From Bacteroidota bacterium (GTDB taxonomy: Bacteria; Bacteroidota; Bacteroidia; AKYH767-A; JAHEYN01), in assembly GCA_023251555.1 (NCBI GenBank), contig JAHEYN010000002.1:1-64000 (forward strand): DNA of 64,000 bases, in the 5' to 3' direction. The notes under the pieces were generated by a model. The model worked only from the letters and a program-made list of their open reading frames with translations, was not told the DNA's origin and did no database searches. Both the position numbers and the translations under genes were made by a program. Below are positions 1 to 64,000 of this stretch, piece after piece (positions within the stretch are counted from its first letter, which is position 1; the number at the start of each line of letters is the position of its first letter).

Positions 1-21
1 CTTCTGAATTACTATTTAGTA

Positions 22-29
22 TATATTTG
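22..29 (+). promoter_or_regulatory. Bacteroidota-type -7 promoter element
   Basis: TATATTTG matches the Bacteroidota -7 consensus TAnnTTTG and lies 14 bases before the ATG of the first gene. Any -33 element would fall at the extreme window edge and cannot be judged. Confidence 0.5.
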
Positions 30-43
30 TATCTTCTTCTGAA

Positions 44-1168
44 ATGGGCAATATCCTGCTTTCTTTTTTCACCTCAATTGCCGTGGTGCTCGCTATCACC
101 CCTTCGATTATTTCCATAGCACGTAAAAAAAATATCTTCGACTTTCCCACCGAACAGAAACTTCACAAAGGACAAATCCCCCACATCGGAGGATTTGCCA
201 TTTTCGCCGGGGTGCTTTTTGCTTATTCACTCTGGAAACCCCCCCTGCCTGATCCTTCCTTCAGGTATATCCTTGCCTCCGTGCTGATCCTTTTCCTTGT
301 GGGACTTAAAGATGATATAATGGGGATGACCCCCTTACATAAACTCCTTGCCCAGATAGTGGTGGCTCTTATAATTACTATTGACGGAGAAGGTGCAGTA
401 AGGCTTACCAATTTTCACGGCCTGATGGCTATATATGAAATACCATACTGGGTTAGCGTGCTGTTTTCCGTTTTTATTTTCGTGGTAATTACCAATGCCT
501 TTAATCTCATTGATGGCATTGACGGGCTTGCGGCAGGCCTCGGGTTTATTTCCAGCCTTACCTTCGGATTCTGGTTTTACTGTACCAATAACCTGACTAC
601 CGCCTGTATTGGTTTTGCCCTTGCAGGAGCATTGCTCGGCATCCTCTTTTTCAATTTTACCCCCGCGAAAATATTTATCGGCGATTGTGGATCCCTTATA
701 ATAGGCTTTTTGATTTCCCTCATGGCTATTAAATTTATAGAGCTGAACAGGGAGTTTATGCTCCAGCATATTACGTACTCCTATTCTTCTGATTCCTCCA
801 GTCCGGTTACCATTATTAAAGATTCAAGGCTGGAAAAATTTATTATTACCTCCGGCCCTGCTTTTGCCATCGCTGTGCTGATGGTTCCACTCTATGATAC
901 CCTCAGAAGCTTTGTTGTGAGGATACTTAACCGCAAATCTCCCTTTGCCGGGGATACTAACCACATCCACCATCGCCTCCTTTTCATAGGATTTCGCCCG
1001 GCTGAAATATGTATTATATTGTTTCTTCTTAATATTTTCTTTATCACGGTCTCTTATCTTCTTAGGGATTTAAGTCCCAACCATCTTATTATTGTACTCC
1101 TTGCTTCAGCGGTTTTACTGGACACCATACTTTTTTTTGTAAAGCGAAAAAAAACAAAAGCATTGTGA
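44..1168 (+). CDS. MraY/WecA-family undecaprenyl-phosphate sugar-1-phosphate transferase
   Basis: This 374-residue polytopic membrane protein belongs to the family that moves a HexNAc-1-phosphate (usually GlcNAc-1-P from UDP-GlcNAc) onto undecaprenyl phosphate, the first step of surface glycan assembly at the inner membrane. Visible family motifs are the Asp pair in GLKDDIMGM (about residue 88), NLIDGIDGLAAG (about 155-165), IFIGDCGS (about 210-217) and NHIHHRLL (about 305-312). The HIHH-type motif and general length favour the WecA/TagO branch over MraY itself. A hydrophilic insert between about residues 230 and 265 is lineage-typical or variable. The ATG at 44 follows a good -7 box closely. 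The downstream gene is unrelated oxidase machinery, so this is probably its own transcript. The exact sugar substrate is not determinable here. Confidence 0.88.
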   Translation: MGNILLSFFTSIAVVLAITPSIISIARKKNIFDFPTEQKLHKGQIPHIGGFAIFAGVLFAYSLWKPPLPDPSFRYILASVLILFLVGLKDDIMGMTPLHKLLAQIVVALIITIDGEGAVRLTNFHGLMAIYEIPYWVSVLFSVFIFVVITNAFNLIDGIDGLAAGLGFISSLTFGFWFYCTNNLTTACIGFALAGALLGILFFNFTPAKIFIGDCGSLIIGFLISLMAIKFIELNREFMLQHITYSYSSDSSSPVTIIKDSRLEKFIITSGPAFAIAVLMVPLYDTLRSFVVRILNRKSPFAGDTNHIHHRLLFIGFRPAEICIILFLLNIFFITVSYLLRDLSPNHLIIVLLASAVLLDTILFFVKRKKTKAL

Positions 1169-1239
1169 CCGATTGGATTTTTTTTTCTCATTTTTGCTTT
1201 TAACTGATATGTCTTTCTTTTCTCTAACCCCATACTAAA

Positions 1240-2109
1240 GTGACTGATAAACTGCGTGACTATAGCCAGTTAATTAAACTCCGTCTCTCTCTCCTCGTTG
1301 TATTCTCGGCGGCGATGTCTTTTTTGATTGCTTCAGTGGCTTCCCCTGACTGGCAAAGGTTTGTTTTTTTAATTGCCGGAGGATTTCTTGTTACCGGGGC
1401 ATCCAATGGGTTTAACCAGGTTATTGAGTGGCAATATGATAAATTGATGGATCGTACCCGGGAAAGACCACTCCCTGCAGCCCGCATGACAACCGCAGCC
1501 GGTTTTTTAGTTTCTTTTATTACAGGGGCCGCAGGAGTTTTTGTGCTTTCATACTTTATTAACCCGCTTTGCGGAATGCTATCGCTTCTTGCTTTGTTGT
1601 TGTATGTGCTCGCTTATACTCCCCTGAAAAGAGCAACCCCCTTTGCCGTTTTTGTCGGTGCATTTCCCGGAGCAATTCCCCCGCTGCTCGGATGGGTGGC
1701 CGCAACGGGAGATATCATTAATCCCGGAGGATGGATCCTCTTCGGGATACAATTTATCTGGCAATTCCCTCACTTCTGGGCTATCGCCTGGGTGATGCAC
1801 GATGATTATCTCAAAGCCGGATTCCATTTATTGCCGCATGGCGGAAGAAACAGAGCTTCCGCATTCCAGCTGCTCGTTTATTCTGCCGGTTTGATTCCCA
1901 TAGGCCTGCTGCCGTGGTTGTTTCACCTGTCAGGAGGAATTTCGGCCATTATTATCAGCGTGTGCGGAATTTTATTTACTTTTCAGGCCGTAAAACTATA
2001 CCGTACCTGCAGCATGAAAGCTGCGTCAATACTCATGTTTGCCTCCTTTGCATACCTTCCTGTTGTGTTGATAGCAATATGGGCAGACAGACTACCACTA
2101 CTCCATTAA
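1240..2109 (+). CDS. ctaB: protoheme IX farnesyltransferase (heme O synthase)
   Basis: CtaB/CyoE attaches a farnesyl group to heme b to give heme O, needed for heme-copper oxidases; it is an inner-membrane UbiA-superfamily prenyltransferase. The 289-residue protein has about eight membrane segments. The first Asp-rich signature is seen as IEWQYDKLMDRTRERPLPA (about residues 65-84) and a second acidic loop as HDDYLKAGFHLLPHG (about 187-201). The start is a GTG at 1240; no upstream in-frame ATG gives a better N-terminus, and KLRDYSQLIKLRLSLLV is the usual beginning of the family. The subunit III gene follows after 10 bases, so they are surely co-transcribed. Length is normal for the family. Confidence 0.95.
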   Translation: MTDKLRDYSQLIKLRLSLLVVFSAAMSFLIASVASPDWQRFVFLIAGGFLVTGASNGFNQVIEWQYDKLMDRTRERPLPAARMTTAAGFLVSFITGAAGVFVLSYFINPLCGMLSLLALLLYVLAYTPLKRATPFAVFVGAFPGAIPPLLGWVAATGDIINPGGWILFGIQFIWQFPHFWAIAWVMHDDYLKAGFHLLPHGGRNRASAFQLLVYSAGLIPIGLLPWLFHLSGGISAIIISVCGILFTFQAVKLYRTCSMKAASILMFASFAYLPVVLIAIWADRLPLLH

Positions 2110-2119
2110 TTTTTTTTTT

Positions 2120-2695
2120 ATGACTACCGGATCACAGGAACAGTCCAGAACTTCAGTCCCTACAGCAAAAATGCTGCTTTGGTTAGCCATCGCAAGTATG
2201 ATTATGCTTTTTGCCGGACTTACCAGCGCATATATTGTTCGTCAGTCCGAGGGGAACTGGACCAGGTTTAATCTCCCGTCGCTGTTCACAGTAAGCACTG
2301 TAATTATTATCACCAGCAGCCTTTCTGTGCAAAGGGCCGTTGTAAATGCACGACGAAATAACAAAGCATACGTTCAGAGGGCGCTGGTGCTTACTCTGGT
2401 GCTCGGAGCAATGTTTGTCATATGCCAGTTCTTCGGATGGGAAGAGTTGTATGCTCAAAAAATTGTATTTGCCGGTCGTTATGCCAACCCCGCCGGGTCC
2501 TTTCTCTACGTCCTTACCGGCCTGCATCTGCTTCACCTGTTTGGAGGAATACTGTATCTTGCTTTTGTCCTGATAAAAACAACCCGGGAGCCTGAAATGA
2601 AAAGCCCGCTGAAAGTTGAACTTTTCGCCACTTACTGGCATTTTGTTGACGTCCTCTGGGTTTACCTGTATTTGTTCCTGCTGTTTGTGAAATAA
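2120..2695 (+). CDS. cytochrome c oxidase subunit III (first copy)
   Basis: This 191-residue integral membrane protein is a heme-copper oxidase subunit III. It shows about five transmembrane helices, the conserved LHLLHLFGGI segment (about residues 134-143) and the subunit III signature YWHFVDVLWVYLY near the C-terminus (about 172-184). Subunit III supports proton uptake and stability of the oxidase in the inner membrane. It lies 10 bases after ctaB. In many Bacteroidota two subunit III genes of different length follow ctaB directly; here the second copy is displaced to 7697 by an intervening block. The first copy is the shorter one. Confidence 0.9.
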   Translation: MTTGSQEQSRTSVPTAKMLLWLAIASMIMLFAGLTSAYIVRQSEGNWTRFNLPSLFTVSTVIIITSSLSVQRAVVNARRNNKAYVQRALVLTLVLGAMFVICQFFGWEELYAQKIVFAGRYANPAGSFLYVLTGLHLLHLFGGILYLAFVLIKTTREPEMKSPLKVELFATYWHFVDVLWVYLYLFLLFVK

Positions 2696-2709
2696 ATCAC
2701 CTCCCCTTG

Positions 2710-4257
2710 TCAGCGCAGATGGCCGTGAGCAGCACATTTTTCTTTTATAATTTCGGCGAACGGACGTTTTTCAATTTTACTTTCAACCCATGAAATAAAA
2801 TCAAAGTATTCAAGAGCCTTTTTTTCAAAGGCATCCTCCGTTATTTTTAATATATCTTCTTTCAGATCCCTGAAAGCTTCAGCCAGCTCCCGGGGATCAA
2901 AAATGACAAGCAGTTTCTTCCTGATAAAAAGGAGTATGGCACTTTCAATTTTATAAAGCCTTTTCCTTTGATAAATGAACCGGTGGCTCGATAATACAAT
3001 ATATTCCAGAAGGCTCTGATTGCCAAGCTCGTAATGAATGATCAGGTTGAACACTCTTGCAAAACAATGAATATCTTCTCTCACATCCTGCGACTCGTGA
3101 TTTAGCAGTTTATTTAACCACCACAGGGCTTTGCTGTAATCTTCATTCCCGAAATAGACGTATGCAATGTTGTAATAGAAAGTGAAACGAATGCCGGGAC
3201 TGATTTTACCATTCAGTAAAATTAATTTTTTTTCAATCTCCCCGATAGCGGGAATGGCTTTCTTAAAACTTCCGGTCCGGATATACAGGTCAAGCTCGTT
3301 CAGGTATTTGGAAATGAAAATTTTCAGCTGTAAGTCTTGGGACGAAGGAGTAATGTGCCTGAATTTTTGTAATGTTTCCAGAGCTTCCCGGTACCTCCCC
3401 GATTCAACCTGCCCGATAACCAGATTATTCAGGGCAATAATATAGTTTTCAATATTCTCTTTGATTCTTACCGGATGCGATTCCAGCAGATCAACGAGCT
3501 TTTCCCTGTACAGGTAGCCGTTTTTCAGATCCCCCCTTGAGCGGTAGAAGAATGTATAACTGAAATAAAGATAGAGCCTGGCTTCAAACGAGAGACTTTT
3601 TTCATCGGCTTTCAACAGTGGTGAGTTGCTTAGCTTGTCCGAATTTTCAATATCCGCCTGGGTTCTCGGTCCGCCTGTCCTGCTGTAAGCTATAAACATA
3701 TCAGCAGTGAGGGTTGCATAATTTGTGATAGCCTTAAGTTCTTCAAGCATTTGCTGCGAGGTTTTAAAAAGCTCCCCTATCTCTTTTTCAGAGTAACCGA
3801 TGTACTGAGAAGACTGCATTATCTTATTTTTCCACCAGCAGATTTCATATATCCTGAGATGCTTCTCATGTTTCCGGGCATAACTCTCAGCTTTTTCCAA
3901 CATTTTTTTGCATTGCGCGTGCAACCCTCTGTTATACATAACAGAAACATCCTTTAAAGCCTGGTCTAACAGATATTCGCCAGAAGTCTTTGAATGATAG
4001 GTGCGGAGGTGCTTTAAAACAGAGTCATAAAGCTGCTTTTTAACTTTAGAGGTGTATTTAACCCCGGACAGATTTTTTTGTTCAAAAATAGTTTGCTCAT
4101 TATAATTTTCCTGCTTTAAAATTGCATCAAAAAAAGCAAGAAGGCGCCCCCTGTTTGACTGTCCGCTCTCTGATATTTTAATTTTACAATACCTTTTTTC
4201 TGATCTCGATAATGTTTTTACAAGATTAAACAGATCAGTTGATATAATTTTAGACAT
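2710..4257 (-). CDS. uncharacterised helical-repeat (TPR-like) protein, paralog 1 of a T9SS-cargo-linked family
   Basis: I do not recognise a named family. The 515-residue protein has no signal peptide or membrane segment, is rich in Lys/Glu/Leu, and looks all-alpha with TPR-like helix pairs (for example DYSKALWWLNKLLN, about residues 376-389). Three blocks recur in paralogs at 54156-55721 and 59850-61388, more weakly at 28739-30208: an N-terminal STDLFNLVKTLSRSEKRYCK (residues 6-25), a central FARVFNLIIHYELGN (about 400-414) and a C-terminal FDFISWVESKIEKRPFAEI (about 485-503). The gene is divergent from a T9SS cargo gene (4409) across a 151-bp very AT-rich gap, and its 3' end is 14 bases from the oxidase gene. 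A cytoplasmic regulatory or scaffolding role is inference only. Confidence 0.85.
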   Translation of the reverse strand: MSKIISTDLFNLVKTLSRSEKRYCKIKISESGQSNRGRLLAFFDAILKQENYNEQTIFEQKNLSGVKYTSKVKKQLYDSVLKHLRTYHSKTSGEYLLDQALKDVSVMYNRGLHAQCKKMLEKAESYARKHEKHLRIYEICWWKNKIMQSSQYIGYSEKEIGELFKTSQQMLEELKAITNYATLTADMFIAYSRTGGPRTQADIENSDKLSNSPLLKADEKSLSFEARLYLYFSYTFFYRSRGDLKNGYLYREKLVDLLESHPVRIKENIENYIIALNNLVIGQVESGRYREALETLQKFRHITPSSQDLQLKIFISKYLNELDLYIRTGSFKKAIPAIGEIEKKLILLNGKISPGIRFTFYYNIAYVYFGNEDYSKALWWLNKLLNHESQDVREDIHCFARVFNLIIHYELGNQSLLEYIVLSSHRFIYQRKRLYKIESAILLFIRKKLLVIFDPRELAEAFRDLKEDILKITEDAFEKKALEYFDFISWVESKIEKRPFAEIIKEKCAAHGHLR

Positions 4258-4354
4258 AGTTATAATATATATATTATTATCTATATTTTAGATAAAATAA
4301 GATAAATAAGACATAGAAATATATTTTAGAAAAGGTAAATATAATGAAAAAAGA

Positions 4355-4385
4355 TCTGCAATTTATATAGGATAGCATACTTTTG
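4355..4385 (+). promoter_or_regulatory. predicted promoter for the T9SS cargo gene at 4409
   Basis: TCTG at 4355-4358 is followed after 19 bases by TACTTTTG at 4378-4385, which matches TAnnTTTG exactly. The ATG lies 23 bases downstream of the -7 box. The -33 match is imperfect. Confidence 0.5.
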
Positions 4386-4408
4386 AGTTTCCTAATCACC
4401 TTCATGCC

Positions 4409-6298
4409 ATGAAGAGATTGTATTACATAGTTCTCTGTTTCAGTTTTAGCGCCGGCCAACTTTGTGCTCAGGCGCCCTGCCAGATAGTATATGATGGATC
4501 TGAAATGAATTCAAACATAAAACAAACTACAAATGGAGGATATATCTGGTATGGCCAGGGGCAAAATTATGCGGCGGAGTTTTCGGATTTTACTTTGCTC
4601 CAGCTTGATGCGGCATACAGCGTTTTGTGGTCATACACTTACTCCCTTGGTGCTAATGAAGCAGGATACGGGGGATTTAACCGGACCAGCGACGGAGGGT
4701 ATATTTTAACGGGATACAGCAACATTGCTGCTGCCGGCAATGAGGATCTTACACTTATTAAAGTAGATGCAGCCGGGAATATACAGTGGGATGAAAGATA
4801 TGGCGGGAGTTCAAATGATAAGGGAGAAACAGTCATCCAGACTACCGATGGGGGATACATTGCTTTTGGCAGCGCACTGGTAACATTTTCTCCCTTTAAT
4901 ATGAATTATTATTTATTAAAAACAACGGCCTCCGGCAACCAGTCCTGGGGAAAACATATTGGAGGCAGTGATTTTGAATTACCGGGATTTTCGGTATTAC
5001 AGACATCCGACGGAGGATACATTTTTACCGGTGCCACAATTTCGTATGGCCAGGCACCCGGAACCACATACGATATACATCTGGTGAAAACCAACTCTGC
5101 AGGGGCTATTGATTGGACAAAAACCTACGGGGGAACCGGTGACGATTACGGGTCCGCTTTGATACAGACTACCGATGGCGGATATCTTATTGCCGGGAAT
5201 GCTGCTTACGGTAATGGAGCTAATGACGCATTTCTCCTGAAGACAGATGCTTCCGGGAATTTTCTGTGGGGGAAAACATACGGAGGAGCTGCCCTCGATC
5301 AGTTCAGCGCAGTTGTTCAGACTACCGACGGAGGCTTTGCTGCGGTGGGACTGACATGGAGCTGGAGTTTCGGGCAGAATGACGCTTTCCTTGTAAGGAC
5401 AGATGCCACAGGGGCAGAGCAATGGTCAAGGCGCTATGGATGGACAAATGCAGATAATGCTACAAGTATTTCCCAGACAAGCTCCGGGGGCTTTCTCATA
5501 GGAGGCAATACAGTAACCCTCGGCGGCGGCGGAGCATATTTTATTGTTACGGATGCCAGCGGCGTGGGCTCGGGATCCTGCCCATACGAAGCAGCAATAT
5601 CGCTTACAGATGTATCTTTTACCCCCGGAGTTTCTTCGGGAGGAACAAGTACAAACTATGGCTCCAGAACCAATGCAAATTTTTCAAGGGGAAGCGGGGG
5701 GACCGTCCGCACCGATGTGTGTGCTGTGTTACCGGTAGAACTGGCCTCATTTTCAGCCACACAGGTTGGAGAGGGGGTACTTCTCTTGTGGGAAACGATG
5801 TCTGAAAAAAACTGTGAATACTTTGCTGTACAGAAAAGTAACGACGGAATAAAGTTTGAAACAATTGGAAGGGTAAGAGGATCCGGCAGTTCGGATTCGC
5901 AGAACAATTATTCCTTCACCGATCGCACTCCCTTATCTTCTCCCAATGGGGAGGAAATCTGGGAGGAAGAAGTATACTACCGCCTGCAGCAGGTTGACTA
6001 TGACGGAGGGTATACATATTCAAACGTGCTTCCCGTAAATATTAATTGGACCGCTGTACGGGTATATCCTTCTGTTGTTGGAAATGAGTTGTACTGTGAA
6101 TTGTTATACCGGGAAAACGGGGATCCGGACGTTTCCATTACCGGTATATTGGGTAACGCATTAAAATACTATAAAGAAAAATCAATGTCCGGGAATGACC
6201 GTCTTGTCCTTGATGTATCTGATTTGTCTCCGGGAATATACTTTTTGAAAATTAACTCAGTAAAACACCCCGTACAATTTAAATTTATAAAACAATAA
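4409..6298 (+). CDS. T9SS-sorted secreted protein with seven-fold QTTDGGY-type propeller repeats
   Basis: This 629-residue protein starts with a signal peptide (hydrophobic stretch ending near LCAQA, about residue 21). Residues of about 30-390 hold seven imperfect repeats of about 50 residues with the core QTT(D/N)GGY(I/L) and VKTDASGN...WGKTYGG, which fits a seven-bladed beta-propeller. A linker is followed by a fibronectin-like module starting LPVELASFSA (about 440) and containing YYRLQQVDYDGGYTYS. The last ~80 residues form a T9SS type A sorting domain with GIYFLKI and the terminal KFIKQ. It should therefore be exported by Sec, then by the type IX system, and end up on the surface or outside. 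The binding target is unknown. It is divergent from helical-repeat paralog 1 and abuts the next cargo gene with no spacing. Confidence 0.88.
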   Translation: MKRLYYIVLCFSFSAGQLCAQAPCQIVYDGSEMNSNIKQTTNGGYIWYGQGQNYAAEFSDFTLLQLDAAYSVLWSYTYSLGANEAGYGGFNRTSDGGYILTGYSNIAAAGNEDLTLIKVDAAGNIQWDERYGGSSNDKGETVIQTTDGGYIAFGSALVTFSPFNMNYYLLKTTASGNQSWGKHIGGSDFELPGFSVLQTSDGGYIFTGATISYGQAPGTTYDIHLVKTNSAGAIDWTKTYGGTGDDYGSALIQTTDGGYLIAGNAAYGNGANDAFLLKTDASGNFLWGKTYGGAALDQFSAVVQTTDGGFAAVGLTWSWSFGQNDAFLVRTDATGAEQWSRRYGWTNADNATSISQTSSGGFLIGGNTVTLGGGGAYFIVTDASGVGSGSCPYEAAISLTDVSFTPGVSSGGTSTNYGSRTNANFSRGSGGTVRTDVCAVLPVELASFSATQVGEGVLLLWETMSEKNCEYFAVQKSNDGIKFETIGRVRGSGSSDSQNNYSFTDRTPLSSPNGEEIWEEEVYYRLQQVDYDGGYTYSNVLPVNINWTAVRVYPSVVGNELYCELLYRENGDPDVSITGILGNALKYYKEKSMSGNDRLVLDVSDLSPGIYFLKINSVKHPVQFKFIKQ

Positions 6299-7522
6299 AT
6301 GAAAAAAGTTATAGGTACTGCGCTTATTGCGTTTTTGCTGTGCACAGGGGCTTCTTCCCAGAATTATGTTCCCAATCCAAGTTTTGAAACATATTCCTCG
6401 TGCCCTACTGATGTCAGCCTGTATCTCAGTAACCAGATGAATAAATGCACAGGATGGGATAGGGCAACGGGTGGCGGGACATCTGATTATTTCAATGCAT
6501 GTAACACAACAGCTAATACGGTTGACGTCCCCTCCAGTTATTTTGGGACCCAGTCTGCAAGAACCGGGGATGCTTATGCAGGTTTGATACTGTACCAGGC
6601 TCCCGCCCCGGCATACAGGGAATATATTATGATACAGCTTACTTCCCCTCTGCCCGCAGGGTTGAATTGTGATATTTCATTTTATGTAAATCTCGCTGAC
6701 AACGCTCAATCGGCAATAGATGGCATAGGCGCTTATATATCAACGGGCTCTGTTTATGTGAGCGGGACATATTCTTCTGAACTGATTTATTCTCCTCAGG
6801 CTGTAAGCCCCACCGGAACATATATTACAGATGAAACATCATGGACACTGGTTTCAGGATCCTTTGTTACCTCGGGAGGAGAAAATTACCTTACAATAGG
6901 CAATTTCCGGACCGCCGCAAACACCGGCATTGCTGCTGTTTCCGGGACACAGAACTGGGCGTATTATTTTATTGATGACGTATCTGTTACAACAACGACC
7001 CTGCCGGTTAACCTTGTTTCTTTTCAGGGCTATATTGAAGCACAGAAAGTATTACTGAAATGGGTTACCGGATCCGAACACAATAACGCTGCTTTTATTA
7101 TTGAGCGAAGCAGCGACGGTAAAATTTTCAGTTCCCTGGGAGAGTTGCAAGGATCTGAAGGTTCTTCTTCAGCATCCTATAGTTATTATGATAACAAACC
7201 CTTCCCCGGAATTAATTACTACCGCCTTAAGCAGGTGGATTACGATGGAAATTTTTCTCATTCCGAAACAATTTCCGTGACAACGGACAACACAGGAAAT
7301 CTTCACGTGTTCCCGAATCCTGCCACCGAGGTTATATACGTTCAGGCGGACTATAAAGATGAAATATATATACAGAATATCAGTGGGCAAAAAATGCTTA
7401 TGACTCCGGATCTGATTACAGAAACTCCGGACCATCTTTATAATGTGAATATCAGCCGCCTGCCGCGGGGAATATACTTTGCCTGTGTGAATAATAACAG
7501 GGCAAAATTTATAAGACAATGA
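6299..7522 (+). CDS. T9SS-sorted secreted protein with N-terminal jelly-roll-like domain
   Basis: The 407-residue product has a signal peptide (MKKVIGTALIAFLLCTGASS), then a domain starting NYVPNPSFETYSSCPTD (about residues 22-38). That opening is typical of carbohydrate-binding-like jelly-roll regions in Bacteroidota surface proteins, so the domain is probably a beta-sandwich spanning residues of about 22-235. A fibronectin-like module follows (LPVNLVSFQGY, about 237, with YYRLKQVDYDGNFSHS), then a type A sorting domain with VFPNPATEVIYV and a terminal KFIRQ. Its ATG immediately follows the stop codon of the 4409 gene, so the two cargo proteins are translated from one message. Ligand unknown; glycan binding is an inference from domain shape. 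Confidence 0.85.
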   Translation: MKKVIGTALIAFLLCTGASSQNYVPNPSFETYSSCPTDVSLYLSNQMNKCTGWDRATGGGTSDYFNACNTTANTVDVPSSYFGTQSARTGDAYAGLILYQAPAPAYREYIMIQLTSPLPAGLNCDISFYVNLADNAQSAIDGIGAYISTGSVYVSGTYSSELIYSPQAVSPTGTYITDETSWTLVSGSFVTSGGENYLTIGNFRTAANTGIAAVSGTQNWAYYFIDDVSVTTTTLPVNLVSFQGYIEAQKVLLKWVTGSEHNNAAFIIERSSDGKIFSSLGELQGSEGSSSASYSYYDNKPFPGINYYRLKQVDYDGNFSHSETISVTTDNTGNLHVFPNPATEVIYVQADYKDEIYIQNISGQKMLMTPDLITETPDHLYNVNISRLPRGIYFACVNNNRAKFIRQ

Positions 7523-7523
7523 T

Positions 7524-7539
7524 TCCGTAGATCTACGGA
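7524..7539. repeat. perfect 16-bp palindrome after the T9SS cargo pair
   Basis: TCCGTAGATCTACGGA is a perfect inverted repeat starting two bases after the stop codon at 7522. No U-run follows, so it is not a standard intrinsic terminator. The half-site TTCCGTAG (7523-7530) recurs once in the same gap at about 7597-7604. It could be an mRNA 3'-end structure or a boundary scar of the inserted block. Confidence 0.55.
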
Positions 7540-7696
7540 TATTATCACCCTCATTTCTTTCCTGAGAATTATATTTTCAACAATCAGGGCCTGCGTTCCG
7601 TAGGACAGGATAAATTTTCCCTGACAAAAAAATAATTATTTATAAATTCGCCTTGCTGGAATATTCTTACATTAGCACCTGCAAAAAACAACCCCT

Positions 7697-8425
7697 ATGT
7701 CAGCAAGTTTAAATACTGTAAGTTCGGATGAAGCCATTGTAAAGGATTCTAAAAACATGTGGGGGGGCGGGCAGTCCCCCTATGCCGTAAGCTGGGGCAA
7801 AATGTATATGTGGATTTTCCTGCTTTCGGATGCCTTCACCTTCTCCAGCCTTCTCATTGCCTATGGCACCATGCGCCACCGTTTTTCGGACATCTGGCCT
7901 AAACCCAACGAGGTATTTACACATTTCCCTTTCATAGAACATCACGTGCCGCTTGCATACGTGGGACTGATGACCTTCATCCTTATCATGAGCAGCGTGA
8001 CCATGGTGCTTGCCGTGGAAGCAGGACACCGTAACGACAAAAAACAGTCAGGAATGTGGCTGCTGCTTACTATCATCGGCGGGCTTATGTTTGTTGGCTC
8101 CCAGGCATGGGAATGGTACCATTTTATCGTCGGCACCGAGCATGGCAGGATTCTTGCAAACGGCACGGTTTTTCATGGTGCAAATCTTACCATGAATGAA
8201 TACGGACTCACTCCTCTCTTCGGAGATTTCTTCTTCTTCATCACAGGCTTCCATGGATTTCACGTTTTCAGCGGGGTGGTTATCAACTTTATCATTTACC
8301 TGAATGTAATTGGGGGAGTGTATGAAAAAAGAGGTCATTATGAACAGGTGGAGAAAGCCGGTCTGTACTGGCACTTCGTAGATTTGGTATGGGTATTCGT
8401 ATTTACCTTCTTCTACCTGCTCTGA
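7697..8425 (+). CDS. ctaE: cytochrome c oxidase subunit III (second copy)
   Basis: This is a 242-residue heme-copper oxidase subunit III with six to seven transmembrane segments. Recognisable parts are FLLSDAFTFSSLLIAYGTMR (about residues 34-53), QAWEWYHFI (about 136-144), FFITGFHGFHVFSGV (about 179-193) and the terminal YWHFVDLVWVFVFTFFYLL. It is longer than the copy at 2120 and represents the usual partner subunit in Bacteroidota caa3-type operons. It begins a tightly spaced run with ctaF, SCO and DUF420. No subunit I or II gene is in the window, so the catalytic core must be encoded elsewhere. About 170 bases without a gene precede it, probably containing its own promoter because the upstream block separates it from ctaB. 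Confidence 0.92.
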   Translation: MSASLNTVSSDEAIVKDSKNMWGGGQSPYAVSWGKMYMWIFLLSDAFTFSSLLIAYGTMRHRFSDIWPKPNEVFTHFPFIEHHVPLAYVGLMTFILIMSSVTMVLAVEAGHRNDKKQSGMWLLLTIIGGLMFVGSQAWEWYHFIVGTEHGRILANGTVFHGANLTMNEYGLTPLFGDFFFFITGFHGFHVFSGVVINFIIYLNVIGGVYEKRGHYEQVEKAGLYWHFVDLVWVFVFTFFYLL

Positions 8426-8462
8426 TTATATTCAATTCGAAAACCCTCAACAAGTATTATAT

Positions 8463-8810
8463 ATGACTACACAGGAACACACTGCCGACGATCATTCTGA
8501 AACCATAGGCCCCAAAGCAAGAAAACGCCTCTGGAAAGTTTTCTGGCTACTCCTTGCTATCACATTGTTTGAAGTAGGGATTTCCTTTACAGCCATCCCT
8601 AAAGAGGTGCTTAAAATTCTCTTTATAGGACTTACTATTGTGAAGGCTTATTATATCGTCTTCTTCTTTATGCACATGAAGCATGAGAAAGTTCATTTTG
8701 CCTGGAGCATCCTTCTCCCCTTTATTCTTATCGTATATTTTATTTATATGATGATGACCGAAGGAAATGCGCTGAACTATATCCGGACGGTATTCGAGAA
8801 CCATATCTGA
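8463..8810 (+). CDS. ctaF: cytochrome c oxidase subunit IV (caa3-type)
   Basis: The 115-residue protein has three hydrophobic helices and matches the small subunit IV of prokaryotic caa3/bo3-type oxidases. The diagnostic middle segment is the helix around VKAYYIVFFFMHMKHEK (about residues 61-77). A hydrophilic N-terminus of about 25 residues with several His and Asp precedes the first helix. It assists assembly or stability of the oxidase in the inner membrane. It lies 37 bases after subunit III and one base before the SCO gene, so it belongs to the same operon. Confidence 0.9.
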   Translation: MTTQEHTADDHSETIGPKARKRLWKVFWLLLAITLFEVGISFTAIPKEVLKILFIGLTIVKAYYIVFFFMHMKHEKVHFAWSILLPFILIVYFIYMMMTEGNALNYIRTVFENHI

Positions 8811-8811
8811 A

Positions 8812-9462
8812 ATGAGTCAGGCCTCTTCCCGGAAGAATGCCGTAATAATACTTGCCGTACTTCTTCTTCCGTGGGGATTTTACTTTTTTTTTGCTTCAGG
8901 AAAACATCATTTTAAACACCTGCCGGTACTGGGTCCTTTTGAAATAAGCGCCGGTGGAGATACAGTTTATCATACTATCCCTGATTTTGCCTTTGTAAAC
9001 CAGGAAGGGAGAGAGATTACCCAGAAAGATGTAGAAGGGAAAATTTATGTGGCTGATTTCTTTTTTGCAAGATGCCCTTCGGTATGTCCTAAAATGGCAG
9101 AGCAGCTCCAGCGCGTGCAGAAAGAATTTGCAGCCGAACGCCAGCTAAGGATACTTTCTCACAGCGTGGATCCTTCCAATGATTCTGTTCCGGTGCTGGA
9201 GGCATATGGAAAAAAACATCTTGTAAATTCCGCCAAATGGCATTTGCTTACCGGGGATAAAAAACAAATTTCTGAAATTGCTGTGAAAGGCTACCTGATC
9301 TCGGCCGGAGGTGATGGGGAGCAACAATCATTGCATAGCACTATGCTGGTTTTAGTGGACAAGAGCCGCCGGATAAGGGGATTTTATGATGGCACAGACC
9401 CCGCAGCCGTGGATACACTGATAACGGAAATCAAAGTGCTTATGGCTGAATATGCCCCGTAG
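8812..9462 (+). CDS. SCO1/SenC-type copper chaperone for cytochrome oxidase
   Basis: SCO proteins deliver copper to, or keep reduced, the CuA site of oxidase subunit II; they are anchored in the inner membrane with a thioredoxin-fold domain outside. This 216-residue protein has an N-terminal anchor (about residues 9-28). The copper-binding CPSVC motif is at Cys88 and Cys92, and the third ligand His is in SLHSTMLVLVDKS (His175). The segment ADFFFARCPSVCPKMAEQLQ and the later RIRGFYDGTDP are family-typical. It sits one base after ctaF and is followed after three bases by the DUF420 gene. All metal-binding residues are present, so the protein should be functional. Confidence 0.92.
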   Translation: MSQASSRKNAVIILAVLLLPWGFYFFFASGKHHFKHLPVLGPFEISAGGDTVYHTIPDFAFVNQEGREITQKDVEGKIYVADFFFARCPSVCPKMAEQLQRVQKEFAAERQLRILSHSVDPSNDSVPVLEAYGKKHLVNSAKWHLLTGDKKQISEIAVKGYLISAGGDGEQQSLHSTMLVLVDKSRRIRGFYDGTDPAAVDTLITEIKVLMAEYAP

Positions 9463-9465
9463 CGT

Positions 9466-9996
9466 ATGAAGGAGAAAAAGATATTTCGCTTAATTCTCCT
9501 CCTTACGGGAGCTGTGATTGCCACGGTCATTATGCTTAACAAGAAGGTTTTCCCTTCGCCTGCCGAGGTTCCCTTTTTTGTTCAGTTTCTTCCCGGGCTT
9601 AATGCTGTCATCAATGCCACATGCTTCCTTTTGCTGCTGCTCTCGTTTTATTTTATCAGGAAGAAAAAAATACAGGTACATAAAAAAATAAACCTGGCTA
9701 CATTCTGCCTCTCTTCATTGTTTCTTCTTTCCTATATTACGTTTCACTACTTTGCAGAGGAAACAAAATTTCCCGCATCGAATCCCCTGCGCCCTTTTTA
9801 TCTTGTCCTTCTTTCTTCACACATTATACTTGCTGCTATTGTGTTACCTTTGGTGCTGCTTTCATTTTACAGGGGGCTGAATATGCAGATCCCCGCCCAT
9901 AGAAAAATTGTACGGTGGGCATTTCCTGTATGGCTGTATGTTACAGCCACAGGAGTTCTGGTTTACTTCATGATAGCCCCCTATTATAAGTTCTGA
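9466..9996 (+). CDS. DUF420 family membrane protein of the oxidase operon
   Basis: The 176-residue product has four to five predicted transmembrane helices and belongs to DUF420, a family found next to caa3-type oxidase and SCO genes. Conserved His are visible in the membrane region, in KKIQVHKKINLATF, YITFHYFAEET, LLSSHIILAAIVLPLV and MQIPAHRKIVRWAFP, consistent with heme or metal contact as suggested for its relatives. Exact function is not established; a role in oxidase biogenesis is inferred from the fixed gene order. Spacing is three bases on both sides, so it is translationally linked. Confidence 0.88.
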   Translation: MKEKKIFRLILLLTGAVIATVIMLNKKVFPSPAEVPFFVQFLPGLNAVINATCFLLLLLSFYFIRKKKIQVHKKINLATFCLSSLFLLSYITFHYFAEETKFPASNPLRPFYLVLLSSHIILAAIVLPLVLLSFYRGLNMQIPAHRKIVRWAFPVWLYVTATGVLVYFMIAPYYKF

Positions 9997-9999
9997 ACC

Positions 10000-10269
10000 G
10001 TGATGAAAAAAATACTTGCGGCTTCCCTGCTTTATCTTGTTATTATTATAACCCCTCTTTCCAGGGTACAGGGACAGTGTGCCATGTGCAAAGCCGTTGC
10101 AGTTTCAAATATTGAAAGCAAATCAAATGCTGTTGGGAAGGGAATTAATAAAGGAGTGCTTTACCTGCTTCCGGTTCCCTACCTGCTTCTGCTTACCGGT
10201 GTTATTGTATGGTGGAGAAACAGCAGAAAAAAAATAACCAATCAGTCAAAACAACCCTCTTCCCTGTGA
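10000..10269 (+). CDS. small CxxC membrane protein in the oxidase operon
   Basis: This 89-residue protein is hypothetical. It has a signal peptide or first membrane helix (about residues 4-22), then QCAMCKAVAVSNIES with a Cys pair spaced CxxC directly after the likely cleavage point. A second membrane helix (LYLLPVPYLLLLTGVIVWW) and a short basic tail follow. The CxxC placed outside the membrane next to SCO and DUF420 suggests a copper- or thiol-handling role in oxidase assembly, but this is inference from position only. The gene starts three bases after DUF420, and its stop codon overlaps the likely GTG start of the ABC ATPase. Confidence 0.75.
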   Translation: MMKKILAASLLYLVIIITPLSRVQGQCAMCKAVAVSNIESKSNAVGKGINKGVLYLLPVPYLLLLTGVIVWWRNSRKKITNQSKQPSSL

Positions 10270-11027
10270 AAAGTCCCATCATACAGGTTAAAAATCTCGT
10301 AAAAAAATATGAAACGCTCACCGCTGTGAACGATATTACGTTTGAGGTTTTTGAGGGAGAAATTTATGGATTGCTGGGCCCTAACGGTGCCGGGAAAACC
10401 ACTACCATGGAGATTATGGAAACTCTCCGTAAGAAAACTTCAGGAGAAATTATTATTGATGGTAAATCGATTGACACCTCTCCTGGTGAAATAAAAAAAA
10501 TTATAGGGGTACAGCTACAGGCGGCAGGCTATTTCCCGAGCCTTACACTCACGGAGTTAATGAAGCTGTTTTCCGGACTTTACAATGTGGATGTGAATAT
10601 CTCCGAAATGCTTAACCGTGTGGGGTTGAGTGACAAAGCTAAAGCGAAGTATAAGGAATTGTCGGGCGGGCAGAAACAAAGATTCTCCATTGCCACCACG
10701 ATTATCAATAACCCTAAAATAGTTTTTCTTGATGAACCCACCACCGGTCTTGATCCCCAGGCAAGGAGAAATCTCTGGGCCCTTATCCGTGACATCCGTT
10801 CGAAAGGGACTACAGTGATGATTACTACTCATTATATGGATGAGGCCGAAAATCTATGCGACAGGGTCGGCATAATTGAGAAGGGTAAAATCATAGCTGT
10901 GGACACCCCGGATAACCTGATAGATGATCTTGTGAAAAAAGGATTTGAAAGAAAAAAAGAGGTAAAGAAAGCCAATCTGGAAGATGTTTTCCTCAACCTT
11001 ACGGGCAATGAATGGCGAGATGAATAA
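10266..11027 (+). CDS. ABC-2 type transporter ATP-binding protein
   Basis: This is the nucleotide-binding subunit of a NatA/CcmA-type exporter. Walker A (GPNGAGKTT, about residues 38-46), the signature LSGGQKQR and Walker B VFLDEPTTGLDPQ are intact, followed by the H-loop MITTHYMDE. I chose the GTG at 10266, which overlaps the upstream stop as GTGA and gives the usual beginning KSPIIQVKNLVKKYE. An ATG at 10209 would add 19 polar residues lying inside the upstream gene. The predicted length is 253 residues. It forms a pair with the permease at 11020 and is appended to the oxidase operon. The substrate is unknown; drugs, lipids or heme-related compounds are all possible. Confidence 0.88.
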   Translation: MKSPIIQVKNLVKKYETLTAVNDITFEVFEGEIYGLLGPNGAGKTTTMEIMETLRKKTSGEIIIDGKSIDTSPGEIKKIIGVQLQAAGYFPSLTLTELMKLFSGLYNVDVNISEMLNRVGLSDKAKAKYKELSGGQKQRFSIATTIINNPKIVFLDEPTTGLDPQARRNLWALIRDIRSKGTTVMITTHYMDEAENLCDRVGIIEKGKIIAVDTPDNLIDDLVKKGFERKKEVKKANLEDVFLNLTGNEWRDE

Positions 11028-12126
11028 CCGGGGAAAATACAGTCAGGTCAGGGCCATGCTTGCAATTGCAAGAGCCAGCCTCATTTCTATTACCCGTAGT
11101 CCGTCGGCGGTGGTATTCAGCTTGCTTTTCCCCATGATTTTTATCCTGGTATTCGGCTTTATCGGCGGCCGCACCATCTCGGTGGATGTGGCGGTGCAGA
11201 AACAGTGTAACCGGAATAACCCCGTTTATTTTGCCCTTGAAACGATCGGCGTAATAAAACTTGATACACTCCTTACAGAATCGGCAATTGATGAAGGTCT
11301 TGCAAAAGGCGAGGTGGATGCCGCCCTGCTTATCCGCGATAACGGGGGGAATTCTGTTCCGCGTTATACGGTTCATGTTACTACTGTAAATACCTCCCGC
11401 GAAAAAGCCAATGTGCTGAAATCCATACTCAATAATGTTTTTTATAAGTTGAACATCCGTGATGCTCACATCATCCCGTCCGTAGCGGAACTCGAAGAAA
11501 ATGAAATGCAGATAAGAGAATATAAAACTATAGATTTTATTCTCCCGGGCCAGCTTGGATTTTCCCTCCTCAGTTCGGGCGTGTTCGGTACGGCTTTTGT
11601 ATTTCTCAGCCTGCGGCAGACACTGGTGATAAAAAGATTCTTCGCAACCCCCGTGCACAGGACATATATCGTTCTCGGAGAAGCCCTCAGCCGGCTGGTA
11701 TTCTCCATTAGCGGTGCCCTGCTTATAATCCTTATCGGGCATTTTGCTTTTGGATTTACACTTCTGCACGGGTTTCTGACTGTTATTAATATGCTCGTGC
11801 TTGCAACCCTTGGCCTGGTGATATTTATGGGTTTTGGCTTTGCTGTTTCAGGGCTTGCAAAGAATGAAAGTTCTATCCCTCCTATTGCAAATATTATTAC
11901 GATGCCGCAATTTCTTTTATCGGGAACTTTTTTCTCCATCAGTTTATTCCCAGGATGGCTTCAGCCGGTTTGTAAGGTACTGCCTCTTACATACCTGAAT
12001 GAGGCGTTGCGGAAAATTGCTTTTGAAGGCGCAAGCCTCTGGAGCGTGAATCATGAGATAGGAATACTTTTCCTCTGGGGAATCCTTGTCTATGCACTTG
12101 CTGTAAAATTTTTCCGCTGGGAATAA
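11020..12126 (+). CDS. ABC-2 type transporter permease
   Basis: This is the membrane subunit partner of the ATPase before it. It has one N-terminal membrane helix (about residues 27-46), an extracytoplasmic domain of about 130 residues with alpha/beta character, and five further helices ending in the ABC-2 signature region (NIITMPQFLLSGTFFSISLFPGWLQ). Three in-frame ATGs exist at 10984, 11008 and 11020; I prefer 11020 because it overlaps the ATPase stop by only eight bases. The predicted length is 368 residues. The architecture with a large loop after helix 1 matches the YhgE/NatB-like ABC-2 branch. Substrate not recognisable. Confidence 0.85.
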   Translation: MNNRGKYSQVRAMLAIARASLISITRSPSAVVFSLLFPMIFILVFGFIGGRTISVDVAVQKQCNRNNPVYFALETIGVIKLDTLLTESAIDEGLAKGEVDAALLIRDNGGNSVPRYTVHVTTVNTSREKANVLKSILNNVFYKLNIRDAHIIPSVAELEENEMQIREYKTIDFILPGQLGFSLLSSGVFGTAFVFLSLRQTLVIKRFFATPVHRTYIVLGEALSRLVFSISGALLIILIGHFAFGFTLLHGFLTVINMLVLATLGLVIFMGFGFAVSGLAKNESSIPPIANIITMPQFLLSGTFFSISLFPGWLQPVCKVLPLTYLNEALRKIAFEGASLWSVNHEIGILFLWGILVYALAVKFFRWE

Positions 12127-12155
12127 AATCGCTTTCCCTGTTATCTGTCCAAATC

Positions 12156-12185
12156 TTGTGCACATCCGCATTATTATTAACTTTG
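12156..12185 (+). promoter_or_regulatory. predicted promoter for trhO
   Basis: TTG at 12156-12158, a 19-base spacer, then TAACTTTG at 12178-12185 match the Bacteroidota promoter consensus at both elements. The ATG is at 12202. Confidence 0.7.
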
Positions 12186-12201
12186 TAAGAGGGAAGTTCT
12201 T

Positions 12202-13254
12202 ATGGCGCTGTATAATAAAAAAGGGAAACAGGAGTTGAAGAAACAACTCATGCAGGAGTCCTTCGGCAGGATAACTCTTTCTTTTTACCGCTATGTTGTT
12301 ATCGAAGATCCCGCAGCCCTGAGGGACCAGCTGTATCAAAGCTGGAGCCGGCTCAATGTCCTCGGCAGAATTTATGTTGCCCACGAAGGCATCAATGCAC
12401 AGCTCAGCCTGCCTGCTGAAAAAACAGACCTCTTCAGGGAGCAACTATACAGCGATCCGCGTTTCCGTGACACACCCTTTAAAATTGCCGTTAAAGATGA
12501 CGGGAAATCGTTTTACAAACTGAATATTAAGGTGCGCCCGAAAATCGTTGCCGATGGCCTTGAAGATGGATCGTTTGACGTAACCAATGCAGGTAAACAT
12601 CTTTCTGCCAGAGAATTTAACGAGGCCATGCAGGAACCCGGAACTGTCGTGGTGGATATGCGGAACCACTATGAAAGCGAGATAGGCCGCTTCGCGAATG
12701 CCTTCTGCCCTGATGCCGACACCTTCAAACAGGCATTGCCCATAGTGCTGGACTCCTTGCACGGTAAAAAAGACGATAAGATTTTGCTTTATTGTACCGG
12801 TGGCATCCGCTGTGAAAAGGCCAGCGCTTTCCTGAAACATCATGGATTCCGGGATGTGAACCAGCTCCACGGGGGTATTATTTCTTATTATTGGCAGGTG
12901 CAAAATGAAGGACTTGAGAATAAATTCCTCGGAAAAAATTTTGTTTTTGACGCCCGCATGGGTGAACCCATCTCCGGCAAAATAATCAGCACCTGCCACC
13001 AGTGCGGAAACCCATGCGATACGCATGTAAACTGTGCCAATCAGGAATGCCACCTGCTGTTTATCCAATGCGGATCCTGTGCTGAAAAATACAACGGCTG
13101 CTGCACTCCCGCCTGCAGCGAGGTGTCTCTGCTGCCGCAGCAGGAACAAAGAAAAATCCGCAAAGAGAAGAAACGAAAGGACTCCCATTCCGTATACAAA
13201 AGCCGCCTTCGCCCCAATCTCAGAGAAATAATAAAAAATACATCCCATGCCTAA
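12202..13254 (+). CDS. trhO: tRNA uridine(34) hydroxylase, rhodanese family
   Basis: TrhO (YceA) makes 5-hydroxyuridine at the wobble position of certain tRNAs using oxygen; it carries a rhodanese domain. The 350-residue length matches the family. Visible parts are an N-terminal acylphosphatase-like region with AHEGINAQLS (about residues 60-69), a central rhodanese domain with VVVDMRNHYESEIG and the catalytic loop CTGGIRCEKAS (about 199-209). A Cys-rich C-terminal region (CHQCGNPC, CANQEC, CGSCAEKYNGCC) probably binds zinc. It has its own promoter, and its last eight bases overlap a small ORF. The basic tail after residue 310 is variable in relatives. Confidence 0.93.
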   Translation: MALYNKKGKQELKKQLMQESFGRITLSFYRYVVIEDPAALRDQLYQSWSRLNVLGRIYVAHEGINAQLSLPAEKTDLFREQLYSDPRFRDTPFKIAVKDDGKSFYKLNIKVRPKIVADGLEDGSFDVTNAGKHLSAREFNEAMQEPGTVVVDMRNHYESEIGRFANAFCPDADTFKQALPIVLDSLHGKKDDKILLYCTGGIRCEKASAFLKHHGFRDVNQLHGGIISYYWQVQNEGLENKFLGKNFVFDARMGEPISGKIISTCHQCGNPCDTHVNCANQECHLLFIQCGSCAEKYNGCCTPACSEVSLLPQQEQRKIRKEKKRKDSHSVYKSRLRPNLREIIKNTSHA

Positions 13255-13447
13255 AACCGACAAGGAAGTTATCAAGACCGTAGCCAAAGCTGTTAAGCAG
13301 ATTGACAGTATCCGGAGTACGGAAATTTCCGGGATGGACCAGTTTTACATTGATACCGCCCGCGGACTCCTGCTTAAGGTTATTTCATCCAACAGCTACG
13401 AGCTCTCTGAAGATACCCACCGCGTGAAAAAGATTCTTAAAAAGTGA
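13247..13447 (+). CDS. small conserved-looking hypothetical protein
   Basis: A 66-residue soluble protein with no recognised motif. It is predicted mostly helical, charged and basic at the C-terminus (HRVKKILKK). The ATG overlaps the last eight bases of trhO, which supports translation from the same message. Codon usage looks like its neighbours. No function can be proposed; a link to trhO is positional only. Confidence 0.55.
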   Translation: MPKTDKEVIKTVAKAVKQIDSIRSTEISGMDQFYIDTARGLLLKVISSNSYELSEDTHRVKKILKK

Positions 13448-13520
13448 AACAGAGCTTCGTATTTCTTCAAGATAATTCGGACCAAATATATTTTTATGGT
13501 CTCTGGAAGAGGGAAGCCTT

Positions 13521-13551
13521 TTTGCCCCTTCTTAAAAATTTCCTACTTTTA
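13521..13551 (+). promoter_or_regulatory. predicted promoter for the SAM-riboswitch/metH transcript
   Basis: TTTG at 13521-13524 is followed after 19 bases by TACTTTTA at 13544-13551, one base off TAnnTTTG. The riboswitch begins about 22 bases downstream, as expected for a leader promoter. Confidence 0.6.
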
Positions 13552-13572
13552 CCCTGCTCTTCTCATTTATTG

Positions 13573-13700
13573 CTTATCCAGAAAGGTTGAGGGACTGCGC
13601 CCTGAGAAACCTTGACAACCCTGTAAACAGCCCTTGCTGCTTATAGAAGGTGCCACATCCTGTCCGCGGGACGGCTCTTATGCCGCCGTGGAAAGATAAG
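13573..13700 (+). promoter_or_regulatory. SAM-I (S-box) riboswitch upstream of metH
   Basis: The closing P1 helix pairs CTTATC (13573-13578) with GATAAG (13695-13700). Between them are the S-box hallmarks: AGAAAGGTTGAGGGA with the kink-turn side, CTGCGCCCTGAGAAACC, the CTTGACAACCC segment, and a GGTGCCA-type junction followed by a GTCC(GCGG)GGAC hairpin before the 3' P1 strand. The RNA senses S-adenosylmethionine. With the terminator just after it, high SAM should stop transcription of metH. I read this from conserved bases, not from a covariance model. Confidence 0.9.
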
Positions 13701-13722
13701 ACGGAACTTCCGAGAGAAAAAG

Positions 13723-13764
13723 AAAAATCTCTTCTGGCAAAAAACGCAGGAGAGATTTTTTTTT
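13723..13764 (+). terminator. riboswitch-associated intrinsic terminator before metH
   Basis: A 14-bp stem (13723-13736 with 13747-13760, one G-U pair) with a 10-base loop is followed by a continuous run of nine T from 13756. It ends only 12 bases before the metH ATG. An AGAGA at 13713-13717 could pair with the 5' side TCTCT of the terminator and may act in the anti-terminator, a weak inference. Confidence 0.85.
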
Positions 13765-13776
13765 GTACATAGATAA

Positions 13777-16700
13777 ATGTCTGATGAAATGACCGATATC
13801 CACAAAATCCTTGAACAACGTGTGCTTGTGATTGATGGTGCCATGGGCACCATGATACAGCAATATAAACTTTCGGAAAAAGATTACCGGGGAGAAAGAT
13901 TTAAGGATCATGGATCTGATCTCAAAGGCAATAATGACTTGCTTTGCCTTACACAACCTTCTATCATTAAAGATATCCACCTCGCCTACCTTGGGGCCGG
14001 GGCTGATATTATTGAAACAAATACCTTTAATGCCCAGCGTATTTCCCTTGCAGACTATGGAATGCAATCCCTTGCCGGGGAGCTGAATGAAGCTGCCGCA
14101 AAAATTGCCCGCGCTGCGGTTGATGAATTCCTCAAACGCAACCCCGGCAAGGGCCCCAGGTATGTGGCCGGAGCTGTTGGCCCAACCAACAAAACTGCAT
14201 CCCTCTCTCCCGATGTGAATGATCCCGGCTTCCGTGCCGTTACTTTTGACGAGCTTGCAGCAGCCTATTCGGAGCAGGTACTCGGCCTGGTAAGGGGAGG
14301 AGCGGACATTCTGCTCATAGAAACAATCTTTGACACTCTGAATGCAAAAGCCGCTCTCTTTGCCATACAGAATATTTTTGAGGAAAAAGGAATTACCCTT
14401 CCCGTCATGATTTCAGGTACTATTACCGATGCCAGCGGTCGTACGCTCTCAGGTCAGACCGTTGAGGCCTTCCTGAATTCAGTCAGCCATGTGAACCTCC
14501 TGAGTATTGGTCTGAATTGTGCTCTCGGGGCCCAACAGATGAGGCCCTTTCTCGAAGAGCTTTCTGAAAAGGCTCCCTTTTTCGTGAGTGCATACCCTAA
14601 TGCAGGCCTCCCCAACCAGTTCGGGGAATACGATGAAACGCCGGAAACCATGTCACACCAGATCTGCGATTTCCTTGACAGCAACTTCGTGAATATTGTA
14701 GGAGGATGCTGCGGAACTACTCCGGAGCACATACGCCATATCGCACAGCATGCAGCAAAAGCAACTCCGAGGAAACTTCCGCAGGGGTCTCCTTACCTCC
14801 GCCTCAGCGGACTTGAGCCGGTAACCCTTCGCCCGGACTCCAACTTTATGAATGTGGGAGAACGAACCAATGTGACCGGGTCTAAAAAATTTGCCCGCCT
14901 CATCATGGAAAACAAATACGAAGAAGCGCTCGCTGTTGCACGTGACCAGGTCGAAGGCGGAGCACAGGTAATAGATATTAACATGGACGAAGGTATGCTG
15001 GATGCCATAGCTGCCATGACGAAATACCTGAACCTTGCCGGGGCGGAACCCGATATCGCGAGGGTCCCCGTTATGATAGACTCTTCCAAGTTCAGCGTTA
15101 TTGAGGCCGGGCTCAAATGCCTGCAGGGAAAGGCAATTGTAAACTCCATATCCCTCAAGGAAGGAGAACAGGCTTTTATAAATCAGGCAAAGACAATTAA
15201 AAAATACGGGGCGGCAATAGTAGTGATGGCTTTTGACGAACAGGGACAGGCAGACTCCCTTGAGAGAAGAATTGAGATTTGTACACGGGCGTATAAAATA
15301 CTTACAGAGCAAGTTAAATTCCCCCCCCAGGATATCATTTTTGACCCGAATATTTTTCCCGTGGCTACAGGAATGGAAGAGCACCGCAAAAATGCAGTTA
15401 ACTATTTTGGGGCGGCAAAATGGATAAAAGAGAATCTCCCTTATGCCAAAGTGAGCGGGGGGGTTAGCAACGTCTCTTTTTCTTTCAGGGGAAACGATGC
15501 GGTCCGTGAAGCCATTCATTCCGCATTCCTCTACCATGGCGTAAAATCCGGAATGGATATGGGAATTGTGAACCCCGCACAGTTACAGGTATATGATGAG
15601 ATTGCCCCGGAGTTGCTGGAAATGGTCGAAGATGTATTGCTCGACCGCAGGGATGATGCTACCGAAAGACTGATTCTTTACGCAGAGAAAGTGAAAGGCG
15701 GCGGAAAACAGAAGCAGGAAAAAGATCTTGAATGGCGTAAAGACTCTGTTGAGAAACGTCTTGCTCATGCACTCGTGAAAGGTGTCGTGGATTATATTGA
15801 GGAAGATCTTGAAGAAGCCCGCACAAAATATTCCCTTGCCCTCCACCTCATTGAAGGCCCTCTCATGGATGGAATGAATATCGTTGGAGACCTGTTCGGG
15901 AGCGGGAAAATGTTCCTTCCCCAAGTGGTCAAAAGCGCAAGAGTGATGAAAAAAGCGGTTGCCTATCTCACCCCTTATCTTGAAGAGGAAAAAAGATCCC
16001 GTCTTGCACAGGGAATCAAAGGGAAAAGCTCTGCGGGGAAAATATTGCTCGCAACGGTTAAGGGAGATGTGCATGATATCGGGAAAAATATTGTAGGGGT
16101 AGTCCTTGGGTGCAATAACTACGAGGTGCTTGACCTCGGGGTGATGGTTCCATGTGAGAAAATCCTTGAAGCCGCAAAAAAAGAAAATGTGGATATTATA
16201 GGGTTAAGCGGACTGATTACCCCATCCCTCGATGAAATGGTGCATGTGGCGAAAGAGATGGAGCGCCAGGGTTTTGATCTTCCCCTGCTTATTGGAGGAG
16301 CAACAACATCTAAGGTTCATACGGCAGTGAAAATAGATCCGAATTACAAACATCCCGTGATCCATGTAAATGATGCTTCCCGCTCAGTCCCCGTGATAGG
16401 GAGTCTGGTGTCCGGCTCGCTCAGGAAAGGCTTTGTGGAAAAAATCTCTGAGGAGTATGATAAAATCAGGGAAAGCAATAAGAATCTCCATGCTGCCGGT
16501 AAGTTTATTTCTCTTGCTGAAGCAAGATCTAACAAGCTTCCCTGCGACTGGGCTGCTTATATCCCTACGCCTCCTTCTTTTATCGGGAACAGGAAGTTTG
16601 AAGGTTATCCTCTCGGGGAAATTGCGGATTATATTGACTGGACTCCGCTCTTCCATAGCTGGGAGATGAAGGGAGTTTACCCGAAAATTCTGCAGGATCC

Positions 16701-17481
16701 GGTCAGGGGTGAAGAAGCAAAAAAACTGTTTCATGATGCACAGGAGATGCTGGAGAAGATTGTTTCCCAAAAGTGGCTTACCGCAAACGCTGTTGTGGGA
16801 TTTTATCCGGCGGCCTCTTCCGGGGGCGATGACATTAAGATTTATACAGATGAAAAAAGAAATATTGTTAAAACAACCCTGCACACCCTCAGGCAGCAAA
16901 CAGCTAAACCGCCCGGGCAGCATAATCTTGCTCTTGCCGATTTTATAACTCCTGAGAATTCGGGAATCAAAGATTATATCGGAGGCTTTGCTGTTACCGC
17001 CGGCTTTGGCATTGAGCCCTGGGTAGAAAAATTTGAAAGAGATCACGACGACTATTCTGCCATCATGCTGAAAGCCCTTGCCGACAGGCTTGCCGAGGCT
17101 TTTGCCGAGCTGATGCACCTCAGGGTCAGGAAAGAGCTTTGGGGGTATGCAAAAGATGAAAATCTTTCGCCGGAACAACTGATAAGCGAAGAATACCAGG
17201 GTATCCGCCCTGCACAGGGATACCCTGCCTGCCCCGACCATACAGAAAAGGAACTGCAGTTTAAACTTTTTGAAGTGGAGAAAAACACAGGGATCCGCCT
17301 TACTGAAAGTTTTGCAATGCTTCCCGCCGCCTCAGTAAGCGGACTTTATTTTTCTCACCCCCGATCGCAGTACTTCGGACTCGGGAAAATTGTGAAAGAC
17401 CAGGTGGAAAATTATGCCGGAAGAAAAGGTATGAGCTTAAAGGAAATGGAAAAATGGCTGGCCCCGGTACTGGGGTATTGA
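13777..17481 (+). CDS. metH: cobalamin-dependent methionine synthase
   Basis: MetH transfers a methyl group from 5-methyltetrahydrofolate through cobalamin to homocysteine. The full-length 1234-residue enzyme has all four modules. The homocysteine domain (about 1-330) has zinc ligands in LNCALG (Cys248) and GGCCGTTP (Cys311/312). The folate domain (about 345-625) begins [16 protein letters not shown]. The cap and B12 domains (about 650-890) have the cobalt-coordinating His766 in DVHDIG, followed by the SGLI motif. The reactivation domain (about 915-1230) has [15 protein letters not shown] for SAM binding. It is controlled by the SAM riboswitch and terminator immediately upstream, and the start codon lies 12 bases after the terminator T-run. 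It needs B12, which links it to the cobalamin riboswitch gene nearby. Confidence 0.97.
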
Positions 17482-17620
17482 ATTGTGAAAGGAACTTCGG
17501 TCGGCAGGGAACGGGGAAAGCCAAGCCGTGTTCTGTATAATACATGATAATAAATATTGAGCATGTAAGATTTTAAAAAAAAGATTTCCTTTGGCATTAT
17601 ATTTTTTATACATTCGTTCC

Positions 17621-17637
17621 CGGAATTTCAAATTCCG
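17621..17637. repeat. near-perfect short inverted repeat in the 17662 leader
   Basis: CGGAATTT and AAATTCCG flank a single base, a hairpin or operator-like palindrome lying between a weak -7-like box (TACATTCG, 17609-17616) and the ATG at 17662. The 180 bases between metH and this gene hold no other coding signal. Confidence 0.4.
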
Positions 17638-17661
17638 TACATCCCAAATAACCAATATACC

Positions 17662-20600
17662 ATGAAAAAAATCTTCATTATTCTCGCAGCCACACTTCTG
17701 TTTGGCTCATTCAGCAGCACTGTAAAAGCCTCTCATGCTGCAGGAGCAGATATTAGCTATACTTACATTGGAGGAAATGTATACAGGGTTACTTATACTT
17801 TTTACCGTGATTGCTCTGGTATAGCCGCTCCCGGAAATGTTACTATTGTTACTTCCTCTACGAGCTGCGGAGTTGTTCCGTTCAATACTGTTGCCCCACA
17901 GACAGCAGGACCTGTTCAGGTGGTTCCTATATGCGGTGCTGCAAGTACTACCTGTACCGGAGGAGGAACGCCGGGCCGCCAGCAATATAAATACCAGGCT
18001 AACATTACATTGCCAAGCCTTTGTACTGATTGGGTTTTCGGTGTATCGGTGAATGCAAGAAATGCGGCTATTACAACAGGCCCAAGCGGTGTGCTGTACG
18101 TGGAAGCAACCCTTAATAACACTATTGTTCCGGGAAACAATGCCTCAACCTTCGCTAATAATCCCGCCGCATTTATTTATACCAACCAGAACTTCTGCTT
18201 TAACAACGGAGCTGTTGACATTGATGGCGACTCTCTCGTTTATTCGCTCGTTACGCCTAAAACAGGTCCTCTTTCTACGGATACGGTTACCTATAATTTC
18301 CCGTATACCGCCAGCCAGCCGCTTACTTCTGTTCCTGCTGTTACATTAAATTCCAATACAGGAGATGTTTGTATGACTCCTACTGCACTGGAAGTAACCG
18401 TTATGGCAGTGCTTGTGCAGGAATACCGTTACGGCATGCTGATTGGAACTGAAATGAGGGACATTCAGATAACAACACTGGCCGGCGCCGATAACTTACC
18501 GTATGATGACGGAATAAACAGCAGCAACACTTATAGCGATACCGCAGTTGTTGGCTGTCTGTATACTTTTCAAACCAAAACATTTGATGCCGATGCACTT
18601 CAAAATCTCACGATATCTTCCAATGTTGCTGCTGCAATCCCTGCAGCGTCATTTGTAAGTTCAGGAGGCTCAAGACCAACCGGAACATTCTCGTGGACCC
18701 CTGTTGCTGGTGATGCAACGAATTATCCGCACTTTTTTACCGTTACCGTACGGGATGATTATTGTAATATAGAAGGGCAACAGGTAAAAGCCTACGGAAT
18801 AAGGGTAATTAGCCTTACTGCAGATTTTACTACAACTGCTCCTTCATGCGTGGGACAGGGAGTAAACTTTTACAGTAAATGGACGCTGAGCAATTACAGT
18901 TACCTCTGGGATTTCGGCGCCGGATCAATTGCAACATATGCTCAGGCAACATCATCAAACCCTACAGGGGTAACCTATACGACTTCCGGTGCCAAAACCG
19001 TAACGCTGTCCATTACTACCCCGGCCGGATGTGTGGTGACTAAAAGCAATGTCATTACCATCAATCCAACTCCTGCATCTACATTTACTTCCACTGCACC
19101 GGTATGCACGAACACGGCAGTCAGCTTCACTAACACAGGAGCTACCGGCATAGGCACTGCACACCTTTGGGATTTTGGCGCAGGTGCAAATCCGCAGACA
19201 TCATCCGTGGAAAACCCTACCGGCGTTTCATACAGCAGCTCTGGTTCCAAAACGATTTCCCACACAGTTGCCTATCTCGGCTGCTCTTCCACAACAACGG
19301 CTTTAATAACTATCAATGCTACTCCTGTTTCCAGTTTTACATCCACTGCTCCCAAATGTACCGGAGCAGCTGTTGACTTTACCAACACCGGAACTTCTGC
19401 CGGGGTAAGTTTCTCATGGAACTTCGGCTCAGGTGCCGCTCCCGCTACCTCAACGCTTCAGAATCCCACAGGGGTAACCTATGCAACCGCCGGTACAAAA
19501 ATTGTAACGCTTACGGTTACCAATTCCGGAACAGGTTGTGCAGTGAGCTCAACACAGACCATTAATATTAACCAAACACCCGCTTCTTCGTTCAGCAACA
19601 ATGCTCCTGTTTGCGTGGGCACCCCGGTTGACTTTACCAACACCGGAAGCAGCGGGTTTGGTATCAGCTACTCATGGGATTTCGGCACCGGGGCAAACCC
19701 CGCTACTTCTACAGCGCAGAACCCGAGCGGTATTACATATTCCAGCTCAGGCTCTAAAACAGCCACCCAGTATATTACCAACCAATTCGGGTGTGTGACA
19801 TCTTCCACCCTCGCCTTTACTATTGATGCGACTCCTGTTGCCGCTTTTACATCCACTGCTCCCCAGTGCACCGGGGCTGCTGTTGACTTTACTAACACAG
19901 GAAGTTCTTCAGGTGTTTTGTACGACTGGGATTTTGGTTCAGGAGCAGTAGTGCCCGGCGGAATGACAACATCGCAAGATCCGAGCGGCATAACCTATAC
20001 AACTGCAGGAATTAAATCGGTTGTTTTAACGGTAACAAATAGCTCGACAGGATGTGTTTCTGTAATTACGCAAACCATCAACATTAACCAGACCCCTACT
20101 GCAAGTTTTTCTTCCAACACTCCTGCCTGTGCAGGGTCTTCTGTTGACTTCGGGAATACAGGAACCAGCGGAAGCAACTGGTCTTATTTCTGGGATCTCG
20201 GACAGGATGCCAATCCGCCTACTTCAACCTCTGAAAATCCTGTGGGGGTGATGTACAGTGCCGGAGGAACGAAGACAATCACCTTTACTATCTCCGATCA
20301 GAATTGTACCTCTACTTCCACAAGTTCGGTGGTTATCAATGCTCTTCCTGTTGCCAACGCAGGCCTCGATACCACCATCTGTGCCAATAGGAGTGTTGCG
20401 ATAGGCTCGGCTTCCGTATCCGGAATGGGATACAGCTGGTTCCCGTCAAATACACTTGACAACCCTGCCGCATCTGCGCCTACAGCAAGTCCTGTTGCCC
20501 CTGTTACCACTTATTATGTTACTGTAACAGATGTTGCTACCGGTTGCCAGTCTATGGACTCTGTGAGAATAACGATGCTCGCCCCTCTCAAAGCAAATGC

Positions 20601-21324
20601 CGGTACTGATGGCGAGATTTGCCTGTATGACAGTATACAGGTCGGAGCAGCGCTCATCGAAGGACAAACATACAGTTGGAGCCCTGTTACAGGTCTTGCA
20701 GACCCCTCTGCACCCCTCACCATGGCCAGCCCTTCGCAAACTACTGCTTATACGCTTACAGTTATGGGTGCCAATTGTACCCCTGTTACTGATGATGTGA
20801 CTATTATAGTTCACCCGCTCCCTGTAGCCGATGCCGGCCGGCCTGTGACTATCACCGCCGGATCCAGCACCGGGCTTACTGCTACCGGGGGAGTACAGTA
20901 TGAGTGGATTCCCGTTGCAGGACTTGATAATTCTTCTGTCTTTAATCCTGTGGCCAGCCCGGAGGTTACTACCCTGTACTGGGTTACAGTTACTGATGTG
21001 TATGGCTGTGTGAATACAGATTCGGTTACAGTTACGGTAGTTGAGCCGTCGATCTGGGCCCCATCGGCATTCACTCCTGATGCCAGCGGAAAAAATGATG
21101 TGTTTTATATTAGAGGCCGCGGGATCAACAACTTCCAGCTTTCAGTATACAACCGCTGGGGCGAAGCGATATTCTCCAGCAAGGATATGAGTCAGGGCTG
21201 GGATGGCAAGAAGCAGGTTTCCGGTGAAGATATGCCCGAAGGCGCTTATATGTATACCGTGAAAGGCACCCAAACCAATGGTAAAGCGGTTGATATGAAA
21301 GGTATTATCAATCTCATAAGGTAA
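17662..21324 (+). CDS. giant PKD-repeat surface protein with T9SS type B (gliding-type) sorting domain
   Basis: The 1220-residue protein has a signal peptide (about residues 1-24). Next is a ~350-residue N-terminal region with HAAGADISYTYIGGNVYRVT, common at the start of large Bacteroidota adhesin-like proteins. Six PKD-type units of about 85 residues follow (about 385-890), with the core VDFTNTGSS...WDFGSGA...NPTGVTY..AG.K.VTLTVTN. Two or three further Ig/PKD-like repeats with SYSWSPVTGL come next. The C-terminal ~90 residues (WAPSAFTPDASGKNDVF, LSVYNRWGEAIFSS, GWDGK) form the CHU_C/T9SS type B sorting domain. Type B cargo are usually attached or secreted with a dedicated PorP/SprF protein, which is the next gene. 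A role in adhesion or gliding is likely but not proven. Confidence 0.92.
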   Translation: MKKIFIILAATLLFGSFSSTVKASHAAGADISYTYIGGNVYRVTYTFYRDCSGIAAPGNVTIVTSSTSCGVVPFNTVAPQTAGPVQVVPICGAASTTCTGGGTPGRQQYKYQANITLPSLCTDWVFGVSVNARNAAITTGPSGVLYVEATLNNTIVPGNNASTFANNPAAFIYTNQNFCFNNGAVDIDGDSLVYSLVTPKTGPLSTDTVTYNFPYTASQPLTSVPAVTLNSNTGDVCMTPTALEVTVMAVLVQEYRYGMLIGTEMRDIQITTLAGADNLPYDDGINSSNTYSDTAVVGCLYTFQTKTFDADALQNLTISSNVAAAIPAASFVSSGGSRPTGTFSWTPVAGDATNYPHFFTVTVRDDYCNIEGQQVKAYGIRVISLTADFTTTAPSCVGQGVNFYSKWTLSNYSYLWDFGAGSIATYAQATSSNPTGVTYTTSGAKTVTLSITTPAGCVVTKSNVITINPTPASTFTSTAPVCTNTAVSFTNTGATGIGTAHLWDFGAGANPQTSSVENPTGVSYSSSGSKTISHTVAYLGCSSTTTALITINATPVSSFTSTAPKCTGAAVDFTNTGTSAGVSFSWNFGSGAAPATSTLQNPTGVTYATAGTKIVTLTVTNSGTGCAVSSTQTININQTPASSFSNNAPVCVGTPVDFTNTGSSGFGISYSWDFGTGANPATSTAQNPSGITYSSSGSKTATQYITNQFGCVTSSTLAFTIDATPVAAFTSTAPQCTGAAVDFTNTGSSSGVLYDWDFGSGAVVPGGMTTSQDPSGITYTTAGIKSVVLTVTNSSTGCVSVITQTININQTPTASFSSNTPACAGSSVDFGNTGTSGSNWSYFWDLGQDANPPTSTSENPVGVMYSAGGTKTITFTISDQNCTSTSTSSVVINALPVANAGLDTTICANRSVAIGSASVSGMGYSWFPSNTLDNPAASAPTASPVAPVTTYYVTVTDVATGCQSMDSVRITMLAPLKANAGTDGEICLYDSIQVGAALIEGQTYSWSPVTGLADPSAPLTMASPSQTTAYTLTVMGANCTPVTDDVTIIVHPLPVADAGRPVTITAGSSTGLTATGGVQYEWIPVAGLDNSSVFNPVASPEVTTLYWVTVTDVYGCVNTDSVTVTVVEPSIWAPSAFTPDASGKNDVFYIRGRGINNFQLSVYNRWGEAIFSSKDMSQGWDGKKQVSGEDMPEGAYMYTVKGTQTNGKAVDMKGIINLIR
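18817..20340 (+). repeat. six tandem PKD-coding repeats of about 255 bp
   Basis: Six in-frame units of about 250-260 bp encode PKD-like domains with recurring DNA for FTSTAP.CTG.AVDFTNTG and ATPV.SFTS. Units alternate in type: those ending INATPV/IDATPV and those ending ININQTP. This suggests duplication of a two-domain block. Confidence 0.8.
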
Positions 21325-21363
21325 AATCCCTGCTCCTGAATTTAATAAGAACATCCAATAAAA

Positions 21364-22383
21364 ATGATTATCATGAATAACAAAGTAAAAATTTCAACCA
21401 TAGCACTCGCCGTAGCTGCGGTTTCCTCTTTACAATCATTTGCACAGGACCTGCGTTATGCGCAGTCGTTTGCAAACCCCCTGAAGCTTAACCCTGCTAT
21501 CATGGGTGCAAATCCTGATTTTAAACTGTCGCTGAACTACCGTGACCAGTGGAGCCTTATTGACAAAGGATATGTCACCACTTCTTTTACGGCGCTATAT
21601 CCTGTTTTCATGAAGGAAGGAAAAAGCAAGCTGGATATAGGTGTGGGAGCCCTCAATGATAAGGCAGGGGCCTTTAATAAGCTGGATTTTTCCCTTGCCC
21701 TTGCATACAGCCTCCGTGTTTCCGATTTCAGCAGCCTCAGCCTTGCTCTCCAGGGGGGATATGTGCAAAAAACGCTTGATAATGCTTCCCTGATGTTTGA
21801 CGAACAGTATGTTAACGGGGAGTACAGTGCTAATAATCCGCATAATGAAAACACCCTTACTCAGGCTATCAGCTACGCGGATGTGGGATTCGGCGCCATG
21901 TGGTTTTATAATCCTTCGAGAGAGGATGGAGGAAGGATCAATGCGTACATGGGAATGTCGGGCTTCCACCTTAACCAACCTAATGAGTCCTATGTTGCCG
22001 GAGCGGGGGTTCTTGCAAAAAAGTTTTCTTATCAGGGAGGTATTAAAATCCTTGGGGAAGGCAAACTGGACTTTACTCCCAACATTCGCATTACCACGCA
22101 GAGCGGGGCAGAAGAAATTGCTGCCGGTCTATATGTGGATTACAGGTTTAATGAAAAAGCAAAGCTTGTGCTTGGCAGCTGGTACCGCAAGGACGACGCT
22201 GTCGCTTTTGCCCTTGGCTTCGAACATAAAAATTTTATAATAGGGTATAGCTATGATGTGGTTACCTCCCAGCTGAGCACAGCTGCTGCAGGAATCAATG
22301 CCTATGAGGTTACGCTTGCCTATAAAATAAACAAAGCCGATAAAAACAAAATCAAGTTTAACGGCATGTTCAGTTCTTTCTGA
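21364..22383 (+). CDS. PorP/SprF family T9SS outer-membrane protein
   Basis: The 339-residue protein has a signal peptide (ending near LQSFAQD, about residue 28), then the typical PorP/SprF opening RYAQSFANPLKLNPAIMG and YRDQWSLI. A series of amphipathic beta strands ends in FIIGYSYDVVTSQLS...AGINAYEVTLAYKI. Members are 14-strand-like outer-membrane proteins coupled to type B cargo, and the gene directly follows a type B cargo gene (40 bases). It probably anchors or exports that cargo. ATGs exist at 21364 and 21373; either gives the same mature protein. Confidence 0.93.
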   Translation: MIIMNNKVKISTIALAVAAVSSLQSFAQDLRYAQSFANPLKLNPAIMGANPDFKLSLNYRDQWSLIDKGYVTTSFTALYPVFMKEGKSKLDIGVGALNDKAGAFNKLDFSLALAYSLRVSDFSSLSLALQGGYVQKTLDNASLMFDEQYVNGEYSANNPHNENTLTQAISYADVGFGAMWFYNPSREDGGRINAYMGMSGFHLNQPNESYVAGAGVLAKKFSYQGGIKILGEGKLDFTPNIRITTQSGAEEIAAGLYVDYRFNEKAKLVLGSWYRKDDAVAFALGFEHKNFIIGYSYDVVTSQLSTAAAGINAYEVTLAYKINKADKNKIKFNGMFSSF

Positions 22384-22394
22384 AACAGAAAAGA

Positions 22395-22424
22395 ATAAAT
22401 CTTTCTGAAAAAGATTTATCTTTG
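22395..22424 (+). terminator. AT-rich hairpin after PorP/SprF overlapping a -7 box
   Basis: A perfect 10-bp stem (22395-22404 with 22410-22419) and a five-base loop lie just after the stop codon. The 3' arm runs into TATCTTTG (22417-22424), which matches TAnnTTTG and could start the riboswitch transcript. A terminator and a promoter seem to share bases. Confidence 0.45.
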
Positions 22425-22432
22425 ATCTTGAA

Positions 22433-22600
22433 ATTCGGTCCCGGTAAAATATACCGGGTTAAAAGGGAAACAGGTGTGAATCCTGTGCATTTCCCGATGC
22501 TGTAAGTTCCAGCAAACTTTTTGATCTCTGAAAGCCACTGCCCCTTCTGAGGGGATGGGAAGGCATCAAAAAGGGAACAAGTCAGAAGACCTGCCGGGTT
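22433..22600 (+). promoter_or_regulatory. cobalamin riboswitch
   Basis: The sequence carries the B12-riboswitch order of conserved elements: TTCGGTCCCGG...CCGGGTTAAAAGGGAA, then GGTGTGAATCCTGTGC, CCCGATGCTGTAAG, and the B12 box GTCAGAAGACCTGCC (22581-22595). It should bind adenosyl- or other cobalamins and repress the downstream gene. A short stem (22638-22643 with 22651-22656) followed by T6 at 22660-22665 may be its expression platform. Confidence 0.92.
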
Positions 22601-22724
22601 TTGAATAAGGTTCGCAGCTTTCGGAGAAAAAGCCAGGAATAGATTCCCCGTCTATTATGTTTTTTCCCGGCCTGTGATTATGAATATCGCTTGTCCATTA
22701 TTTATTTATTTAATACATTAAACT

Positions 22725-24008
22725 ATGAAAACAACTACAAAAATCGGCCGGGGAATCCGGAAAAACATGCTGAAGTTTTTATTAATACCTGTGCTGACAA
22801 CCTGTGTTTATGCGCAAAACCAGTTTGAACTGAGGCAGGTAATCGTTTTGAATGAGGGGGCATTCGGGGGCCCCGCTACAGTCGGCAGTTACGACCCTGC
22901 GGCAAAAACATATGTTAACTTCGATACCATCCCCGCCCGTTTTGCAACCGATGTCATTATCTCCGGCAACTGCATATATGTGGCCGCTGACACCCTTCTC
23001 ATAAAATATAATCTTATTACGAAACAGAGGCTTGCTGTACAGACAGTAAAAGGAATACGGGAGCTGGCTTCCTGGAATAACCAGGTGCTTATTACGAGGG
23101 CAGAAATTACACCACTTCCTTCCTATTTCCAGGTCTATGATGCTGCCACCCTGAACTTTCTTTATGAACTCCCTGGTCTGAGTGGAAAGGCGTCAGAGGT
23201 GAAGGTGCTTGGAGACACTGCTTATGTTGCGGTGAATGATTGGGGTGCCATGGGAAAGCTTGCTGTGGTTGACCTTCAGAACCAGGTACTGAACCGCGAG
23301 ATAGACCTTGGCGCAGATGGCCTGAATCCGGAAGCCGTGCGCGTGGACGGAAACCGGATTTATACTGTGAACTCCCTCAACTGGACAAACAGTTCCGTTA
23401 CGCGGTACGAGGCTTCCACTTCACTTTTCCAGAATATAAAGCTTAATACCCCTTCCAGTTGCAGTGCTTCAACGCTTTATTCCCCTCTGCATAATATTTA
23501 TTTTCAGGTAAGCGGGGAGGATAAACTTGGGGTTTTCAATGCAGGAACGCTTAATCTTATTGATACACTTTACATTAATAAGAGTATTTATGGTATCGGG
23601 ACGGATTCGATCAATGGTAATATATACACCGGGGTGACGGATTACTCAAGCTATGGGGAAGTATTTGTTTATGATTTTTATGGCATGCTTAAGGATTCTT
23701 TCAGCGTTGGCATCTCCCCCGGAACCTTTGCTTTTGACGTGATAGATGTGACCGGGATGACCAGGCAGAAAGCAGAAAGCAGCCTCGCCGTGTACCCTAA
23801 TCCTTCAGGAAATGAACTTCACATCAGCAGCAGCGGAGAGGCGATCCATAATATCAGGCTTTGTGATATCACAGGCAGGGTGCTGCAGCAGTATGATTTA
23901 TGGAGTGCCTCAAATACGCTCCATATGGATCATGTGCAGCCGGGAATATACCTGTTGAAGATAGGTGTTGATAATGGAGTAATCACGAAAAAGATAGTCC
24001 GGGATTAA
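22725..24008 (+). CDS. secreted YncE/DUF5074-like beta-propeller, BtuG-like, with T9SS sorting domain
   Basis: The 427-residue protein has a signal peptide (the second Met, residue 15, begins the hydrophobic core; cleavage near VYAQN, about 31). The beta-propeller region (about 40-345) opens with VIVLNEGAFGGPATVGSYDP, the N-terminal pattern of DUF5074/BtuG-type propellers. Short blades include DVIISGNCIYVAADTLL and PEAVRVDGNRIYTVN. The end (YPNPSGNELHIS, DITGRVLQQ, GIYLLKIGVDNG) is a T9SS type A sorting domain. It is preceded by a cobalamin riboswitch, so it is B12-regulated. BtuG in Bacteroides is a lipoprotein that captures cobalamin for BtuB; here the same job is inferred, but with T9SS sorting and with no btuB adjacent. 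Confidence 0.85.
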   Translation: MKTTTKIGRGIRKNMLKFLLIPVLTTCVYAQNQFELRQVIVLNEGAFGGPATVGSYDPAAKTYVNFDTIPARFATDVIISGNCIYVAADTLLIKYNLITKQRLAVQTVKGIRELASWNNQVLITRAEITPLPSYFQVYDAATLNFLYELPGLSGKASEVKVLGDTAYVAVNDWGAMGKLAVVDLQNQVLNREIDLGADGLNPEAVRVDGNRIYTVNSLNWTNSSVTRYEASTSLFQNIKLNTPSSCSASTLYSPLHNIYFQVSGEDKLGVFNAGTLNLIDTLYINKSIYGIGTDSINGNIYTGVTDYSSYGEVFVYDFYGMLKDSFSVGISPGTFAFDVIDVTGMTRQKAESSLAVYPNPSGNELHISSSGEAIHNIRLCDITGRVLQQYDLWSASNTLHMDHVQPGIYLLKIGVDNGVITKKIVRD

Positions 24009-24011
24009 CAA

Positions 24012-24878
24012 TCAGGGTCCCCGCTTCTCCCGTTTGAAAATAGCGTAAAGCAAGCCCCCAAAAACAGCGGAAGATAGCATTGTCAGCCTCCACTCGTTTT
24101 CTCCCGCACCTATATTGTCCAGGTTTGCTCGGAGGATTCCGTGGCTGTTCATATAGGAAATGATAATGGCGCTCCCGTTATTGACAAAATGTGCAGTAAC
24201 GGGAAGCCATATCGAATTACTCCACAGGAAAAGATATCCAAGCATTGCCCCGAGGAGCATACGCGGAATGAAACCGAAAAACTGGAAATGCAGGGCGCTG
24301 AATATGACAGCGGCAAGCCAGACTCCGGCATGCCTGTTTCGCATCCACCCGGAAAACAGGCGCTGCATCACTCCGCGGCACATGAACTCTTCTCCTATGG
24401 CCGGAATTACTGCAATCATGAGGAGGTTCACAAGCAGTGCAGAGCTCGAATCCATCTTCAGGAAGGCTTCTGTCAGTACAGCAGCATCGTTTTCTTTCTG
24501 CCTCATCCAGGTTTCAATGCCAGACAGGGCGGAAGGCAGGTGCATTTTCCCGTTCATGTCTGCCAGTAAATTTATAAGAGGGGTAGCCGCTAATACTGCA
24601 AAGGCTGTATAAATAAAGGACTCCGGGCGGGCAGGGCTCCGGAATTTCAGGTAGCTCTTTACATCCCCTGAAACATAGTAGGCGAAAAAAACAGGAGGAA
24701 TTACAAATAGTAAGATCGAAAGGATAATTTGTCCTGCTTTCAAAACGATCAGCGCGTATGGATCATTTAGCATATTATTGATGCCGGATCCGGCGGGCAG
24801 GGCATTAAGGATTATATAAATCCCGATCAGGCCGAAAAAAAATACAGAGGCCCCTTTTTCCCTTTGGGGCAAAGTCAT
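24012..24878 (-). CDS. CPBP (CAAX/Abi) family intramembrane metalloprotease
   Basis: A 288-residue membrane protein with about seven helices and the CPBP motifs: EEFMCRGVMQRLF (EExxxR, motif 1), ALHFQFFGFIPRM (FxxxH-like motif 2) and HFVNNGSA (HxxxN, motif 3). These residues build the glutamate/histidine active site in the inner membrane. The open frame extends to 25439, but that part runs antisense through dusB and has no protein-like character. The ATG at 24878 gives the normal length and lies about 30 bases from a minus-strand TACTTTTG box (24909-24916). It converges with the B12-regulated propeller gene (three bases apart). Substrate unknown. Confidence 0.88.
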   Translation of the reverse strand: MTLPQREKGASVFFFGLIGIYIILNALPAGSGINNMLNDPYALIVLKAGQIILSILLFVIPPVFFAYYVSGDVKSYLKFRSPARPESFIYTAFAVLAATPLINLLADMNGKMHLPSALSGIETWMRQKENDAAVLTEAFLKMDSSSALLVNLLMIAVIPAIGEEFMCRGVMQRLFSGWMRNRHAGVWLAAVIFSALHFQFFGFIPRMLLGAMLGYLFLWSNSIWLPVTAHFVNNGSAIIISYMNSHGILRANLDNIGAGENEWRLTMLSSAVFGGLLYAIFKREKRGP

Positions 24879-24908
24879 AGCTCCCGGTTTTTTGGTAAAT
24901 TCACGTTT

Positions 24909-24916
24909 CAAAAGTA
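24909..24916 (-). promoter_or_regulatory. -7 promoter element for the CPBP protease gene
   Basis: On the minus strand the sequence reads TACTTTTG, an exact TAnnTTTG match. It supports the start at 24878. No clear -33 element is visible. Confidence 0.45.
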
Positions 24917-24926
24917 AGTAATAATA

Positions 24927-25958
24927 GTGGTACGGATTGATAATCTTGAACTGGGAGAGTTTCCCCTGCTGCTTGCTCCCATGGAAGATGTGAGCGACCC
25001 TCCCTTTCGCGCTGTTTGCAAACAGCAGGGAGCAGACCTCATGTACACGGAATTTATTTCGTCTGAAGGACTGATAAGAGATGCGGCGAAAAGCACTCAG
25101 AAACTGGACATCTTTGATTATGAGCGCCCCCTCGGGATACAACTCTTCGGGAGCAGCGTGGAGGTGATGATCAGGGCGGCTTTGATTGCAGAAAAAGCAT
25201 CTCCTGACCTTATTGATATTAATTACGGATGTCCGGTGAAAGCGGTGGCCTGTAAGGGTGCAGGTGCAGCCCTCTTGCAGGATATTCCGAGAATGGCAAA
25301 GATGACAGAAGCAATAGTCAGAAGCGTCAGGGTTCCTGTTACAGTTAAGACCAGACTGGGATGGGATGAAAAAACTAAAAATATTTGTGAGGCGGCTGAG
25401 CGTTTGCAGGATGCGGGAATTAAGGCGCTGACTGTTCATGGGCGAACGAGGGCACAGATGTATAAAGGCAATGCAGACTGGACGCTGATTGGAAAGATTA
25501 AAGAGAATCCGAGAATAACAATCCCCGTGTTTGGGAATGGAGATATTTCAACTCCCCGGCAGGCGATAGATGTGCGTCGGAAGTATGGAGTGGATGGAGT
25601 GATGATTGGAAGAGCGGCTATCGGAAATCCATGGATATTCCGGGAGATAAAACATTTCTTGTCTGCGGGCGAGGAACTCCCTCCTCCCGTAATCCGGGAA
25701 AGAGCGGAAATATGCCGGGTACATCTTCAAAAATCTATGGAATGGAAGGGCCCTGTGCTTGGAATACTCGAGATGCGGAGGCATTATGCCAATTACTTTA
25801 AGGGGGTTGAGGGAATAAAACCCTTTCGTATGCAGTTGGTGACCTGCGATAATTCTGAAGAAATAAATAAGATACTTGATGTAATTGTTGACCGGTACGA
25901 AGGACAGGATGTCTTAACTTCTGTGCAGGATTGTGCCTGGCAGGGGAAGTACTCCTGA
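24927..25958 (+). CDS. dusB: tRNA-dihydrouridine synthase
   Basis: Dus enzymes reduce uridines in the tRNA D-loop with FMN and NADPH. The 343-residue protein has the FMN-barrel start LLLAPMEDVSDPPFR (about residues 13-27) and the catalytic Cys in INYGCPVKAVACKGAGAALL. It also shows VTVKTRLGWDE, TVHGRTRAQMYKG and the phosphate-binding GVMIGRAAIGNPWIF, followed by the helical tRNA-binding domain. Overall pattern and length fit DusB. The predicted start is the GTG at 24927; the first structured residues begin soon after. It is divergent from the CPBP gene and convergent with ispG. Confidence 0.93.
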   Translation: MVRIDNLELGEFPLLLAPMEDVSDPPFRAVCKQQGADLMYTEFISSEGLIRDAAKSTQKLDIFDYERPLGIQLFGSSVEVMIRAALIAEKASPDLIDINYGCPVKAVACKGAGAALLQDIPRMAKMTEAIVRSVRVPVTVKTRLGWDEKTKNICEAAERLQDAGIKALTVHGRTRAQMYKGNADWTLIGKIKENPRITIPVFGNGDISTPRQAIDVRRKYGVDGVMIGRAAIGNPWIFREIKHFLSAGEELPPPVIRERAEICRVHLQKSMEWKGPVLGILEMRRHYANYFKGVEGIKPFRMQLVTCDNSEEINKILDVIVDRYEGQDVLTSVQDCAWQGKYS

Positions 25959-25975
25959 CTTCGGGCAGGACATAT

Positions 25976-27919
25976 TCATGCTTCTTTTTCCACCCAGTTC
26001 CCGTCTTCTTTTATCAGCCTTATCAGTTCATCTACGGCCTGTTCTGCAGGGATTGCTCTCTTCATCACTTCTTTCCCTCTGTACAGGGAAATTTTCCCTG
26101 GACCTACGCCTACATAGCCATAATCGGCATCGGCCATTTCTCCAGGCCCGTTTACGATACAGCCCATGATACCTATTTTCACCCCTTTCAGGTGGTCTGT
26201 ACGTTTGCGGATTTTCGCAGTGGTTTCCTGGAGATCAAATAAGGTGCGGCCACAGGAAGGGCAGGAGATGTATTCTGTTTTAGAGATCCTGGTCCTGGTT
26301 GCCTGAAGAATCCCGAACCCAAGCGGATTCGTTACGGAAGGGGAAAACTTCCCTCGGGTGCTTATCCATATTCCATCACCGAACCCATCGAGCAATAGTC
26401 CCCCGAAATCAGAAGAAGCATATAAACGCAGACATTCCTCGTCAGGCAGGTTGTAATCCCTGCGGATGATAACGGGAATCCGGCACTTCTGCTGTTGCAG
26501 TTCTATAAAGATCCTTCTTTGCTCAGCCATTCCATGCCGGTTCTCCGTCGTTATGACGAGGATGACATTCTCTTTTAATTTTTTCAGAGGGAAGGATTCC
26601 GGATCTCTAACAAGTGAAATATCTGCTATTACAAAATTGAGGTCTTCCGATTTTTCTTTTGCTTCAAAATATTCTTTGCCATTGAAAAGAGGATAACGTC
26701 CGGACTTTTTATTTGCCTTCCACGTTTTATAATCATATATAATGCCCAGTGTACCAGGAGTTTCAAAGTCAATAATCCGGGACCCTGCATAAAGATAATC
26801 GCAGGCCTGTTCAGTAATATTCCATTTGTCAAGAGGAACAGAATAATGATATCCCGCGGGGGAAAGGGAGGCTTCGGTAAGTTGTTCTTTTCCTGAACTG
26901 AAGTCTGTTAATACAACAGGCGGGTGGCCCCCCCCTGTGTTAAACACCTCGCGTGAATGTTTGCGATCGTATTCGAATGGGTTGTAAGGCAGCTTCCCGT
27001 TTATTTCGGGGATAGGATTATGTTTTCGGTATGAACTGTATTTTGCAGCGATGACTTTTGCAACAGGGATTTCAAACTCCGGATCTTCTGTAAGCGAGAC
27101 ACGAATTGTGTCGCCGAGACCGTCTTCAAGCAGAGTGCCGATTCCTGCGGCAGACTTTATCCTTCCGTCTTCTCCTTCGCCGGCCTCCGTAACTCCCAGG
27201 TGGAGCGGGTAATTTCTTCCGGCCTCCATCATCCGGTGAACCAGGAGGCGGTATGCCTGCACCATTACCCGGGTATTGCTCGCTTTCATTGAGAGGACAA
27301 TATCAAAGTAATTATTCTCTTCACAGATGGCAACAAATTCCAGCGCTGATTCAACCATCCCGAGAGGACTGTCGCCGTAGCGGCTCATGATCCTGTCGGA
27401 CAGTGACCCATGATTGGTCCCGATGCGCATGGCAGTTCCATACTCCTTGCATATTTTTACCAGGGGAGTAAAACGTTCTCTTATTCTTTCCAGTTCTGCC
27501 CTGTAAGTGTCTTCACTATACTCAATAGCCTCAAACTTTTTTTTATCGGCATAATTGCCGGGATTTATCCTTACTTTCTCAACAATTCTGGCAGCGGTTT
27601 CGGCAGCATTCGGGGTAAAATGAATGTCTGCCACAAGGGGAGTGTCGTATCCTCTTTTTCGAAGTTCTTTTTTTATCTCAGCAAGATTCTCAGCTTCGTT
27701 GATGCTGGGAGCCGTGATACGCACCAGTTCACAGCCCGCTTCGATCATCCTTATAGATTGCTCAACTGTCGCCATGGTATTCATGGTGTCGGTTGTGGTC
27801 ATGGACTGTATGCGGAAGGGGTTACGGCCTCCAATGCCAAGGGTTCCAGCCTTTACTTCACGGGTGTGAAAACGTGAGTAGGAAACAAGACTGTTACAAT
27901 ATTGAAAGGGGGATGGCAT
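25976..27919 (-). CDS. ispG: 4-hydroxy-3-methylbut-2-enyl diphosphate synthase (long, insert-bearing form)
   Basis: IspG (GcpE) makes HMBPP from MEcPP in the non-mevalonate isoprenoid pathway using a 4Fe-4S cluster. This 647-residue version has the TIM barrel (about 15-290, with IQSMTTTDTMNTMATVEQ and RIGTNHGSLSDR), a long central insert domain (about 300-540) as in plants and Bacteroidota, and the cluster domain. The cluster Cys residues are seen in YISCPSCGRTLFD and GCIVNGPGEMADADYG. I start it at the ATG 27919, because a good promoter lies at 27934-27964 and excludes the upstream GTG at 27931 as the main start. It converges with dusB. All visible catalytic residues are present. Confidence 0.96.
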   Translation of the reverse strand: MPSPFQYCNSLVSYSRFHTREVKAGTLGIGGRNPFRIQSMTTTDTMNTMATVEQSIRMIEAGCELVRITAPSINEAENLAEIKKELRKRGYDTPLVADIHFTPNAAETAARIVEKVRINPGNYADKKKFEAIEYSEDTYRAELERIRERFTPLVKICKEYGTAMRIGTNHGSLSDRIMSRYGDSPLGMVESALEFVAICEENNYFDIVLSMKASNTRVMVQAYRLLVHRMMEAGRNYPLHLGVTEAGEGEDGRIKSAAGIGTLLEDGLGDTIRVSLTEDPEFEIPVAKVIAAKYSSYRKHNPIPEINGKLPYNPFEYDRKHSREVFNTGGGHPPVVLTDFSSGKEQLTEASLSPAGYHYSVPLDKWNITEQACDYLYAGSRIIDFETPGTLGIIYDYKTWKANKKSGRYPLFNGKEYFEAKEKSEDLNFVIADISLVRDPESFPLKKLKENVILVITTENRHGMAEQRRIFIELQQQKCRIPVIIRRDYNLPDEECLRLYASSDFGGLLLDGFGDGIWISTRGKFSPSVTNPLGFGILQATRTRISKTEYISCPSCGRTLFDLQETTAKIRKRTDHLKGVKIGIMGCIVNGPGEMADADYGYVGVGPGKISLYRGKEVMKRAIPAEQAVDELIRLIKEDGNWVEKEA

Positions 27920-27933
27920 GCTGTAAGACACAG

Positions 27934-27964
27934 CAAAGCTAAGGAAATTGGCTCAGCAGGGCAA
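27934..27964 (-). promoter_or_regulatory. predicted promoter for ispG
   Basis: On the minus strand TTG (27964-27962), a 20-base spacer and TAGCTTTG (27941-27934) match the Bacteroidota consensus. The ATG at 27919 lies 14 bases downstream. Confidence 0.65.
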
Positions 27965-27973
27965 AAGGGGAGA

Positions 27974-28639
27974 TTACTCCTTGATCATTTTCTGCATGGA
28001 TGTATGTCCGCCTTTTTCGTGAATTTCAATAAAATAAACTCCCTGGACCAGGGAAGCAACATCAACAGAATTGCGGGTTAAAGAAGTCCGGAACAATTCC
28101 CGCCCTGCCATATCGAGGATTCTTACCCGGTCAATATTTCTGTCGGGAGAAGCAATAATGAATTCACGGCTGGCAGGATTAGGGCTTATGAGGATGGTTT
28201 CACGCTTTTTAAATTCATTTAGCCCGGAAATATCAATTACGTAAACCGATGTGACGGCAGAGTCTGCAGTTGGGACCACCCCTGCTCCATCAGTAGGCCA
28301 TACCACCACAATATTGATTCCCGGGACAAATCCTTTGACAGGATTGTATTCGTAACTGCTGTCTGAGTATATAGTCGTATCCGCCGGCTGCATGGAAACA
28401 GAAAGTACAGTATCAAGGATTACAGCCTGGTTATTATTTACCATCTGGTAGAGGTAAAAATTTCCGTTGAATGCTGCGTTCCCTTTATTCTGCACTCCTA
28501 TCTTTAGCAGATAATCCGTATAGTTATAAACAGTGTCAGAGATGCCAAGGTATGAGATACCAAGGCTTTGGGCCCTGATACCTCCGGAAAGGCAGAGGAA
28601 GGGAATAATAGAAATGAAACTGCGGAATATGTTTTTCAT
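27974..28639 (-). CDS. small T9SS-sorted secreted protein
   Basis: A 221-residue protein from the ATG at 28639, which begins a clear signal peptide (MKNIFRSFISIIPFLCLSGG, cleavage near RAQS). The middle (about residues 25-135) is a single beta-sandwich-like domain resembling CARDB/Ig-like folds (YLLKIGVQNKGNAAFNGNFY). The end has ISPNPASREFIIASP, VRILDMAGRELFR, GVYFIEI and KMIKE, a type A sorting domain. The longer reading from 28669 only adds residues before the signal peptide. A minus-strand TATATTTG at 28658-28665 is its likely -7 box. It is divergent from helical-repeat paralog 2 (99-bp gap). Confidence 0.85.
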   Translation of the reverse strand: MKNIFRSFISIIPFLCLSGGIRAQSLGISYLGISDTVYNYTDYLLKIGVQNKGNAAFNGNFYLYQMVNNNQAVILDTVLSVSMQPADTTIYSDSSYEYNPVKGFVPGINIVVVWPTDGAGVVPTADSAVTSVYVIDISGLNEFKKRETILISPNPASREFIIASPDRNIDRVRILDMAGRELFRTSLTRNSVDVASLVQGVYFIEIHEKGGHTSMQKMIKE

Positions 28640-28657
28640 AATCATCAAGAATTTATA

Positions 28658-28665
28658 CAAATATA
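28658..28665 (-). promoter_or_regulatory. -7 element for the 27974-28639 gene
   Basis: The minus strand reads TATATTTG, an exact TAnnTTTG match, 19 bases before the chosen ATG. It overlaps the longer possible reading frame, which therefore cannot start upstream of it. Confidence 0.55.
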
Positions 28666-28738
28666 ACAAGGAATTTTGCCGGGTTGAAATAATAATCGTA
28701 TTTTTCTTACCTGTTCAAAGACATATAATTTTCTGGTT

Positions 28739-30208
28739 ATGGATATATTACCTCAACTGATAGGCGTCCTGAATAAGGAAGATATCCGCTATTTCAAGCT
28801 TTTTGCTTCCCGTTTCGACACCGGCGATGCACGTAAGGATATTCAGCTTTTTGATTATATAAAGAAATCGGGAGAGCAGTATGAAGAAGAAAAAATAGTA
28901 GAACAACTGGGGTACAAAGATAAAAATGCTTTTTACCGTCTCAGGCACCGCCTCATAGAGGATATCGGGAAGAGCCTCGTCATCCAGCATTATGATGATA
29001 ATGAGATGATGTATATTTTTCACTGTCTCTCTCTTGAGAAGTACTTTTTCGGGAAAAATAATTTCCGTCTTGCCCTGCGGTTTCTTAAAAAAGCTGAAAC
29101 CGAAGCACAGAAAATAGAAAATTATGAACTCCTGGACCTTGTGTATGGGGAGTATATTAACCTTTCCCACGAAATTGTTTCGATTGATCCGGAAGAATAT
29201 ATCGGGAAACGGCGCAAAAACAGGGAGCAGCTTAACCTGTTCAGGCAGATAGGAGATATAGTGGCTGCCGTCAATTACCGCCTCAAAATCACCCAAAACT
29301 TTGACGGGCATGAAGCTCCCGTCCTTAAACTCCTTGAAAAAACTGTCAGTGAGTTCTCCCATGACCCCTCAATCAGGAAAAGTCCCAAACTGAAATTCCA
29401 GATTTATTCTGCAGTGAGTAAAATATTACTCCAGAGGCGGGATTACAAAACCCTTGAGAATTATCTCCTGAAAACATATAAGCAATTTGAGAAAGAACAA
29501 TTATTTAATAAAGCCAGCCATGATATAAAGCTGCAAATGCTCTCCTACATTGTGAATGCATTGTTCAAAAATTCAAAAATTAAAGCCTCTCTCGAATATG
29601 CAGAGAAACTGAAAAAAGCAATGGAGGAATATAACAGCATACGTTATGACAAGTACCTGTTCTTTTATTATAACTCTCTTGTAATCAATTACTCAGTGCT
29701 CGATAAAGACAAGGCCATAAGTATCCTGGAGGAACTTAAAAATAATGAACAGTTGAAGAAAAGCTCTTTTTATGAACTGTTTGTTTATCTCAACCTTGCC
29801 ATTCTGTGGTTTGATAAAGGAGAATTTCATAAATCCATCAAAAATCTCAATAAGCTTTACCTGCACCATAATTATAAGAATACTGACCATGCCCTTAAGT
29901 TTAAAATTGCAATTGCGGAACTGATGATAAGGTATGAATTGCAGGACTTTGATTTTCTTGAACATAAGATAGGACAGATAAAAAAAGAGTACCGGGTGTT
30001 TTTCCCCCGTGAAGAACATAATAGAGAAAAGAGATTTATTCAACTGCTCGATGAAATGATAATTACAGACAGCATCCTGAAAGACAAAACCTTACTGAAG
30101 AAAATCAATGAATTTATCCGTGACAGGGAAAACACCCAGGATGATGCGGAAATTATTAATTACAACGATTGGCTGAAAAGTAAAATAGCTCCCGCAGGCA
30201 GAAGTTGA
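28739..30208 (+). CDS. uncharacterised helical-repeat protein, paralog 2 (divergent member)
   Basis: The 489-residue soluble, Lys/Glu-rich, all-helical protein has no signal peptide. It is the most distant of four related proteins in the window. It keeps the N-terminal pattern LIGVLNKEDIRYFKLFASR (about residues 7-25), TPR-like units such as FDKGEFHKSIKNLNKLYL, the LMIRYELQD element (about 398-406) and the C-terminal INYNDWLKSKI (about 473-483). It sits between two T9SS cargo genes: divergent from 27974-28639 and 96 bases upstream of the PKD protein at 30305. A TAATTTTC box at 28726-28733 is only five bases from the ATG, so the message may be nearly leaderless. Function unknown. Confidence 0.82.
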   Translation: MDILPQLIGVLNKEDIRYFKLFASRFDTGDARKDIQLFDYIKKSGEQYEEEKIVEQLGYKDKNAFYRLRHRLIEDIGKSLVIQHYDDNEMMYIFHCLSLEKYFFGKNNFRLALRFLKKAETEAQKIENYELLDLVYGEYINLSHEIVSIDPEEYIGKRRKNREQLNLFRQIGDIVAAVNYRLKITQNFDGHEAPVLKLLEKTVSEFSHDPSIRKSPKLKFQIYSAVSKILLQRRDYKTLENYLLKTYKQFEKEQLFNKASHDIKLQMLSYIVNALFKNSKIKASLEYAEKLKKAMEEYNSIRYDKYLFFYYNSLVINYSVLDKDKAISILEELKNNEQLKKSSFYELFVYLNLAILWFDKGEFHKSIKNLNKLYLHHNYKNTDHALKFKIAIAELMIRYELQDFDFLEHKIGQIKKEYRVFFPREEHNREKRFIQLLDEMIITDSILKDKTLLKKINEFIRDRENTQDDAEIINYNDWLKSKIAPAGRS

Positions 30209-30260
30209 ACACGTAAGAAAAAAGCAATTTCTGTTTTATCCGGAAAAGAACAATGTGCAC

Positions 30261-30293
30261 TTTTGACACCTGAAAATACTCCCGTTATCTTTA
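30261..30293 (+). promoter_or_regulatory. predicted promoter for the PKD/T9SS gene at 30305
   Basis: TTTTG at 30261-30265 and TATCTTTA at 30286-30293 are spaced by 20 bases. This shows that the possible TTG start at 30263 is really the -33 element. Confidence 0.6.
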
Positions 30294-30304
30294 AAATTAA
30301 AAAT

Positions 30305-32647
30305 ATGAAAACGCCACTGCTAAGAAAGCTGATTGTAAAGCCGGCTGGTTATTGTGTCCTGTTATTTGTTTTGTTCGCAAACATTGCCGGGGCACAGCAA
30401 AGCACCTGCTCTGCAGCATTTAACTACACTCCCGACAGCACCGGCTACGGAGTTTATTTTCAGGATGCCTCCACGGGAAACAGTCCGACATACTGGCACT
30501 GGGACTTTGGGGACGGAGATACTTCTTCACAGCCTAATCCGTATCACGTATATAATGTAAATGCAGGGACATATAATGTTTGCCTCTATATTTCAGATTC
30601 TGCTACCGGGTGTTTCAGTTCTTTCTGTGATTCTGTATATTTTGGTACGGGGGTAATTTCCAATTGCCAGGCCTACTTTAGTGCTACTGTTGACACAAGC
30701 GGAATGACTTTCTTCTTCAATGGTTATTTTTCATCCAACTATACAAACGCAACTATATGGAGTTGGGACTTTGGAGATGGATCAACAGATACCGTTCAGA
30801 ATCCCGTTCACACTTATGCAAGTCCGGGTACATACTATGTTACTCTTAGTGCATCTGACTCTTCAGGGTGCACAGGTACATGGACCAGCCCCGTTACCAC
30901 CGGCGCGTACACCACCGGCGGGGGAGGGAATAATAAATATGTTCAGATCTATTATGCTTTTGATTCTCTTGGCGGGCCGACCTGCCCGACCCCTGTAAGC
31001 GTGGGCTTTTTTATGTATGGCACGGCAGTTGGATACAATTCCGCCGACACGCTTACCCTTGAGGTAAATTTCGGCGACGGGACATCCTCCACATCCCTGA
31101 TTCCTGTTGGGTTAAACGGTGGAATGAATGGATATATATATGGCGGCATAAACCACACCTATACTGCTGCAGGCCAGTATTCCGTACAATATATCCTTAC
31201 TGCTCCCGATAGCTCGGCAGATACGCTGGTAAACTATAATGAAGTTATTGTGGGAGATACCTGCGGAAATATTTCAGGGACTGTTTATGTTGACAGTAAT
31301 GGCGACTGTGTCTTTAATGCGGGAGATATAGCGCTCCCCTGGGAGGGTGTGGAGCTGCTTGATAATAATGGTCAATCCATTGCCTGGTCAATGACCGACA
31401 GCTCCGGCAATTATTATTTCAGCGTACCTAACAATGCAAGTTATATTGTCTCCTGCGGCGGGTACTTCTATAATTATAATAACTACACGGTTACCTGCCC
31501 TTCGGGAGGAACCTATAATGTCAGCACGTTCCCCTCATCCGGAAATGATTTTGGATGGAGCTGCCCTTCCGGCTTTGATCTTGAGGGCTCCCTCTCAGGA
31601 TGGGGATTCCGGCCCGGCGACACTGCCTATGCCTGGATTGACGTGTGGAATAACCGTTGTCTTCCGGTAAATGGAACAGTTACGCTTGTGCTTGATTCCA
31701 ATGTAACATATATAGCGTCTCCATATTCTTCCAATGCCCCTTCATCTGTTAACGGGGATACGCTTGTATGGAATTTCAGCTCTATGGGCGGAACCATGAG
31801 CTGGAATGCTTTCTGGAGTTATATAGAACTCGTTACCGATACTAATGTAGCTATAGGAGACTCTGTATGCTTTACCCTGATTGTTGATCCGGTTACGGGA
31901 GATTCTGTCCCTGCCAACAATACTGTTTATGTGTGTTTTCCTGTTTCGAACTCATGGGATCCCAATATGAAAACAGTCAGCCCCCGGGGAGCTGGGTTAA
32001 ACGGAGCTGTTCTTCCCGGTCCGTTTACATACAATGTATATTTCCAGAATACAGGGAATGCTCCTGCGTATAATATCTATGTTCTCGATACAATTGACAG
32101 TGATCTGGATATAAATTCTTTCCATGTGATATCGAGCAGTCACAGCATGAGCACGGATATTCTTCCCGGAAATGTTCTTCGTTTTAATTTCAAAAACATT
32201 ATGCTGCCGGACAGTTTATCCAATGAGCCAGCCAGCCATGGCCTTGTTACCTACACGATTAACCCGAAAAACAACCTTCAGCAGGGTACCCAGCTTACAA
32301 ACACTGCATATATTTATTTTGACTTTAATCCTGCTGTGGTTACCAATACCGTTGTAAACACTATTGATTACACACTCTCTGTTCCTGATGCGACTAAGAA
32401 GAACCTTAAAAGCCAGATAATTCTCTATCCTAATCCTGCCAGGGATGAAGTCATGCTCACCGGAATAGGTGGCCAGGGTATGAGAATTTTTATGCTTACA
32501 GATATGATGGGGAAAACAGTTATGAAGGGGGAACTTCCCTCAGGGAAAGTAAAGCTAAATCTGAAACATATCCCGGATGGCCTTTATACAATATTTGTAA
32601 TGAGTGAAGAAGGCGTTATAAGAAGCAAATTAGTGGTTGTTCATTAA
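30305..32647 (+). CDS. T9SS-sorted PKD-domain surface protein
   Basis: The 780-residue protein has a signal peptide (hydrophobic GYCVLLFVLFANIAGA). Two PKD domains carry the WDFGDG signatures (HWDFGDGDTSSQPNPYHVY; WSWDFGDGSTDTVQNPVHTY), about residues 35-200. Then come a third Ig/PKD-like domain, an SdrD/Cna-B-like domain (GNISGTVYVDSNGDCVFNAGD) and a DUF11-like repeat region (FTYNVYFQNTGNAPAYNIYV, about 575-700). The type A sorting domain ends the protein (LYPNPARDEVMLTG, LTDMMGKTVMK, GLYTIFV). The start at ATG 30305 is set by the promoter just upstream. It follows paralog 2 and ends in a strong terminator. Probably an adhesin-like surface protein; ligand unknown. Confidence 0.9.
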   Translation: MKTPLLRKLIVKPAGYCVLLFVLFANIAGAQQSTCSAAFNYTPDSTGYGVYFQDASTGNSPTYWHWDFGDGDTSSQPNPYHVYNVNAGTYNVCLYISDSATGCFSSFCDSVYFGTGVISNCQAYFSATVDTSGMTFFFNGYFSSNYTNATIWSWDFGDGSTDTVQNPVHTYASPGTYYVTLSASDSSGCTGTWTSPVTTGAYTTGGGGNNKYVQIYYAFDSLGGPTCPTPVSVGFFMYGTAVGYNSADTLTLEVNFGDGTSSTSLIPVGLNGGMNGYIYGGINHTYTAAGQYSVQYILTAPDSSADTLVNYNEVIVGDTCGNISGTVYVDSNGDCVFNAGDIALPWEGVELLDNNGQSIAWSMTDSSGNYYFSVPNNASYIVSCGGYFYNYNNYTVTCPSGGTYNVSTFPSSGNDFGWSCPSGFDLEGSLSGWGFRPGDTAYAWIDVWNNRCLPVNGTVTLVLDSNVTYIASPYSSNAPSSVNGDTLVWNFSSMGGTMSWNAFWSYIELVTDTNVAIGDSVCFTLIVDPVTGDSVPANNTVYVCFPVSNSWDPNMKTVSPRGAGLNGAVLPGPFTYNVYFQNTGNAPAYNIYVLDTIDSDLDINSFHVISSSHSMSTDILPGNVLRFNFKNIMLPDSLSNEPASHGLVTYTINPKNNLQQGTQLTNTAYIYFDFNPAVVTNTVVNTIDYTLSVPDATKKNLKSQIILYPNPARDEVMLTGIGGQGMRIFMLTDMMGKTVMKGELPSGKVKLNLKHIPDGLYTIFVMSEEGVIRSKLVVVH

Positions 32648-32666
32648 TGGTTTGGTTCTTTTCTTG

Positions 32667-32698
32667 AAAAAAGGGGCGGTTTTCAGCCGCCCCTTTTT
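32667..32698 (+). terminator. strong intrinsic terminator
   Basis: GGGGCGG (32673-32679) pairs with CCGCCCC (32687-32693), extended by flanking A-tract and T-tract pairs, and is followed by T5. It ends the PKD/T9SS transcript 20 bases after its stop codon and, with its A-tract, could also work in the other direction. Confidence 0.9.
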
Positions 32699-33060
32699 AT
32701 GCAAATATTTTTCGTTTCTTTTACGGAGATACCAGTAAAATCAACACTTTTCATTTTTTACTCCCCTGAAATTCTTTTCGTTTGGAGAAAAATAGATTTG
32801 CGGGCATGTTTTTGTTAACAGAGATTTGCGGCATGCATAAAAAAAGAAGAAGCTTTTCAGTTCAGGTAAAACAGATCATCAGTTTTAGTTTTTTAGAATC
32901 ATTTTTCTTGTTTTATGTATACTCTGCGTCTGTTCCCGGCAGGGGCAAAAGCCGGGGGCAGGGAGGCATAGGGAGCTTTTGATTGTTGCGAGAGTGATTC
33001 GTGGGATGGACAACGATCATGGCTCCCGGCCTCTGCAGGGTAAAGCGGGGAAGTTTTTCC
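32699..33060. other. 362-bp gap with no convincing gene
   Basis: No credible ORF: a 66-codon frame (32782-32982) lacks protein-like composition and a promoter. A GC-rich hairpin (CCCGGC 32935-32940 with GCCGGG 32951-32956) is the only visible structure. Composition shifts from AT-rich to GC-rich across the gap. A small RNA or a decayed gene cannot be excluded. Confidence 0.5.
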
Positions 33061-33840
33061 TCAGGTACCTGGATTTCCGCTACAGGTCAGATATTCCTCA
33101 GCGCATCTGAAAAACCCTGCGGGATTATCCGCATGGACCCAGTGCCCGGCATCCGGAACGGTAATTAATGATGATTTCGGAAAATACTCTTTGATAGTTT
33201 CCCGGTCAGAATCGGTTATGTACTGTGATAATGCTCCCCGGATAAAGAATGTTGGAATTTCACACACCTTTATATCAAAACTCCGGTCAATTGTTTCAAT
33301 GTTCCTGCTGATAGCGTCAAGATTAAATTTCCATCTCAGCTGATCTGGTTTTTCCCATTCCAGGTTTTTAAGTAAAAACTGTCTTATTGCAGGCTCCTGG
33401 ATATTTCCGGCAAGAATCTCCTCCGCTGCTTTCCGGGAATGAGTTATATTAAAGTTAACCGCCTTTAAGGCGGCAATGATTTTATCATGCTGTGGGGGAT
33501 ATGTTTTGGGGGCTATATCAACAACTACCAGCTTTTTCAGCAATTCAGGATATGTCATGGCAAACAGCATAGCCGTTTTACCTCCCATGGAGTGTCCCAT
33601 CAGGACAGCATTTTCTATCTGGTTATCAATAAAAAGTTCATGAAGGTCTTCAGCCATCAGTTTATAATCCCACTCATTGCTGTGAGGAGATTGACCATGG
33701 TTGCGCTGGTCAACGAGAAAGACGGAATATTTTTCAGACAGTTTCTTACCCACTGTATGCCAGTTATCTGAGATCCCGAACAATCCGTGTAAGATTACAA
33801 AAGGGGGACCGCTTCCCATTTTCTTAAAGAAAAGTTTCAT
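33061..33840 (-). CDS. alpha/beta-hydrolase (YbfF-like esterase)
   Basis: The 259-residue cytoplasmic protein has an alpha/beta-hydrolase fold. The oxyanion region is FVILHGLFGISDNW (about residues 14-27), then DQRNHGQSPHS, the nucleophile elbow GHSMGG (Ser84) and the catalytic His in PDAGHWVHADNP near the end. This set resembles the YbfF group of acyl esterases. It lies six bases downstream of pdxJ on the same strand and is probably co-transcribed. The natural substrate is not known. Confidence 0.88.
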   Translation of the reverse strand: MKLFFKKMGSGPPFVILHGLFGISDNWHTVGKKLSEKYSVFLVDQRNHGQSPHSNEWDYKLMAEDLHELFIDNQIENAVLMGHSMGGKTAMLFAMTYPELLKKLVVVDIAPKTYPPQHDKIIAALKAVNFNITHSRKAAEEILAGNIQEPAIRQFLLKNLEWEKPDQLRWKFNLDAISRNIETIDRSFDIKVCEIPTFFIRGALSQYITDSDRETIKEYFPKSSLITVPDAGHWVHADNPAGFFRCAEEYLTCSGNPGT

Positions 33841-33846
33841 ATAAAA

Positions 33847-34560
33847 TTATTTTAACCGGCGTAAATAAAGTGGTATTGTGTTTTCCAGGCCGTAGTAAAG
33901 GGAATCACTTATCAATGCGTGTCCTATTGATACTTCAAGGAGTCCGGGAATATGCTGCTTAAAAAATGCAAGGTTTTCAAGATTAAGATCATGTCCGGCA
34001 TTCAAGCCAAGTCCTGCAGCATTTGCAGTCGTGGCTGCCTTTATATATGGCGCGATGGCTTTGTCTCTGTTATTATTGTATTGTATTGCATAATCTTCTG
34101 TATAGAGTTCTATCCTGTCAGTGCCTGCTTCGGCTGCTTTTTCTATCATTCCCGGATTTGTTTCCATAAAAAGGGAAGTTCTGATCCTGTGTGATTTCAG
34201 CGCAGAGATCACTTCTTTCAAAAAAGAGAAATGTTTTTTTGTATCCCATCCTGCATTTGAGGTAAGAACTTCGGGCGGGTCGGGGACTAATGTTACCTGA
34301 TCGGGCAGGATTTCCGTTACCAGGGAAAGGAATTTTGGGGAAGGATATCCTTCAATATTGAATTCAGTGGTAATAAGCGGTTTAAGATCATAAACATCTT
34401 TGTACCGTATATGACGTTCGTCGGGCCGTGGATGTACTGTAATCCCTTCTGCCCCGTACTTCTGGCAGTCAGAAGCAACTTGCAGCAGGTTGGGAATATT
34501 TCCACCGCGTGCATTCCGGAGAGTAGCTATTTTATTAATATTTACACTAAGTTTCGCCAC
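33847..34560 (-). CDS. pdxJ: pyridoxine 5'-phosphate synthase
   Basis: PdxJ condenses 1-deoxyxylulose 5-phosphate and aminoacetone 3-phosphate to pyridoxine 5'-phosphate in the DXP-dependent B6 pathway. The start is the GTG at 34560, giving 237 residues, the usual family length, with the N-terminus AKLSVNINKIATLRNARGG. An upstream TTG/ATG reading to 34617 runs through the promoter. Visible family motifs are GITVHPRPDERHI, the Glu in TEFNIEG, RIELYTEDYA and GLNAGHDLN (substrate phosphate loop). It precedes the esterase and is divergent from the CBS-domain gene, sharing a promoter region where the two -7 boxes nearly touch. Confidence 0.93.
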   Translation of the reverse strand: MAKLSVNINKIATLRNARGGNIPNLLQVASDCQKYGAEGITVHPRPDERHIRYKDVYDLKPLITTEFNIEGYPSPKFLSLVTEILPDQVTLVPDPPEVLTSNAGWDTKKHFSFLKEVISALKSHRIRTSLFMETNPGMIEKAAEAGTDRIELYTEDYAIQYNNNRDKAIAPYIKAATTANAAGLGLNAGHDLNLENLAFFKQHIPGLLEVSIGHALISDSLYYGLENTIPLYLRRLK

Positions 34561-34565
34561 AGGCC

Positions 34566-34592
34566 TTGTTTTGTGCAAAATTAGTAAATTTG
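34566..34592. promoter_or_regulatory. overlapping divergent promoters of pdxJ and the CBS gene
   Basis: TAATTTTG on the minus strand (34583-34576) and TAAATTTG on the plus strand (34585-34592) both match TAnnTTTG and are one base apart. A plus-strand TTG at 34566-34568 gives a 16-base spacer. Polymerase could load in only one direction at a time. Confidence 0.6.
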
Positions 34593-34622
34593 ACGGGGAT
34601 AGGATTTGATATAACATTTATA

Positions 34623-35285
34623 ATGATTGCAAGAGATCTTATTAAAGACACCATTCCGCCGCTAAAGACCTCCGACACGGGATTGAAGGCTCTGAGCTGG
34701 ATGGATGAATTCCGTGTCAGTCACCTTCCCATTGTAAATGCCACGACTTTTCTGGGTCTTATTTCGGAGGAAGACATTCTGAATCTCAATGCCCCCGAAC
34801 AGCCTCTGGGCAATCACTCGCTTTCATTAAGCCAGCCCTTTATAGGCGAGTCCCGCCATGTGTATGAGGCCATTAAGCTTATTGCAAGACTCAAGATAGA
34901 TGTGCTTCCCGTGCTTGATGAGGATCAGCAATATCTTGGCCTTATTACGCTTCCGGATCTTGTACAGAGCCTTGCTTCAATAATGGCTATTGAAGGGTCG
35001 GGGTCTGTAGTGGTTCTGGAGTTAAACACCAGAGATTATTCACTCTCAGAAATAGCGCATATTGTGGAAGCTGATGATGCTAAAATTTTAAGCTCATATT
35101 TAACATCTTCCCCCGATTCTGCAAAGCTGGAGCTTACTATCAATATCAATAAGCTTGAAATATCCAGAATACTTGCATCGTTAGCCCGCTATGATTATAA
35201 GGTAATAGCTTCATACCAGGAAAGTGAATATTCCAGGGATCTCCAGACCCGCTTTGATGCACTGATGAATTACCTGAAAATATAA
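34623..35285 (+). CDS. CBS-pair protein with ACT-like C-terminal domain
   Basis: The 220-residue cytoplasmic protein has two CBS motifs (about residues 1-65 with IVNATTFLGLISEEDIL, and about 75-120 with VLPVLDEDQQYLGLITLPDL). A C-terminal ACT-like region follows (about 130-205: VVVLELNTRDYSLSEIAHIV, then LELTININKLEISRILASL). CBS pairs usually bind adenosine nucleotides, and ACT domains small ligands, so it is probably a ligand sensor. The start at ATG 34623 follows the promoter; the longer frame from 34566 overlaps it. Its stop overlaps the next gene's ATG (TAATG), so the two are translationally coupled. Confidence 0.87.
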   Translation: MIARDLIKDTIPPLKTSDTGLKALSWMDEFRVSHLPIVNATTFLGLISEEDILNLNAPEQPLGNHSLSLSQPFIGESRHVYEAIKLIARLKIDVLPVLDEDQQYLGLITLPDLVQSLASIMAIEGSGSVVVLELNTRDYSLSEIAHIVEADDAKILSSYLTSSPDSAKLELTININKLEISRILASLARYDYKVIASYQESEYSRDLQTRFDALMNYLKI

Positions 35286-36730
35286 TGACCGGGAATTTTC
35301 GCCCCGGCCTTTTGTTCCTTAAACTCCTGTTCATCTCACTGGTTCTGCTTTCTTTTGTTCCGGCGTTTGCGCAGGGGACTACTGATAGGCCTGTGCCCGG
35401 TTCATATATTATTATTGACAGCGTGACCGTAACCGGCAACAAGTTGACAAAACCGTACATTATTTTCAGGGAAATAAATTTCAGTGCCGGGGATACTGTT
35501 GTTGCTGATATGCTGGATCCCCTTATGGAAAGAAACAGGAGTAATATACTGAACACTTCCCTTTTTAATTCTGTTGAAATACATATCAGACACATAGATT
35601 CAGTACATGTATCAGTAAATATTTTTCTGGCCGAGCGATGGTATGTATGGCCTAAGCCTCTCTTCGAACTTGCCGACAGAAATTTCAATGTTTGGTGGCA
35701 GACAAAAGAAATAGCAAGGACCAATTACGGGCTTGACCTGGCAATGAACAACTGCCGGGGGCGTAACGAAACACTTCGTCTTACATACAGAATAGGATAC
35801 TCACAGAAATATGCTCTTTCGTACACTATTCCATACCTGTCGAAAAATATGTCAGGCGGGGTTTCTTTTTCATGCTCCTATATTACAGGCCATGAAACTT
35901 CATATAAAACATATGATAACAAACTCCTCTTTTACAATGATCCTTCCCGGTACACCCGCTCTGAATATGCTTATGCCGTGAAATATTCCAGCAGGGCCGG
36001 AATATACAACAGACATTATCTTGCCCTTGAGTATAAAAGCAATATTATTGCTGACAGTATTGCCCGGCTGAATCCTGATTATTTTTTCCGTGGAAGAACC
36101 TCCCAGCAGTATGTGAGTTTCAGCTATCTTTTTAAGCGTGACATGAGAGACTACATTGCATATCCGCTTAAAGGGTATTATTATGATTTTGAAGTAATGA
36201 AAAAAGGCTTTGGATTTCCTTTTGAGAATATTGACCTGATGCATGTTGTTGCCTCCTACAAACAATACTGGCAATTATCGAAGCGATGGTATTTTGCCTC
36301 TATGCTGAAAACTAAACTTTCAGGACCTGCTCCGCAGCCATACTTTAACGAACGTGGCCTTGGATATGGCAGTGATTATGTTCGCTCCTATGAATATTAT
36401 GTAGTGGATGGTGAAAACTTTCTGCTTATGAAGTCAAACCTGAAGTATGAATTAATTTCCCCACATGTGATAAGGACGCGGCTTATCCCGCTTGAAAAAT
36501 TCAGGACAGTACCGTATACTTATTATATTAATTTCTTTTTTGATGCAGGATATGTGTGGGAAAGCCGGCATGCTTTATATTCCACAAATACACTTACAAA
36601 CAGCATATTGCCCGGTGTGGGAGTGGGAATAGATTATGTTACATATTACAGCATGGTCTTCCGGGCTGAGTATGCAATCAATAAATTCCTTGAGCACGAT
36701 ATCTTCCTCCACTTATCAATCCCGATATAA
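35285..36730 (+). CDS. BamA/TamA-like outer-membrane protein with one POTRA domain
   Basis: The 481-residue protein has a signal peptide (LLFISLVLLSFVPAFAQG). A single POTRA-like domain opens with IIDSVTVTGNKLTKPYIIFR (about residues 40-115, with DPLMERNRSNILNTSLFNSV). A C-terminal beta-barrel of the Omp85/surface-antigen type is rich in aromatic strands (FRGRTSQQYVSFSYLFKRD, LGYGSDYVRSYEYYVVDGE) and ends in FLHLSIPI. The (G)LGYGSDYVRGYE-like element corresponds to the conserved L6-type region. It is shorter than BamA and translationally coupled to the CBS protein. A lineage-specific Omp85 protein in outer-membrane transport or assembly is likely; the client is unknown. Confidence 0.85.
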   Translation: MTGNFRPGLLFLKLLFISLVLLSFVPAFAQGTTDRPVPGSYIIIDSVTVTGNKLTKPYIIFREINFSAGDTVVADMLDPLMERNRSNILNTSLFNSVEIHIRHIDSVHVSVNIFLAERWYVWPKPLFELADRNFNVWWQTKEIARTNYGLDLAMNNCRGRNETLRLTYRIGYSQKYALSYTIPYLSKNMSGGVSFSCSYITGHETSYKTYDNKLLFYNDPSRYTRSEYAYAVKYSSRAGIYNRHYLALEYKSNIIADSIARLNPDYFFRGRTSQQYVSFSYLFKRDMRDYIAYPLKGYYYDFEVMKKGFGFPFENIDLMHVVASYKQYWQLSKRWYFASMLKTKLSGPAPQPYFNERGLGYGSDYVRSYEYYVVDGENFLLMKSNLKYELISPHVIRTRLIPLEKFRTVPYTYYINFFFDAGYVWESRHALYSTNTLTNSILPGVGVGIDYVTYYSMVFRAEYAINKFLEHDIFLHLSIPI

Positions 36731-36758
36731 CCGCTCCCCTTTCTTATTCTGCTTCTAG

Positions 36759-37190
36759 TTAATTGTAAACATGAACCAGCGTTCCGTTAAAAGTTGTCTG
36801 GTACTGTTTAAGAGGAAGAGATGCAGGGCCATTGAGTACAGCACCATCCATGATTTGAAATCTTGACCCGCAGCAACTGTCGGCCATGGAAACATTGGAA
36901 GATTCTACTTTTACAAGCGCACAATTATCAGAAGGGCGGTAGGTGCAGTTTCTTTCAAAAGCAAGAAACTCATCGTTTGATTTGCGATAAAGAATAAGTC
37001 CTCTCACTCCCCCTGTAACATATACCCATCCACCGATAGCATTAAGACTTACATAAGCAGGATCGGTGATATAGACATCAAGATTTACAGAAGCATAAGG
37101 GACAGGCTCTGCTGTTTTCCGGCATGACAAAAAGCAGATCAGGAGGAAACTTATACCCAAGAAAATATTCCGGTTGTTTCTTCTTTGCAT
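36759..37190 (-). CDS. lipoprotein with a degenerate Rieske-like domain
   Basis: The 143-residue protein starts with a lipoprotein signal peptide whose lipobox ends FLSC (Cys about residue 23). Its second half reads like a Rieske 2Fe-2S domain: FLAFERNCTYRPSDNCALV, then DSCCGSRFQIMDGAVLNGPA and LPLKQYQTTFNGTLVHVYN. The cluster-ligating His are missing: CTH is CTY, and the usual CPCHGSxF is SCCGSRF. The Cys remain, so it may have lost the cluster or hold metal differently. It converges with the Omp85-like gene and lies upstream of the large cargo gene 37211-39853 on the same strand order. Function unknown. Confidence 0.72.
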   Translation of the reverse strand: MQRRNNRNIFLGISFLLICFLSCRKTAEPVPYASVNLDVYITDPAYVSLNAIGGWVYVTGGVRGLILYRKSNDEFLAFERNCTYRPSDNCALVKVESSNVSMADSCCGSRFQIMDGAVLNGPASLPLKQYQTTFNGTLVHVYN

Positions 37191-37210
37191 GAAAGCAAAG
37201 TTCTTTTTTT

Positions 37211-39853
37211 TTACCGGATGATCAACTTCTGGTTGTACACCACGTTATCGGAGGTAGCAGTTATAAGGTATATACCCGGAGCTAATTTACTTGATTCTTC
37301 AGAGGCTATCATGAAGGTTCCCTGACGGTATGAGGGGGTTACTTTTGTATAGGCTTCCCTTCCGGTCAGGTCAGTAACCACAACAAGAATCTCTTTTGCA
37401 GACGACCCTTGCAGGTTTACAAACAAGTTATTTGCCCTGCCGGAGGGATTGGGGTATACAGAAAAGAGAATTTCCGCATCGGTTTTCACAGACACCAGCA
37501 TTGAATAAGTTGCATGCCCGTCGAAATCAACTTGTTTAATTCTATAGTAAGAAGTTCCGCTTACGGGTGTTTCGTCCACTGCATTGTAGTTATTAACTGA
37601 ACTGCTGTTTCCTGCGCCGTTTACAGATACAACAGTCTCAAAAATCTGGTTATCTGTGGTTCTTTCTATGGTGAATAAACTGTTGTTTTTTTCCGAAGCG
37701 GTTGTCCATTTGAAATTTACCACCCGCCGTTCTTTATCGTATTGAGCATTAAAGTTCTGCAGGGCTACAGGCAGCGGGGATGTAAAAGGGTTAACTGAAC
37801 CAAGGTAGAAGGAGTTTGTGAGATTGCCCAGCGCTAAGCCGGTTCTGCGTACAATCGGGTTGGAAGGAACGCCGCCATTGATGCCGGCAGCTCCCACCAC
37901 ACTTCCGGAGAGTGTTAGCCGCAGGTCATTGACATCGGTAATCACCCCGAAGCCTGTGCCTTCCATACGAAGATCGTAAGTCCCGTTTGCGAGCCCGTTA
38001 GCCGTTGAAAGAGTCCAGTAGCTGTCATGCCTTTTCTGAACGGTAGAGGCTCCATCAGCAAATGAAACATTTGTAACAGTAGTTGCGTCTGTGTGTGTTA
38101 CGCTTATGGTACCGCCTGCAGAGGGGGCTACTGTAGGCGCTACGTAAAACGGGCGGTAATCATTGGCAGCGCCGACAGGGAACAGCCCGTTGGAATTGCC
38201 GTCTGCCAAAGCAATAGTGGTAAACCAGCGGGTGAATGTCCCGTTATATAAGAGACCTGAGGTATACGACAGGTTACCTTTTGATGCAGGGCTTGTGCCA
38301 AGCGTAAGCGTATAAGAATTCAGGTTAATATAACCACTGGACATTGTCAACTGGTTGGTAACACCAACGTTTGCATCGAGCGTAACCTGAGGAGCGAAGG
38401 AATAAGTATTGTTAATGGTAAGGTTGTAGAATGCTGTTCCATTTGCATTTCCGGTATTGGGAATACTTTGAGCTGCGGAACTGTTGATTAAAGTGACCGT
38501 GCGGGTTCCTTCCACGAAAGGATCTGCATTGGTGCTGGTATTGGACCAGTTGCCGTTTACGGTAATGTCATGCGTATTGCTGTTGAGGATAGCAGTATTC
38601 TGAAGCAGGAGATTTCCACCTACAGTAATGTCATCCCGCAACAACCTGTTGCTCGTCCCTCCTATTGTGAGGTGATAGTAATTATTGCCGGAAGGGTCTT
38701 CTACGTCAGTTCCTCCGTTGCTGTTATAATTTACAGTGTTTCCGCTTGCGCTGAAGTTAAGGGTCATGTCGTTGTCAATGTCTCCGCCTATGGTGAATGT
38801 AGCATTGGCATTATTTGTAAATGTTCCGTTGGCAGCAGGATCATTGATAACAGACCCGGTAAGCGTAAAACTTCCTGAATTAGTAAAGGAGGCTCCTGTT
38901 TCTGTGTTGATATCAATGTTTGTTCCGAGAGAAAAAGTACCGGAATTGTCCAGGCTAAAATTACTTGCGCCTCCTACATTATCCCCGTCAAGAAGGATAC
39001 TGCCTGTTGCTGAAATAGACGCTCCGCTATTTATAACGACATTACAGTTATTGGTAACAGTTGCTGTTGGCCCGATGCGGATATCAGATGATGATGTAAT
39101 ACTTGCCCCACTGGTAAGAGTAAAACCTGTGCTTCCTGAAGCTGTAAGGTCATCGCTGAGAATAAACACGCAACCTATGGATGTCCCATTGCCGTTTATA
39201 TTAAGATCCCCATTTCCTCCGGAACTGAGATTAAGTGTTCCTGTCCCGTTCATTGTAATGTTATTGGTTGCAACAGTAAGAGGATTGGCATTAACCAGGA
39301 TAGGAGTGGTGTTGTTAAATGTAACGCTGATAGAATTGGCCCCGAATGATACCCGTCCTATTGTTGTAGTCCCACCACCGCTCACAGTAACAGTGCTATT
39401 ATCCCCGTTAAAACTCAGCTGATCAATGGCATAAGTTCCGTTATTAACAAAACTGAAGGTCTTGTTATTATCTTCGAAAATGATCTGGGTACTTGTATTA
39501 TTATCCTGTATTTGCCCTCCGTTATCTACATTGACAGAACCATCATTATGCACTTTCAGGATCCCGGCATTGCTGTTAAAATTCAATATTCCCCCGTTCT
39601 GGACAGTCAGGTTTTGCACATCAACGGTGCCGGTGGGGACAGTAATAGTTTTACCTGCAGGGATGGTGGCATCATCCCCTGAGCCAGGAGTTCCTGCCCC
39701 CCCCCATGAAGCAGCCACATTCCAGGCGCCGCCTGTAGCAGTATAGTTGGTGGCTTCAGAATGTGAATAGCTGAAAAGAAGTGTAAGGAAAAGCAAAAAC
39801 GCCGTTTTTGGCAACTCCTTGCGGGGATTTTTGTTTGGAGTAGATAAGCACAT
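37211..39853 (-). CDS. large T9SS-sorted beta-helix-like surface protein
   Basis: From the ATG at 39853 the protein has 880 residues. A signal peptide (TAFLLFLTLLFSYSHSEA) is followed by TGGAWNVAASWGGAGTPGSGDDATIPAG, a motif common at the start of Bacteroidota parallel-beta-helix proteins. About 500 residues of Asn/Thr/Gly-rich short repeats (GTLNLSSGGNGDLNING, GSVINDPAANGTFTNNA) come next. A fibronectin-like module (LPVALQNFNAQYD, YYRIKQVDFDGHATYS) and a type A sorting domain (VYPNPSGRANNLFV, GIYLITATSDNVVYNQKLII) end it. The last 80 residues closely resemble those of the cargo at 55771. An adhesin-like or surface-layer role is likely. The longer reading from 39892 would use a TTG. Confidence 0.88.
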   Translation of the reverse strand: MCLSTPNKNPRKELPKTAFLLFLTLLFSYSHSEATNYTATGGAWNVAASWGGAGTPGSGDDATIPAGKTITVPTGTVDVQNLTVQNGGILNFNSNAGILKVHNDGSVNVDNGGQIQDNNTSTQIIFEDNNKTFSFVNNGTYAIDQLSFNGDNSTVTVSGGGTTTIGRVSFGANSISVTFNNTTPILVNANPLTVATNNITMNGTGTLNLSSGGNGDLNINGNGTSIGCVFILSDDLTASGSTGFTLTSGASITSSSDIRIGPTATVTNNCNVVINSGASISATGSILLDGDNVGGASNFSLDNSGTFSLGTNIDINTETGASFTNSGSFTLTGSVINDPAANGTFTNNANATFTIGGDIDNDMTLNFSASGNTVNYNSNGGTDVEDPSGNNYYHLTIGGTSNRLLRDDITVGGNLLLQNTAILNSNTHDITVNGNWSNTSTNADPFVEGTRTVTLINSSAAQSIPNTGNANGTAFYNLTINNTYSFAPQVTLDANVGVTNQLTMSSGYINLNSYTLTLGTSPASKGNLSYTSGLLYNGTFTRWFTTIALADGNSNGLFPVGAANDYRPFYVAPTVAPSAGGTISVTHTDATTVTNVSFADGASTVQKRHDSYWTLSTANGLANGTYDLRMEGTGFGVITDVNDLRLTLSGSVVGAAGINGGVPSNPIVRRTGLALGNLTNSFYLGSVNPFTSPLPVALQNFNAQYDKERRVVNFKWTTASEKNNSLFTIERTTDNQIFETVVSVNGAGNSSSVNNYNAVDETPVSGTSYYRIKQVDFDGHATYSMLVSVKTDAEILFSVYPNPSGRANNLFVNLQGSSAKEILVVVTDLTGREAYTKVTPSYRQGTFMIASEESSKLAPGIYLITATSDNVVYNQKLIIR

Positions 39854-39959
39854 AAGCAACAGTCTTGAACTTTGTATATTATTATACCGCAAAGACCCGA
39901 AAGAGGTTACAGGTGACTTCAGAAAATCATTTTAACCCTGCCGGGAAGAGATATTGTTT

Positions 39960-39967
39960 TATCTTTG
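39960..39967 (+). promoter_or_regulatory. -7 element for the Big_5 lipoprotein gene
   Basis: TATCTTTG matches TAnnTTTG; CTG at 39938-39940 lies 19 bases upstream as an imperfect -33 element. It supports ATG 39984 over the frame's first codon at 39954. Confidence 0.5.
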
Positions 39968-39983
39968 TAAGCCAGCTGTTTTT

Positions 39984-41621
39984 ATGATGAAAAAAGTCAG
40001 AAATCCGCATTTTTATTTTATATTTCTGCTTTTTAATTCCTGTGCGAATATTGTTACGCCCGGCGGAGGCATTAAGGACAGCACCTCTCCGGTCCCCCTC
40101 CGGTACACTCCCGGAAATAATAGCATAAACTACCGGGATCGCAGTTTTAATGTTTCATTTAATGAGTATATACAATTAAAAGATCTGGATAATCAACTGA
40201 TTATTTCTCCACCTCTGAAAGAGGCTCCTGACGTTGAAGTAAGGAAAAAAAATCTGAGAGTACACTGGAAGGATTCACTTCCTGATAATACTACCTATAA
40301 TTTTAATTTTGGGGGATCTGTGGCGGATCTTAATGAGGGGAATGTCCTTGAAAATTTTAAATATACTTTTTCAACAGGATCATACATTGATTCCCTTTCT
40401 GTCAGGGGTTCTGTTTATTCTGCTTTTGAGCGCATACCCCAGCCGGGAACACTTGTGATGCTTTATGGGGAAACCAGTGATGATTCTGTATTCAGCAGGG
40501 GCAGGCCTCTTTATTTTTCAAAAACAAATGCAGAAGGCGATTTTGTAATTAATAATTTAAAACCCGGCCGCTTCAGAATAACAGCATTGAAAGACATGAA
40601 CAGCAATTATCATTATGACCAGCCGGGAGAATCCATAGCTTTTGGCGACAACCTTATCAACAGCACTGACACAAACAGGTTGCATCTCCTTTTGTTCCAG
40701 GAACTCAAAGAGCCACAAAGAATATTGAAAACATATCAGGAATATCCCGGTAAAATCAATATCATTTTCCATCATGCTGTCGAAATGGCGGCGGTCCACC
40801 CGTTGTATGCCTCAGGGAAGAAAGGGTGGGAACTCCGGGAGTTGTCTGCCGGAAAAGACACGCTTATATACTGGTACACGGATCTCTATGCGGATACATT
40901 AGCGCTTGAGGTTTTATATTCCTCCGGTATGCGGGATACAGTCAGGGTGCCCATAAAAGCAAAAGCCGAGAAATCGGGCAGGCGGGGAGAAGCATCAAAC
41001 AAGCCGGCTGTAAAAAGTAACACTGCAGGCTTTTTGGATCTTAACACCCCTTTATTCCTTACGGCTTCCAATCCGCTGAAAGAATATGACCGGAAGAAGA
41101 TAATACTGTATGCAGACAGTATTCCTGCCGAAGGGATGGAGCTGAAGTCTGAAGATCCGGCTCTCAGAAACATTTCTGTACTATACCCGTGGAAAGAGAA
41201 TACCTCATACCGCCTCCTGTTGCTGCCTTCTGCCATGGAGAATATTTTTGGCCAGCAAAACGACACCCTGCAGATTTCTTTCAGGACAAGGGCGTTAAGT
41301 GATTATGGCAGCATAAATCTGAAAATCAGGGGAAAAGAGGGTCCCCGATTGCCATACATTCTCCAGATGGTATCAGATCCTGGAGGGCCGGCTGCGAGGG
41401 AATACGTTGTAAAGGGAGATACAAGCATTGGCGTTACATACCTGCTGCCCGGAAAATATATGCTTAAGCTGATTGAGGATAAGAATGGAAACGGGAAATG
41501 GGATACGGGGGATTATTATTCACATAAACAGCCCGAAAAAGTTATCTGTTACCCGGACAAGGTAACCATTAGAGCCAATTGGGACATGGATTTGCTGTGG
41601 GAGATTCCGGGAGATAAATAG
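39984..41621 (+). CDS. Ig-like (Big_5) domain outer-membrane lipoprotein
   Basis: The 545-residue protein is a predicted lipoprotein (lipobox near FLLFNSCAN). It is followed by the Bacteroidota-specific Big_5 Ig-like domain with GGGIKDSTSPVPLRYTPGNN, NVSFNEYIQLKDLDNQLIIS and the LPDNTTYNFNFGGSVADLNE motif (about residues 25-130). A carboxypeptidase-regulatory-like domain appears later (GDFVINNLKPGRFRITALKD). The last part repeats a similar fold (YMLKLIEDKNGNGKWDTGDYY). It is common across Bacteroidota as a surface or periplasmic lipoprotein of unknown role. A promoter box precedes ATG 39984, and ATG 39987 is also possible. Confidence 0.82.
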   Translation: MMKKVRNPHFYFIFLLFNSCANIVTPGGGIKDSTSPVPLRYTPGNNSINYRDRSFNVSFNEYIQLKDLDNQLIISPPLKEAPDVEVRKKNLRVHWKDSLPDNTTYNFNFGGSVADLNEGNVLENFKYTFSTGSYIDSLSVRGSVYSAFERIPQPGTLVMLYGETSDDSVFSRGRPLYFSKTNAEGDFVINNLKPGRFRITALKDMNSNYHYDQPGESIAFGDNLINSTDTNRLHLLLFQELKEPQRILKTYQEYPGKINIIFHHAVEMAAVHPLYASGKKGWELRELSAGKDTLIYWYTDLYADTLALEVLYSSGMRDTVRVPIKAKAEKSGRRGEASNKPAVKSNTAGFLDLNTPLFLTASNPLKEYDRKKIILYADSIPAEGMELKSEDPALRNISVLYPWKENTSYRLLLLPSAMENIFGQQNDTLQISFRTRALSDYGSINLKIRGKEGPRLPYILQMVSDPGGPAAREYVVKGDTSIGVTYLLPGKYMLKLIEDKNGNGKWDTGDYYSHKQPEKVICYPDKVTIRANWDMDLLWEIPGDK

Positions 41622-41744
41622 TGGACTACGCCACGATACAGTGTAACAGAGGAATGGGCTAAAAAAATGGGAGCCTGGTTCTAAGGGAGGCAGTTGTGTG
41701 GTATTTTCCTGTTAAGCCATAGGGAAACAATTTAAAAGAGCGTA

Positions 41745-41778
41745 TTGTAAAGAAGTTATTATTTATTATTTACCTTTG
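41745..41778 (+). promoter_or_regulatory. predicted promoter for the lipocalin-like lipoprotein
   Basis: TACCTTTG at 41771-41778 matches TAnnTTTG; TTG at 41745-41747 is 23 bases upstream, at the long end of the accepted spacing. The ATG is at 41804. Confidence 0.55.
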
Positions 41779-41803
41779 CAGCAAATTTAAAAATCCAATC
41801 AAG

Positions 41804-42415
41804 ATGAACAAGAAATTCAGAAACGCGTTAACCTTTGCTGTTGCAGCGGTTATCATGGGGCCTATGTTCTCGGGCTGTAAAAAAGGAGACAACGATCCCT
41901 TTTTCTCCTTTCGTTCAAGAGCCGGAAGGGTAGAAGGCAAATGGGCTGTTTCCAAAGGAAGCGGAACCAGTGTTGATAACAACCAGAAAACCACTACGTG
42001 GACCTATGCCAATCCTGTTTATACGAAAGTAAAGGACGGGAATACCAGTACAGATTCCATTACATATACTTATGAATTCACCAAAGACGGGAAGTTTACT
42101 TTTACAGAGATACAGACTGAAAACGGGACAACCTCGACCTCAACTGTGACCGGTACATGGAATTTCACAGACGGAGTTGGAGATAAGCCGAACAAATCCC
42201 AAATCATCCTTACCACCGGAACTGTAACCTGGACTATGACTTATAACGGGTCATCAAGTTCCTATACAAGCAGTTATACCGGCAGCAATGCTCCGGTTCA
42301 GGTGTATGATTTAGACAAACTTGCAAACACCGAGATGGTATGGAAATGGTCAGACAGCAGTACTACCGGAAGCAATACCAGCAGCGATTCCGGAGAGTGG
42401 ACGCTGACACAGTAA
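41804..42415 (+). CDS. lipocalin-like lipoprotein
   Basis: The 203-residue protein has a lipoprotein signal (lipobox MFSGC, Cys about residue 25) and a mature domain with the beta pattern of lipocalin-like Bacteroidota lipoproteins: GKWAVSKGSG, YTYEFTKDGKFTFTEIQTE, TGTWNFTDGVGDK and TEMVWKWSDSS near the end. Many Ser/Thr in the mid-part make a long insert. It has its own promoter and a strong terminator, so it is monocistronic. Ligand unknown. Confidence 0.8.
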   Translation: MNKKFRNALTFAVAAVIMGPMFSGCKKGDNDPFFSFRSRAGRVEGKWAVSKGSGTSVDNNQKTTTWTYANPVYTKVKDGNTSTDSITYTYEFTKDGKFTFTEIQTENGTTSTSTVTGTWNFTDGVGDKPNKSQIILTTGTVTWTMTYNGSSSSYTSSYTGSNAPVQVYDLDKLANTEMVWKWSDSSTTGSNTSSDSGEWTLTQ

Positions 42416-42441
42416 TTTATTTTCATTAAACATTCATTTTT

Positions 42442-42473
42442 AACCCCGGCAGGAAACCTGCCGGGGTTTTTTG
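42442..42473 (+). terminator. strong intrinsic terminator
   Basis: A perfect 12-bp stem (42442-42453 with 42457-42468) with a three-base loop is followed by T6. It lies 27 bases after the lipocalin-like gene and before the rplU promoter. Confidence 0.92.
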
Positions 42474-42484
42474 TTTCTTCATAT

Positions 42485-42516
42485 TTTGCAGGTTTAGTTT
42501 ATTTTCATTAAACTTG
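42485..42516 (+). promoter_or_regulatory. predicted promoter for rplU-rpmA
   Basis: TTTG at 42485-42488, a 20-base spacer and TAAACTTG at 42509-42516 (one base off TAnnTTTG) lie 38 bases before the rplU ATG. Confidence 0.55.
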
Positions 42517-42553
42517 CGTCCCTTTTTAGTAAAAACATTAATTCTGAAGAATC

Positions 42554-42961
42554 ATGTATGCAATAGTTAATATAGCCGGGCAACAATTTAAGGTGCAAAA
42601 GGACCAGTCTATTTTTGTTCACAGGCTTGAGGGGGACGAAGGGAAGAAATTAAACTTTACAGAGGTGCTGCTGGTAGATGAGGGAGGAAAAGTAACCGTT
42701 GGGGCGCCCCATATTGAGGGGGCTTCTGTTTCAGCCAAAATACTGAATCATGCAAGGGCGGACAAGGTTCTTGTTTTTAAGAAAAAAAGAAGGAAAGGAT
42801 ACCAGAAACTCAACGGACACAGGCAGTATATGACGAAAATTCAGGTTGAAAAGATACAGCTTAAAGGTTCCGGGGCGAAGCAGGAAACGGCTGATGCCGA
42901 TGTAAAGCCTGTTGCAGCTAAAAAGCTCGCAACTAAGAAGGCCGTAAAGAAGGAAGAATAA
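42554..42961 (+). CDS. rplU: 50S ribosomal protein L21
   Basis: L21 binds 23S rRNA in the large subunit. The 135-residue protein begins MYAIVNIAGQQFKVQ and contains the family KKRRKGYQKLNGHRQYMTKIQVEKI (about residues 76-100; quoted here only in outline). The last ~30 residues are a Lys/Ala-rich tail (KPVAAKKLATKKAVKKEE) that goes beyond the usual ~103-residue bacterial L21, as seen in several Bacteroidota. It is followed after 14 bases by rpmA in the standard order. Confidence 0.96.
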   Translation: MYAIVNIAGQQFKVQKDQSIFVHRLEGDEGKKLNFTEVLLVDEGGKVTVGAPHIEGASVSAKILNHARADKVLVFKKKRRKGYQKLNGHRQYMTKIQVEKIQLKGSGAKQETADADVKPVAAKKLATKKAVKKEE

Positions 42962-42975
42962 AAATATAAAATACC

Positions 42976-43239
42976 ATGGCACATAAAAAAGGCGCAGGAA
43001 GTTCCAAGAACGGAAGAGAATCACACAGCAAACGACTGGGGATAAAGATATTCGGCGGGCAGTTTGCCAGTGCCGGAAACATTATTGTACGCCAGAGAGG
43101 GACCAAGCATTTTCCCGACACCCATGTGGGCATGGGAAAAGATCACACCCTGTTTGCGTTGACAGACGGGAAAGTGGTATTTCGCAAGAAGTCAGGAGAG
43201 AAATCCTATGTTTCGATAGAACCTGTTGCAAAGGCGTGA
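42976..43239 (+). CDS. rpmA: 50S ribosomal protein L27
   Basis: L27 lies at the peptidyl-transferase centre with its N-terminal tail. The 87-residue protein starts [20 protein letters not shown], which is the already mature form without the Firmicutes cleavable leader, and contains [21 protein letters not shown] and DGKVVFRKK. It is co-transcribed with rplU, and the operon ends at the terminator at 43262-43292. Confidence 0.97.
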
Positions 43240-43261
43240 AGGATGATTGGAAAAGATGAGG

Positions 43262-43292
43262 AGCCTGGTGCAGAATTGCATCAGGCTTTTTT
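43262..43292. terminator. terminator shared by rpmA and the 3' end of the Nudix gene
   Basis: An 11-bp stem (43262-43272 with 43277-43287, one G-U) and a four-base loop precede T6 at 43287-43292. The hairpin covers the stop codon of the convergent Nudix gene. An A-tract is not seen on the other side, so it mainly ends the rplU-rpmA message. Confidence 0.8.
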
Positions 43293-43916
43293 GTTGAGTA
43301 CTGCTCTAAGTTCGCTTATCATCATTGCAGTTGCGCCCCATACGTGATGGCCTGAGATATTGTAATAAGGCACCTCTCTATGCCTTCCGTCTGCCAGCCG
43401 TATGGTTTTTTTGGCTGTTACAGGGTTGTTTAAAATGCCCGGCAAATCTACTTCTATCAGAGTTTCTATTTCATCTTTTTTAAGCCGGAACTGTGGCCTT
43501 TCCGGGGCAGTTCCCACTACGGGGAGTACCAGAAAATTACTTGCAGGGATATATAGTTCCGTAAGTGTTCCCAGTACTGATACATCCCCGCGGGGGATAC
43601 CTATTTCCTCTTCTGTTTCCCGCAGAGCGGTTTCTACAAGGTCTTTATCGGTCCCTTCCATCTTCCCGCCTGGGAAAGCAACCTGACCGCTGTGCACCCC
43701 ATCATACTTTGCGCGAAGGATAAGGAGAATAAAAATCTCACCTTTATCCGGGTACAGCAGTATCAGCACGCTGCCTTTCCGGGGATCTGATTTGTGCATG
43801 AGGGCCATACGTTCAGCCATGGAGGCGGAGAGGGGTGCCATGAGAGCATGAGCTTCGGCTCCGGGCAAAGATTCCCGGAGAGCACTTCGCAGGGAGTCGG
43901 CAAAGCGGGAGAACAT
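43281..43916 (-). CDS. Nudix hydrolase, CoA-pyrophosphatase-like
   Basis: From ATG 43916 the protein has 211 residues. The Nudix box is complete: GKMEGTDKDLVETALRETEE followed by EIG (GX5EX7REXXEEXG), preceded by SGQVAFPGG, which with the overall length fits the NudL/CoA-diphosphatase group (YeaB/CoAse). It would hydrolyse CoA or related nucleotide derivatives to phosphopantetheine and adenosine phosphate. The longer reading to 43949 overlaps the preceding DUF2461 gene. With the chosen start, four bases separate the two, so they form a pair on the minus strand. Confidence 0.88.
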   Translation of the reverse strand: MFSRFADSLRSALRESLPGAEAHALMAPLSASMAERMALMHKSDPRKGSVLILLYPDKGEIFILLILRAKYDGVHSGQVAFPGGKMEGTDKDLVETALRETEEEIGIPRGDVSVLGTLTELYIPASNFLVLPVVGTAPERPQFRLKKDEIETLIEVDLPGILNNPVTAKKTIRLADGRHREVPYYNISGHHVWGATAMMISELRAVLNKKA

Positions 43917-43920
43917 CGGG

Positions 43921-44580
43921 TTAATCCAGCGCCCGGTTGATGAAAGCATTAAAGGGTTCCATCTCCCGGAAAATTTTCAGGATATATGTCCCGAAATCTT
44001 TCGAAAGAATCCGGCTGTCGCTTAAATCGTGAAAGGCGATATAACTCTTGAACTTCAGCAGTTCAATGTCTTTATGTTCTTTCGGAAAATTTCTCGGAGG
44101 CGTTTTCAGTTTGTCGCCCCACAGCTCTCCGAAATAATGCTTAAAACTTTTCCCCGAAATAATTTTCTTAAAAGGTTCCGCGTTATATAATATTTCCTGC
44201 CGGATTTTAAAGAGGTTCGCAGATTCCGGCATGTACACTCCGCCCCCGAGGAAAGATTTCCCGCCCGGCTCTATATGCAGATAATAACCTGCGAGGGGAG
44301 ATTTTTTTCCGCCCGGTACAAAGTAAGCGCCGAAATGGGCCTTGTATGGTTTTTTATCCTTGGAGAAGCGGACATCCCGGTAGATGCGAAAGATGCAATC
44401 TTTCGGTTCAAGAGCTGCCAGCGTTTTATTCATCTTTCCCAGTTCTGCGATGGTTTTCCTGACAAACTCCCTGAAGTCGGAGGTGGCGGCTTCGTACTGT
44501 GAACGGTTTTTCTCAAACCATTCTCGGTTATTGTTTTTCCGGAGCGCTTCAAGGAATCTGAGTGTAGAACTACTGAGCAT
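43921..44580 (-). CDS. DUF2461 family protein
   Basis: The 219-residue protein (ATG 44580) belongs to DUF2461/TIGR02453. The recognisable start is LRFLEALRKNNNREWFEKNR; RIYRDVRFSKDKKPYKAHFG and GYYLHIEPGGKSFLGGGVYM follow. Members are soluble and of unknown biochemical role. The frame's earlier Met at 44601 lies inside the short shared promoter region with serS and is less likely. It is divergent from serS (31 bases) and upstream of the Nudix gene. Confidence 0.9.
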   Translation of the reverse strand: MLSSSTLRFLEALRKNNNREWFEKNRSQYEAATSDFREFVRKTIAELGKMNKTLAALEPKDCIFRIYRDVRFSKDKKPYKAHFGAYFVPGGKKSPLAGYYLHIEPGGKSFLGGGVYMPESANLFKIRQEILYNAEPFKKIISGKSFKHYFGELWGDKLKTPPRNFPKEHKDIELLKFKSYIAFHDLSDSRILSKDFGTYILKIFREMEPFNAFINRALD

Positions 44581-44611
44581 AATTGTTACTTTTACATGCA
44601 AATTAAAGAAA

Positions 44612-45883
44612 ATGCTGGAGCTTCACCACATCAGGGAAAATGCAGAGAAAGTCATACAGCAGCTTTCGGTTAAAAATTTCAATGCGAAGGAAATTATTCC
44701 CCGGGTTATAACGATTGATGAGAAGAGAAGAAACACTCAGAAAGAGCTGGATGCTTTGCTGAACGAGAGTAATGTGCTTGCAAGGCAGACGGGGGAACTA
44801 TTTAAAACGGGGAAAAAAGAGGAGGCGCAGGAACTGAGGGAAAAGAGTACGGCACTTAAGGAACTTATAAAGACACTGGAGCGGCAGTTTTCGGTATTTG
44901 AGAAAGAACTGGAGGATCAGTTGGTTTTACTTCCCAATATTCCCCATGACGCTGTTCCTCCCGGCCGGGGAGCGGAAGGGAATGTGATTATACACGAGGA
45001 AGGGAAGATCCCCGTCTTAAGTTCTGCGGTTCCCCACTGGGAACTGGCTTCGGAATACGGATTGATAGATTTTGAAGCAGGAAATAAAATTACCGGGGCA
45101 GGATTCCCTGTGTACATGGGCCGGGGAGCCAGACTGCAGCGGGCTTTGATAAATTTTTTCATTGACCGTGCGGTTACGGCAGGCTATACAGAGGTGCAGC
45201 CTCCTGTGCTTGTCAACGAAGCTTCGGCATTTGGTACGGGTCAGCTGCCGGACAAAGAGGGACAGATGTATCATGTCGGGGCTGATAATTTATATCTTAT
45301 TCCTACTGCCGAAGTTCCTGTTACCAATTTAATGAGGGACTGTATAATTAATGCTGCTGATTTCCCGTTAAAATATACGGCATATACGTCCTGCTTCAGG
45401 AGGGAAGCGGGTTCGTACGGGAAGGAAGTGCGGGGCTTAAACCGCCTGCATCAGTTTGACAAGGTAGAGGTTGTGCAGGTGCAGCACCCCGACAAGTCAT
45501 ACGATACGCTTGAGGAAATGAAAGAATATGTTGCAGGGCTTTTACGGATGCTTGAGCTCCCGTTCAGGATTGTGAAATTATGCGGAGGAGACATGAGTTT
45601 TGCCTCTGCGCTTACTTATGACATGGAAGTTTATTCTGCTGCCCAGCAGCGGTGGCTGGAGGTAAGTTCCGTTTCAAATTTTGAAAGCTTCCAGTCCAAC
45701 CGGCTTAAACTTCGTTTCAGAGAAGGAAATGCAAAGCCCCGCCTGGCGCATACGCTTAACGGGAGTGCGCTTGCCCTGCCGCGGATTGTCGCAGCGCTGA
45801 TGGAGAACAACCAGTCTCCCGGGGGGATTCATATTCCTTCGGCGCTTATTCCGTATACGGGCTTTGACCGCATCAGCAAATGA
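44612..45883 (+). CDS. serS: seryl-tRNA synthetase
   Basis: SerRS charges tRNA-Ser. With the ATG at 44612 the length is 423 residues, normal for the family, and the N-terminus MLELHHIRENAEKVIQQL begins the tRNA-binding coiled-coil arm (about residues 25-105). The class II core shows motif 2 (CFRREAGSYGKEVRGLNRLH) and motif 3 (AHTLNGSALALPR). The open frame continues upstream to 44384 but only antisense to DUF2461. Its stop overlaps the next ATG (ATGA), so the TPR protein is translationally coupled. Confidence 0.97.
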   Translation: MLELHHIRENAEKVIQQLSVKNFNAKEIIPRVITIDEKRRNTQKELDALLNESNVLARQTGELFKTGKKEEAQELREKSTALKELIKTLERQFSVFEKELEDQLVLLPNIPHDAVPPGRGAEGNVIIHEEGKIPVLSSAVPHWELASEYGLIDFEAGNKITGAGFPVYMGRGARLQRALINFFIDRAVTAGYTEVQPPVLVNEASAFGTGQLPDKEGQMYHVGADNLYLIPTAEVPVTNLMRDCIINAADFPLKYTAYTSCFRREAGSYGKEVRGLNRLHQFDKVEVVQVQHPDKSYDTLEEMKEYVAGLLRMLELPFRIVKLCGGDMSFASALTYDMEVYSAAQQRWLEVSSVSNFESFQSNRLKLRFREGNAKPRLAHTLNGSALALPRIVAALMENNQSPGGIHIPSALIPYTGFDRISK

Positions 45884-47691
45884 GGTCGAGGCTGTACCTT
45901 ATTATTTCATTTACTCTTTTTTTATCCCGGCCCGGGGTTTCGCAGACATTGGTCAACCGTGCGCTTGCAGACCAGTATTTTCTTGAGGGAGACTATGAGA
46001 AAGCGGCTGTTTTTTATGAGAAAGTCACAGGGGATTCTGTTTATACTCCATATCTTACCTGCCTGTTGTCATTAAAAGACTATGAGAAAGCCGAGAAACT
46101 TGTAAAGAAGCAGGTTAAAAAAAAACCAGGGAATCTTATTTATGGGATTGATCTTGGATATGTGTATACATCATCGTCCCGGCCGGATAAGGCTGAGGAG
46201 CAGTACAGAAAAATTCTTGACCAGCTGAAGCCCGACCAGCAGCAGATCATAGCAGTGGCGGCAGCTTTTTATTCCCGGAACAATATTACATACTCCATCG
46301 AAACTTATCTCAGGGGCCAGCGCCTGATGGGATCCCGTTACCGGTTCCGGTTTGAGCTGGCAGACCTTTATTTTTCGAATCATGAAACAGGAAAGGCGAT
46401 TGAGCAATATTTTGCTGCGCTTGAAGAAGATGATCATAACCTTCAGGGAGTGGAAAATGCCCTGCAGGACAGGCTTTACGATGATCCCGAGAAGAAGAAC
46501 AGTGAAGCCTTCCGGGAAATCCTGCTCCGTAGGATACAAAGATCTCCGGACCATGTTGTGTACACCGAGCTGATGTTGTGGTTTCTTATACAGGAAAAAG
46601 ATTTTGAGACTGCATTGGTTCATGCGAAGGCGTTGGACAAAAGGCTTAACGAAGACGGGGGACGCATCATTAGTCTTGCAGTTCTGAGTGTTTCGAACGA
46701 AAATTATGAAGCGGCCATTAATGCGTACCGTTATATTCTCGAAAGGGGAGTGCGTTCTCCCTATTCTCTCACGGCACGGATGGGCCTTCTGAACACCGTT
46801 AACCGGAAGCTGACGTCCAGCGGCAGTATTGATGAAGCAGGGCTGAGGGCGCTTGAACATGATTATAAAGAAGCGCTTGATGACCTGGAAAAAAGTTCCG
46901 CCACATTCCCATTGATGCGCGGCCTTGCGCATTTACAGGCCTTTTATCTCAATAAAATTACAGAAGGGCAGCAATTGCTTGAGGAAGCTGTGCAACTTCC
47001 CGATCTGCGGCCGTCGCTTCAGGCAGAGTGTAAGCTGGAGCTTGGAGATATTCTGTTGTTACAGGGAGATGTATGGGAGGCCACTCTTCTTTATTCGCAG
47101 GTAGATAAAGCTTTTAAAGAAGATCCTTTGGGGCAGGAGGGGAAATTGAGAAATGCGAAACTTTCTTATTATATGGGAGACTTTGAGTGGGCACAGGCGC
47201 AGCTTGATGTACTTAAGTCGGCAACTTCTCAGCTTATTGCCAATGATGCGCTGGCGATGTCACTGCTGATAACTGATAATACTGCAGAGGATTCTGTTCC
47301 TGCGGCGCTTCTTATGTATGCGCGTGCGGATTTGCTCGGGTTCCGGAATAAAGACAGCCTTGCTCTTCTTACGCTTGATTCACTTTTGTCTTTATATCCT
47401 AACCATTCACTGGCAGATGAAGCATATTATAAAAAAGCGGAGATCATGAAGAAACGTGGAAATTGGAAGGAGGCGATTGCTTATTTACAGTCTGTTGTAA
47501 CCCGCTATGGCGAAGGGATCCTCGCGGATGATGCACTTTTCGAAGAGGCGGGTATTTATGAAAAAAGCCTTCATGACCAGGCAAAGGCCATGGAATTATA
47601 CGGGGAGTTGATGACCAGATATCCCGGGAGTACCTGGGTGGTGGAAGCAAGAAAACATTACCGGTCACTCAGGGGAGATCATATCAACTGA
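45880..47691 (+). CDS. exported TPR-repeat protein
   Basis: The 603-residue protein has a signal peptide (LYLIISFTLFLSRPGVSQ) and many tetratricopeptide units, for example ALADQYFLEGDYEKAAVFYE (about residues 28-47), KLSYYMGDFEWAQAQLDVL and ADEAYYKKAEIMKKRGNWKE near the end. It should act in the periplasm or at the outer-membrane inner face as a protein-protein scaffold. It overlaps the serS stop by four bases and is followed after two bases by DUF4286. Gene order serS-TPR-DUF4286 is likely conserved in this lineage. Function unknown. Confidence 0.85.
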   Translation: MRSRLYLIISFTLFLSRPGVSQTLVNRALADQYFLEGDYEKAAVFYEKVTGDSVYTPYLTCLLSLKDYEKAEKLVKKQVKKKPGNLIYGIDLGYVYTSSSRPDKAEEQYRKILDQLKPDQQQIIAVAAAFYSRNNITYSIETYLRGQRLMGSRYRFRFELADLYFSNHETGKAIEQYFAALEEDDHNLQGVENALQDRLYDDPEKKNSEAFREILLRRIQRSPDHVVYTELMLWFLIQEKDFETALVHAKALDKRLNEDGGRIISLAVLSVSNENYEAAINAYRYILERGVRSPYSLTARMGLLNTVNRKLTSSGSIDEAGLRALEHDYKEALDDLEKSSATFPLMRGLAHLQAFYLNKITEGQQLLEEAVQLPDLRPSLQAECKLELGDILLLQGDVWEATLLYSQVDKAFKEDPLGQEGKLRNAKLSYYMGDFEWAQAQLDVLKSATSQLIANDALAMSLLITDNTAEDSVPAALLMYARADLLGFRNKDSLALLTLDSLLSLYPNHSLADEAYYKKAEIMKKRGNWKEAIAYLQSVVTRYGEGILADDALFEEAGIYEKSLHDQAKAMELYGELMTRYPGSTWVVEARKHYRSLRGDHIN

Positions 47692-47693
47692 AC

Positions 47694-47999
47694 ATGATTT
47701 TATATAATGTAACTGTAAATATTGATTACGCTGTTCATGAAGAATGGTTAGAGTGGATGAAGCGGGAGCATATTCCTGAGGTAATGGCTACGGGCTTATT
47801 CACCGAACCCCGCATGCTGCGCCTTATGGGGGATACGGAACCGGGAGGGATTACATATTCTATCCAATACCTCTGTAAAAGCATGGAAGATCTTCAGCGT
47901 TACCAGTCGGAGCATGCTCCGGGGCTTCAGGCAAAACATACTCAGCGCTACAAGGACAAGTTCACGGCTTTTCGCACTGTGCTGGAGGTTGTAAAATAA
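47694..47999 (+). CDS. DUF4286 family protein
   Basis: A 101-residue soluble protein of DUF4286, a Bacteroidota family with a ferredoxin-like (dimeric alpha/beta barrel) appearance: MILYNVTVNIDYAVHEEWLE, the His in KREHIPEVMATG and YSIQYLCKSMEDLQRYQ. No enzyme activity is known. It lies two bases after the TPR gene, so it is part of the serS operon. Confidence 0.88.
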   Translation: MILYNVTVNIDYAVHEEWLEWMKREHIPEVMATGLFTEPRMLRLMGDTEPGGITYSIQYLCKSMEDLQRYQSEHAPGLQAKHTQRYKDKFTAFRTVLEVVK

Positions 48000-48006
48000 T
48001 TCTTTC

Positions 48007-48014
48007 TATCTTTG
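48007..48014 (+). promoter_or_regulatory. -7 element for the DUF1571 gene
   Basis: TATCTTTG is an exact TAnnTTTG match, 26 bases before the ATG at 48041. TTG at 47989-47991 gives a short 15-base spacer. Confidence 0.5.
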
Positions 48015-48040
48015 AATAGCAACCATTCCAGGGGGGAAAT

Positions 48041-48886
48041 ATGAAATTTTCATGGCTGGGATTTCTTCTGTGTATCAGCACCTTTGCCTATCCGCAGGTT
48101 CCTAATGCAAAGGATATTTTAAAGCAAACACTGGCGGCCTGCGATAACCTGAAAACAGCAAAGTACGTGCTCCGGAAAAAGGAGCGTCTTATTAACGGGA
48201 CGCTGAGAGAATCCGAGGCTATCATTAAGCTGAATGTTCATCCATACAAGGCTTATGTTTACAGTGTTTTCCCCAACCCGGGGGCCGAAGTGCTTTATGT
48301 TGCCGGCAGCAACTCCGGCAATGCGCTGGTGAATCCCAACAAGTTTCCGTTTATAAACCTGAATCTCAGCCCGTTCAGCCCTATACTGAGAGAGGACCAG
48401 CACCACACCAGCCTGGACCTTGGCTTTGCTTATATCACATCAGTCATCAAAAACAATATAAGGCAGAATGAAAATTACTTTTACGGGTCACTTGTTTATG
48501 AGGGAGAAACAGAATGGAACAAACGTTCCTGTTACAGGATTTCTATCAACAATAAGAATTTCGGCTACATAGAGTATACCGTACAGCCCGGGGAAAATAT
48601 CACTACCATAGCCATCAAGAGGAACATCAGCGACTATATGATTTTATCTGTCAACTCCGGACTTAAGGGTTATCATGATGTGAAGGGAGGCCAGGTGATA
48701 AAAATTCCCAACTCCTATGCAAAGCAGATTTTGCTGTATGTGGACAAGGCGACATTGCTCCCATTGGGACAGTATATATATGACGACAAAGGATTATTTG
48801 AGGAATATGAGTTGAGCAGTTTTATTCTCAATCCTCTTTTTCAGCCTGAGGAGTTCACGGCCGCATGGAAGGATTACCATTTTTAG
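48041..48886 (+). CDS. DUF1571-like exported protein
   Basis: The 281-residue protein has a signal peptide (LGFLLCISTFAYPQV) and an LolA/LppM-like fold suggested by VLRKKERLINGTLRESEAII, PYKAYVYSVFPNPGAEVLYV and LLPLGQYIYDDKGLFEEYEL. The best fit is DUF1571, found in Bacteroidota and Planctomycetes, of unknown function and probably periplasmic. It has a good -7 box, and rsmA follows after 16 bases, so both may be on one transcript. Confidence 0.75.
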   Translation: MKFSWLGFLLCISTFAYPQVPNAKDILKQTLAACDNLKTAKYVLRKKERLINGTLRESEAIIKLNVHPYKAYVYSVFPNPGAEVLYVAGSNSGNALVNPNKFPFINLNLSPFSPILREDQHHTSLDLGFAYITSVIKNNIRQNENYFYGSLVYEGETEWNKRSCYRISINNKNFGYIEYTVQPGENITTIAIKRNISDYMILSVNSGLKGYHDVKGGQVIKIPNSYAKQILLYVDKATLLPLGQYIYDDKGLFEEYELSSFILNPLFQPEEFTAAWKDYHF

Positions 48887-48902
48887 GGAGGAGGAGAGGT
48901 TC

Positions 48903-49673
48903 ATGATTTTTGTACGTCCCAAGAAACATCTCGGGCAGCATTTCCTGAAAGATGAAAATATTGCAAAGAAAATAGCCGGGGCACTTACCTACCAGGCATA
49001 TAACAATGTCCTTGAAGTAGGTTCCGGAACAGGAGTCCTGACCAAATATCTTTTACAGAAAGATCCTGCCGGATTGGTGCTTATAGAGCTGGATGCGGAT
49101 TCGGTAAGAGTGCTTGAAGAACGCTTCCCGTCAGCAAGAATAATTGCAGGAGATTTTTTAAAAACAGAAATCAGGGATTTTTTCCCGGGGCCTTTTGCCG
49201 TGATCGGAAATTTCCCGTACAATATTTCGTCGCAGATTTTATTTAAGGTTCTCGATAATAAGGAGCATATTCCCGAACTGGTCGGGATGTTCCAAAAAGA
49301 GGTCGCAGAGCGGATTACAGCCATTCCAAGGACAAAGGCATACGGGATAATAAGTGTGTTGGCACAGAGTTTCTACGATACAGAATACCTCTTCACCGTA
49401 AGTGAAAATGTTTTTTTCCCTCCCCCGAAGGTGAAGTCGGCAGTAATCAGGATGAGGAGAAAAGAAGGGGTTCATATCTCCTGCGGGGAAGATTTTTTAA
49501 AAACGGTGGTAAAGACTGCTTTCAATCAGAGAAGAAAAAAACTCATCAATGCTTTACGCTCTTTGCTGCCTGCTGATAGCCGGCTGTTTGCGGAGTACCT
49601 GGATAAGAGGGCAGAAGAGCTTTCCCCTGCTGAATTTCTAGCGCTTGCTGTTTTGCTGTTGGCGAAGAAGTAA
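48903..49673 (+). CDS. rsmA: 16S rRNA (adenine1518/1519-N6)-dimethyltransferase
   Basis: RsmA (KsgA) dimethylates two adjacent adenosines in helix 45 of 16S rRNA using SAM. The 256-residue protein has the opening RPKKHLGQHFLKDENIAKKI, SAM motif I LEVGSGTGVLTKYLL (about residues 38-52), the catalytic GNFPYNISSQI (about 102-112, NFPY) and FFPPPKVKSAVIRMRR. Length and motifs are normal. It converges with the small cytochrome-like lipoprotein gene, eight bases apart. Confidence 0.96.
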   Translation: MIFVRPKKHLGQHFLKDENIAKKIAGALTYQAYNNVLEVGSGTGVLTKYLLQKDPAGLVLIELDADSVRVLEERFPSARIIAGDFLKTEIRDFFPGPFAVIGNFPYNISSQILFKVLDNKEHIPELVGMFQKEVAERITAIPRTKAYGIISVLAQSFYDTEYLFTVSENVFFPPPKVKSAVIRMRRKEGVHISCGEDFLKTVVKTAFNQRRKKLINALRSLLPADSRLFAEYLDKRAEELSPAEFLALAVLLLAKK

Positions 49674-49681
49674 AGGGGAAA

Positions 49682-50029
49682 TCAATTATTAGGGGCACCT
49701 GCATTAATCCAGCACTGAATTTGTTTCCGGTTGTCAAGGGAGCAAGGCCCTGAAGGTGGCATGGACTGATCTTTAATCACTTTGCTTTCGAGGGAGCCTT
49801 TATCTGCAACAGCTTTCAGTCCTGCATAGGCAGTAAAATCTCCCCTGGAGGATCCGGCTTCATGGCAGCCTGAGTAGATGCAACTTGCACTCATGATGGG
49901 TTTAATGTCGGCAGCATATTTAGCGTTGATGGAACTGCAATCAATATTGCTGAGGTCGTTGGGGTTTTGCTTTTTTGAGCAGGAGGCGGCAAGTGCAAGA
50001 AGCAGCAGGAAAGCGGACAGTTTTTTCAT
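49682..50029 (-). CDS. small cytochrome-c-like lipoprotein with CX4CH motif
   Basis: The 115-residue protein has a lipoprotein signal (LLLALAASCSK, lipobox Cys about residue 17). The mature part begins IDCSSINAKYAADIKPIMSA, followed by SCIYSGCHEAGSSRGDF and a candidate Met ligand in SMPPSGPCSLDNRKQIQCWI. This matches small c-type cytochrome-like domains of Bacteroidota, in which the heme motif is CX4CH rather than CXXCH. Whether heme is bound covalently is not certain. Two further Cys (PC, QC) may form a disulfide. It sits alone, convergent with rsmA. Confidence 0.75.
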   Translation of the reverse strand: MKKLSAFLLLLALAASCSKKQNPNDLSNIDCSSINAKYAADIKPIMSASCIYSGCHEAGSSRGDFTAYAGLKAVADKGSLESKVIKDQSMPPSGPCSLDNRKQIQCWINAGAPNN

Positions 50030-50334
50030 CTTAAGATTTTATAATACAAAATTAATGCCGGGTGTGCGATCGGGGTAAAAAAGCAGGATGATTTTAATCA
50101 TAGAGGATAAAGGTATGATTAGAAAACTTATTTTTCTGTTCTTTTATTGTGTCTTTGGGGTTTATGTTTCGTCGTCTATATTTTGCAGGCGCTTTGCGGA
50201 TAGGGGGGTCAGGTGAGTTTCCCTGATGATAAGTTTCTGATTACATATACCTTCTTCTGTGGCGGCCTTTCCCATATAGATAGTGGCAAGGGCAAGGACA
50301 AATGACTACCTTTAAACTTTAAAATACATAGACA
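50030..50334. other. 305-bp gap before the HsdR-N-like gene
   Basis: No coding frame is seen. The only signals are TACCTTTA at 50307-50314, a near-match -7 box 20 bases before the next ATG, and a G-rich stretch around 50202-50216. The gap is unusually long for this gene-dense window and may mark a junction of acquired DNA. Confidence 0.5.
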
Positions 50335-51147
50335 ATGCTGACAAAAGCCAAACAAAGACAACTTTTTAGTTCGCTCAAGGACTACAACAGGCAGTTCCTA
50401 AAGAAAGCCAACCCCGACCTGGACGAATCCGGGACGCGACTAATGATTAATTCATTTTTGACAGAGGTGTTAGGCTATGCTCCTATCGAGGAAATCAAAA
50501 CAGAATACATGATTCGCGGGACTTATGCGGACTACGTTATTCAGTTAAAAGGCGTGCGACACTTTCTCATTGAAGTGAAAGCATACGGGATAGATCTTTC
50601 CGACAAACATCTGCGACAGGCAATCAATTACGGAGCGAATGAAGGTATAGAATGGGCTTTGCTAACCAACGGTAGACAGTTTGAATTTTATAAAATACTT
50701 TTTGAGAAACCAATCAGCGAAAAAAAAGTTTTCTCTATTGACTTATCCGACAGCGCAAAACTAAAGGAGAGCGTTGAGATGATCCAATATATGCACAAAA
50801 CTTCTATCGTAGACAAAGGACTTGATTTGCTTTGGGCAAAGTGCGTAGCGTTAGACCCCAAGTCAGTTGCTGGTCTTCTCAAAAACAAACCCGTTCTCAA
50901 CTTCTTAAAGAAGGCATTGAAAAAAAGGTTCAAGCATAAGTTTTCAGACGATGAAATTTCTCGTTCATTAGACAGAATTATTTATGAAGCAATCCAACTT
51001 GACGACATCAAAGAGGTAACGCTTCGTAAAAAAAGAAAAGGCAGTAACTCTGACATCAGTGATTCTAACGAGCAAACAACTGAGCAGACAGTAACTTCAA
51101 TCGGGGTAACACCTGTAACATCGGGCAATAACGGAGCGAAAAATTAA
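50335..51147 (+). CDS. orphan HsdR-N-like PD-(D/E)XK nuclease-domain protein
   Basis: The 270-residue protein matches the N-terminal domain of type I restriction R subunits (HSDR_N/HSDR_N_2). The PD-(D/E)XK core is Asp66 in GTYADYVIQL and Glu80-Lys82 in FLIEVKAYG, then a QXXXY-like QAINYG and LLTNGRQFEFYKI. There is no helicase domain, and no methylase or specificity gene nearby, so it is not a complete restriction system. The C-terminal third is helical and basic, with a Ser/Thr-rich tail. Base composition seems more A-rich than the neighbouring genes. It borders the T9SS island and may be acquired. Role unknown; defence or repair is speculative. Confidence 0.78.
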   Translation: MLTKAKQRQLFSSLKDYNRQFLKKANPDLDESGTRLMINSFLTEVLGYAPIEEIKTEYMIRGTYADYVIQLKGVRHFLIEVKAYGIDLSDKHLRQAINYGANEGIEWALLTNGRQFEFYKILFEKPISEKKVFSIDLSDSAKLKESVEMIQYMHKTSIVDKGLDLLWAKCVALDPKSVAGLLKNKPVLNFLKKALKKRFKHKFSDDEISRSLDRIIYEAIQLDDIKEVTLRKKRKGSNSDISDSNEQTTEQTVTSIGVTPVTSGNNGAKN

Positions 51148-51214
51148 AAATTACCGCCACCAGTATTTCTTTTCCATGGCTGGAGAATAAATTTGAGGAA
51201 GAGCTTCCCCCGGG

Positions 51215-53968
51215 TTATTGCTTTACAAAAAGGGAGCGGCCCTCACTTGTTTTCATGATGTACACTCCTGCCGGAAGGGGCTGTATAAAGACAGTTATGT
51301 TATTTTCTCCCTGCGTCATAACAAACTCCCTGCTGATCAGAGTGTTGCCGAGCAGATCTGTGATGCAAATTGTTCCTGGCCGGGGAGTATTGGCATAGAT
51401 GGTGCAATGGATCTCTGCATTTGCAGGGTTGGGATAAATACTGATTTGATGACTGGGCGATTGGGTTATTGAGATTGTGTTTGAGTAAGAGAAGTTCCCG
51501 GAGAGGTCAATCTGTTTGAGGCGGTAGTAAGCTTCCCCTCCGGAGGGAGAAAAGTCCGTGAATGAATAATTATGCGGGGTAGTTGAATTGCCGCCGGCTT
51601 TGACTTTCCCAGCAGTTTTAAAACTCCGGCCGTCTGTACTTTTTTCAATTTCAAAATAGTTGCTGTTGATTTCGGCGGATGTTCGCCATTGGAGAAAATT
51701 ACCTTCGTTCCCGGCAGTTCCCGTGAATGAAAGCAACTCTATGGGGAGCACCACGACCTGGCACAGCACATTGGTTACAGGGCTTTGCGGGGAGGCGACG
51801 GAGGTGGCGGTATTTGCAGTTGCGCCGGATGAGGAAGAAGTCCCGGAGCTTACAGTCGGGGAGAAGGATGACACAAAGGGTACAGCATTTTGCTGATTGC
51901 ACCCGCTGTTGCCGCTTCCGTCGGATTTAACAAGATAGAAATCATTACTGTTGCTTACCCCGAAGGTCTGGGAGGCTCCGGCTATAATAAATTCCCCGTC
52001 ATTTATTTGTTTGGCGTCATAGGCATTTTCATCACCGCTTCCGCCGAATGCGCGGAAGACAAGTATATTCCCCTGGGAATCTGTTTTCATGAAGTATGCA
52101 TCGTTCAGTCCGAAGCCATAATATCCGCCTCCGCCCACGATATACCCGCCCTCGCCCGACGGGCAAAGAGAATACCCGTTATCCCAGGAGTTTCCTCCAT
52201 AGGTATTGGACCAGAGGATATTTCCGGCGGCATCGGTGCGGATGAGAAACATATCGCTTGAGCCATACCCGAAACTTTGAGTGACACCTGTAAGAACAAA
52301 ACCTCCGTCGGTAGTTTGTACAACGGCATATCCCTGGTCTGAGCCGCCTCCGCCGTAGGTTTTTGTCCAGAGTGATGTGCCCGTAGAATTGGTTTTTATC
52401 AGGTAAATATCATAGTTTCCCGCTCCATAGCTTTGTGTTTCGCCCGTGATAATGTAGCCTCCGTCGGTGGTTTGCTGCACATATCTTCCGATAGTATAGC
52501 CCGTGGCTCCGCCAAAAGTTTTGCTCCATTGAACGGTTCCCGAGAAATCAAGTTTAAGCAGATATATGCTTGAGTACGTGGGAGCTCCGGCTCCATAGCT
52601 GCTGGTTTCACCGGCTATAATAAAACCGCCATCAGAGGTTTTCTGAATGCAGTACCCCTTGTCATTTTGAGCTCCCCCGTAGGCTTTTGACCATTGGGGA
52701 GTTCCCGTTGCATCGGTTTTTACAAGATAAACATCTGTAAGGCCTGCCCCGAAACTGTTGGAGTAACCTGTGAGGATAAATCCTCCGTCGCTGGTTTGCT
52801 TTACGGAGTAAGCATAATCATAATTGGATTCCCCGATAGTTTTGGACCACTGGTAATTGCCGATGCTGTCGGTTTTTACCAGGTAGGCATCGTTATTGCC
52901 GGCGCCGAAACTGCCTGTATATCCGGCAACGATGAAACCTTTGTCGGAGGTTTGTTCCACCGCTCTTCCAAAATCTCCCGCACTGTTTCCGAAGGCTGAC
53001 TGGAACGGGGTGAGGACAGCAATGGGCCGGTTGCCTGCCGGTGCTGTTACCGTTGGAGTACGGCTGATCCCTCCGACGATCAAGGAGGTGCACTGTGCGT
53101 CAATAACATTCCCCGTGGTGGCAGCGTTCAGTACATCATAGGTAAGCCAGAAATAATTCTTACAGCCTGCCAGCACCTGTGACCCCGTAATGTTGAATGA
53201 GGCTCCCGGCGATGCAATCACAGAACCAAAGGAAGTTCCCGTGGAGAAAATTTTAGTGCCTCCCGTATACCAGAGTTTTGCATTGGCGATATCGCTGAGG
53301 CTGGATGTGCCGGAAGTGGAAAAGGTAAAAGAAGTGACCGTCATGGCTGAAACACTGCCTGGCACATCGATCTCAATACCGAGAATTTCGTTGTCAGCAG
53401 TATTAATGCTTACGGCGGAGAAATTTGATTGAAATGCCTTGCTGCTCTGGTAAACCATTGTTCCGTCCACCAGCCTGTTTCCTGCGGGGGCGGTATTGAT
53501 GGGAGCATAGGAAACTCCGGAAACCTGGAGGGAGGTGCATTCAGCATCAATCACATTGCATTTTACAGCGCCGGCGGGCACATCATAGGTTACCCAGAAA
53601 TAATTATTGCCGAGCAGTAGGGGCTCCAGGCCGCTAACGGCGAATGTCCCATTGGGAGCAGCAACGGTAGTGCCGAACTGGTTTGTGTTGGAGAAAGTAT
53701 TAGTGTTGCCGGTGGCAAATATTTTAGCATTGGAGATGTCCGTGGCGGGGGCAGAAGAACCGTTGGTGCTCAGTGTAAAACTCTCAGCATCTTTCGGGCC
53801 TCCCCCGCTTGTCATAACAATCACCACCTTGATCATTTGTGCTTCAGTGGTTCCCTGCTGAACAGAGGCTGTTGAAGAGGGAAGCACATCGCTGTACGAA
53901 TAAGTAAGGCCAAAAGAAACGGTCCGGCATAATAAGAATGCTGCGATAGTTAAGTTCAATATTTTCAT
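51215..53968 (-). CDS. T9SS-sorted secreted protein with seven-fold DGGY propeller and two N-terminal sialidase-associated-like domains
   Basis: The 917-residue protein has a signal peptide (LNLTIAAFLLCRTVSFG). Two ~130-residue repeats share NYFWVTYDV/NYFWLTYDV and CTSL(Q/I)V, resembling the domain at the N-terminus of BNR-type neuraminidases (about residues 25-310). Seven ~50-residue repeats with QTSDGGFI..GYSNSFGAG..DVYLVKTDA follow (about 325-700), fitting a seven-bladed propeller like that of the 4409 gene. A linker, a fibronectin-like module (LPIELLSFTGT; YYRLKQIDLSGNFSYS) and a type A sorting domain (IYPNPANAEIHC, GVYIMKT) complete it. It is divergent from paralog 3 (187-bp AT-rich gap). 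No sialidase Asp-box active site was seen. Confidence 0.88.
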   Translation of the reverse strand: MKILNLTIAAFLLCRTVSFGLTYSYSDVLPSSTASVQQGTTEAQMIKVVIVMTSGGGPKDAESFTLSTNGSSAPATDISNAKIFATGNTNTFSNTNQFGTTVAAPNGTFAVSGLEPLLLGNNYFWVTYDVPAGAVKCNVIDAECTSLQVSGVSYAPINTAPAGNRLVDGTMVYQSSKAFQSNFSAVSINTADNEILGIEIDVPGSVSAMTVTSFTFSTSGTSSLSDIANAKLWYTGGTKIFSTGTSFGSVIASPGASFNITGSQVLAGCKNYFWLTYDVLNAATTGNVIDAQCTSLIVGGISRTPTVTAPAGNRPIAVLTPFQSAFGNSAGDFGRAVEQTSDKGFIVAGYTGSFGAGNNDAYLVKTDSIGNYQWSKTIGESNYDYAYSVKQTSDGGFILTGYSNSFGAGLTDVYLVKTDATGTPQWSKAYGGAQNDKGYCIQKTSDGGFIIAGETSSYGAGAPTYSSIYLLKLDFSGTVQWSKTFGGATGYTIGRYVQQTTDGGYIITGETQSYGAGNYDIYLIKTNSTGTSLWTKTYGGGGSDQGYAVVQTTDGGFVLTGVTQSFGYGSSDMFLIRTDAAGNILWSNTYGGNSWDNGYSLCPSGEGGYIVGGGGYYGFGLNDAYFMKTDSQGNILVFRAFGGSGDENAYDAKQINDGEFIIAGASQTFGVSNSNDFYLVKSDGSGNSGCNQQNAVPFVSSFSPTVSSGTSSSSGATANTATSVASPQSPVTNVLCQVVVLPIELLSFTGTAGNEGNFLQWRTSAEINSNYFEIEKSTDGRSFKTAGKVKAGGNSTTPHNYSFTDFSPSGGEAYYRLKQIDLSGNFSYSNTISITQSPSHQISIYPNPANAEIHCTIYANTPRPGTICITDLLGNTLISREFVMTQGENNITVFIQPLPAGVYIMKTSEGRSLFVKQ

Positions 53969-54155
53969 GCCTGTGTAAGTTAGTGATAAAAATTACAGAC
54001 AATAATAACAGGATCCGTCATGAAAACCAAAACACAATATAGTTAAAAACATATTTCTGATAATATATATTTAATATATAAAATGCGTTATATTTATTAA
54101 AAAAGAAGATTAAATTTACATTATAAATATTATATACGTATTTCAAAATTTACAA

Positions 54156-55721
54156 ATGAATAAAAATGAACACCTTTTTCACCTCATAAAATCCCTGTCT
54201 CCCTCAGAGAAAAGATACTTTAAGCTATTATCAGGATTCCACCGGGGGAGCAGGAAGAGCAATTACCTCCGCTTATTCAATCTTATTGACCGCCAGGAAA
54301 AATATGATGAACGTGAACTGCTAAAAATGTTCAGGAGGGACAAACGTGCAGCCCGTTTCTCCGATGTCAAGCAGCACCTCTGCTCTCTCATTCTCCGCAG
54401 CCTCCGCCTGTTTCATGCTGATTCAACTGTCAATGCCAGACTGGGGAACATGATACAGGAGGCAGAAATACTTTATAACAGATCATTGTTAAGGCATTGC
54501 ATGAAGATATTGTCTTCCGCAAAGAAACTTGCAATTGCTTTTGAGAAGTTCCTTCCGCTGATGGAGATTATAGCCATGGAGGAAGATGTTGCGAGGAGCA
54601 TGCCGGATATAAGACGTATCAGGAAATACCTTGACGAAGGGTTTGCCGGAGAGATGAAGATATGGGAGAAATACAGATTCGTTCGCCGCCTGAGGGAAAA
54701 GAGCACCCGCATGTTTACGGATTTATCGAGCGAGGGGATTTTTCCTGCGGAGAAAAATGGAGCGGGGCATGCTGCAGTTTCTCTTTCGTTTAACAGGAAG
54801 CAGGTTCAATCAATGCCTTTTGAGGCAAGACTTTCCTATTATTATATATGTGGCACCCGGGCGGTAGCCGGGGGCGATATGAAAGCTGCATATCAATATC
54901 TTTCAGAACAGGTACGCCTGTGGGAGCAGCATCCCGGGCAAATCCGCGAAAGACCTAAACGTTACATCTCATCATTAAATAACTTCCTGAATGTATGTAT
55001 GGAGGGGCATCACTACGTGCCAGTCCCGGGGCTTCTTCAAAAACTCAGGGCGCTGCCCGTGAAAGAAACTGATACAAGGGTCAGGATTTTTGAGCGTTCC
55101 TATAACCTGGAGATGCAGATGTACTGTCAGCTTGGGGAGTTCAGGCAGGGGATATCCCTGCTCCCTGAAATTGAGCGGGGGCTGGAGGCATATAAAGGAA
55201 AAATCAACAAAGCCAAAGAGGTGATTTTTTATTTTCAGGCTGCCGGATTGTTTTTTGGTGCGGGAGATTACAGGCGAGCCCTGCAATGGAATAACAGGGT
55301 GCTGAATAACGAGGACAAGGATATAAGGCAGGATATAAAAAGTTGTGCCAGAGTGCTTGAACTGCTCATTCATTATGAGCTGGGGAATGATGCCCTTGTA
55401 GAATCAAGGTTGAAATCGGAATTCCGCTATCTGGAGAAAAGAAAGCAACACTTTGCATTCGAAAAAATAATAACGGCCTTTTTGCATAAGAGCATGTCAT
55501 ACGGGGTAAAAGAACAGGGCAGGGTGGCATTAATGCAGAAAGCAAAACAAAAATTATTGAAACTTTCGCATGAGGCAGGGGAGAAGCATGCTATGGAAAA
55601 TTTCGATTTTATTTCCTGGCTGGAAAGCAGGATTGAGAAAAAAACATTTACAGAGATTGTCAGGCGCAAGGCAATAGCCAGAAATTTGTATATCTCAAAT
55701 CTATTTGTATCTTTATATTGA
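54156..55721 (+). CDS. uncharacterised helical-repeat protein, paralog 3
   Basis: The 521-residue, strongly basic, all-helical soluble protein shares three blocks with paralogs 1 and 4: HLFHLIKSLSPSEKRYFKLL (about residues 6-25), CARVLELLIHYELGN (about 405-419) and FDFISWLESRIEKKTFTEI (about 488-506). A TPR-like unit reads FFGAGDYRRALQWNNRVLNN. No enzyme motif, signal peptide or membrane segment is seen. It is placed between two T9SS cargo genes: divergent from 51215-53968 and 49 bases before 55771. The final residues (ARNLYISNLFVSLY) extend beyond the other paralogs. The upstream region contains several TATA-rich stretches but no clear TAnnTTTG element. Confidence 0.85.
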   Translation: MNKNEHLFHLIKSLSPSEKRYFKLLSGFHRGSRKSNYLRLFNLIDRQEKYDERELLKMFRRDKRAARFSDVKQHLCSLILRSLRLFHADSTVNARLGNMIQEAEILYNRSLLRHCMKILSSAKKLAIAFEKFLPLMEIIAMEEDVARSMPDIRRIRKYLDEGFAGEMKIWEKYRFVRRLREKSTRMFTDLSSEGIFPAEKNGAGHAAVSLSFNRKQVQSMPFEARLSYYYICGTRAVAGGDMKAAYQYLSEQVRLWEQHPGQIRERPKRYISSLNNFLNVCMEGHHYVPVPGLLQKLRALPVKETDTRVRIFERSYNLEMQMYCQLGEFRQGISLLPEIERGLEAYKGKINKAKEVIFYFQAAGLFFGAGDYRRALQWNNRVLNNEDKDIRQDIKSCARVLELLIHYELGNDALVESRLKSEFRYLEKRKQHFAFEKIITAFLHKSMSYGVKEQGRVALMQKAKQKLLKLSHEAGEKHAMENFDFISWLESRIEKKTFTEIVRRKAIARNLYISNLFVSLY

Positions 55722-55770
55722 TTTAGCATGTAAACGAATTACCCCCAAGGATGTAAATTATTAAGACAAT

Positions 55771-58700
55771 ATGGGAAATTCCGTTACTCTGTTTATAAGA
55801 TTAAAATCATTTTGCTGTTTTTTTGTTTCAGAAATAAAACGAGAAACTGTATTCAGGACATTCGCTAAGGCAACTGCCTTCCTGTTATGCCTGGTGTTAC
55901 TTACTTTATCAGGTGTTCAGAAGGCAAAGGCTGCATTTACAGTTACACCTGCTTCGGTTACACTTATCACAAAAGCTGCCTGGAAAGCAACAGGTAATAT
56001 TGTTTTCACTGAAGGGGCTGCAAATGACTTTGCCCAGAATGTTTCCGGTACTCTTACCTTAACAATACCAACCGGGTTTATTTTTAACACTGCCGGGATT
56101 GGTGTTACATTTTCAGGGCCTAACATTTCTGCAGCTTCATTCGGTTCTGCGACTTCAACGCAAATCATAATAAATGTTACAACAAACAATGCTGCACAGG
56201 CACTTACCGACATACTGACCGTTACGGGGGTGCAGGTAGAGGCATCCGCATATTCTCCTATTGCAACGACAGCCAATATTACATATGCCTTTACAACCGT
56301 ATCGGCGTTATCGGGGAATGCAGCTTCTTTATCCCAGAAAGTTCCTACTATCGGGGCGCCGACAATTACAGGTACGGTTTTTTTCCAGGGGCAATCTATA
56401 ACCATTTCTACATTTACTGTTACCACCAGCACCGATTTTGATCCCACAAATGTCTTTACCGCGGAACTGTCGGATGCGGCTGGTTCATTTGCATCGCCGG
56501 CTGTTGTGGGTACGAGGGCAGCAACAACCGGGGGAGCAGTTTCCCCGGCTGTTATTCCTGCAGGAACTCCTCTTGGGGGGCCGGGGTACAGGATCAGGAT
56601 AGTCAGTTCGCTCCCGGTTATTACAGGAACCCAGAATGTATCAGCCTTGTCAGTGGTTACTCCCGCCATAACAACCGGTGCTGTGGCTACCTCCTTTTGC
56701 CAGGGCAGTTCCGTAAGTGTTCCTTATACGATAAACACTTCATCATTCAGTGCGGGGAATATTTTTACAGCAGAATTATCAGATTTAGGAGGTGCAACCT
56801 GGAGCGGGAATTACATCGGGACACTTGCATCCACAGCCAGCGGAACCGTTACTGCAACTATTCCTTCCGGAACACCTACAGGGACTTACCGCATCCGTGT
56901 ACTCAGTTCGGCGCCCGCGGTAACAGGAGCTGCAAACTCAAGCGGAAATCTTACGCTGAATGTCCCGTCAATAACAACCGGGGTCGTTACAGCAACTTTT
57001 TGCGAAGGTGTTACACTGAGTGTTCCGTATACTGTTTGCGGAGGATGGACAGGCGGAAATATTTTTACTGCGCAGATCTCTGACAATACCGGCTCTTATG
57101 CATCTCCCGTAAACATAGGGACACTTGCATCAACAAGCAGCGGAACTGTTACTGCAACTATCCCCGTGGGGACCTTACCAACAGGATCGGGATACAGGAT
57201 CAGGGTCATCAGCTCAACCCCTGCCGTAACCGGTTCCGATAACTCAAACGGAAGTCTTACGCTTAATCCTATTATAATAACTACAGGCACCGTATCTACT
57301 CCTTTTTGCCAGGGAGCTGCGGTGAGCGTTCCATATACTGTTTGTGGTGGATGGATTGGCGGGAATATTTTTACTGCACAGTTGTCCGATAATACAGGAT
57401 CATTTGCTGCTCCCGTAAACATAGGAACGCTTGCCTCAACAACAAGCGGTACAATAGCTGCAACTATTCCCGGCGGAACAGCCGCCGGATCCGCTTATAA
57501 AATAAGAGTGGTCAGTTCAACACCAGTGGTAACCGGCTCTGATAATTCCAACGGGAGCCTTATCTGTGTTGTCAGCGGAGGCATATCAACGGGTACGGTA
57601 AATGCTTCACTTTGTGTGGGATGTGTAACTGATGTTCCATATTATGTCTGCGGGGTATGGACAGCGGGCAATATTTTTACTGCACAGTTGTCGGATAATA
57701 CAGGCTCATTTGCAGCCCCGGTAAATGTAGGTACGCTCTTGTCAACCACATCCGGGACCATTTCTGCGACCATCCCTGCAGGGACATCGCCCCTGGGTTC
57801 AGGATACAGGATCAGGGTCATCAGCTCAACGCCTGCTGTAACAGGCACTGCGAATTCCAATGGTGTTATTTCAATGATGACTCCGCCAACAATCACTTCA
57901 TTTGCCCCTGCTTCGGGGCCGGTCGGAACAACTGTTACAATTACAGGGACCAATTTTAATACAACGCCATCCAATAACATAGTATACTTCGGGGCTACCC
58001 AGGGAACGGTTACCGGCGGAGTTGGTTCAACCCAGCTGACTGTTACCGTTCCATACGGGGCTAACTATCAGTATATTTCAGTTACCAATAATGCAAATAG
58101 CCTTACCGCAAACAGCTCATCTCCGTTTGTTGTAACTTTTACATGCTCGTCCGGCACCTTTGCTGCGGGGCCTGCTCCCACAACGGGGAACAGTCCGGCT
58201 TTCCCTGCCATCGGTGATTTTGACGGAGATGGCAAGGCCGATCTGGCAGTGACAGACCAGAATTCGCCATACAATATTTCGGTGTTCTTAAACACCAGCC
58301 CGGCACAGGGGACAATCTCTTTTGCGGCCAAAGCTGATTTTGCAGCCGCAAATTTCCCATGGGGAATTGCTACAGGTGACCTGGACGGGGACGGGAAACT
58401 TGATATAATAACGGCAAGTAACGGAGGTGCGGGTCCGTGCTCGGTTTTCAGGAATCTGAGTTCGGGGGTTGGAAATATTAATTTCTCCAGGGTATTGGAT
58501 CTTACTATCGCACAAAATAATGCCGTTGCTGTGGGAGATCTTGACGGAGATGGATTGCTTGACATTGCGGCTACAAACATGACAGGTACTACTCTTTATG
58601 TGTTCAGGAATAAGAGTACCCCTGGAAATATGGCCTTCGCGGCATCCCAGACTTATGCCACCGGTGCCAACCCGTGGGGGGTTACCATTGGCGATATGGA

Positions 58701-59841
58701 TGGAGATAAAAAACCGGAAATAGTAGTTGCCAATAAGGCCGGTAATACTATTTCAGTTTTCCAGAATGCCAGCACCTGCGGCATCATAAATGCCAGCAGT
58801 TTTGTGGCTCAGGGGCCCTTTGTTACCGGGAATGGCCCCGAATGCGTTGCATTGGGCGATATTGACAATGACGGCCGTTCTGATATTGTGGTGACAGATA
58901 ACACTTCCAATCCGACCAATACTTTTTCAGTGCTGAGAAATAGCAGTACGGGACCCGGAGTATTCACGTTTGACCCCAAAGTTGATGTTACAATTGCTAC
59001 CGGCGGCCTGTATCTTCCTTTTGGAATTGCTGTAGGCGATCTGAGCGGCGACGGGTTGCCTGACGTTGAAGCCGTCTGCCAGGTTACAAACACAGCCTAT
59101 ACGTTTACCAATAGCAGCGTATCTCCCACTATTACCCTCACTTTAACCACCACCAATGCAACAGGGACTGCGCCGTACGGAATTGCGCTGGGCGATTTTG
59201 ACAATGATGCCGGGCTTGACATAGCCGCTTCGTGTTATAATGTTAATTCCATTTCTACATTTCATAATTCCTGCGTGGTGCTTCCTTTAACACTTCTTTC
59301 ATTCACTGCCAGTGCGGATAATAATACAGTGCAATGCCTTTGGAGTACCGCTTCAGAAACGAACAATGATTATTTTTCCGTTGAGAAAAGTTTTGACGGG
59401 AATAAATTTGAAGTTATCGGGAAAGTGAAAGGATCAGGCAATTCTACCGTTGAGAGAGATTATATATACACGGACAGGTATCCCTACCGGGGAATCAATT
59501 ACTACCGCCTTAAGCAGGTTGATTATAACGGAAGTTTTTCCTATTCAAAAATTGTTTCTGTAATAAATTCAGGCGGGGCAGAGGGAATGAATATTTATCC
59601 CAATCCTCCGTCTGCGGGACAAAATATTCATTTGAATCTCGCGAGTTCATCCGGGAAAAAGATCTTGGTGGTCATATATGATTTTACAGGGAGGACAATT
59701 TTTTCAAAAGTTATACTGCAGTCGGACAGCGGCGACTTCATAATAGCTACCGATCCTGAGGATAAATTATCCCCCGGGGTTTATTTTATTACGGCAACAT
59801 CCGATGATCAGCTCTATAACAGGAAACTGGTTATAAAGTAA
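55771..59841 (+). CDS. giant T9SS-sorted protein with tandem 100-residue repeats, IPT domain and FG-GAP repeats
   Basis: The 1356-residue protein has a long N-terminal leader with its hydrophobic part at about residues 35-55 (ATAFLLCLVLLTLSGVQKAK). A first Ig-like domain is followed by five ~100-residue tandem repeats (about 198-700) with the core GNIFTAQLSDNTGSFA.PVNIGTL (outlined), the last four carrying paired Cys. An IPT/TIG domain (ITSFAPASGPVGTTVTITG, about 710-790) follows. About six FG-GAP/VCBS units come next (GDFDGDGKADLAVTDQN, GDLDGDGLLDIAATN; about 810-1165). A fibronectin-like module (LPLTLLSFTAS, YYRLKQVDYNGSFSYS) and a type A sorting domain (IYPNPPSAGQNIHL, GVYFITATSDDQLYNRKLVI) end it. 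It follows paralog 3 and converges with paralog 4. Confidence 0.9.
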   Translation: MGNSVTLFIRLKSFCCFFVSEIKRETVFRTFAKATAFLLCLVLLTLSGVQKAKAAFTVTPASVTLITKAAWKATGNIVFTEGAANDFAQNVSGTLTLTIPTGFIFNTAGIGVTFSGPNISAASFGSATSTQIIINVTTNNAAQALTDILTVTGVQVEASAYSPIATTANITYAFTTVSALSGNAASLSQKVPTIGAPTITGTVFFQGQSITISTFTVTTSTDFDPTNVFTAELSDAAGSFASPAVVGTRAATTGGAVSPAVIPAGTPLGGPGYRIRIVSSLPVITGTQNVSALSVVTPAITTGAVATSFCQGSSVSVPYTINTSSFSAGNIFTAELSDLGGATWSGNYIGTLASTASGTVTATIPSGTPTGTYRIRVLSSAPAVTGAANSSGNLTLNVPSITTGVVTATFCEGVTLSVPYTVCGGWTGGNIFTAQISDNTGSYASPVNIGTLASTSSGTVTATIPVGTLPTGSGYRIRVISSTPAVTGSDNSNGSLTLNPIIITTGTVSTPFCQGAAVSVPYTVCGGWIGGNIFTAQLSDNTGSFAAPVNIGTLASTTSGTIAATIPGGTAAGSAYKIRVVSSTPVVTGSDNSNGSLICVVSGGISTGTVNASLCVGCVTDVPYYVCGVWTAGNIFTAQLSDNTGSFAAPVNVGTLLSTTSGTISATIPAGTSPLGSGYRIRVISSTPAVTGTANSNGVISMMTPPTITSFAPASGPVGTTVTITGTNFNTTPSNNIVYFGATQGTVTGGVGSTQLTVTVPYGANYQYISVTNNANSLTANSSSPFVVTFTCSSGTFAAGPAPTTGNSPAFPAIGDFDGDGKADLAVTDQNSPYNISVFLNTSPAQGTISFAAKADFAAANFPWGIATGDLDGDGKLDIITASNGGAGPCSVFRNLSSGVGNINFSRVLDLTIAQNNAVAVGDLDGDGLLDIAATNMTGTTLYVFRNKSTPGNMAFAASQTYATGANPWGVTIGDMDGDKKPEIVVANKAGNTISVFQNASTCGIINASSFVAQGPFVTGNGPECVALGDIDNDGRSDIVVTDNTSNPTNTFSVLRNSSTGPGVFTFDPKVDVTIATGGLYLPFGIAVGDLSGDGLPDVEAVCQVTNTAYTFTNSSVSPTITLTLTTTNATGTAPYGIALGDFDNDAGLDIAASCYNVNSISTFHNSCVVLPLTLLSFTASADNNTVQCLWSTASETNNDYFSVEKSFDGNKFEVIGKVKGSGNSTVERDYIYTDRYPYRGINYYRLKQVDYNGSFSYSKIVSVINSGGAEGMNIYPNPPSAGQNIHLNLASSSGKKILVVIYDFTGRTIFSKVILQSDSGDFIIATDPEDKLSPGVYFITATSDDQLYNRKLVIK
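56362..57880 (+). repeat. five tandem repeats of about 303-306 bp inside the 55771 gene
   Basis: Units start near 56362, 56668, 56971, 57277 and 57583. Units 3-5 are the most alike, with GGW and paired Cys (FC.G / YTVCGGW), while unit 1 lacks the Cys and unit 2 has only one. This order suggests amplification from the 3' side. Confidence 0.82.
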
Positions 59842-59849
59842 GTCCTTCA

Positions 59850-61388
59850 TTACTTCCCGGCTTTTTCCCTTACAAGTTCTTCAAATGGTCTGTTTTGTAT
59901 TTTGCTGTCCAGCCATGCGATAATATCAAAGTGCTCAAAAGTTCTTTTGCGGTAAAATGCCGGTACAATCTTCTCTACCTGTCGTCTGAGTGTCCCGAAG
60001 GCCTTTACCAGATCACCGCCTGATGGGTTCTCGGACAATGTTTCCCCGAAGAACCGGAGAAGTGTCTTCTCAAAGTGATGTACTTTCCCTGCCTTATCCA
60101 TTGAGCGATATGCTGATTTGATAAGGTACCCCAGAATGTCGGTATGTCCGAGTTCGTAGTGTACCATCAGGTTCAGGATATGACTGAGCACCAGAATATC
60201 CGTACGCAGGTCAACGGGAGGCATTGTGAGAATTTTATTCAGCCATTCCGAAGATTTATGATATTGTCCCCCTCCAAAGAACATATATGCAATGCGGAAG
60301 TAAAAAATAAGCACGTATTCGAGCCCTAGTTTATGCCCGTAGGTGTCAAGCCCATAGCGGATTTGGTCAACCATCCCGATCCCCTCTTTAAATTTTCCCG
60401 TGATGATGTAAAGATTGGATTCCAGTTCAACGCTTCTTGTAAAAACCCGCACATGAAGATCTTCCGAGGGGTCTGAAAAATATTTTCCGGGAACGTTGCG
60501 GATTTCAGCGATAGTTTTCAGGGAGTCATCATATTGTTTCAGGTTAACCTGTAATACCGAGAGGTTGTTGAGCGTATCAATATACTTGTTAGGCTCTGCT
60601 ATGATCAATGCCGGTTCTTTTTGGAGCAACCTTACTAATTTTGCTGCATAAAAATAGGCTTTACGGTAGTTTCCTTTGGCATAATAATAGGTGCTGCAGA
60701 TGTAGTTAAAATGTCCTTTGGCTTCCATGGACAAAGCCCTTGATTCACTTTTCATGAAAGGCGATTGCAGCAGGCTGTCAAGTTTTTTCACTTCTCCCGG
60801 TGTTTGCACATCAGCTTTTTTGCGCAGCATGATAAGCATGCCAAAAGAAATTTTCCAGTATTCGCTGCTGTTCTTAAGAGCGTCCAGCACTGATTGTTCC
60901 CTCGCGATGAGCTTATCTATGTCGGACGCTGTTAACCCTACAAAGGATTCCGTGGTGATGATTCTCCTTTTCCATGCCATGGCTTCTGCCAGCAGGGGTA
61001 GTCGCTGGTACTTCGCCGCCAGGGCAATGGCTTTATTTACTGTATTGCTGCATTGCCGGTAAAGAGCTTTTGTATAGAGGACCCCCGAATCCTGCAGCAG
61101 GCACTGAATCCGGGCATCAACACTTTTGCCGGCATAATATCCCCGGAGGCTTTTCAGTATGAGACCATACAGATAATTTTTTACCGCATGCAGTCTCTTC
61201 GCAAAAGGCTCTTTCCTGTATGTGTGACGGATAAAATGTTCATCGTAAATTTCCATGCCATCCATGACATCGAAAAGCTTCAGGTATTCCTTCTCTCCTT
61301 TCTGTATGGATAAAGAAAGTTTAATGTATCTTTTCTCTGCCTTTCCAAGCGATTTTATAAGATCGAACAGGTCTGAGGATATCTTCAT
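59850..61388 (-). CDS. uncharacterised helical-repeat protein, paralog 4
   Basis: The 512-residue, soluble, all-helical, basic protein shares with paralogs 1 and 3 SSDLFDLIKSLGKAEKRYIK (about residues 4-23), LSHILNLMVHYELGH (about 399-413) and FDIIAWLDSKIQNRPFEEL (about 487-505). TPR-like helices include FFGGGQYHKSSEWLNKILT and YAKGNYRKAYFYAAKLVRLL. No signal peptide. It is divergent from the SBBP cargo gene at 61580 (191-bp gap) and converges with the 55771 cargo gene, nine bases apart. A minus-strand TATTTTTG at 61420-61427 is the likely -7 box, 31 bases before the ATG. Function unknown; a regulatory or cargo-coupled role is inferred from placement only. Confidence 0.85.
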   Translation of the reverse strand: MKISSDLFDLIKSLGKAEKRYIKLSLSIQKGEKEYLKLFDVMDGMEIYDEHFIRHTYRKEPFAKRLHAVKNYLYGLILKSLRGYYAGKSVDARIQCLLQDSGVLYTKALYRQCSNTVNKAIALAAKYQRLPLLAEAMAWKRRIITTESFVGLTASDIDKLIAREQSVLDALKNSSEYWKISFGMLIMLRKKADVQTPGEVKKLDSLLQSPFMKSESRALSMEAKGHFNYICSTYYYAKGNYRKAYFYAAKLVRLLQKEPALIIAEPNKYIDTLNNLSVLQVNLKQYDDSLKTIAEIRNVPGKYFSDPSEDLHVRVFTRSVELESNLYIITGKFKEGIGMVDQIRYGLDTYGHKLGLEYVLIFYFRIAYMFFGGGQYHKSSEWLNKILTMPPVDLRTDILVLSHILNLMVHYELGHTDILGYLIKSAYRSMDKAGKVHHFEKTLLRFFGETLSENPSGGDLVKAFGTLRRQVEKIVPAFYRKRTFEHFDIIAWLDSKIQNRPFEELVREKAGK

Positions 61389-61419
61389 GGAATTAGTATG
61401 AAATACGATAATAAACAGT

Positions 61420-61427
61420 CAAAAATA
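61420..61427 (-). promoter_or_regulatory. -7 element for helical-repeat paralog 4
   Basis: The minus strand reads TATTTTTG, which fits TAnnTTTG, in a very AT-rich divergent region. No clear -33 element is seen. Confidence 0.45.
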
Positions 61428-61579
61428 TAAAAAATATTGATATTCATATTTTTGGGATTAGTATATACTACCCAATTGTGTTTGTATATAAGCGCTTTTG
61501 AAGCATACCTTCGGCATAGAATGTTATTGTGTACAATCATTATAATGTATTACCTGCGTAAAAGAAAATTATAATCAGC

Positions 61580-63670
61580 ATGTTTATGTCACTTCATCTA
61601 CTTGATTTTATAAAAGCACGCCACCGTAATTTATTGCTGCCGGTTTTTTTGGTGGCAATGGGAGCTGCCGGAGATATATATGCCCAGGACACCCGCGTCT
61701 GGGGAACATATTACGGGGGGAGTGGAACGGAGACGACATCGGGATATGGAATGCCTGTTGCCGTTGATGCTTCCGGCAATGTATTCCTGGCAGGGCAGAC
61801 GCCCAGTACTTCGGGTATTGCCTCGGCCGGGGCTTTCCAGACTTCTTTCGCCGGATCCGGGAACTGGCTTGACGATGCTTTTCTTGTGAAGTTCGGGACG
61901 GGAGGTGGCCGTGTATGGGCTACTTATTATGGAGGAACAGACGGGGATATGGCAAAAGCCCTTGCCACGGATGCTTCAGGAAATGTTTATATGGCAGGAG
62001 CGACTGCCAGCACTTCAGGGATTGCCTCCGGCGGTTTTCAGAATACCTTCGGCGGAAATAACCCCCCGTTTGATCTTTATGATGCATTTCTTGTAAAGTT
62101 TGACTCCGGCGGGAACCGTGTATGGGCAACTTACTACGGGGGTACTGCAAGTGAAACGGCTAATGGTGTTGCCGTTGATGCTTCCGGAAACATATATCTG
62201 GTGGGAACGACCAATTCTACCAGCAATATTGCTACGGCAGGATCCTACCAGACTACTCTTGCAGGCGGCAGCGGTACCGATGCATTTCTTGTGAAGTTCA
62301 ATTCTGCCGGTGCCCGGCAGTGGGCTACTTATTATGGGGGCACCCAGAACGGAGATAACGGAAGTGCCGTGGCAGTGGACCCTGCGGGGAATGTATACAT
62401 AGTCGGGCAAACCTATAACAGTAATAACATTGCTTCGGGAGGATTTCAGAACACATTCGGGGGAACAGGAGGAGGAGTAAATGATGCATTTCTTGTGAAA
62501 TTCAATTCTGCCGGGACCCGGCAGTGGGCCACTTACTACGGCGGAAGCGGGAATGATGTAGGCTACGGTGTTGTTGCCGATGCATCGGGGAATATCTATA
62601 TGTCCGGGCAGACATCAAGTACTGCCGGGATTGCTTCTGCAGGCGCTTTTCAGACAGCATTCGGGGGCGGAGGTGCAGGGGGCAACGCGGATAATTTTCT
62701 TGTAAAATTCGGATCAGCCGGGAACCGTGTATGGGGAACATATTACGGTGGTTCTGACGCCGATGAAGGCGGCAGGGTAGCCCTGGATGCAACAGGGACT
62801 TATATATTTCTTTCCGGTGGTACATACAGCACCAATGCTATTGCTACAAGCAACGGCTTTCACAGCGTACTCGGGGGATCGGAGGATATTTATGTGGCGA
62901 AGTTTGATAATGCCGGGACCCGGATATGCGGTACATATTACGGAGACAACACCACTTCTGACGAAGAAGATGACCATGTGGCTGTGGATCCTTCCGGGAA
63001 TGTATACCTATCCGGCGAAACTCCCAACCCTGCCAATATTGCCTCCGGCGGATTCCAGAACTCATACGGCGGCGGTGCGCTTGACGCATTCCTTGTAAAA
63101 CTGACCTCCAACTGCGTTGCGTTACCGGTAGAGTTCCTGTCTTTTACCGGGAAAAATAAAGACGGCAAAAACCGGCTTGAATGGCGGACAGCCAGCGAAA
63201 GAAACAGCGCATATTTCATCCTTGAAAGAAGCTCCGATGGCAGCGAATTTGAATATGTATGGAAGACAAGAGGGGCAGGGAATTCCACGCGTTTGAACAT
63301 TTATTCATTTACCGATGAAGATCCTCTGCCGGGCATAAATTATTACCGCCTGTCAGGCGTTGATTATGAAGGAGCATACACATATTCTCAGGTGATTGCT
63401 TTTGAAAATTACCGCCCTTTCAGTATTTCAGTATTTCCGGACCCTGCAAAAGACATAATAAACTGCTCCATTACGCTTGTGGCAAATAGTAACATTGAGA
63501 TTTCTATAGTTGACATGCTTGGGAATACTGTAATTCAGGAGAGGCCTTTTAAGGCATTAAAAGGAAATAATAAAATCACTCCTGATATCAGCGGCTTATC
63601 CCCGGGAATGTACTTTATCAGCATCAGTGCTGAGGAGAAACAAACACAGCTTAAATTCGTAAAACAATAA
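61580..63670 (+). CDS. T9SS-sorted secreted protein with SBBP propeller repeats
   Basis: The 696-residue protein has a signal peptide (LLLPVFLVAMGAAGDIYAQD). Seven SBBP repeats of about 65 residues (about 38-510) share the core RVWATYYGG, VAVDASGNVY(L/M)AGQT, IASGGFQNTFGG and DAFLVKF, which should form a seven-bladed beta-propeller. A fibronectin-like module (LPVEFLSFTGK, YYRLSGVDYEGAYTYS) follows, then a type A sorting domain (VFPDPAKDIINCS, GMYFISISAEE, KFVKQ). It is divergent from paralog 4. The next gene, cut by the window end, starts 24 bases later and also looks like an SBBP-type secreted protein. Ligand unknown. Confidence 0.9.
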   Translation: MFMSLHLLDFIKARHRNLLLPVFLVAMGAAGDIYAQDTRVWGTYYGGSGTETTSGYGMPVAVDASGNVFLAGQTPSTSGIASAGAFQTSFAGSGNWLDDAFLVKFGTGGGRVWATYYGGTDGDMAKALATDASGNVYMAGATASTSGIASGGFQNTFGGNNPPFDLYDAFLVKFDSGGNRVWATYYGGTASETANGVAVDASGNIYLVGTTNSTSNIATAGSYQTTLAGGSGTDAFLVKFNSAGARQWATYYGGTQNGDNGSAVAVDPAGNVYIVGQTYNSNNIASGGFQNTFGGTGGGVNDAFLVKFNSAGTRQWATYYGGSGNDVGYGVVADASGNIYMSGQTSSTAGIASAGAFQTAFGGGGAGGNADNFLVKFGSAGNRVWGTYYGGSDADEGGRVALDATGTYIFLSGGTYSTNAIATSNGFHSVLGGSEDIYVAKFDNAGTRICGTYYGDNTTSDEEDDHVAVDPSGNVYLSGETPNPANIASGGFQNSYGGGALDAFLVKLTSNCVALPVEFLSFTGKNKDGKNRLEWRTASERNSAYFILERSSDGSEFEYVWKTRGAGNSTRLNIYSFTDEDPLPGINYYRLSGVDYEGAYTYSQVIAFENYRPFSISVFPDPAKDIINCSITLVANSNIEISIVDMLGNTVIQERPFKALKGNNKITPDISGLSPGMYFISISAEEKQTQLKFVKQ
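61691..63110 (+). repeat. seven SBBP-coding tandem repeats of about 200 bp
   Basis: In-frame units, each carrying TYYGG and DA(F/Y)LVKF coding segments, repeat seven times. Nucleotide similarity is highest for the YYGG and VKF blocks; the last unit (ICGTYYGD) is the most diverged. Confidence 0.82.
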
Positions 63671-63694
63671 TCCATTATTAAAATCACTCCCGTC

Positions 63695-64000
63695 ATGAAA
63701 AAAAACTTCCGTAAAACCAAAGTCTTCTTACTGTTGCTTGCCCTGAGTACTGTGGTGTTCGCTTTTCGTAAAGCAGAAAATATGCAGGTGGCAGGAGCCG
63801 GTAATAAGAAAAACAGTTTGCCGGCTCTTGTGAGCGGGATGCTGAAACATAAAACCCCTGAGGGGGCTTCTGTGCGGAAGCCTACCCCTGAAGAAAAGAA
63901 GCTGATTATTGATCAGCTTGAAAACCTCCCTTTCATGTTCCTCGGAAACCGGGGGCAGTGGGCTGATGCAGTTCTCTACTCCGGCTATGCACAGGGAATT
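63695..64000 (+). CDS. partial secreted protein, SBBP-type N-terminal domain (cut by window end)
   Basis: The frame is open from ATG 63695 to the last base (102 codons) with no stop. It begins with a signal-like hydrophobic stretch (TKVFLLLLALSTVVFAFRKA). A linker is followed by LPFMFLGNRGQWADAVLYSG. The pattern F..N.GQ...V.Y is typical of the domain that precedes SBBP repeats in large Bacteroidota surface proteins. It lies 24 bases after the SBBP cargo gene and is probably co-transcribed with it. The rest, including any sorting domain, is outside the window. Confidence 0.78.
   Translation, partial: MKKNFRKTKVFLLLLALSTVVFAFRKAENMQVAGAGNKKNSLPALVSGMLKHKTPEGASVRKPTPEEKKLIIDQLENLPFMFLGNRGQWADAVLYSGYAQGI

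Follow-up and report, generated by a model that had tools for sequence, protein, structure and literature searches.

The known BtuG proteins are lipoproteins that serve as lids of BtuB. The closest described relatives of the system reported here are BtuG1-3 of Bacteroides thetaiotaomicron (8BAI, 8BMX, 8OKV, 3DSM), which are controlled by a cobalamin riboswitch and encoded together with btuB. They combine a seven-bladed fold and an NEG...YDP start with a lipobox and a lipoprotein export signal, and an N-terminal lipid anchor and linker tether them to BtuB. In BtuG2, Trp194, Trp272 and Tyr316 narrow the cavity for the upper ligand and Tyr335 contacts adenosylcobalamin (PMC10404256). BtuH, BtuJ, BtuK and other surface B12 binders of Bacteroides also capture corrinoids as riboswitch-regulated accessories to uptake; they are lipoproteins of other folds and are used together with BtuB-BtuG (PMC8941943, PMC12751083). 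Gram-negative bacteria are taken to require BtuB for the entry of B12, and BtuM has been described as a solitary ECF S-component for B12 (PMC6072759).

The window analyzed here is a stretch of 64,000 nucleotides from a Bacteroidota bacterium (assembly GCA_023251555.1, contig JAHEYN010000002.1, positions 1 to 64,000). It contains a riboswitch-controlled gene with a BtuG-like propeller and a T9SS sorting domain, and we estimate a probability of roughly 70% that this gene encodes a surface corrinoid-capture protein whose B12 uptake route uses neither canonical BtuB nor BtuCD. A literature search, which most subscription papers lay outside and which does not prove novelty, found no description of T9SS in combination with BtuG, BtuB or cobalamin riboswitches.

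Using cmscan, the RF00174 model was matched over positions 1-189 of 189 to nucleotides 22419-22612 of the plus strand, with a score of 109.9 bits (E 1.2e-26) at a gathering score of 31.5 bits. This confirms the complete cobalamin riboswitch that had been proposed in a first-pass annotation, and a genome-wide search (2.84 Mb, 97% complete, not closed) detected this one cobalamin riboswitch only. The full-length aptamer is followed by a leader of 112 nt (22613-22724, plus strand), the presumed expression platform. RNA folding of 22600-22740 gave a weak signal (z = -1.75), and the plus strand of this leader contained no terminator-like site. The open reading frame at 22725-24008 (plus strand) encodes 427 amino acids. 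Its downstream neighbor is convergent, a minus-strand gene with its end at 24012, and the riboswitch unit therefore consists of a single gene, as the annotation had also stated. The first ATG results in an unusually long n-region (22725-22767) and, judging by the relatives, translation may in fact begin at Met15 (22767).

The protein begins with a signal peptide (22725-22814, plus strand) that lacks a lipobox and is likely cut by SPase I after Ala30 (VYA^QNQ). A30-Q31 is nearly invariant among the aligned relatives, and a lipobox is absent from the window protein and from all 30 aligned relatives. Next comes a seven-bladed BtuG-type propeller of approximately residues 34-341 (22824-23747, plus strand), which is supported by AlphaFold2, Foldseek and residue mapping. 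The C-terminus is formed by a T9SS type A sorting domain (residues 356-425; 23790-23999, plus strand), recognized by both PF18962 (44.6 bits, cut-off 27) and TIGR04183 (52.3 bits, cut-off 23). The PF18962 tail is present in 29 of 31 aligned clade members. Both the leader without lipobox and the sorting domain had been read from the letters alone, and both readings hold. The window also encodes PorP/SprF and a CHU_C cargo, which are T9SS-related domains. Signal peptide and tail together suggest that the protein is exported by the T9SS and fixed on the surface.

At the sequence level, phmmer searches against BtuG chains gave modest E-values between 4e-5 and 3e-4, and a profile of 31 clade members matched BtuG chains end to end; designed kelch propellers were also caught through the repeat motif. 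An AlphaFold2 model built with the clade relatives reached a pLDDT of 87.6. Comparison with the PDB using Foldseek returned BtuG chains for all of the top 13 matches (TMt 0.76-0.81, rmsd 2.5-3.0; among them 8OKV, 3DSM, 8BMX, 8BAI, 8BMZ, 8BMY, 8BN0 and 8P97), whereas non-BtuG propellers fitted the model more poorly. The first-pass annotation had called the protein a BtuG-like propeller and had named the lack of a structural match to BtuG as its own refutation; sequence search, whole-chain profile and fold all agree with the annotation, at a structural identity to BtuG of about 18%. The window protein also shares the NEG...YDP start of the known BtuGs. Its DUF5074 assignment, in contrast, was not upheld, as PF16819 (DUF5074 in Pfam) matches the lipoprotein relatives and not the window protein. 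The LVIVD repeat is the sole Pfam match in the propeller, which, like the modest phmmer values, would also be expected of a generic surface beta-propeller that came under riboswitch control by chance and binds no corrinoid. Considering the ranking of the structural matches and the riboswitch linkage, which is kept across a deep clade, we regard this explanation as very improbable.

Corrinoid binding by the propeller is suggested by the modelled fold together with the residues of the pocket. In a pairwise alignment, Trp194, Tyr316 and Tyr335 of BtuG2 correspond to W173, Y289 and Y307 of the window protein, so that three of the four upper-ligand aromatics are kept, while the counterpart of Trp272 is a gap and its loop is lost. 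Y289 and Y/F307 are conserved across the clade; at position 173 the multiple alignment places the gaps differently, with an aromatic residue nearby in most rows. For this analysis the T9SS clade was aligned separately (A6); a joint MAFFT alignment with the lipoprotein BtuGs (A3) put the first blades out of register. Beside the lost Trp272 loop lies a clade-conserved cysteine, C246 (23460-23462), which is a candidate cobalt-ligand position.

The same architecture was found in 39 genomes, nine from the window's order (its own included) and 30 further Bacteroidota genomes; most genomes in the comparison are MAGs. The 30 were drawn from 46 loci: eight of these repeat genomes of the order, and the final eight (L172-L179), each either a flavobacterial T9SS form or a lipoprotein form, stand outside the 30. 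In 26 of the further genomes the riboswitch is located 57-382 bp upstream of the gene and is the sole cobalamin riboswitch of the genome, and in the other four none was found with RF00174. Within the order, the riboswitch is directly upstream in five of the nine genomes and there is none in the other four. Overall, the sole cobalamin riboswitch serves the T9SS-BtuG gene in 31 of 31 riboswitch-bearing clade genomes, and eight of the 39 have none. Because riboswitch control, the lost lipobox and the T9SS tail are all conserved across this clade of 39 genomes, their combination is a lineage trait and not an accident.

Phylogenetic analysis placed the T9SS clade apart from the lipoprotein BtuGs with a support of 100/99. 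A T9SS-tailed copy from Patiriisocius marinus (L174) is nested among the lipoprotein BtuGs beside its own paralogue, and the sorting domain was therefore gained at least twice. L172 and L173 join the T9SS clade on long branches, and this join may be false. In a genome of 1.5 Mb, where no btuB was found, a lipoprotein BtuG-like gene stands downstream of a T9SS-clade BtuG whose tail is shortened (L166:9001-11373).

Two types of BtuB-like TBDT occur under the riboswitch in the order: the f5 type, often beside a lipoprotein btuG (profile A1), and the f2 type, which is followed by DUF6580 (profile A2). One of the two was present in 30 of the 33 genomes of the order without the T9SS clade (22 of the f5 and eight of the f2 type) and in none of the nine with it (p = 5e-7, assuming independent genomes and not corrected for kinship). 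The first-pass annotation had noted that btuB is not adjacent; in fact, neither type was detected anywhere in the window genome. A canonical btuB could have been missed due to incomplete assemblies or the limits of the profiles, given that MAGs were used and that the window genome is not closed. In the same A1 and A2 searches, however, intact BtuB copies of the order reached approximately 410 to 1150 bits. With a wider profile, canonical BtuB was found in none of the 39 clade genomes, where the best score was 142 bits compared to 217-736 bits in genomes with a btuB-btuG operon, which makes an overlooked copy highly unlikely. Intermediate full-length scores with the BtuB profile (up to 160 bits) were also reached by TBDTs of G025 and of G072, a genome with a true BtuB, and such TBDTs were therefore taken as a paralogous family. 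Since lipid anchor and btuB partner are both missing, we do not class the window protein as a BtuG lipoprotein; on present evidence, it would work like BtuG minus these two elements.

A closer look at the gene neighborhoods revealed that the T9SS gene adjoins a glycosyltransferase gene (motif WGLGHATRC) in G017, which belongs to the window's own family, and in G014, G015 and G027. The slot beside this gene is occupied by T9SS types in L038, L041, L043 and L045 and by lipoprotein types in L046-L051; in sister genera it holds a riboswitch with btuB and lipoprotein btuG, or a riboswitch with lipoprotein btuG alone. As both types share the slot, the arrangement suggests that the anchor type switched at one ancestral locus. 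In L047, L049, L050 and L051, lipoprotein btuG stands alone under a cobalamin riboswitch and btuB is under a second riboswitch elsewhere. Family f2 shows the order riboswitch-TBDT-DUF6580 in eight genomes and riboswitch-T9SS BtuG-DUF6580 in two. The TBDT in the former (L101-L108, 725-748 aa) is weakly like BtuB and represents the second BtuB type. The window locus has neither WGLGHATRC nor DUF6580 neighbors, and its DUF6580 gene lies at G000:C18:15178-15675. Three observations go beyond the first-pass annotation: sister genera carry lipoprotein BtuGs at this locus, the gene is linked to DUF6580 in relatives, and no BtuB was found.

T9SS-tailed BtuG-like propellers were also detected in BtuB operons (L172, L173, L174). 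They share the propeller, the type A sorting domain and a place beside B12 uptake genes with the clade described here, but differ in being accompanied by btuB, lipoprotein btuG and another T9SS-tailed protein, and the L174 copy arose separately within the lipoprotein clade. In Acidiluteibacter ferrifornacis (L172) and in L173, the T9SS-tailed gene is the first of an operon with btuB and lipoprotein btuG. The btuB-btuG operons also encode a conserved protein of 321-336 aa, whose body gave no Pfam or PDB match and which is T9SS-tailed in L052 and L172. Those of L052, L116 and L117 encode a DUF4465 protein (a B12-binding family) as well, again T9SS-tailed in L052. These additional genes are located at L052:10675-12653 (minus strand), L116:6362-8340, L117:6455-8433, L172:10203-11168, L173:10292-11263 and L174:10458-11432. 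T9SS export of B12 proteins may be a wider theme.

The neighborhoods also bear on the idea that the window protein binds corrinoid outside any transporter complex, either as a released, haemophore-like scavenger or as a surface B12 store. T9SS cargo may remain anchored or be released, the window transcription unit contains no TBDT, and the protein lacks the N-terminal lipid anchor and the linker by which BtuG is tethered to BtuB, all of which fit such a role. The operons of L172 and L173, on the other hand, point to uptake, and in L039 and L042 the T9SS BtuG gene is followed by the one for the membrane protein DUF6580. We therefore consider a scavenger or store rather unlikely and favor surface capture as part of an uptake route.

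The outer-membrane partner in this route was sought by comparing every Plug-domain gene detected in a set of eight genomes. Two candidates were rejected: L032/L186, a weak BtuB-profile match in the window genome, lacks orthologues in the other T9SS-BtuG genomes and has neighbors without a B12 link, and the TBDT upstream of the riboswitch (L156-L158, L160, L162) has orthologues in the BtuB genomes G032 and G036 and is thus no specific partner. By distribution, the best TBDT candidate is L184 (G000:C30, 812 aa), which had reciprocal best hits in five of the five other T9SS-BtuG genomes compared, whereas G036 lacks a full-length relative and G032 has one at 30% only. It illustrates a sub-case of the preferred explanation, namely that the propeller is the lid of a BtuB, highly divergent or not orthologous, whose gene lies elsewhere and has no riboswitch. 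TBDTs of this kind are often metal-related, the family is multi-copy with several paralogues in G043 and G044, the neighbors have no visible B12 link, and the control genomes were two. L184 is accordingly a lead only, and a lid function on such a transporter appears possible at best, with the odds against it.

At the inner membrane, BtuC (PF01032) was found in none of the eight genomes tested, including two that bear BtuB, while 13 of 14 controls were positive. DUF6580 was found in 36 of 42 genomes, in most of them as a single copy, and a full-text literature search returned no paper on it. Its model (pLDDT 93) had ECF S-components as the five best Foldseek matches, including PanT, FolT, 4HUQ chain S and ThiT (PDB 6zg3, 4z7f, 4huq, 3rlb), with TMt values of 0.42-0.69 and modest E-values of 0.035-0.23. 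The DUF6580 alignment contained no invariant cysteine. Regarding possible uses of the cargo, MetH domains were found in a window gene and QueG domains were found as well; both enzymes depend on cobalamin. The metH gene is preceded by a SAM riboswitch (60.4 bits; window 13571-17481) and lies about 5 kb from the cobalamin-riboswitch gene. In the role proposed below, DUF6580 would resemble BtuM in being a small, ECF-S-like protein of the inner membrane in genomes that lack BtuC, although the two belong to different families and BtuB is described as present in genomes with BtuM (PMC6072759).

Taken together, these results are consistent with the following sequence of events. At high cellular cobalamin the riboswitch would repress the gene, which is the known behavior of this RNA family. 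When expressed, the protein would leave the cell via Sec and then the T9SS, and the sorting domain, instead of a lipid, would fix it on the cell surface, where B12 or another corrinoid would bind in the BtuG-type pocket of the propeller. The corrinoid would then be handed to an outer-membrane transporter other than canonical BtuB and may enter the cytoplasm via DUF6580, as suggested by the ECF S-component-like fold and the shared riboswitch operon in relatives. Finally, the cargo would feed cobalamin-dependent MetH and probably QueG. In its most specific form, the T9SS-exported BtuG-fold protein would be the sole outer-membrane component dedicated to B12 by a riboswitch. Its partners would be a transporter new to B12 and DUF6580, the latter as a new solitary S-component B12 importer in the inner membrane, and neither BtuB nor BtuCD would take part. 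This complete version is put forward tentatively, and we would sooner expect one of its parts to fail than all of them to hold.

In 39 genomes, the B12-riboswitch regulon, where present, consists of one BtuG-fold protein on another secretion route, and no BtuB was found. B12 capture would thereby be separated from its usual transporter, DUF6580 gains a suggested function, and the outer-membrane carrier of B12 in these bacteria becomes a testable question.
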